Below, in pieces: positions 1 to 23,505 of a stretch of DNA of 23,505 nt. The DNA lies in IMG/VR virus record IMGVR_UViG_3300025917_000059, positions 1-23,505 of that record; one strand, 5' to 3'. Position 1 is the stretch's first letter. Each line of letters starts with the position of its first letter. This DNA comes from a virus. Under the pieces are notes generated by a model. It was not told where the DNA came from. It was given only the letters and a program-made list of their open reading frames with translations, and did no database searches. The position numbers and the translations under genes are program-made.

Positions 1-435
1 TATCGTCGTCGGAATATCGTGGCTCCTCTCGCTCAAAGAGTGTTCGAGGCCTGGCTCGAGGAAGACATCGAGAACGGCGACACGCCGTTTCCAGATGGAA
101 TCAATGGCTTTCTGCAAAATCGAGAAGCCGCGTGTCAGGCGTTCTGGCGCGGCCCGACCATGCCGCAGGCGGATGAACTGAAGGCCGCACTTGCTGCAAA
201 ACTCGAACTTGAAATTGGCCTGCCGAAATCCGTGGTCTACCGAAAATATGGCGTCGATCCCGAAGACGCCGCAGACGAACGCCGCCGCGAGCGTGACTAC
301 GACGGCGACCTCGGGCCCGGCACTGTGTTTGCTGCACCCGCAGACATGAAGGCCGCCTTGGCGCTGACCGGCGACGCACCGAACAAGGATAATCCGAACA
401 ATTCGGGTCAAGATGCCGGTCAGGAATCCAACTGA
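1..435 (+). CDS. Phage portal protein, C-terminal part (partial, lambda gpB-like)
   Basis: The reading frame is open from the first base, so the gene starts outside the window; 144 residues are visible. The visible part resembles the end of lambda-type portal proteins: an FWRGP segment, a helix rich in Ala and Leu, then a KYGVDPED segment followed by an Arg/Glu-rich stretch (DERRRERDYDG). The end is a hydrophilic tail rich in Asn, Asp and Gln that is probably disordered. Portal proteins form the dodecameric ring at the capsid vertex through which DNA is pumped and to which the connector attaches. The stop TGA (433-435) shares its last base with the ATG of the next gene (TGATG), so translation is probably coupled. 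The following head genes strongly support this identity. It could be misread only if the missing N-terminal part belongs to another family. Confidence 0.8.
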   Translation, partial: YRRRNIVAPLAQRVFEAWLEEDIENGDTPFPDGINGFLQNREAACQAFWRGPTMPQADELKAALAAKLELEIGLPKSVVYRKYGVDPEDAADERRRERDYDGDLGPGTVFAAPADMKAALALTGDAPNKDNPNNSGQDAGQESN

Positions 436-668
436 TGGCAGATCCGGATTGGACTGATCCTTGCGCGGTTGCGGCGTGGCTGAAGCCTCAGCTCTACAAG
501 GTTGCAGCCGGTTCGGGTGTCGTCAGCGTTCGCCACGGCGACAACCAAACCAGTTTCAGCCAAGCCAATTACGACGCCCTGACCACTCTCTATCTCGAAG
601 CAGTTTCCGATTGCGCCAAGAAGAATGGCAGCAAAATTGGCCGCCGTCGCGCCTTCACTGCGCGCTGA
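435..668 (+). CDS. gpW-like head completion / head-tail joining protein
   Basis: This 77-residue protein overlaps the portal stop by one base. The pattern of a helix, a VVSVRHGDNQTSFSQ hairpin, a second helix (YDALTTLYLEAVSDCAKK) and a basic RRRAF end matches the small alpha/beta gpW family (lambda gpW has 68 residues and also ends in a basic RRR segment). gpW-type proteins plug the portal after DNA packaging and form the base for the next connector protein. In lambda W comes before the portal gene, while here it follows it. The downstream neighbour is the capsid protease. The family call rests on fold pattern and position, not on strong sequence identity. Confidence 0.7.
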   Translation: MADPDWTDPCAVAAWLKPQLYKVAAGSGVVSVRHGDNQTSFSQANYDALTTLYLEAVSDCAKKNGSKIGRRRAFTAR

Positions 669-683
669 ATTCAAGGATCAGCC

Positions 684-2069
684 ATGACCCTGCTCACGCG
701 GATCGCCGAGCGCGTTCTCAATCGACCGCTGTTGGTGCATCCCGACAAGCTGCCGATCGTGATCGGAATCCTCGAGGGCCGAATCCCGCTCGGCGATATC
801 TCGGATTTACGTCGAATTGCCGAATCTAACATCGATGCGATGCCAGACGCCGCGCGCGCGATCATGCGCGGACCGCATCCCGGTGCTTCGCGTTTTGTTG
901 GTGATAGCGCCGAGCGTGACGCCAACGGCCGCGCGGTCAGTGCTCTACCCTACAGGAGAACATCAGAGGGCGTCGCGGTCATCACCATCACGGGGTCATT
1001 GATCAACCGTGGTGCATGGATCGGCTCGGACTCGGGCGAGACCTCCTATGAGGGGATCAAACATCAGATTGCTGTCGCGGCGGGAGATCCGAAGACCAAG
1101 GCTATTCTGCTCGATATCGAAAGCCCGGGAGGAGAAGCGGTCGGCGCGTTTGAGGCGGCGGACGCGGTTCGTGCAGCGGCAAAAATGAAACCGGTCACCG
1201 CCGTCGTCAACGGTATGGCAGCTTCAGCTGCTTATGCGTTGGCCTCGGGAGCCACCAAGATCATCACCACGCCAACCGGTTTAGCTGGCTCGATCGGCGT
1301 TGTCATGATGCACGCGGATTATTCGCGTTTTCTCGACGCCAAGGGCGTGACGCCCACCTTGATCTTCGCTGGCGCCCACAAGGTCGACGCCAATCCGTTC
1401 GAGCCGCTTTCTTCAGGGGTTCGGGATGATTTGCAGGCGGAGGTCGACAATTTCTATTCGTTGTTCGTCAAGACCGTCGCCGCGGGCCGCAAGGGCCTTT
1501 CTCCCGCAGCGATCAGGGACACCCAGGCCCGAACCTTCATTGGCAAGGACGCAATCGACCGGGGACTGGCGGATCAGCTGGGCTCGTTCGAAAGCGCACT
1601 TGCCGATATCACCCGCGGCCTCGGCCGCGCCACGTCCATCCCAACCAAAGGAGCTAAAATGGACACGACTGAAGGCGCGCCGGTCGCCACTTCCGGCATT
1701 TCTCTGACCGACCACGAAGCCGCGGTTTCCAAGGCGAAAACGGACGGAGCGAAGGAAGCATCTTCCGCCGCTCAGGCCCGGATCAAATCGATCCTCGGCA
1801 GCGAGGAAGCCAAGGGCCGCAAGGATCTGGCACGGCATCTGGCGTTCGATACCGAGACTTCGGCGGAAGCCGCGGTTGCGATCCTCGCCAAGTCGCCGAA
1901 GGCAGCAGCGGAGAAAACCGCACCGACGATAGCGGAGCGGTCCAACACCGCGCTTGCACTCGGCGGTCCGGCCCCGCGCGGCAACGAGACTGGCGCTGCG
2001 AAGTCGGCTGAAGCGCTCAATCCGACCTCTGTCTATGACCGGCGCCGGCAGGCCGTCGGCAAGAAGTAA
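684..2069 (+). CDS. S49-family capsid maturation protease with C-terminal scaffold region (lambda gpC-like)
   Basis: This 461-residue protein belongs to the SppA/S49 serine peptidases used by lambda-like phages to process the prohead. Visible landmarks are the LLDIESPGGE strand-turn (about 142-151), the nucleophile Ser181 in GMAASAAYALASGA, the GLAGSIGVVM segment (199-208), and the candidate general-base Lys233 in FAGAHKVDANPF. From about residue 300 the protein becomes Ala/Lys/Glu-rich and helical, as expected for a scaffold. The start ATG has an AAGGA ribosome site in the bases just before it. An internal ATG at codon 326 with its own strong ribosome site begins a nested scaffold product. 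Position between portal/gpW and the decoration and capsid genes agrees with lambda gpC. Confidence 0.93.
   Translation: MTLLTRIAERVLNRPLLVHPDKLPIVIGILEGRIPLGDISDLRRIAESNIDAMPDAARAIMRGPHPGASRFVGDSAERDANGRAVSALPYRRTSEGVAVITITGSLINRGAWIGSDSGETSYEGIKHQIAVAAGDPKTKAILLDIESPGGEAVGAFEAADAVRAAAKMKPVTAVVNGMAASAAYALASGATKIITTPTGLAGSIGVVMMHADYSRFLDAKGVTPTLIFAGAHKVDANPFEPLSSGVRDDLQAEVDNFYSLFVKTVAAGRKGLSPAAIRDTQARTFIGKDAIDRGLADQLGSFESALADITRGLGRATSIPTKGAKMDTTEGAPVATSGISLTDHEAAVSKAKTDGAKEASSAAQARIKSILGSEEAKGRKDLARHLAFDTETSAEAAVAILAKSPKAAAEKTAPTIAERSNTALALGGPAPRGNETGAAKSAEALNPTSVYDRRRQAVGKK
1659..2069 (+). CDS. Nested in-frame scaffold protein (Nu3-like)
   Basis: An internal ATG at 1659 lies in the same frame as the protease gene and is preceded by AAAGGAGCTAAA, an almost ideal ribosome site with normal spacing. 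It would make a separate 136-residue protein, identical to the C-terminal part of the protease (residues 326-461). The product is rich in Ala, Lys, Glu and Ser, predicted helical, ends in basic YDRRRQAVGKK, and has no catalytic residues. In lambda the scaffold Nu3 is made the same way from inside gene C, and it directs capsid shell assembly before being degraded. The basic C-terminus is where scaffold proteins usually contact the capsid. The evidence is the ribosome site plus the lambda precedent; expression as a separate product is inferred. Confidence 0.8.
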   Translation: MDTTEGAPVATSGISLTDHEAAVSKAKTDGAKEASSAAQARIKSILGSEEAKGRKDLARHLAFDTETSAEAAVAILAKSPKAAAEKTAPTIAERSNTALALGGPAPRGNETGAAKSAEALNPTSVYDRRRQAVGKK

Positions 2070-2133
2070 ACTCTTTCACGGAATTCCACCTCGCCGTTCA
2101 ACCTCCCGCTGACGTGGCGGAAATCAGGAGATT

Positions 2134-2520
2134 ATGCACATGACGACCCTGACCGAAGGCCGCCACGCGGCCGAAGGCGTTATCTTCGAAGAAGAAGCCG
2201 AATACTCCCGTGAAGTCGTGACCATCAATGGGGGCACCGGCGGTGCCGGCAAGGTCCCGGCCATGACCGTTCTCGGCAAGCTAACCTCCGGCGGATTTTA
2301 TATGCCGTCGCCGGCGGCGGGTTCGGATGGCTCGCAGGTTGCCTCCGTCATCAATCTCTATCCCGTTGATGCAACGGATGCCGACGTTCAAGCCGTCGTG
2401 TTGTGCCGAACCGCCGTAGTGGCGGCAGATGCGCTCAATTATGAAGCTACAGTCGACACCTCCGATGAGAAGGCCGCGAAAGCGACCCAGCTCCTTGCGG
2501 TCGGCATCGTCGTTCGCTAA
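2134..2520 (+). CDS. Head decoration protein (lambda gpD-like)
   Basis: A 128-residue protein between the scaffold and the major capsid gene. It has the gpD-family layout: a flexible N-terminus, then VPAMTVLGKLTSGGFYMPSPA, an Asp-Gly-Ser loop (GSDGSQVAS), a YPVDATDADVQAVVLCRTA segment, a NYEA strand, and the final helix ending in LLAVGIVVR. gpD trimers bind the three-fold sites on the outer capsid surface and stabilise the expanded head. The ribosome site AGGAG (2126-2130) serves either ATG 2134 or ATG 2140; the second gives the more usual spacing, so the true protein may be two residues shorter. A second gpD-like domain occurs at 4232, so this phage may carry two kinds of decoration subunit. 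Confidence 0.87.
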   Translation: MHMTTLTEGRHAAEGVIFEEEAEYSREVVTINGGTGGAGKVPAMTVLGKLTSGGFYMPSPAAGSDGSQVASVINLYPVDATDADVQAVVLCRTAVVAADALNYEATVDTSDEKAAKATQLLAVGIVVR

Positions 2521-2575
2521 CCGCGTTCATTTTTTCTGATCATCATCACCAATTCAACCGAACCGGAGAACCACG

Positions 2576-3598
2576 ATGGAAGTTTTCGACGTCTTCAATG
2601 AAGACCCCTTTACGCTGGTCAGTCTGACCGCATCCGCCAACCGCCTGCCCTACGTGCCCGGGCAGGTCAGCTCTTCCGGCCTTTTCGAGGAAGACGGTGT
2701 CCCGACCACGACGATTCTCGTTGAGGAATTGAACGGCTCGCTCTCGATGATCGCGCCGACGCCTCGAGGAGGCCCAGGCGAAACCGTGATCCAGGACAAG
2801 CGCAGCATGCGTTCGTTCCAGATCCCACATTTCCAGCGCGACGACGCCGTGATGGCGGACGAAGTGCAGGGTGTGCGAATGCTCGGCATCAACAACGAGC
2901 TCGAGACCGTGCAGAATCGGGTCGACGTCAAGATGGGCCGGCATTTCCGCGATCTCGACGCGACGCTCGAACATCAGCGGGTCGGCGCCATCAAGGGCGT
3001 CATCACCAACAAGACCGGCGGCACGATGTTCGACCTGTTCGCACTTTACGGAATTAGTGCGCCGGCCGACGTCTCCTTCCCGCTGACGACGGACACCACC
3101 AAGGTCCGGCAGTTGACCCTGCAGGTTATCACCTCGATCGAGGACGTTCTGGAGGCTGCGAGCTATTCCGGAATCCGGGGTTACTGCGGCAAGACGTTCT
3201 GGAGCAATTTGATCGAGAACAAGTCGGTCAAGGAAACCTACCTGAACACGGTGCAGGCGCAGGAACTTCGGGGCGATCCTTCCGCCAAGGAGTTCGAATT
3301 CGGTGGCATCACGTTCGAGCGCTACCGCACCGGCTCTAAGGCCTCGGCGGCCAACGCGGGCGGGGCGCCGTTCATCGCCGATACCGAGTGTCGTTTCGTT
3401 GTTGAAGGCGTGACGGGGCTGTTCATCACGCGCTTCGCGCCAGCGGATTATCCGGAGACCGTCAACACCATCGGCCTTCCGCGCTATGCCATGCAATACC
3501 CGATGGAAAATCGCAAGGGCCGCGCGCTGGCGATGCAGTCCAACTCGATCAACATCTGCACCCAGCCGAAGACCCTGTTCCGCGGCGTCGCCAGCTGA
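2576..3598 (+). CDS. Major capsid protein (lambda gpE-like)
   Basis: The 340-residue length is almost that of lambda gpE (341). It directly follows the decoration gene, as in lambda. The N-terminus (MEVFDVFNEDPFTLVSLTASANRLP) and the middle segment YGISAPADVSFPLTT are typical of gpE-family capsid proteins, which begin with a domain ordering the subunits and contain the HK97 fold. The ribosome site GGAG lies about ten bases before ATG. The stop is TGA followed by C, and the same frame stays open downstream into the next gene. It forms the icosahedral shell, with the scaffold and protease acting on it during maturation. Confidence 0.92.
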   Translation: MEVFDVFNEDPFTLVSLTASANRLPYVPGQVSSSGLFEEDGVPTTTILVEELNGSLSMIAPTPRGGPGETVIQDKRSMRSFQIPHFQRDDAVMADEVQGVRMLGINNELETVQNRVDVKMGRHFRDLDATLEHQRVGAIKGVITNKTGGTMFDLFALYGISAPADVSFPLTTDTTKVRQLTLQVITSIEDVLEAASYSGIRGYCGKTFWSNLIENKSVKETYLNTVQAQELRGDPSAKEFEFGGITFERYRTGSKASAANAGGAPFIADTECRFVVEGVTGLFITRFAPADYPETVNTIGLPRYAMQYPMENRKGRALAMQSNSINICTQPKTLFRGVAS

Positions 3599-3607
3599 CA
3601 CCTTGCC

Positions 3608-4231
3608 TTGAGCGCGGAATGGTGGCGCATTCCGCGCGAGTGGGAAGGCGAGACGGCATTCATTATTGCCGGAGGTACGAGCGTAGCCGATCAGGACACC
3701 GATCAACTCAAGGGCCGAAAGGTCATCGCGATCAACAGAAGCTGGGAACGGATTCCGTTCGCGAACTTTCTGTTCTTCGGTGATGATCGCTGGTGGCGAG
3801 AGTTCGGGTCCGAAGTTTTGGCCAGATTTCCCGGCCGTATCGTGACATGTGCACCGGGCGTCAAACACGAACGGTTCCTGAAGTTGAAGAAATTGAAGCC
3901 GGATATCGGGCTCTCGGCGGACCCTTCCGAAGTGATGGTGCGGCGGACTTCATTAACCGGTGCGCTCAATCTGGCCTGGCACTTGGGTGCCGAACCGATC
4001 GTGCTGCTCGGCGCTGATGGTAAGCGTGGGGCCAACGGACGTCTCCATCACCATGCCGAATATGACGGAGCCATGGCGAACGAAGTTTCCACCATCTGGA
4101 CAGAGCAGCGGACCGATCTGACCGGTGCAGCCGAAGTCCTGAAGGCTGCTGGCGTCCGCGTCGTCAATGCCTCTCCCGGAAGCGCTCTGGCCGATCTGTG
4201 GCCGATCGTGGACCTGAAGGATTATCTCTAA
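3608..4231 (+). CDS. DUF115/GT42-like Rossmann protein, possible sugar-nucleotide enzyme
   Basis: This 207-residue protein begins with TTG, the only usable start after the capsid stop in this frame. A FIIAGGTSV strand-loop at about 18-26 looks like a nucleotide-binding turn. It is followed by the VIAINRSW strand, a FGDDRWW segment, then TSLTGALNLAWHLGAEPIVLLGAD (about 115-138). This order resembles DUF115/MptE-like proteins and GT42 sialyltransferases, which share a Rossmann-like fold and bind sugar or pterin nucleotides. A histidine-rich LHHHAEYDG segment follows and could be catalytic or metal binding. It sits nine bases after the capsid gene and before a decoration-lectin fusion and a GT9-like gene, which hints at modification of a surface structure. 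The exact reaction cannot be told from sequence. Confidence 0.55.
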   Translation: MSAEWWRIPREWEGETAFIIAGGTSVADQDTDQLKGRKVIAINRSWERIPFANFLFFGDDRWWREFGSEVLARFPGRIVTCAPGVKHERFLKLKKLKPDIGLSADPSEVMVRRTSLTGALNLAWHLGAEPIVLLGADGKRGANGRLHHHAEYDGAMANEVSTIWTEQRTDLTGAAEVLKAAGVRVVNASPGSALADLWPIVDLKDYL

Positions 4232-5518
4232 ATGGCGACCAGGATAGAGCGCCACCACGCGTCAGCCTTCGTCATCAAGGAAGATCAGCAGTCGCGCTCC
4301 TCCCGCACGCTCGCCAGTGGCCAATGGCTGCAGGCCGGGACCGTGCTGGAGGAAGCCGACGGCAAGGTCACGGCCTTTGTCTCGGGCACGATCGCAGGGG
4401 TTCTGCTGAATGAAACCAATGCGCTCTCGGGCGACGTTCTTTCCCCGGTGCTGGCCCGGGTCGCGACGGTCGCGCTCGATGAACTCACGTTTCCGGCCGA
4501 ATCCCGGGACGCCGTGATCGCGGGCTTATTGGCAAAAGGCATCGTTTCAATGTTCTCGCCCCAGCTCGCCGATACAGGTGGAGGCGGGGGAGGCTATGTA
4601 GCGAAGGCGGTTCGTCTCGGTTTAAATTCGGCAATGATGGTTTGGTCTACTCTGCCTGACGCATCCCAACTTACGATAAGCCAATGGACTAGGGCAGATG
4701 CCGCCGCGATCTCACAATTTCCAGTCATCGTCGGTCAAGATTTTATAAGTGAGGCGGAGATCGGGTTCGTAAACAACACTGATATTGGCGGAATTTTCTA
4801 TCCGAAAGGCCAACCAGCAAATCAGTACATTCGTTATGACACCGCAGACGGGCTATTCACTTCGGATGTCTATCACCATTTCTTTCTGACGGTGGATACC
4901 GGTTTCGATACTCCGAACAAGAAAATCGCGTGCTGGTTTGACGGCGTTCCAGTGATTGAACCATCCAACATCACCGATCTTGGCTCTGCCTTTAACATAC
5001 CTACCAACGGGCTCGGGTTTGGATTTCCCGATGCAGTTTCTATCGGAAGTAATACACAGGCGATGGATTATTGCGATCCACAGGTCTGGATCGGGCAGTA
5101 CATCGATCCAGCTTTGCACATCGACAAATTTCGTGATCCAGCTACAGGCAAGCCAGTTGATCCGGCTATTCCGGCCGCCACCTTTGGGCAGCAATCCATT
5201 CTGTACAGCGGGGATCACACAGCATTTCAAATCAACCAAGGCAATGCGGGATCGGCGTTTCTGGTGACCGGAGCCGGGGCAACAGGTTCTAATGGGGCAG
5301 GGTCTGTCACCTGCACCAATGCGACCGTTGGTGCGCCCATTGTAAAAGTGCAGACGATAGATTTCACCACCGGGGATGTCTCATTCATTACAGAACAGTT
5401 TGAAGCGACAATTTCCGTTGATGGGCAAATTCAACAGACGTCGTCAAACGATAACTCAGCACTACAGCTTTTTGTGTATCTGGCCAATGCCACCATTGCA
5501 GACACCGACGCGCCATGA
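4232..5518 (+). CDS. Second gpD-like decoration domain fused to a lectin-like domain
   Basis: Residues about 10-105 follow the gpD pattern: LASGQWLQAGTVLEEADG, then GTIAGVLLNE, SGDVLSPVLARVATVALDEL and a final AVIAGLLAKGIV helix. A run of six glycines (116-121) joins this to a C-terminal region of about 300 residues. That region has features of a concanavalin A/LamG-like beta sandwich: the YHHFFLTVD and KIACWFDGVPV strands and a DPQVWIGQYIDP segment, followed by FRDPATGKPVDP and a beta-rich end. The likely role is to sit on the capsid as a gpD trimer and display the sandwich outside, perhaps binding glycans. GC drops sharply just after the glycine linker, which suggests the outer domain was acquired separately. 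ATG is preceded by GAAGGA about ten bases upstream. Confidence 0.65.
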   Translation: MATRIERHHASAFVIKEDQQSRSSRTLASGQWLQAGTVLEEADGKVTAFVSGTIAGVLLNETNALSGDVLSPVLARVATVALDELTFPAESRDAVIAGLLAKGIVSMFSPQLADTGGGGGGYVAKAVRLGLNSAMMVWSTLPDASQLTISQWTRADAAAISQFPVIVGQDFISEAEIGFVNNTDIGGIFYPKGQPANQYIRYDTADGLFTSDVYHHFFLTVDTGFDTPNKKIACWFDGVPVIEPSNITDLGSAFNIPTNGLGFGFPDAVSIGSNTQAMDYCDPQVWIGQYIDPALHIDKFRDPATGKPVDPAIPAATFGQQSILYSGDHTAFQINQGNAGSAFLVTGAGATGSNGAGSVTCTNATVGAPIVKVQTIDFTTGDVSFITEQFEATISVDGQIQQTSSNDNSALQLFVYLANATIADTDAP

Positions 5519-5553
5519 CAAACGCCACCACAAGCCCGGGAAGTGATTGAGGA

Positions 5554-6489
5554 GTGACCTCGCCGCTTCTGGTCCGGGGCATGCATGGCCTCGGGGATAA
5601 TCTGCATCAACGGGCGCTATTGAAGCAGCTGATGAACAAGGGTCATGAAATCTGGCTGGAATCCTCCTGGGTCGCGCCCTATGTGGATTTAATTGGGGCA
5701 GGCGGTCTTCATATCCTGCCGAAGGATTCGCGGCAGCGGACACAGCGAAAGAATGCCGAACGGGAAGCAAAACTGTTCTCTCCCGTCGCCTGTCCGAAAA
5801 ATGTGCCGCACATGCAGGTGTGGTACAGGCCTGAAGAAGTGAGAAAGCGCGGCTCTGTGCTCGCGGCGATGTGCGCCAGCGTTTCCTGTGACTATGAGAA
5901 GGCGGACTTCAGGTTGTCCGTTCCGGATTCGTGGTTGGCGAGGGCCGACGCTCTGATCCGATCCTGGAAGCCGACAAAACCGATCCTGATCTACCGCCCC
6001 CTGGTGGAACGAACCGAATGGAGTGGCTGCAGGGCACGGAATCCGGATCATGCTGGGTACGCGGCGCTGTTCGAGAGCTTTCGCGACCGGTTCTTCGTGG
6101 TCTCGATCGCGGACCTGGTCGACAAGATCGAATGGATGGTCGGGAAACCGGTTTCTGCGGACGTTACGCTTCACGCCGGCGAGCTCGATTTCGAGATCAT
6201 GGCGGCTCTGTTCAAAAGAGCCGCACTGGCGTTCTGTTCGCCGGGCTTTGCGGTGATCCTGGCTCAAGCGGTCGGGACGCCGGTTATCTGCGCCTTCGGC
6301 CGCTACGAGCGGGCCTATTCGTTTTCAGGCGGCGCGAGGTTTTCACCCTACCTCGGAATCGAGCCGATCAAGCCTTGCGACGATTTCCGGCACGACGATG
6401 TCGGCGACAAGCGGATTGATCTCGGGATGGAGATTCCGAAAATCGAAGCTTTCGTCGCGGCGCACGTGAAGGAACATGAAAATGCCTGA
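5554..6489 (+). CDS. GT9-like glycosyltransferase (heptosyltransferase-type GT-B fold)
   Basis: A 311-residue protein. The N-terminal LLVRGMHGLGDNLHQRALLKQL strand-loop-helix matches the start of the GT-B fold in family 9 (ADP-heptose:LPS heptosyltransferases). Near the C-terminus the segment ALAFCSPGFAVILAQAVGTPVICAFG (about 225-250) matches the nucleotide-sugar binding turn of that family (usually a TG..H.A...G.P.V..FG pattern). Here the usual glycine/histidine positions are altered, so activity is not certain. The start is GTG, the first possible start after an in-frame stop at 5548; ATG 5581 would lose the first strand and is less likely. It follows the decoration-lectin gene. A role in glycosylating phage capsid or fibre proteins, or host LPS, is inferred from context. 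Confidence 0.65.
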   Translation: MTSPLLVRGMHGLGDNLHQRALLKQLMNKGHEIWLESSWVAPYVDLIGAGGLHILPKDSRQRTQRKNAEREAKLFSPVACPKNVPHMQVWYRPEEVRKRGSVLAAMCASVSCDYEKADFRLSVPDSWLARADALIRSWKPTKPILIYRPLVERTEWSGCRARNPDHAGYAALFESFRDRFFVVSIADLVDKIEWMVGKPVSADVTLHAGELDFEIMAALFKRAALAFCSPGFAVILAQAVGTPVICAFGRYERAYSFSGGARFSPYLGIEPIKPCDDFRHDDVGDKRIDLGMEIPKIEAFVAAHVKEHENA

Positions 6490-6655
6490 GCGCCGGCCAC
6501 TCAATTCGAACGCCTGCAATTTCGAGGAAATGCGCGCGGTCATCCGCGAGGCGGATGAGCAAATTGCAGCGGTTTACGACGAACAAAACAAGCTACGAAC
6601 CGATTTCGACGCGTTGGTTTCAAAACTGGGAAACCTCGGGGCGCACCCTACGTGA
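6482..6655 (+). CDS. Small helical protein of unknown function (57 aa)
   Basis: This short gene overlaps the end of the glycosyltransferase by 8 bases and has a good ribosome site (AAGGA at 6469-6473, eight bases before ATG). It ends at TGA 6653-6655, which overlaps the GTG start of the next gene (GTGA). The protein is charged and predicted helical, with a coiled-coil-like stretch: FEEMRAVIREADEQIAAVYDE, then QNKLRTDFDALVSKLG. No domain is recognised. The tight coupling on both sides and the codon use make it a likely real gene. It could be a small partner of the enzymes around it, but that is a guess. Confidence 0.6.
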   Translation: MPERRPLNSNACNFEEMRAVIREADEQIAAVYDEQNKLRTDFDALVSKLGNLGAHPT

Positions 6656-6951
6656 CGGCGGACCTCACAAAGTCCGCCGTGCTCGACAAACACCTTCAAG
6701 ATGCGATTGCGGAATTCTCACCGAAGAAAGACCAAACCATGTCCCGCGGATTGCGCCGGCTGAAAAGCCTGACCGAAACCCTGATGGCCTCGATCGATAC
6801 CGAGGCCGACAAGGCCGCATCAGAATTGCAGAAAGCGCACGATGAAGCAATCGACGCGGCCAAGAACGTCGTTGCTACCGTCGGCGGAGAATTCAAATCC
6901 GCGACCGCCGACATCAAGGACATGCTGAACCAGACCAGCAACGAGCAATGA
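6652..6951 (+). CDS. Amphipathic helical protein of unknown function (99 aa)
   Basis: GTG start overlapping the previous stop (GTGA) and ATGA overlap with the next gene. The protein is almost entirely predicted helix, with many Ala, Lys, Glu and Asp residues (SLTETLMASIDTEADKAASE, then a stretch of Ala/Asp/Lys helix and KDMLNQTSNEQ). It has no Cys, no membrane segment and no recognised motif. The heptad-like spacing suggests a coiled coil or a lipid- or protein-binding amphipathic helix. An internal ATG at 6739 could give a shorter product of about 70 residues. It is placed between a glycosyltransferase and a methyltransferase. Function unknown. Confidence 0.6.
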   Translation: MTADLTKSAVLDKHLQDAIAEFSPKKDQTMSRGLRRLKSLTETLMASIDTEADKAASELQKAHDEAIDAAKNVVATVGGEFKSATADIKDMLNQTSNEQ

Positions 6952-7559
6952 AACTTCCCCTGATCAGCCAGAAGGAAATCGGCGCCAAACCGATCGACTG
7001 GCACGGGCTGACCCGGCGCTTCATGAATCCGGGCGAACTGGAAGCATTGATTGCCCTGGTAAGAGGTGTGAATCCGAAAGGCGTGCTGGAAATCGGCGTC
7101 AACGGCGGAAGAACGGCAAAGGCGATTCTGGATCATGTCGATGGAATTGAATGCTACCAGGGCATCGATGTTCTTCCGGGTTACGTTCCGGAAAAAATGG
7201 TCCAGCGCAAGGAAGTCCCGGACAATCCCGGATCCGTGGCTTCACACGACAAAAGGTTCGAGCTGATCCTGAAGAAGAACGGCTCGCTGGATCTGAAGCC
7301 TGAAGATCTGAAACCATGCGATGCCGTGTTCATCGACGGCGATCATGGACGAAAGGCTGTCCTCAACGATACCGCATTGGCCAAGGCTCTGGTTCGTCCG
7401 GGCGGAATCATCATCTGGCATGACTATCACGGACTGACTGATCGCCAGGGGAAGTGTGTGGTCGACGTCAGAGATGTTCTGGACGAGATGCATTCAAAGG
7501 GTGAGCCCATCCTGCATGTCGCCGATACCTGGCTGGCATTTCTGAGGGTGCCGGCGTGA
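6948..7559 (+). CDS. Class I SAM-dependent methyltransferase (Methyltransf_24-like)
   Basis: A 203-residue protein with class I methyltransferase landmarks. Motif I is GVLEIGVNGGRTAKAIL (45-61), which holds the SAM-binding glycine-rich loop. An acidic end of strand 2 lies near QGIDV (71-75). The segment CDAVFIDGDHG (124-134) is followed by a helix and GGIIIWHDYHG (152-162). The FIDGDH...GG.I..HD pattern is typical of the Methyltransf_24 group, which often methylates sugars or small molecules in cell-surface glycan clusters. It starts at ATG 6948, overlapping the previous stop (ATGA), and overlaps the next gene by four bases. With the GT9-like and DUF115-like genes it supports a small glycan-modifying cassette. 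The substrate is unknown. Confidence 0.82.
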   Translation: MKLPLISQKEIGAKPIDWHGLTRRFMNPGELEALIALVRGVNPKGVLEIGVNGGRTAKAILDHVDGIECYQGIDVLPGYVPEKMVQRKEVPDNPGSVASHDKRFELILKKNGSLDLKPEDLKPCDAVFIDGDHGRKAVLNDTALAKALVRPGGIIIWHDYHGLTDRQGKCVVDVRDVLDEMHSKGEPILHVADTWLAFLRVPA

Positions 7560-7927
7560 GCATCGATTATCCGTCTCTGTTGTTCGATCCGATCTATCAG
7601 ACGATGGGGGTTCCCGCGCGATTGACCCCGCAGTCGACAGGCGTTGGTGTCGACGTCACGGTTCTCGATGATACCTCCGGCGCGGTCGTCATCTCTGGAA
7701 GTCTCGGCATCCAGACCATCAAGCCGGCGGCCTCGATCCGGGGCACGGAACTGGTGGCGAACGACCTATTGCCGAAAGATTTAGCCGGACCGCTTGCGCG
7801 GTTGACCTTGCGCCCAGGAGATCCCGGCGAAGTGACCTGGCGGATCGAAAGCTACGCATTGAAGCCTTCACCATCAGGAGAAATGGCGGGTGAAATTCAA
7901 CTGGTGCTGATCAGGACCGAGTCATGA
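7556..7927 (+). CDS. Head-tail joining protein (lambda FII-like)
   Basis: A 123-residue, mostly beta protein starting with GTG in a GTGA overlap. The N-terminal LLFDPIYQTMGVPARLTP segment, followed by VDVTVLDDTSG, a SIRGTELVANDL stretch and the late WRIESYALKPSPSGEMAGEIQLVL, follows the pattern of phage head-tail joining proteins of the FII/Gifsy type (lambda FII has 117 residues). These proteins form the ring below the portal and gpW to which the finished tail joins. Its place after the accessory insert and before the tail terminator-like gene agrees with the lambda order. Confidence 0.7.
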   Translation: MSIDYPSLLFDPIYQTMGVPARLTPQSTGVGVDVTVLDDTSGAVVISGSLGIQTIKPAASIRGTELVANDLLPKDLAGPLARLTLRPGDPGEVTWRIESYALKPSPSGEMAGEIQLVLIRTES

Positions 7928-8364
7928 CCGACCGCAGGGAAGAGATTCTTTCGCGGTTGATTACGGTCTGTCAGGTCGACGGGATCAGAAAAGTCATCCG
8001 CAACCAATTGAGTCCGGGCGAGGACATCTTACCCGCGGTCGCCGTCTTGGAAGGCGACGAACTCGCCGACGAAACCGATCCGGTCACGCGCCCGGCCAAT
8101 GCTCCAAGACGCGTCATGATGACGCCGGAGATCGTTATTTTGTTGGGCGACCTTCCGGAAGACGTCGGCACTTCGATCAATACCATCCGGGCTGCGATCA
8201 TCAAGGCGGTCGTCAACGACAGCGGGTTGCTTGGTCTCGTGATCAACAACCACGCCATCCGGTATCTCGGCAGCGCTACAGAGCTTGCCTACGGTCGCAC
8301 CATGGAAGCCACCATGGCGCTTAAGTTCGCCTTCACCTACGTGCTTCTGCCGCGCGAGCTCTGA
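7924..8364 (+). CDS. Tail terminator / tail completion-like protein
   Basis: A 146-residue protein overlapping the previous gene by ATGA. It begins with a helix (REEILSRLITVCQVD) and has the strands AVAVLEGDELAD and PEIVILLGD. A second helix is TSINTIRAAIIKAV, and the protein ends in MALKFAFTYVLLPREL. Helix-strand-strand-helix-strand with a terminal strand describing a symmetric response is typical of tail terminator proteins of the lambda gpU type, which cap the tail tube and set its joining end. The genes on both sides (FII-like before, tail tube after) support this. Sequence alone does not separate gpU-like from gpZ-like roles. Confidence 0.65.
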   Translation: MTDRREEILSRLITVCQVDGIRKVIRNQLSPGEDILPAVAVLEGDELADETDPVTRPANAPRRVMMTPEIVILLGDLPEDVGTSINTIRAAIIKAVVNDSGLLGLVINNHAIRYLGSATELAYGRTMEATMALKFAFTYVLLPREL

Positions 8365-8534
8365 TGCGCGATGTGGTCAATCCGATCAAGCCCTGCGAAG
8401 TCTGCAAGGCCAACGGTTACTTCTCCCACAAGTTTCAGGCCGTGCTGTGCGACCGGCATTATTTCGAGCGTAACGGGCTCCTTAAGCAAGAGGCCGAAAA
8501 CAATTCATCCTCAACCAAGGAGACCACATCATGA
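8364..8534 (+). CDS. Small Cys/His protein, possible zinc-binding (56 aa)
   Basis: A short gene in a TGATG overlap with the previous stop and an ATGA overlap with the tail tube gene, so it fills the gap exactly. The protein has CEVCK (Cys11, Cys14) and CDRHYFE (Cys29, His32), a CxxC...CxxH arrangement that would bind one zinc ion. The C-terminus is polar and Ser/Thr-rich. No ribosome site is strong, and translation probably depends on coupling. The function is unknown; such small zinc proteins can bind nucleic acid or stabilise a partner. The perfect junctions on both sides argue that it is translated. Confidence 0.62.
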   Translation: MRDVVNPIKPCEVCKANGYFSHKFQAVLCDRHYFERNGLLKQEAENNSSSTKETTS

Positions 8535-9061
8535 CCGACTGGACCCACATCGGCAACGTGCAGGACTGGAGCATCACGCCAAATCCGACCGTGATCAAGC
8601 ACAAGAACACCCAGGGGCCGCTGAAGCGGATCGATCTCGTGGTTCCGATTCTTGTCGAGATGACGTTCGCGACCAAGCTCGACGAATGGACGGAAGACAA
8701 TCTGCTGATGGCGCTGCTGGGTGAAACCGACACAGATACGGTCGGAAGCTTCCTCAAGATCGGCGTGACGGTCGTGCGCCGCCAAATGAAGTTTGTCGGT
8801 GCCAACGCTATTGGTCCGAGATACGAAGTGATCCTGCCGAACGTGTTCATCAATGCCAAGGATACCCTGTCGTTCCTGGGCAGTGATGATTTCGCCTCGA
8901 TCCCGCTTTCGGGAGACTTGCTGATCGATGCCACGCTCAACGCATTCGGTACCGTCCGCTCGCTCACCGGAGCGACCGGTTCGGCACCTGTCGCGAGCCC
9001 CGACGAACTGAACGACTATCTCGGCACCGGCTCGGTCTATACCGCTCCGCTCGGCACCTGA
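8531..9061 (+). CDS. Major tail tube protein
   Basis: A 176-residue protein located just before the tail chaperone gene, the usual site of the tail tube protein. It begins with WTHIGNVQDWSITPNPTVIKHKNTQGP, typical of tube proteins that first describe a short strand and a loop. The middle contains TFATKLDEWTEDNLLMALLGET, a helix found in this family, then VRRQMKFVGANAIGPRYEVILPNV strands and a LSGDLLIDATLNAFGTV end. These proteins stack as hexamers to form the tail tube. The start ATG overlaps the previous stop (ATGA), and an AAGGAGA ribosome site lies about ten bases before it. Confidence 0.85.
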   Translation: MTDWTHIGNVQDWSITPNPTVIKHKNTQGPLKRIDLVVPILVEMTFATKLDEWTEDNLLMALLGETDTDTVGSFLKIGVTVVRRQMKFVGANAIGPRYEVILPNVFINAKDTLSFLGSDDFASIPLSGDLLIDATLNAFGTVRSLTGATGSAPVASPDELNDYLGTGSVYTAPLGT

Positions 9062-9067
9062 TCCTTC

Positions 9068-9514
9068 ATGGACCTGCAGAGTATCTCCCCGGCCTCGAAG
9101 ACCGTTCCCCTGGGAAAGGGAACGGTCGAGATCACGGGGCTGTCGCTTAGGAAACTCCAGAAGTCGTTCATCCAGTATCCCGAACTGCTTTCGCTTGCGG
9201 CCGGGAAAATCGAGCCCAGCATCATTTTCTCCGCACCTGAATTGTCGCTGGCGATGTTCTCGCTCGGGATCGTCGAGCGGAAAAAGAGGTTCTGGCGGTT
9301 CTGGATTCAGGATCGGTCTTCGATACTCAAGGCCTTCGATGAAGCGCCGCTGGGTCAGCAGATCGATCTGTTGAAGCAGATCTACGACATGACGTTTGCG
9401 GGTGAGAGTGCCCTCCCTTTCCTCGCGGCCGTAAGGACAAGCCTGCAAATCCCAAGCGAAAGCCCAATTCAGGAACCCTCAGCGGCAACCTCGCCTCAAC
9501 AATCGAGTTCCTGA
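9068..9514 (+). CDS. Tail assembly chaperone, short form (lambda gpG-like)
   Basis: A 148-residue protein between the tail tube and tape measure genes, the fixed place of the tail chaperone. It has a short beta N-terminus (KTVPLGKGTVEITGLSLRKL), then helical segments through about residue 118. Its last part (from about 122) is Ser/Pro/Gln-rich and looks like the filler that follows when the ribosome does not shift frame. A canonical slippery heptamer lies at 9415-9421, and the -1 frame continues with a well-formed protein for another 84 codons. In lambda the short G protein and the longer GT protein together hold the tape measure in shape while the tube polymerises. Confidence 0.8.
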   Translation: MDLQSISPASKTVPLGKGTVEITGLSLRKLQKSFIQYPELLSLAAGKIEPSIIFSAPELSLAMFSLGIVERKKRFWRFWIQDRSSILKAFDEAPLGQQIDLLKQIYDMTFAGESALPFLAAVRTSLQIPSESPIQEPSAATSPQQSSS

Positions 9515-9675
9515 TTCACGACGGGCATGTTGCGGAAGGGGTCTGGAATTACACGCCGAAACAGGCGGAAGCGTTTGTGAAGCTCGCCCGACAACGGCAG
9601 AAGCGCGAATTCTCCCTTGCTGCGATTGCGGCACGAGGTGATGCCAAGAAAACCCTGGATGATTGGGACAAGTGA
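9068..9675 (+). CDS. Tail assembly chaperone, -1 frameshift product (lambda gpGT-like)
   Basis: If ribosomes slip back one base at CCCTTTC (9415-9421), reading leaves the G frame after codon 118 and continues in the frame ending at TGA 9673-9675, giving about 202 residues. The -1 frame is open from 9406 and has no good start of its own, yet encodes protein-like sequence: FLIHDGHVAEGVWNYTP, KQAEAFVKLARQRQKREFS and AAIAARGDAKKTLDDWDK. The first part after the shift is basic and linker-like (PRGRKDKPANPKRK). The next gene begins at ATG 9675, sharing the last base of this stop. This is the classic G/GT arrangement of long-tailed phages. The product is inferred from the sequence and has not been shown. 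Confidence 0.85.
9415..9421 (+). other. Programmed -1 ribosomal slippery site CCCTTTC
   Basis: In the zero frame of the short chaperone the codons are CTC CCT TTC, so the heptamer fits X XXY YYZ exactly (C CCT TTC). After a -1 slip, Pro-tRNA pairs with CCC and Phe-tRNA with TTT, both cognate or near-cognate. It lies ten bases after the stop that opens the -1 frame (9403-9405), as required. No stimulatory hairpin or pseudoknot was identified by eye. Confidence 0.85.
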
Positions 9676-10346
9676 TGAGCCTGAAACTGGCCTATGAAAT
9701 CATCTCCGGCGACTATCCGAAGATGATGAAAGAGGCCCAGGACCGGATCGCGCGGACCGCGACCGCGACCATGAGGGAAGCAGGAGGGATAATCAAAACC
9801 CAGGCGCGCGCCTCGATCGCCGCAGGGGGATTTTCGTCGCGTTTCCAGAATACGCTTCGCGTCAACACCTATCCGAAATCGGGAATTTCCTCGAGCGCCG
9901 CCGTTTTCGTGTTCGACAAAATTCCGTGGGTCGGCCAGTTCGAAGATCCTCAACCGGTCTCCGGAAATCCGCTGATCTGGCTGCCGATCGACCAAAACCT
10001 TCCGCTGCGTCCAGGCGGCAAGCGCTGGACGCCGAAGGATTTCATCGCGACCGTGGGTCCTTTGCGTTCCGGAAAGCACGGCTTGAAACCCATCCTGTTC
10101 GCTCAAGTGGCCGTCGGACTTGCCGGTGGAGTTTTGGCATTGCCTTCTGCAGCGAAACGAGGCCATCGCGCCGCACTCGCACGAGCCAACTACAATACGG
10201 CCAAGGCCAAATGGCTTCCCGTCTTTGTAGGTGTGAATTCGGTCACAGATACAAAACGCTTCGATGTCTCGGCTGTGGTTGCCAAGGTCAGCGATCATCT
10301 CGGCGAGCTCTACGCCAAGAACTGGGAAGATTCCGATGGCAAGTAA
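9675..10346 (+). CDS. DUF6441-like tail component
   Basis: A 223-residue protein starting at ATG 9675, which shares its first base with the stop of the frameshift product (TGATG). An upstream TTG at 9663 is in frame but lies inside the chaperone gene and is unlikely. The N-terminal helix contains IISGDYPKMMKEAQDRIART and TMREAGGIIKTQARASI. It is followed by FSSRFQNTLRVNTYPKSG, FVFDKIPWVGQFEDPQPVSG and PLIWLPID. The helix, Arg-rich strand, F.D..P....FE.G...G.PL.W.P pattern matches the DUF6441 group seen just before the tape measure gene in alphaproteobacterial siphophages. Its role is unknown but probably concerns tail assembly or the tail tip. It overlaps the tape measure start by 11 bases. 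Confidence 0.6.
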   Translation: MSLKLAYEIISGDYPKMMKEAQDRIARTATATMREAGGIIKTQARASIAAGGFSSRFQNTLRVNTYPKSGISSSAAVFVFDKIPWVGQFEDPQPVSGNPLIWLPIDQNLPLRPGGKRWTPKDFIATVGPLRSGKHGLKPILFAQVAVGLAGGVLALPSAAKRGHRAALARANYNTAKAKWLPVFVGVNSVTDTKRFDVSAVVAKVSDHLGELYAKNWEDSDGK

Positions 10347-13173
10347 CGAGATCAAGCATCGGGTTTCGCTGGAGGGCGATGCCGACATCAATCGACGGCT
10401 CGACGGTATCGGCGAGCATGGCAAGCGCGCGTTCAAGGAGATCAGCGAGACCATCAACAATGCGTCTCCTGGGATCGCCAAGATCGGAAACGACTTTGCC
10501 TCGATCGAGGGAAAGGCGGAAGGCGGCCGGCAGGCAACCGAGCGCTTCAGGGAAGCAATCCACACCCTGCATCCAGTGCTGGATGAGGCGGGACTTGGCC
10601 TCGGCAACCTCGGCGCCTTCGCCCGTGCAGCTGGCGTCGGTGTTGGTGGATTGGCAGCCGCAATCGTCGGTTCGATCCTGGTGGCGTTGGCCAAGATGGG
10701 AGACGAGGCCATCGTCGCCAAGAAGCGACTGGGTGATCTGCTGCAGAATCCGACGGGCGGTAAGAGTCTTTTCGACGCCCTGAAAAAGCAGGCCAATGAA
10801 TTGGGGACGGAGGTATCAAACCTTCTTCCCTCGATGGAAAACCTGATTACGCTACGCAACAAAACCCTCTCGCGTGGCAATGAGCGCTATGCGCCAGGCA
10901 GTGCGCCGATTGATAGCCCGGCCGGCGGCTTCTCGAATGAAAAACTGTTTGCCTTCCAAAAAACACTGTTCGAGGCGCTGAAGGCCGGAAAGGCACCGAC
11001 CGACGAGGCCACCAAGGCGCTTGCGGACTTCACGGGCGAGCTTGCCAAGACCGGGCAGCTTTCGACCGGCATGGTGGAGAACCTCGCCAAGACCGCGCCC
11101 AATGCCGCCAATGTGCTGGCGCGGTCGCTGCAGCAAGGTTATGCCGGCTATCAGGATTTGCTCAACGCGCTGGAAAAGGGAACGAAGGTCTCGGCGGAAG
11201 AGATCATCCGCGATCTGGCGCGAATTGGGCCTGCTGTTCACGAAGCGCTGGTCAACGCGCCCAAAGATACAAAAACATTCAGTGACGCGCTGGATGCCGC
11301 CAAGCACAGCGCCAGCGAACTTCTTGACGTGCTCAAGGGGCCGAACGTATCGATTCCCGTCCTTGAGACCCTGTCCGAAATATTAAAGCAGGACAAAACA
11401 GATTTAGAAGCGATCATCGGCCTGTGGAGGAAGCTGCTGGAGCTTCTGGAAAATTCGTCGCTTGGTTCGCTTACCTCCAAGATCGCAAGCGCGACAGGTG
11501 AAGCCAAAAAGCCAAACGATCGAGTATCGGAGGGCTTTGGTCAATTGCCTGGCTCTCCGGAGAAAGCCAGCCCAACAGGAAGCCCAAGCACATCCGCTGC
11601 AACCTCACAACCTCAATCTGCCAGCGCTTCGCCATCTGAGTCGGGGACGGTCGCACGTCAGGCGCCTCTCCGGGAGGGCGTCGATTTCTTGCCGCCTGCA
11701 GGCACGCTTTCCGAGAACAAAGAGCAGTACCTGAAAGAAAACGGCAGCTTCGACGGGTTTAGGAATCCCACCAGCGATGCGGCTCGCTCGAGATACTACG
11801 GCAAGACCTTCGAAAACCTGCCGCCTGAACTTCAGGTCTCGCCGATCTATCAAAAGCAGAAGCTTGAAGACGAGATCACGACTGGCGCGCATCTGGTCGG
11901 CGAAAAGAGTCCGAACGTGGTGGATGGCCCGTTGGCGGGCCAGGAAAGCATTGATCGCCGACTGACGGCGCAAAAAATCTTCCCGTCGCCATTCGATGCC
12001 GACAAGCGATTGCAATACGAAAAAGAGGCGCTCAGCAAAAACACAATCACCGATGCCGGCCCCTTCAACCATAATCCCGGCGATACGACTAGGATTCGCG
12101 AAGTCGGCCAGGACCTGATCGATAGGGCAACGCTGGAGTACCAGCGCAAGAAGCGCGCGCTTGAACTCAAGGACTATGGCAAGGCGTTCGATAATAATCC
12201 AGTCGGCATTGCTGATTATGACAAGGCGCCGCCGTCCGATTACGATCAATCCAAGGAGCACAGGGACGCTGTAAAAGCGCTGGAATTTCCGCAATTGCGC
12301 ACCTACATGCGGAAACTCTTGGGGCTGCCGTCGTCGGCGCCGCCGATCAAATATCTCGAAAATGTTCCGACCGAACCCGGCGACCCTTCGGGCATCCGGG
12401 TGCGACCGATCGATGAAGCCGACGGCTATGCGACCGGCGGCCACATCCGCGGACCCGGCACATCGACCTCGGATTCCATTCCCGCCATGCTCAGCGATGG
12501 CGAATACGTCGTCAACGCCGACAAGGTCCGCAAATACGGCGTTCCGCTTCTGGATGCCATCAACAAGGGAATAGCCCATTTCGCCGATGGCGGGACTGCC
12601 AAGCCTGCACCCGATTTCCGCGGTGATCTCTCCGTCACTTACGATCCTAACACCGGTGGGGCCTACATCAACGGCAATCTTTACCCTCCCGGCAGTCCAA
12701 TCCTCGACGATCCGCGCGTTAAGGCCGCAATCGAGGCGTCCAAGGCCTCGATGAACGACGCTTCATCTGGAAAACATCACAGTCCGTTCAGCGCTTCCGG
12801 CGACTTCGGCGATTTCACCGGGCAGTTCGGCGGAGGGTTCAAGGACGGCGGCCTGATCGGGAGCGCGCGCAGCGCATTTGCCGGCCGACTTGCCGTTCCA
12901 AGTTTCGGGAGCGGCGGCTATATCGACGTATCTCATATGGCGCACATGGCATCCGGTGGAATGCCGGAGATGCCTTCGATGGATTCTCATCCATCTTCAT
13001 CCTCATCCGACCTCGGGTTGTTGCATCCGGTAACCCTGAACCTTCCGGGCGGCGGCAGCGTTAGCGGCGTGTTCGCGCAGCCCGATGCGGTTGCGCAGTT
13101 GCGTCGGGCCGCTGCCGACGAACAGCGGTATCAGACCGGCAAGGCGCCGGGCTGGTACGGAGGCCCGCGTTGA
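10336..13173 (+). CDS. Tail tape measure protein
   Basis: About 945 residues when started at ATG 10336, which has a GGGAAGA ribosome site six to seven bases before it; an upstream TTG-type start would lie within the previous gene. The N-terminal part is helical, with a hydrophobic Gly/Ala segment (about 101-123, VGVGGLAAAIVGSILVAL) typical of tape measures, which can insert in the host membrane. A Ser/Pro/Gln-rich linker lies near 409-437. The C-terminal quarter holds two glycine-rich motifs: YATGGHIRGPGTSTSDSIPA with LSDGEYVVNADKVRKYG (about 699-736), and FKDGGLIGSARSAF with FGSGGYID (about 835-875). Such DGEYVVNA segments are common at tape measure ends. Tape measures set tail length and are ejected with the DNA. 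No peptidase or lysozyme motif is visible. Confidence 0.88.
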   Translation: MASNEIKHRVSLEGDADINRRLDGIGEHGKRAFKEISETINNASPGIAKIGNDFASIEGKAEGGRQATERFREAIHTLHPVLDEAGLGLGNLGAFARAAGVGVGGLAAAIVGSILVALAKMGDEAIVAKKRLGDLLQNPTGGKSLFDALKKQANELGTEVSNLLPSMENLITLRNKTLSRGNERYAPGSAPIDSPAGGFSNEKLFAFQKTLFEALKAGKAPTDEATKALADFTGELAKTGQLSTGMVENLAKTAPNAANVLARSLQQGYAGYQDLLNALEKGTKVSAEEIIRDLARIGPAVHEALVNAPKDTKTFSDALDAAKHSASELLDVLKGPNVSIPVLETLSEILKQDKTDLEAIIGLWRKLLELLENSSLGSLTSKIASATGEAKKPNDRVSEGFGQLPGSPEKASPTGSPSTSAATSQPQSASASPSESGTVARQAPLREGVDFLPPAGTLSENKEQYLKENGSFDGFRNPTSDAARSRYYGKTFENLPPELQVSPIYQKQKLEDEITTGAHLVGEKSPNVVDGPLAGQESIDRRLTAQKIFPSPFDADKRLQYEKEALSKNTITDAGPFNHNPGDTTRIREVGQDLIDRATLEYQRKKRALELKDYGKAFDNNPVGIADYDKAPPSDYDQSKEHRDAVKALEFPQLRTYMRKLLGLPSSAPPIKYLENVPTEPGDPSGIRVRPIDEADGYATGGHIRGPGTSTSDSIPAMLSDGEYVVNADKVRKYGVPLLDAINKGIAHFADGGTAKPAPDFRGDLSVTYDPNTGGAYINGNLYPPGSPILDDPRVKAAIEASKASMNDASSGKHHSPFSASGDFGDFTGQFGGGFKDGGLIGSARSAFAGRLAVPSFGSGGYIDVSHMAHMASGGMPEMPSMDSHPSSSSSDLGLLHPVTLNLPGGGSVSGVFAQPDAVAQLRRAAADEQRYQTGKAPGWYGGPR

Positions 13174-13625
13174 CCAATCCGCTCGAGACCATAGGCACCA
13201 TCCTGACGATGTCGGACGGGGCGGATGTGATGCCGTTCTATTCGGCGCGCGGGTTGAGGCAGACGCTGGATCCAATCGACGCCAGCAATGTGCAGCGCCG
13301 CACCATCAATTTCCAGCGGGTGAATCTGGCGCTGCCTCGGTCGAAGAAATATGCTTCCCTGATCTCGGCGCGCGACATTCGGCCCCCGATGCGGGAAGAC
13401 ATTTGGCCGGGACGAATCGTCACGGTTGGCTGTGCCTATCTGTTGTTCTACGCGACAGCGGGTGGTTCTCCCGCACGCACGCCGGTGACCGGAAGTCAAT
13501 TCACCGAGGGAAACTTCACGTTCTACCAGCCGCTGATCACCTTCATGATCGGCAAGCGCGGCGGTTCTGGTCTGGAGGAATGGGAAGCCGGGGTGGACTG
13601 GTCGATTCCGATGGAAGAAGTGTGA
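13170..13625 (+). CDS. Minor tail / tail tip protein of unknown type
   Basis: A 151-residue protein in a TTGA overlap with the tape measure stop, with a strong GGAGG ribosome site (13159-13163) that supports the TTG start. It is mostly beta, for example RTINFQRVNLALPRSKKYASL, TVGCAYLLFY and TFYQPLITFMIGKRGGSG. The end, LEEWEAGVDWSIPMEEV, is acidic and aromatic. The position right after the tape measure is where lambda gpM or distal tail proteins are encoded, so a role in the tail tip ring is likely. No family motif is recognised. It is followed one base later by the large hub-like gene. Confidence 0.6.
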   Translation: MTNPLETIGTILTMSDGADVMPFYSARGLRQTLDPIDASNVQRRTINFQRVNLALPRSKKYASLISARDIRPPMREDIWPGRIVTVGCAYLLFYATAGGSPARTPVTGSQFTEGNFTFYQPLITFMIGKRGGSGLEEWEAGVDWSIPMEEV

Positions 13626-13626
13626 C

Positions 13627-16344
13627 GTGACCATCGACGCCGGTCCGTTCTATTTTGCATATGCCGATGCGGGAGAGGCGTTCGATCCAACGGTCCACAA
13701 CCGGATGGATGAATATGTCCTCTCGGCGCGGCGGCAGCTCCGGGAACGGTTGAAGCCGGTGCTTCAAGTCGAGATGGTCAACCCGCATATCGGGGTTTTG
13801 AATCCAGCGCGTAAGACCTGGGTGTGGTTTTCCTACGACACTAACTCGACGGCCGGAATCATTCCACTGTTCAACGGGCGTATCGACGCGGTACCATCCG
13901 ATATCTTCTCCGAAGTGATCACGCTGCAGTTCGAGTCGCGCCCGGTCGATTATTTTGCGAGACTTCAGCGCACCGCCGAGACCAAGAAGATCGCGCCGTT
14001 CTATGATCAGGTGTTCATCGATCCGATCAAGCGCGACGATCCCGATACCATCCTGGAGGCGTGGTCGGCACTTTGGCATGTCGATCCGGTCACGCTGGAA
14101 GTGACGGCCTCGGACATCCTCAACGGCGAGGACGGCAACGAGGATTTCACGGCGGATGATGCATTCTATGATTCGGTCAGAATGCGCCCGACCGGCCAGG
14201 CACCGCTTACCTCTGTTCTGGTCGACGCTTCCGTATCCTGGACCCAGACCGCCCGCGGCTTCGTCGACATGGGCAACAAGGTGATCTTCTCCTATGGCGG
14301 GGACGGGGTGATCAACGACTGGCCAGCGCCCTTGACCCAGTTACAGGGCGGATGGTCGGTACAATATTCCATCGCGGTCGATGTCTACGGAATCCGGCAG
14401 GCCCTGACCGGGAATATGACCTACAGCTGGACGAATCCGGCGAAAAAGCATTCGGACGGAGATGCACTTTCGCTGAATCTCTCGATGACGGTTCCTCAAC
14501 TGCAGGGGCCGTTCCTTCATTACATCCTGACCGAGAAAACCCAAAGCGGTGTGCTCGATCCATTCGCGGTTGACGAAGACGGGGATCCGGCCCCCCTCAA
14601 TATTCCGCAGTCGATCGATCTCACCGACGTCTATTGCCCGCTGTGGCAGGTCAACACGTCGCTTGTTCTACGATACGACGCGGCACGGCAGAGAACCGAG
14701 CGCGTCATCATTATGCTGAAGGGCAATTTCCAGGCGGTGATCAACGATCCACTGGTCACCCAGAATTCGGAGACCATCACCAAGACCGGAACCGATGTCG
14801 GAGTCCCCATTGTCAACCTGCTGAATTCCACAACGGTGAGGGGACAGCCGGTCGAAGAAGGGCAAATCATCTTCCCGGATGATCCTTCACTTCCCGGCGG
14901 AAGAAGCGCGCAGATCGCGACCAATGACGGCACGGCAGGAAACGAGGAGCCTGAGTTTTCCGATATTCCTGGAGACACGACGTTGGACAACGACGTGACT
15001 TGGGCGAGCCTCGGGACGCAATCTCCCACGGAAGGGGCGCTGGACTGGACCGCGGTCTCCCATGTTCCCGTTGGAGAAATCATTCTTCCGAGGCTTCCTT
15101 TGTGGACGACATGGAAGGTCACGTTACAGCCGGGCCTCGCCCAATTCCCGAAGGTCGGCGTGGGGATTTCGCTCTATCAGATCGTGCAGGGCAACAACGG
15201 TTATTTCTTCTCGGCAACGCTCGATGGAACGACTGACATCATCGAGCCGATCTGGCCGACGACCTACGGTTCAACGATTATCGACGGAAGCGTCGAGTGG
15301 ACGTGCATTGGAAACCAGCTTCCCGATGGCAAGACCTATTTCATCACGCCGAACGGAGGGACCACGGGAGCTTTGGGTTTGATTCCCCCGTTCGGTTCGC
15401 ACGGCACCTTGCACGATTCACTGTCCGACAACGGCGTGACGTGGATCTCGATTGGACCGGGAGACATTCCCGCCGGCGGGACGCCAGGGAATGTCTGGGC
15501 ACGGTCCTACTTCCCGAGCGACCGCGGCCAGCAGAGCATCCAGTATCTGATAGCAGTTGCCAGAGCCCACATGCTGATGCGGGCGAGGGCCATTGAAGTC
15601 AGTTTCGATTGTTCGTTCGACCGCGGAATTTCCTTAACGTGCCGGAAGACCGCGACGCTGCATGATTCGAGGATCGGGGGCGGAATTGCCTTAGGAAAGA
15701 TCACCTCGGCCGAACTGAGCGTGAACGGCGACACAGGAGAGGCGATCTGTCACGTCACCATGGGCTGTGCGGTGGGATTTGGCGGTTCAGTCGAGGAAGT
15801 CGAGGGCGATCCGGTCTACGCGGCTCCCGGTTACATGCAGAAGGGCTATCAGCAGTACACCGGGCAGACCATCGTGCTCCCGACGTTAACGGATGTTGGT
15901 TACTCGCCTCCGGTCGCAGCCCCCGATGATGACGGATTGGTATTTCCCCTGGACAAGGACCAGATCGTGGTCTCCGAAGGCATCAAGGGATCCAGGGCTG
16001 CGCAGGAAACCGCGATCATGAGTTCGTTCGCCTCGATGGCGATCGCGGCCCGAATAGGCGCGGGTCAGGGAGCCGGGTTGGGCTTTACCAGTGGCGGCAG
16101 TCTCTTCACTTCCGGAGGACTCGGAGGGGTCAACTCGGGACTTTCGACATCCATCATGCTGCAGCAGATCGCGATCCAGGCCAATGCCAATTCAGTCGCA
16201 AGGGCCTTGCAGCGCAACGCGATCTATTACGACGCGCAGATCAAGCCGGTGAATTCCGGGCCGTTCTTCGATCTCTACAAGATCGACACCACGGAATTGC
16301 AGGCGCCGAAAGGTATCGATCTGACGGCAGCGAGCACGCCATGA
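13627..16344 (+). CDS. Large tail tip / baseplate hub-like protein with inserted repeats
   Basis: A 905-residue protein starting with GTG one base after the previous stop. The N-terminal 200 residues are beta rich, with strands such as PVLQVEMVNPHIGVL, WVWFSYDTN, IIPLFNGRIDAVPSDIFSEV and ITLQFESRPVDYFARLQ. This resembles hub proteins that ring the tail tip and carry receptor-binding insertions. Three copies of a short pattern ending in D-N/G-x-V-x-W-x-x-I/L-G occur near residues 453, 553 and 601 (DNDVTWASLG, DGSVEWTCIG, DNGVTWISIG). The segment RAIEVSFDCSFDRGISLTCR (about 655-674) returns to a hub-like fold. The C-terminus is helical with a Gly/Ser-rich loop. It probably forms the tip that contacts the cell surface. 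The family name is not certain. Confidence 0.65.
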   Translation: MTIDAGPFYFAYADAGEAFDPTVHNRMDEYVLSARRQLRERLKPVLQVEMVNPHIGVLNPARKTWVWFSYDTNSTAGIIPLFNGRIDAVPSDIFSEVITLQFESRPVDYFARLQRTAETKKIAPFYDQVFIDPIKRDDPDTILEAWSALWHVDPVTLEVTASDILNGEDGNEDFTADDAFYDSVRMRPTGQAPLTSVLVDASVSWTQTARGFVDMGNKVIFSYGGDGVINDWPAPLTQLQGGWSVQYSIAVDVYGIRQALTGNMTYSWTNPAKKHSDGDALSLNLSMTVPQLQGPFLHYILTEKTQSGVLDPFAVDEDGDPAPLNIPQSIDLTDVYCPLWQVNTSLVLRYDAARQRTERVIIMLKGNFQAVINDPLVTQNSETITKTGTDVGVPIVNLLNSTTVRGQPVEEGQIIFPDDPSLPGGRSAQIATNDGTAGNEEPEFSDIPGDTTLDNDVTWASLGTQSPTEGALDWTAVSHVPVGEIILPRLPLWTTWKVTLQPGLAQFPKVGVGISLYQIVQGNNGYFFSATLDGTTDIIEPIWPTTYGSTIIDGSVEWTCIGNQLPDGKTYFITPNGGTTGALGLIPPFGSHGTLHDSLSDNGVTWISIGPGDIPAGGTPGNVWARSYFPSDRGQQSIQYLIAVARAHMLMRARAIEVSFDCSFDRGISLTCRKTATLHDSRIGGGIALGKITSAELSVNGDTGEAICHVTMGCAVGFGGSVEEVEGDPVYAAPGYMQKGYQQYTGQTIVLPTLTDVGYSPPVAAPDDDGLVFPLDKDQIVVSEGIKGSRAAQETAIMSSFASMAIAARIGAGQGAGLGFTSGGSLFTSGGLGGVNSGLSTSIMLQQIAIQANANSVARALQRNAIYYDAQIKPVNSGPFFDLYKIDTTELQAPKGIDLTAASTP

Positions 16345-16562
16345 CCTTAGAAACCATCATCCGGCCGTTCCAGACCAACGACGTGTCTCCTCCCCGACAA
16401 TATTTCAACGCGGGACAAGTCGGCGTGCCAAATGTCATTCTGAGATTCGGACGAAGCGGCCAGGGCAAGACCTTTAACGGCAGCTTCTCGTCGCGTCTGA
16501 CCAATTATATGACGCGATATGACGACGAGAAAAAGGACGCCACGTTTGGGACTGCGTTCTAA
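16341..16562 (+). CDS. Small protein of unknown function (73 aa)
   Basis: A short gene whose ATG overlaps the previous stop (ATGA) and which ends at TAA four bases before the next ATG. The protein begins with a helical or extended piece (TLETIIRPFQTNDVSPPRQYF). It then has VPNVILRFGRSGQGKTFNGSF and ends DDEKKDATFGTAF. The GRSGQGKTF stretch superficially recalls a P-loop, but the protein is too short and beta-like for an NTPase. The tight packing in the tail tip block suggests a small structural or assembly role. Confidence 0.6.
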   Translation: MTLETIIRPFQTNDVSPPRQYFNAGQVGVPNVILRFGRSGQGKTFNGSFSSRLTNYMTRYDDEKKDATFGTAF

Positions 16563-16565
16563 GGA

Positions 16566-17999
16566 ATGACCAACGCACCCGAGTCCCGCAAGACTCACGT
16601 CATCCGGATTCTGGGGACGAACAAGGCAGGAGACATTCTTCCAGACATCTGGGCCGACGTGGAACGGATCGATGAAGCAAAGACCGTCCATGAGACAGCC
16701 GAGACCTCTTTTCAGGGCACGGTTAAGCGGCTGAAATGGTCGGACGATCCCGACAAGGACGACTACAATCCGGACGGAACGCCATCACGCAAACTCACAA
16801 TCGTAAAGGTATGTTCGCCGGATGAACCTGATCAATCCGATCCGGAACAATGGATTCCGATTCCGGTCATCGACAAGAGGCGGAGTCAGATCGGCGATCA
16901 GGGCAAGGTCGAAAAGTTCATCAACGACCGGAAGACCAGCGCCAGAATCGTCAAGCAACGCCGCATCCTGCACTACGACACCAACATCGACGACAAGGCG
17001 CAGGCAGCGTTCGATGCCGATCCGGCAAGGAAAGTCTTTGTCGTCACGGGGGATCAATATACCCGGGATGACTCAACCAAGGACGACAGCCAGTTTCTTG
17101 AACATGAAGTGATCACGTTCTGGAAGTCACAGGAGACGGAAGACACTGGAAGCGGACAGGGCGGCGACCAGGGCAAGCAGGTCAAGCTCCTGAATCAATA
17201 TCTGATCGATGAGTCCGATCCTGCCAAGCTTGAGATCGTTGGTACCGACGGCTTCAATCCTCCATGGAGGCTCGATCCTTATCAGAATATCGTCAATGTG
17301 CAGTTCAGTGGGCAACTTCTCTTAGTGTGGTTCTCGGGCGGGGCGCGTCTCGCTTCCGGTGATGTTCCCGTAACTGGATATTATAGAACGCTGACCGGCA
17401 AGGAGAGGAGTGGATCGTTCAAATCGACATTGTCCGAACCACCAAACTTTACCGATAGCAACATATCCTTCAAGCCGACCGACGCACAGAAGGCGACGGC
17501 AGACGGCCTTGCGCCAATTCAAAGCAGGTTTATGAGCGGCGGCACGCTGTTCGTCAGCAGCACACCAGTCGCCAGCACGATGACCACGATCTCCGCGATC
17601 AACAAATCCGGCACGATCACGCGGACCATCAATGCGACACCTTATACCGGCATAGTTCCGCCGAATTTCAACACTGATCCGACGGTCCCAGGGCCCGCCA
17701 CTGATAACAACGTCCCATTCGTATCCCAAACAAATGTGGTCGTCGTTGGTGGTATCGTCTATCTCATGTTCGAAATACATGGCAGGTCTATACCCGATCC
17801 TGCGGATGAGCCTCACAACTTTGCGCTGCTCAGCGCGGTTGGCTACGTCGGCATCGACAAGAACGATACTGTAGTGAAATCCGATCTGATCTCCGGTCCC
17901 GACCTCGGCAGTGGTGGTTACACCGACGACGAAACTGTCGTGCATACATTTACAGCGGCGGGTGCTGGTAGTTTGTTGCTCGGAAGATTCAGCAATTAA
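16566..17999 (+). CDS. Putative tail tip or fibre protein of unknown family (477 aa)
   Basis: ATG directly follows an AAGGA, which is too close to act as a normal ribosome site, so translation is probably coupled to the gene before. Residues about 1-165 look like a mixed alpha/beta attachment domain (HVIRILGTNKAGDILPDIWAD, RKLTIVKVCSP). A charged Gly/Gln/Asp-rich stretch (TEDTGSGQGGDQGKQ) follows at about 191-205. The remaining 270 residues are beta-rich with many Thr, Ser, Asn and Gly: QNIVNVQFSGQLLLVWFSGG, TTISAINKSGTITRTINATP and NVVVVGGIVYLMFEIHG. They end in VVHTFTAAGAGSLLLGRFSN, as in receptor-binding or fibre tips. Its GC content is lower in the second half. No catalytic motif is seen. 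The tail role is inferred from neighbours. Confidence 0.55.
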   Translation: MTNAPESRKTHVIRILGTNKAGDILPDIWADVERIDEAKTVHETAETSFQGTVKRLKWSDDPDKDDYNPDGTPSRKLTIVKVCSPDEPDQSDPEQWIPIPVIDKRRSQIGDQGKVEKFINDRKTSARIVKQRRILHYDTNIDDKAQAAFDADPARKVFVVTGDQYTRDDSTKDDSQFLEHEVITFWKSQETEDTGSGQGGDQGKQVKLLNQYLIDESDPAKLEIVGTDGFNPPWRLDPYQNIVNVQFSGQLLLVWFSGGARLASGDVPVTGYYRTLTGKERSGSFKSTLSEPPNFTDSNISFKPTDAQKATADGLAPIQSRFMSGGTLFVSSTPVASTMTTISAINKSGTITRTINATPYTGIVPPNFNTDPTVPGPATDNNVPFVSQTNVVVVGGIVYLMFEIHGRSIPDPADEPHNFALLSAVGYVGIDKNDTVVKSDLISGPDLGSGGYTDDETVVHTFTAAGAGSLLLGRFSN

Positions 18000-18047
18000 A
18001 AGAGAGACTTTTTCTCCAATCGCTTTGCGGCGAGGGAATAATTCCGC

Positions 18048-19505
18048 ATGACGCTTTTCTATCGCGAAACCGACGTCGTCTCTGGGCGCTGGAACCAGAA
18101 CGTCTTTACCGATCTGTCGGCGGCGCAGATCGACGAGATCCACTGGACATTGGATTCCCGGATCACCGCGACGCAGGCGATGATCACGGCCTCGCGGGGA
18201 ATCGTCTCGATCACCTCCTCGATGGGCGAACTGACATTCAACATGTCGGACTCGACGTCAGAGGGTCCGTTCACATTGCCGGTGGCGGCGCTGATCGGTC
18301 AGGACGCCTGGGCGCCGGATACCCCCTACGCCGTCAACGACACATTCTATATCAACGGCACGGTCTATCAGGTCATCTTCCCCGATCCTGGACAGAGCAG
18401 CTTCGATGCCGGGGCCAATGACGGAGCGGGACATAATTATTTTCGGGTGATGGTGCCAAACCCCGGCAACGCGCTGGCGACTGGCGGCATTGCGGGGATG
18501 GTCTACACCAAGACTTCCTCAACCGATTTCGCCGCGACCTGGGCTTTCGTCAACGCCATCCATGTGACGTTCAACCCTTCGACAGGCAGTTCGCTCACTT
18601 CCGACAATGTCGCCGCAGCCCTCGAAGAACTCGAAACTCTCATCCACGACGAGGTCGACAACGCCCATGACGTGATCTTCACGCCATCGACCGGGAGTAC
18701 GCTGACATCGACCAATGTCGCGGACGCGCTGGAAGAACTTGACACCGATCTTTCCAGTTACCTGCCGCTCGCTGGCGGAACGATGTCCGGACCCTTGACG
18801 CTCGATGGCGATCCTCTGGGACTGAACGGCACCATCATCGGTCGTCTCGCGACCACCAATACTTGGGCGCTGGCACAGACATTCACGGTCGCTCCAGTAT
18901 TCACGGACGCGGCGGGAACACGGACCGCGCTCGGGCTTGTGATCGGGACCAATGTGCAGGCCTTCGACGCTGATCTTTCGGCATTGGCTGCAAATTCCAC
19001 CAACGGACTTTGGGCACATACCGGCGCCGGCACAGGTTCGGCGCGCACGCTACAATCAGGCAGCGGCATAAGTGTCACCAATGGCGACGGGGTTTCGGGT
19101 GACCCTTCGATTGCCCAGAGCGCCAATGCACTGATCGATACGATCGAATTCGTGATCGACGGCGGCGGCGCCACCATTACCACGGGCAGCAAGGGCTATA
19201 TCGAGGTTCCGTTTGCCTGCACCATCACGCGGTCAACCTTGCTCGCGGATCAAAGCGGATCGGTCGTGGTCGACATTTTCAAGTGCACCTATGCCCAGTT
19301 CGACGCGGGTTCGACCCATCCGGTCTCCGGTGACAAGATCACGGCTTCCGCCCCTCCCACGATCTCCTCGGCTAGCAAGGCGCAGGACTCCACACTGACT
19401 GGCTGGACTACCGCGATCTTGGCGGGCGACATCCTTGCCTTCAATGTCAACAGCGTAACGACCATCCAGCGTGTAACCGTCTCACTGAAGGTCACTCACT
19501 CATGA
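18048..19505 (+). CDS. Tail fibre protein with tandem 36-residue repeats
   Basis: A 485-residue protein with a GAGGGAA ribosome site eight to ten bases before ATG. The N-terminal 85 residues (FYRETDVVSGRWNQNVFTDLS) look like a tail-attachment domain. A module with WAPDTPYAVNDTFYINGTVYQV (about 88-109) resembles small carbohydrate-binding inserts. Two repeats (VTFNPSTGSSLTSDNVAAAL and VIFTPSTGSTLTSTNVADAL) begin at residues 173 and 209. They are followed by the fibre motif YLPLAGGTMSGPLTLDG and a stretch of trimeric-fibre-like sequence (NVQAFDADLSALAA, GSGISVTNGDG). The C-terminal 120 residues form a beta-rich head domain. It is probably a trimer mediating adsorption. The stop overlaps the next ATG (ATGA). 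Confidence 0.82.
   Translation: MTLFYRETDVVSGRWNQNVFTDLSAAQIDEIHWTLDSRITATQAMITASRGIVSITSSMGELTFNMSDSTSEGPFTLPVAALIGQDAWAPDTPYAVNDTFYINGTVYQVIFPDPGQSSFDAGANDGAGHNYFRVMVPNPGNALATGGIAGMVYTKTSSTDFAATWAFVNAIHVTFNPSTGSSLTSDNVAAALEELETLIHDEVDNAHDVIFTPSTGSTLTSTNVADALEELDTDLSSYLPLAGGTMSGPLTLDGDPLGLNGTIIGRLATTNTWALAQTFTVAPVFTDAAGTRTALGLVIGTNVQAFDADLSALAANSTNGLWAHTGAGTGSARTLQSGSGISVTNGDGVSGDPSIAQSANALIDTIEFVIDGGGATITTGSKGYIEVPFACTITRSTLLADQSGSVVVDIFKCTYAQFDAGSTHPVSGDKITASAPPTISSASKAQDSTLTGWTTAILAGDILAFNVNSVTTIQRVTVSLKVTHS
18564..18779 (+). repeat. Two tandem 108-base units in the fibre gene
   Basis: Two consecutive 36-codon units start at 18564 and 18672. Over their first 26 codons the proteins match at 19 of 26 positions (V-x-F-x-PSTGS-x-LTS-x-NVA-x-ALEEL). 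The DNA has diverged mostly at third codon positions, so this is an old duplication under selection. Such units usually form a segment of a trimeric shaft, and the copy number can change fibre length. Confidence 0.75.
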
Positions 19506-19645
19506 TGACGGTAATGGCAGTAATTATAGCCATTTCGCGCACCATAGCAGCGTCCTCGCCCGTGGTCGAGCCAATCGAGACCGAAGACAACGCCGATGAT
19601 TTCCTCACCGAAGACGGCATCGATTCCATCGTGACGGAAGGCTGA
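19502..19645 (+). CDS. Small protein with hydrophobic N-terminus and acidic tail (47 aa)
   Basis: A short gene in an ATGA overlap with the fibre stop; TGA 19643-19645 lies four bases before the next ATG. The first 16 residues (MMTVMAVIIAISRTIA) are hydrophobic and could be a signal or membrane anchor. The rest is strongly acidic, with ETEDNADDFLTEDGIDSIVTEG containing two near-repeats of the (F/I)xTE-D/G type. Similar acidic TEDG repeats occur in phage structural proteins. No function is known. The perfect fit between two fibre genes suggests it is translated. Confidence 0.5.
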   Translation: MMTVMAVIIAISRTIAASSPVVEPIETEDNADDFLTEDGIDSIVTEG

Positions 19646-19649
19646 TTTC

Positions 19650-20396
19650 ATGACCCGAAAGATAAGTGCCTTCGGCACGTTGACAGGTGTAAATGCCGAC
19701 GTCACGGCGGACTATATCCCGATCATCGACGCCAGCGTGGCCGACGCATCCAAGAACAAAAAAATAACTCTGGACGAATTGAAGATTGCGCTTGGAATTC
19801 AGGGCCGGCCGCCGACCACGTCGCTGTTTTCCTTTACTGCCAACGCCACCAGCGCCACGCAATCGGCCACCTATGATGCGGGCAAGGGGCTGTCGGTGTC
19901 CAAGACCGATGCCGGCGCGAGTTCGACCGACCGGGCGATCTTCAACGGCAAGGCGGTTCCCGTCTCAACGCCGTGGACCGCGACCGGCAAAATCCGGGTG
20001 TCTCCATCGCTCGCGACCGAGTTTGTCCGCGCCGGACTTGCGATCTACAATTCGTCGTCCGGCAAACTGCTGTTTGTCGGCATCAACAATCAGAGCGGTG
20101 CCGCGCATCTGGTGGTGATGTACTTCACTGCTCTCGGAACGTTCTCGTCTTCGCCGTATGACAAGACGATTCTGCCGATCAACGTTCCGCTCTGGTACCG
20201 CATCACGGACGACGGCACCAACAACCTGTTTTACATCTCGTTTGATGATGGAGTGACGTTTACGCTGGTGGCAACCTGCTCGAGAGCCTCATTTTTCACC
20301 GCCGACAAGGTGGGCGTCGCGATCGAGACCTTCGGTGCGATCACGGTGACGCCAGCCATGCTTGTGCCGCATTACGACGATCCCGACTTCCCTTGA
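19650..20396 (+). CDS. Fibre-like protein with lectin-type beta sandwich
   Basis: A 248-residue protein. The N-terminus KISAFGTLTGVNADVTADYIPIIDASV, with KKITLDELKIALG, is a pattern common at the start of tail fibre proteins that joins them to the tail. From about residue 55 it is beta-rich: LFSFTANATSATQSATYDAG, AGLAIYNSSSGKLLFVGINNQSG and VPLWYRITDDGTNNLFYISF, then DDGVTFTLVATCSR. This resembles the concanavalin A/LamG-like jelly rolls that bind sugars. The stop TGA overlaps the TTG of the lysin gene (TTGA). It may be a second adsorption protein next to the main fibre. No enzymatic residues are evident. Confidence 0.6.
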   Translation: MTRKISAFGTLTGVNADVTADYIPIIDASVADASKNKKITLDELKIALGIQGRPPTTSLFSFTANATSATQSATYDAGKGLSVSKTDAGASSTDRAIFNGKAVPVSTPWTATGKIRVSPSLATEFVRAGLAIYNSSSGKLLFVGINNQSGAAHLVVMYFTALGTFSSSPYDKTILPINVPLWYRITDDGTNNLFYISFDDGVTFTLVATCSRASFFTADKVGVAIETFGAITVTPAMLVPHYDDPDFP

Positions 20397-22228
20397 ACGA
20401 TCTTTCCTTCTCCGGCTATCGGTCATTCGAGGCCACAATCGACGATCCGCTGCGCCTCAAGTGGAACGCCATGGCCAAGGACGTCCCGACAGATTGTCTG
20501 ATCCCGCTGCCGCAGCGGGCTCCGATCTCTGCCTTCAATGCCTGGGCAAATAAGGAAATAAAATTCGATCATGCGGAATCGGAATCGCTGGAGGTCTGGC
20601 AATCACCGACACAAACCTTTTCTGCAAAGCGCGGCGACTGCAAGGACTATGCGCTTTTAAAATATGCCGCACTGAAAAAGGCCGGCGTCGAAGTTCGCAT
20701 CGTCCTTGGTGAGATCAAGTCGGCGATGAAAACCAATCCGCAGCATGCCTGGTGCGCGGCCAATATTGATGGAATCTGGTATGCGCTCGACAACGACTTC
20801 GATCATCTCCAGCCGCTGCCCTACCTGAACTGGATTCCGTCCGCGGTCCTGCATGATTCCAGCGTGGTGAAGTTCGGGGCGGAATTCAGGATCAGCGACA
20901 TCGTGCCTCAATCATTTTCTTCGTCACTTCCGGAAAGCAACACCATGATGACGCCGCGCGTGGTCGACCTCTCGCACCACAACCAGGTGACCGACCTCAA
21001 GGCCACGGCGATGGCAGGGGTCTATGGGGTGATCCACAAGTCATCTCAGGGGTCAGGTTATCGGGATCCGGATTATGTTTCCCGTCGTGCGCAGGCCAAG
21101 GCCGCGGGTCTGTTATGGGGAGCCTATCACTTCAACGACGGATCGGATGTCGCCGCTCAGGTCGACTGGTTCCTGAAATGCGCGGCGCCGGATGACTCGA
21201 CGCTCCTTGTGCTCGATTTCGAGGACAATCCGAAATCCAACATGAGCATTGCACAGGCCGTTCAGTTTCTAAGGCTGCTGGAGCAAAAGACCGGCCGCAA
21301 GGGCGCGATCTATTCCGGCAACCGGCTCAAAGAAACCATTCATATTCTCGGATCGAATGACCGCGCCTATCTTTGCTCGCATCGTTTGTGGCTGTGCCAG
21401 TACGGCCCCAAGGCGGTTCTTCCCGCGGGATTCCCGAATTACTGGCTGTGGCAATATACCGGGGACGGAATCGGACCCGGGCCTCACGGCATCCCGGGAA
21501 TTCAGGGATCGGGCATCGATCTCAATGCCTATGATGGTGATCGAGCCAAGCTGAAATCGGAATGGGCCCCAGGTGGTCTTGAACAACCGGACGATCAGGT
21601 ATCCTCGCATGCGCGCCAGGCCGCGGCGGATGATGACGGTTCGGACGACGTACCGAATCCACAACCGGTGCCGCAGAACGTGCAGCCGCAATCGGCGGCC
21701 TACAGCCTCGACGTCGAGATCGTTCAGAGGAAACTCGATCGCTTGGGCTATCACGACGTCGGAGACATGGACGGCAAATGGGGCGGCAAGACCAAGGGCG
21801 CCCTGACGGCTTTCCTGAACGATCGCGGCGTCGATCTCGTGGTGAACGGCGGCCCTACGCCTGAGATAAACAACGTCATCTCGGCGGCATTGGCAGAAGG
21901 CTGGACGCGGCCGATCTCGGATACCCGCGCCAATGCTACCGCAAAGGATATCGCGCCCAAAATCGAGGCGGTGCGTCAGAGCCTGTGGCAGCGTTTCCTG
22001 GCCAAGATTACTGGAGCTGGAGCTGCGGGAACGGCGCTGGTGACCGGGGTCGGGAGTCAATTCGGCTCGGTCAACGATCAATTGAGTCCGGTCAAGCAGT
22101 TCTTCGCCAGCATTCCTGGCCCTGTCTGGTTCGGACTGATCGCGCTTGCTGCGCTCGCGGTCTATCTCAGTGCCAACAAATCCACCAATGCTACCGTTGC
22201 GGCCTACAACACAGGAAAGATCAACTGA
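20393..22228 (+). CDS. Four-part lysin: transglutaminase-like Cys protease + GH25 muramidase + PG-binding domain + C-terminal TM helix
   Basis: A 611-residue protein starting with TTG in a TTGA overlap. Residues about 45-140 match the bacterial transglutaminase-like cysteine proteinase family (C93): Cys83 in KRGDCKDYALLK, His118 in NPQHAW and Asp133 in YALDND form the expected triad. Residues about 188-390 are a GH25 lysozyme: Asp192 in VVDLSHHN, then YGVIHKSSQG, WGAYHF, and the catalytic D-x-E Asp275/Glu277 in LLVLDFEDNP. After an acidic linker, residues 438-480 (LDVEIVQRKLDRLGYHDVG) fit a peptidoglycan-binding domain. A membrane helix lies at about 576-593 (GPVWFGLIALAALAVYLSA). GH25 cuts between MurNAc and GlcNAc. 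The C93 substrate is not known. A second start at 20945 could give a lysin without the protease. Confidence 0.82.
   Translation: MNDLSFSGYRSFEATIDDPLRLKWNAMAKDVPTDCLIPLPQRAPISAFNAWANKEIKFDHAESESLEVWQSPTQTFSAKRGDCKDYALLKYAALKKAGVEVRIVLGEIKSAMKTNPQHAWCAANIDGIWYALDNDFDHLQPLPYLNWIPSAVLHDSSVVKFGAEFRISDIVPQSFSSSLPESNTMMTPRVVDLSHHNQVTDLKATAMAGVYGVIHKSSQGSGYRDPDYVSRRAQAKAAGLLWGAYHFNDGSDVAAQVDWFLKCAAPDDSTLLVLDFEDNPKSNMSIAQAVQFLRLLEQKTGRKGAIYSGNRLKETIHILGSNDRAYLCSHRLWLCQYGPKAVLPAGFPNYWLWQYTGDGIGPGPHGIPGIQGSGIDLNAYDGDRAKLKSEWAPGGLEQPDDQVSSHARQAAADDDGSDDVPNPQPVPQNVQPQSAAYSLDVEIVQRKLDRLGYHDVGDMDGKWGGKTKGALTAFLNDRGVDLVVNGGPTPEINNVISAALAEGWTRPISDTRANATAKDIAPKIEAVRQSLWQRFLAKITGAGAAGTALVTGVGSQFGSVNDQLSPVKQFFASIPGPVWFGLIALAALAVYLSANKSTNATVAAYNTGKIN
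20945..22228 (+). CDS. Possible internal-start product: GH25 endolysin without the protease domain
   Basis: ATG ATG at 20945-20950 is in frame with the long lysin (Met185, Met186) and lies just before the GH25 domain. It is preceded by GGAAAG (20932-20937) with seven bases of spacing, a usable ribosome site. Translation from here would make a 427-residue protein with GH25, peptidoglycan-binding and membrane parts. Many GH25 endolysins begin right at their first strand, as this product would. Whether both forms are made is not shown. Confidence 0.5.
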   Translation: MMTPRVVDLSHHNQVTDLKATAMAGVYGVIHKSSQGSGYRDPDYVSRRAQAKAAGLLWGAYHFNDGSDVAAQVDWFLKCAAPDDSTLLVLDFEDNPKSNMSIAQAVQFLRLLEQKTGRKGAIYSGNRLKETIHILGSNDRAYLCSHRLWLCQYGPKAVLPAGFPNYWLWQYTGDGIGPGPHGIPGIQGSGIDLNAYDGDRAKLKSEWAPGGLEQPDDQVSSHARQAAADDDGSDDVPNPQPVPQNVQPQSAAYSLDVEIVQRKLDRLGYHDVGDMDGKWGGKTKGALTAFLNDRGVDLVVNGGPTPEINNVISAALAEGWTRPISDTRANATAKDIAPKIEAVRQSLWQRFLAKITGAGAAGTALVTGVGSQFGSVNDQLSPVKQFFASIPGPVWFGLIALAALAVYLSANKSTNATVAAYNTGKIN

Positions 22229-22509
22229 TGCCCGCACTCATTCTCACCGTTGCCGGCTGGTTCGGAATCAGCCCGCTTCGCCTGATCATCTATGCGGTGT
22301 GTTTCTTCGCTGTCATCACCGCTGGCCTCACGATCCGCCAGCATTACGTCAATCTCGGCTATGCCAAAGCCATCGCCGCCGTCAAGAAACAGGATGACAG
22401 CGCGGTCGCCGCGGCCGAGAAGGTCGAACAAAAGGCATCCGTCTGCACCGAAAAAAGCGGCTGGTGGGACGTCGTGACGCAAAGCTGTAAGCTGGAGGAT
22501 ACACAATGA
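22228..22509 (+). CDS. Inner-membrane spanin-like protein (Rz-like)
   Basis: A 93-residue protein starting at ATG 22228, which shares its first base with the lysin stop (TGATG). It has one membrane helix at about 17-36 (PLRLIIYAVCFFAVITAGLT), followed by a charged helical periplasmic stretch (AKAIAAVKKQDDSAVAAAEK) and two cysteines (73 and 87). This topology is that of an i-spanin, which joins an outer-membrane lipoprotein to disrupt the outer membrane in lysis. The next gene encodes a short lipoprotein in an ATGA overlap, as for Rz/Rz1-type pairs. It is shorter than Rz, so the call depends partly on context. Confidence 0.62.
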   Translation: MPALILTVAGWFGISPLRLIIYAVCFFAVITAGLTIRQHYVNLGYAKAIAAVKKQDDSAVAAAEKVEQKASVCTEKSGWWDVVTQSCKLEDTQ

Positions 22510-22859
22510 AAAACTTATTGGTGTTGATGACGCTTGCGTTCGTTGTTTCCGGCTGTGCGGGCGTCTCTCCCGCCAGTATCGCTGGCGGGGAATGCAAGGT
22601 TTTCAAGGATCCCGGTTTCGCCGTGCGCGGCAAGCGGCTGAAGGACGATCAATGGATCGGAAAAACTCAGGAATCGGGAATTGAAGTTTGCGGCTGGAAA
22701 CGGCCCGCGGCTCGGCCAGCATCTCTTGATGCTAGGCCAGCCCCGGTTGCCGACGCGCCGGCGCCTTCGATCTCCGCCATGCCGCAAGTGCTGCCCGTCG
22801 CGACCCCCAAAAAGCATCATTGGTTCGACAAATTCCGCCGCAAGCCGGCGGCATCGTAA
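22506..22859 (+). CDS. Outer-membrane lipoprotein, spanin-like (Rz1-like)
   Basis: A 117-residue protein with a lipoprotein signal: MKNLLVLMTLAFVVSGC, with lipobox V-S-G-C and lipidated Cys17. The mature part has an Ala/Pro-rich stretch (RPAARPASLDARPAPVADAP) and a basic end (KKHHWFDKFRRKPAAS). Proline-rich lipoproteins next to an inner-membrane helical protein are typical o-spanins. It overlaps the previous gene by ATGA. It is longer than lambda Rz1 and has an extra cysteine-containing segment (GGECKVFKDPGFAVRGK), so it might be a general phage lipoprotein instead. Confidence 0.65.
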   Translation: MKNLLVLMTLAFVVSGCAGVSPASIAGGECKVFKDPGFAVRGKRLKDDQWIGKTQESGIEVCGWKRPAARPASLDARPAPVADAPAPSISAMPQVLPVATPKKHHWFDKFRRKPAAS

Positions 22860-22884
22860 GCGAAACCGGAATTGGAAATCTGGA

Positions 22885-23292
22885 ATGGAAAATTCGCTGG
22901 CCGTGATCGCGGTAAGCCTCTCGGCGATCACGCTGTTCGTCATGGTGGCAGAGAAACTGTTCGGCGGCGGCAACAAGCTGGCGGCGATGTTCGCCAAGCT
23001 CGACAAGGAGACAACTGCCGCCATTGCGACGATGCGCGCCGAGTTGGCGGGTCGGGTTGACGAATACGAAGACAACTACCGGGTTGGTCTCGATGCCATC
23101 AAGGCCAACATCCATGCGATGCAGATCGGTCTGTTGGAATTCCGCGCCAAGATGGCCGAGGAGTACATGCACAAGGGCGACTACGGCGCTGGCGTCCAGG
23201 AGATCAAGACCGACATGCGGGCAGGATTCAACCGGATCGAAGAGCGGCTGGGTCGCATCGAACGGCATGTTCCGCAGCACCCGCATGAATAG
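22885..23292 (+). CDS. Membrane-anchored coiled-coil protein, candidate holin or lysis regulator
   Basis: A 135-residue protein. The frame is open further upstream, but ATG 22885 is the first sensible start and is followed at once by a membrane helix (about 4-23, SLAVIAVSLSAITLFVMVAE). After a Gly-rich turn (FGGGNK) the rest is a long charged helix with heptad-like spacing (LAAMFAKLDKETTAAIATMR, then VDEYEDNYRVGLDAIKANIH and FNRIEERLGRIERHV). The single N-terminal anchor plus coiled coil is seen in some holins, antiholins and other lysis accessories. Its place at the end of the lysis block supports that reading. No separate holin is otherwise visible. Confidence 0.55.
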   Translation: MENSLAVIAVSLSAITLFVMVAEKLFGGGNKLAAMFAKLDKETTAAIATMRAELAGRVDEYEDNYRVGLDAIKANIHAMQIGLLEFRAKMAEEYMHKGDYGAGVQEIKTDMRAGFNRIEERLGRIERHVPQHPHE

Positions 23293-23303
23293 CCGGTGAT
23301 GCC

Positions 23304-23491
23304 GTGCGGATCGAGATCGAATGCCTCGCCGTCGTCAATCAGGGCGTCGACAAAATCTTGATCAAGACGACCGATGCGCTTCGGTTCCGGAAGAACAATC
23401 GATCCTCAACCTCTCGCAGGCGCGTGGGATCATGGAAACTGGAGAGTCTTATGAGGTCATCATCAACAAGCTGCCGAAGAAGGCCAACTGA
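23304..23491 (+). pseudogene. Small gene apparently split by a frameshift
   Basis: From GTG 23304 the reading begins with protein-like sequence (RIEIECLAVVNQGVDKILIK then TTDA) but changes near 23376 to an Arg/Ser-rich stretch typical of a wrong frame. Another frame then continues with protein-like sequence (SVPEEQSILNLSQARG then IMETGESYEVIINKLPKKAN) to a TGA at 23489-23491. A two-base excess in the GCGC at 23376-23379 would explain the shift and would join the parts as ...KTTDA-SVPEE.... About 61 residues would result. It could be a sequence error, a true frameshift mutation, or a shifted reading used by the phage. The function of the intact form is not recognised. Confidence 0.5.
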
Positions 23492-23505
23492 ACATCACGG
23501 CGATG

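Follow-up and report, generated by a model that had tools for sequence, protein, structure and literature searches.

A portable trio of two predicted glycosyltransferases and a methyltransferase among the late head genes of proteobacterial phages

What is a set of putative sugar-transferring and methylating enzymes doing between the capsid and neck genes of a phage? The question is raised by the window analyzed here, a stretch of 23,505 nucleotides of viral DNA (IMG/VR record IMGVR_UViG_3300025917_000059) from a soil phage. All the genes concerned lie on the plus strand. A gpD-type head decoration protein (2134 to 2520; PF02924, E 1.7e-30) and a lambda-type major capsid protein gpE (capE, 2576 to 3598; PF03864, E 5.5e-92) are followed, after only 9 nt, by a DUF115/GT42-like glycosyltransferase (3608 to 4231), a second gpD-like domain with a 316-residue extension (4232 to 5518), a GT9-fold glycosyltransferase (5554 to 6489), two small helical proteins (6482 to 6655 and 6652 to 6951) and a class I SAM methyltransferase (6948 to 7559). 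An FII-like head-closure/neck protein (7556 to 7927) marks the end of the cassette; its match to phrog_82 (head closure Hc1) is weak (E 0.14) and its position is kept in relatives. The genes are tightly packed, with overlaps of 4 nt at each of the last four junctions (8 nt between the GT9-like gene and the 6482 to 6655 ORF). This is the gene set proposed by an earlier sequence-only reading, all of whose ORFs were found with coordinates exact or a few bases off. The three enzymes are under purifying selection (dN/dS of 0.12 to 0.26 against the nearest relative), and this, together with residues invariant across the whole family, argues strongly that the ORFs are truly coding.

The first core enzyme (3608 to 4231) matches phrog_4603 (“alpha-2,3-sialyltransferase,” E 3.3e-28), and its proposed identity as a DUF115/GT42-like protein holds by fold and motifs and not by the Pfam profile (PF01973, DUF115), which scores 13.8 bits, below the cut-off of 34.6. 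A search of PDB sequences gave no useful match. The AlphaFold model is confident (pLDDT 91.3) and shows the central Maf_flag10 fold of the Maf type, the best match being Maf 5mu5 (Z 16.7 over 189 of 207 residues). The GGxS, N43, GxDG and HHH motifs are conserved in the family, including residues G23, S25, N43, D59, G135, D137, H147 and H149. Maf flagellin glycosyltransferases are the nearest solved fold, although they have N- and C-terminal domains of their own that are missing here; the three-domain Maf architecture is absent and the phage product is a single 207-residue domain. The fold is also shared with the GT42 sialyltransferase CstII (Z 12.2), but at low identity (ca. 15%), and the use of a CMP-sugar donor is in this case a prediction. 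Maf glycosylates proteins, namely flagellin (PMC11339370), and the phage enzyme probably carries out the sugar-to-protein step. A search of the open-licence literature combining DUF115, phage and glycosyltransferase found no paper.

For the second core enzyme (5554 to 6489), the GT9-like assignment is upheld by the predicted fold and not by the Pfam GT9 model. It matches phrog_6804 (E 4.7e-26), while Pfam returned no family at E≤1, GT9 (PF01075) included, NCBIfam only sub-threshold matches to heptosyltransferases, and PDB sequences no useful match. The AlphaFold model (pLDDT 92.0) is a confident GT-B structure of the GT9 type that matches 3tov (Z 20.1), TibC (Z 19.7) and WaaF (Z 18.2), with WaaC also related; enzymes outside the GT9 group reach a Z of ca. 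11 or less, with the exception of plant NDH-PSI chains (15 to 17). TibC is an autotransporter protein heptosyltransferase, i.e., it glycosylates a protein, and its D110A mutant is inactive (PMC4358343). The GxGLGD motif (GMHGLGD here) has its aspartate, D15, in 59 of 60 sequences, and from motif and fold we infer that D15 is the equivalent of TibC D110. The model aligns from TibC residue 95 onward, the phage protein having no counterpart of the N-terminal beta-barrel. Most family members (48 of 59 relatives) have a Cys-rich C-terminal motif (CxC...C) that resembles the four-Cys iron finger of TibC; it has been lost in the window protein, which retains one Cys.

The third core enzyme (6948 to 7559) proved to be the class I methyltransferase that had been proposed. 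It matches PF13578 (Methyltransf_24) with 48.3 bits, above the cut-off of 26.3 (E 2.1e-12), and the EIGVNGGRT and FIDGDHG...IIWHDYH motifs are kept across the family, which also adjoins terminase or capsid genes in ca. 30 further phages. A fused relative has a weak match to TIGR04371 (“putative sugar O-methyltransferase”), and in locus L084 a TylF-type enzyme occupies the same slot. The product is probably a sugar O-methyltransferase.

The three enzymes travel together. The GT9-like protein is encoded by at least 201 viral contigs and, among its 66 clusters, a DUF115 gene was located within 2 kb upstream in 47 of 57 and a methyltransferase gene within 2.5 kb downstream in 53 of 61. Of 52 non-redundant loci that were informative, 38 had all three genes. 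Furthermore, DUF115 and GT9 are fused into a single ORF in 18 loci, GT9 and methyltransferase in two (L087 and, with the TylF-type enzyme, L084), and a 714-residue viral protein with an annotated methyltransferase domain matches the DUF115 model. These natural fusions point to the trio as probably one pathway. As to location, the cassette lies in the head-to-neck/tail interval in 29 of 34 loci, which include unrelated head types, being found downstream of lambda gpE and of the unrelated HK97-type capsids (PF05065). The suggestion that this is a glycan-modification cassette within the late head region is thus borne out by the co-conservation of its core enzymes with structural genes in many phages. 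There were five exceptions. In L051 and L086, the cassette follows TerL and portal, in L046 it sits between the antiterminator Q and the lysis genes, and in L090 it is in the tail region; the fifth is L097. An origin in LPS clusters was ruled out for three of them (L051, L086 and L046) by their phage-gene neighbors. Exactly one family match was detected in each of the five host genomes searched, and the family looks phage specific.

The sequence-only reading expected related phages to keep these genes in this place. However, in 6 of the 12 loci recovered through the capsid protein the trio is missing there, so the cassette is accessory. Loci L052 and L049 share no proteins other than the trio (30, 61 and 60% identity), and L081 and L040 have the cassette and the tail in common but not the head. 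The GT9 tree requires the head type to change 11 to 13 times and the tail type 9 times; on these numbers, coinheritance with one head type was rejected, the tail fitting slightly better. The cassette has been exchanged between phages whose heads and tails are unrelated, and therefore no specific virion acceptor is indicated. The trio recurs in ca. 200 phage sequences that differ in other respects, and so probably represents a portable kit.

We consider that the trio probably serves the late-expressed glycosylation and O-methylation of a virion component, with a rough probability of 55%; the acceptor and the product are both predicted. The Maf/CstII-like enzyme would take an activated sugar from the host, most likely a CMP-linked sugar of the nonulosonate or Kdo type, and attach it to Ser/Thr of a protein of the particle. 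A second sugar would then be added to the first by the TibC/WaaF-like GT-B enzyme, and the SAM methyltransferase would cap a hydroxyl of the second. In the window phage, candidate acceptors are the capsid protein, both gpD-type proteins (including the extension of the 4232 to 5518 product) and the neck or tail proteins. The benefit may be shielding, stability or altered adsorption. Action on virion parts was also the proposal of the sequence-only reading; the fusions and the protein-glycosylating relatives by fold (Maf and TibC) fit it, and the link to the virion is one that we, too, infer. More tentative, at somewhat less than even odds, is the fuller picture of a Maf-type protein O-glycosylation cassette that is exchanged among proteobacterial phages across unrelated heads and tails and gives virions a methylated glycan coat. 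Such a shield on particles would resemble flagellin or autotransporter glycans.

The main rival, unlikely in our view and less likely than virion coating, is that the trio alters a glycan of the host surface (LPS core, O-antigen or capsule) upon induction or at a late stage of infection, which would stop debris from adsorbing progeny or exclude competitors, the place in the late operon reflecting expression only. GT9 and GT42 enzymes classically build LPS or LOS, and LPS is the substrate of WaaC/WaaF-type enzymes, which share the GT-B fold of the phage protein. The portability of the cassette among unrelated heads and tails, the dispensability of the phage P1 homologs (see below) and the extra glycan enzymes found in some relatives (a pyruvyl transferase-like protein and, in L013, a PIG-L-like one) would also suit this explanation. 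Against it stands the preference for the head-neck interval across unrelated head types described above. Moreover, typical serotype-conversion genes are located near attachment sites and expressed in lysogens, and the fold relatives Maf and TibC modify proteins.

Within virion modification, the acceptor might be a specific head or neck fiber or display protein instead of the capsid lattice, such as the gpD fusion here and collagen-like or LamG-like proteins elsewhere. The 4232 to 5518 ORF had been described as a decoration-lectin fusion. Its gpD domain is real (PF02924, 37.3 bits against a cut-off of 29.1, E 3.4e-9), although restricted to the N-terminal residues 6 to 103. Searches of Pfam, NCBIfam, PDB sequences and phage records found nothing similar to the extension, and in IMG/VR it matched only copies of the same phage; there being no database relatives, the “lectin” label is a motif impression. 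The gene is private to the window phage, and it was rejected as a member of the conserved cassette, of which it had been considered a part; its product is a candidate acceptor or display protein. The two small ORFs (6482 to 6655, known from its translation, and 6652 to 6951), both with profile matches below threshold only, are not conserved in the cassette either. Collagen-like proteins were found in 13 of 62 representative loci (with Pfam Collagen matches in L059, L025, L035 and L121), too few for a universal acceptor, which was rejected, and in L028 the FII-like protein carries a LamG domain. With most cassette loci devoid of a collagen-like protein and the gpD fusion confined to one phage, we regard a dedicated display acceptor as improbable.

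Least probable by far is accessory cargo (a moron) acting on a small-molecule, lipid or nucleic acid substrate with no connection to virion or surface glycans, to which the match of the methyltransferase to phrog_2675 (named DNA methyltransferase) and the presence of the Rossmann-like DUF115 fold in thiamine pyrophosphokinases and MptE-like pterin enzymes (the latter with a Z of 11.7, level with CstII) might point, but these pterin/thiamine-type folds, at 11.7 or less, are weaker matches clearly below Maf (Z 16.7), proteins of two glycosyltransferase folds are linked to, or fused with, a single methyltransferase, and base-modification genes are absent beside the trio.

To our knowledge, phage virion glycosylation has been documented in few systems, mainly mycobacteriophages. 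Capsid-modifying cassettes have already been proposed, and the trio is a variant on that theme. In Corndog (Cluster O), an O-methyltransferase (gp35), two glycosyltransferases (gp36 and gp37) and a GlcNAc-transferase (gp38) are located between portal and protease, and the absence of capsid peptides from the mass spectrometry data led to the proposal that the capsid is modified (PMC4351075). As in the window phage, glycosyltransferases and an O-methyltransferase lie among head genes; in contrast, the position is portal-protease, the host is an actinobacterium, and the description of Corndog does not include a trio with Maf/GT42-like and GT9 enzymes. In Che8 and Rita, phage glycosyltransferases have been linked to major capsid protein glycans (Freeman 2023, as cited in PMC11256854), and in the related Maravista the glycosyltransferase genes are near the 3′ end of the genome and not in the head operon. 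Phage P1 has two homologs of the DUF115-like enzyme, PmgO and PmgP (hhalign E 5e-18 and 3.5e-9), among its putative morphogenetic genes, adjoined by the glycosyltransferase PmgQ. Unlike the window gene, they are outside any capsid-neck interval, and the GT9-methyltransferase pair was not found in their region. P1 lytic growth proceeds without either (PMC10695390), which means that the modification is not necessarily structural. If the virion-coating explanation is true, virion glycosylation would be common, extending over ca. 200 viral contigs and the prophages of cultivable Proteobacteria such as Bradyrhizobium sp. NFR13 and Achromobacter mucicolens, with a bearing on adsorption, particle stability and immune recognition, and the family would be a source of small glycosyltransferases for study. 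The GT9 and methyltransferase genes are also located among head, neck or tail genes in the cultured phages Psp6 (host P. putida), P7869 and Mulvp2 and in the D14C record.

The window, a 23,505-base virus record, contains late genes from the portal C-terminus through lysis, and six ORFs, several with overlapping ends, lie between a lambda-type capsid gene (2576-3598) and an FII-like neck gene (7556-7927). Three of them form a cassette coding for a DUF115-like glycosyltransferase (3608-4231, matching phrog_4603), a GT9-like glycosyltransferase (5554-6489, with phrog_6804 as the only match) and a methyltransferase (6948-7559, PF13578). Two small ORFs gave only sub-threshold matches in family profile searches. 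The sixth (4232-5518) is a second copy of the head decoration protein gpD in the same phage (the first is at 2134-2520), with the gpD domain at residues 6-103 of its product and a 316-residue extension, relatives of which were found only in copies of the window phage. The sequence-only reading had counted this gene, as a decoration-lectin fusion, within the cassette. It does not belong to the conserved part; other cassette phages carry other extras in or near the interval, i.e., an FII-like protein bearing a LamG domain (L028), collagen-like proteins or a pyruvyl transferase-like enzyme (L105), so that display accompanies the cassette in varying forms and is not what is conserved. The 4232 product is a putative lectin at most. 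In L028 (7552-10023), the LamG domain (PF13385, 6.7e-23) precedes a C-terminal FII-like neck domain, an apparent neck-displayed lectin. The C-terminus of a collagen-like protein in another viral locus (L059, 1625-2689) matches portal-family C-termini (phrog_1289), which suggests a portal-derived display anchor. In one DUF115-bearing lambda-type phage (L013, 10416-12384), this interval holds a methyltransferase of another kind along with a PIG-L-like deacetylase.

By profile scan, the GT9-like protein is encoded in at least 201 viral contigs and at 11 loci of bacterial genomes. The profile had exactly one match per genome in five host genomes searched whole, and thus does not mistake LPS heptosyltransferases for this protein. 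Clustering at 90% identity left 66 groups, a few of them split copies, in which DUF115 lies within 2 kb upstream of GT9 in 47 of 57 and the methyltransferase within 2.5 kb downstream in 53 of 61, with both present in 38 of 52. DUF115 and GT9 form a single ORF in 18 loci, GT9 and the methyltransferase do so in L087, the L084 GT9 has a TylF-like O-methyltransferase as its fusion partner, and the DUF115 model matches a 714-residue viral protein annotated with a methyltransferase domain. The methyltransferase family also sits beside terminase/capsid genes in ca. 30 phages without this GT9 (L035, L153-L200), recurring between terminase and portal with protease-capsid type heads; in L035 it adjoins another, weakly matching GT9/TPR-like protein, with a collagen-like protein nearby.

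Conservation of the glycan genes at the capsid-neck site, a check suggested in the sequence-only reading, held only in part. Of 34 loci that extend far enough to either side, 29 have the cassette between the head genes and those for neck/tail. It is found downstream of lambda gpE/gpD heads, HK97-type heads (portal, protease and PF05065 capsid) or protease-capsid fusions plus portal, the last often with a collagen-like protein. The five loci placed otherwise follow terminase and portal genes (L051 and L086), separate antiterminator Q from lysis genes (L046) or lie in the tail region (L090); L097 is the fifth. In the named phages Psp6, P7869, D14C and Mulvp2, GT9 and the methyltransferase sit among genes for the head, neck or tail. 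However, searching with the capsid protein gave 12 loci, of which six are without the trio and three carry DUF115 only. In two P. aeruginosa phages, an ORF annotated as anti-CRISPR is found just upstream of GT9 (L123, 5501-6073; L201, 5638-5997), and in L123 so is a T5orf172/MUG113-type protein.

The cassette is accessory and portable. A GT9 tree of 39 rows needs at least 11 changes of head type (shuffled mean, 17) and 9 of tail type (shuffled mean, 18). L052 and L049 have only the three cassette proteins in common (30/61/60%), and L081 and L040 are alike in cassette and tail (51-90%) and unlike in the head. Between the window and its near relative L008, identity is 89% for the capsid and 86% for the tube, and 45% (DUF115), 72% (GT9) and 57% (methyltransferase) for the cassette, with dN/dS of 0.12-0.26 for its enzymes. 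The interval changes fast or recombines, with its genes kept under purifying selection.

AlphaFold models, built on alignments of relatives from the fetched loci, had mean pLDDT of 92.0 (GT9-like) and 91.3 (DUF115-like). The former matched 3tov (Z 20.1), TibC (19.7), WaaF (18.2) and WaaC (16.7), followed by epimerases and other transferases (Z ca. 11); as modeled, GT9 enzymes fit it well above most other GT-B folds. The best match of the latter was Maf (5mu5, Z 16.7 over 189 of 207 residues), followed by CstII (Z 12.2), which the Maf_flag10 domain is known to resemble (PMC11339370). Maf enzymes attach nonulosonic acids to flagellin in O-linkage; the one from Clostridium botulinum also takes Neu5Ac and Kdo (PMC11339370). 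TibC heptosylates autotransporters and is inactive as D110A (PMC4358343). The G-L-G-D Asp is kept in 59 of 60 phage GT9 sequences. Four Cys form an iron finger in TibC (PMC4358343). The phage family has a C-x-C...C motif (48 of 59), largely lost from the window protein. GGPS, N43, D59, GxDG and an HHH stretch are conserved in DUF115; the conserved residues of both families may have donor-binding or catalytic roles.

Most simply, the cassette would be a glycosylation pathway produced alongside the structural proteins, in which the DUF115-like transferase would prime Ser/Thr, the GT9-like one extend and the methyltransferase cap. We favor a virion component as acceptor (probability ca. 0.55) because of the late position, the protein-acting fold relatives and the precedent of Corndog. 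This phage likewise has an O-methyltransferase and glycosyltransferases inside its head genes, but between portal and protease; its capsid peptides are missing in MS, and capsid glycosylation by phage enzymes was proposed (PMC4351075). Such glycosylation is known in the mycobacteriophages Che8 and Rita, as cited in PMC11256854. A specific capsid acceptor is made less likely by portability, which would fit a tolerant acceptor choice, by analogy with Maf, for which no conserved sequon is known (PMC11339370), or else modification of a host surface glycan (LPS, capsule), the main though less likely alternative. In phage P1 (L125, 5941-7127), the tandem PmgO and PmgP, with the glycosyltransferase PmgQ nearby, are both homologues of the first cassette enzyme and dispensable for lytic growth (PMC10695390). 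No description of this trio was found in the open-licence literature searched, the coverage of which is incomplete.

Elsewhere in the window, the endolysin (20393-22228) has a transglutaminase-like domain at its N-terminus (PF01841, 5e-11), which is unusual, besides a GH25 domain (PF01183, 2.9e-26); its peptidoglycan-binding match is weak. Past the tape-measure region, residues 522-560 of a 905-residue protein (13627-16344) match the head-decoration family phrog_20658, perhaps through a shared repeat.
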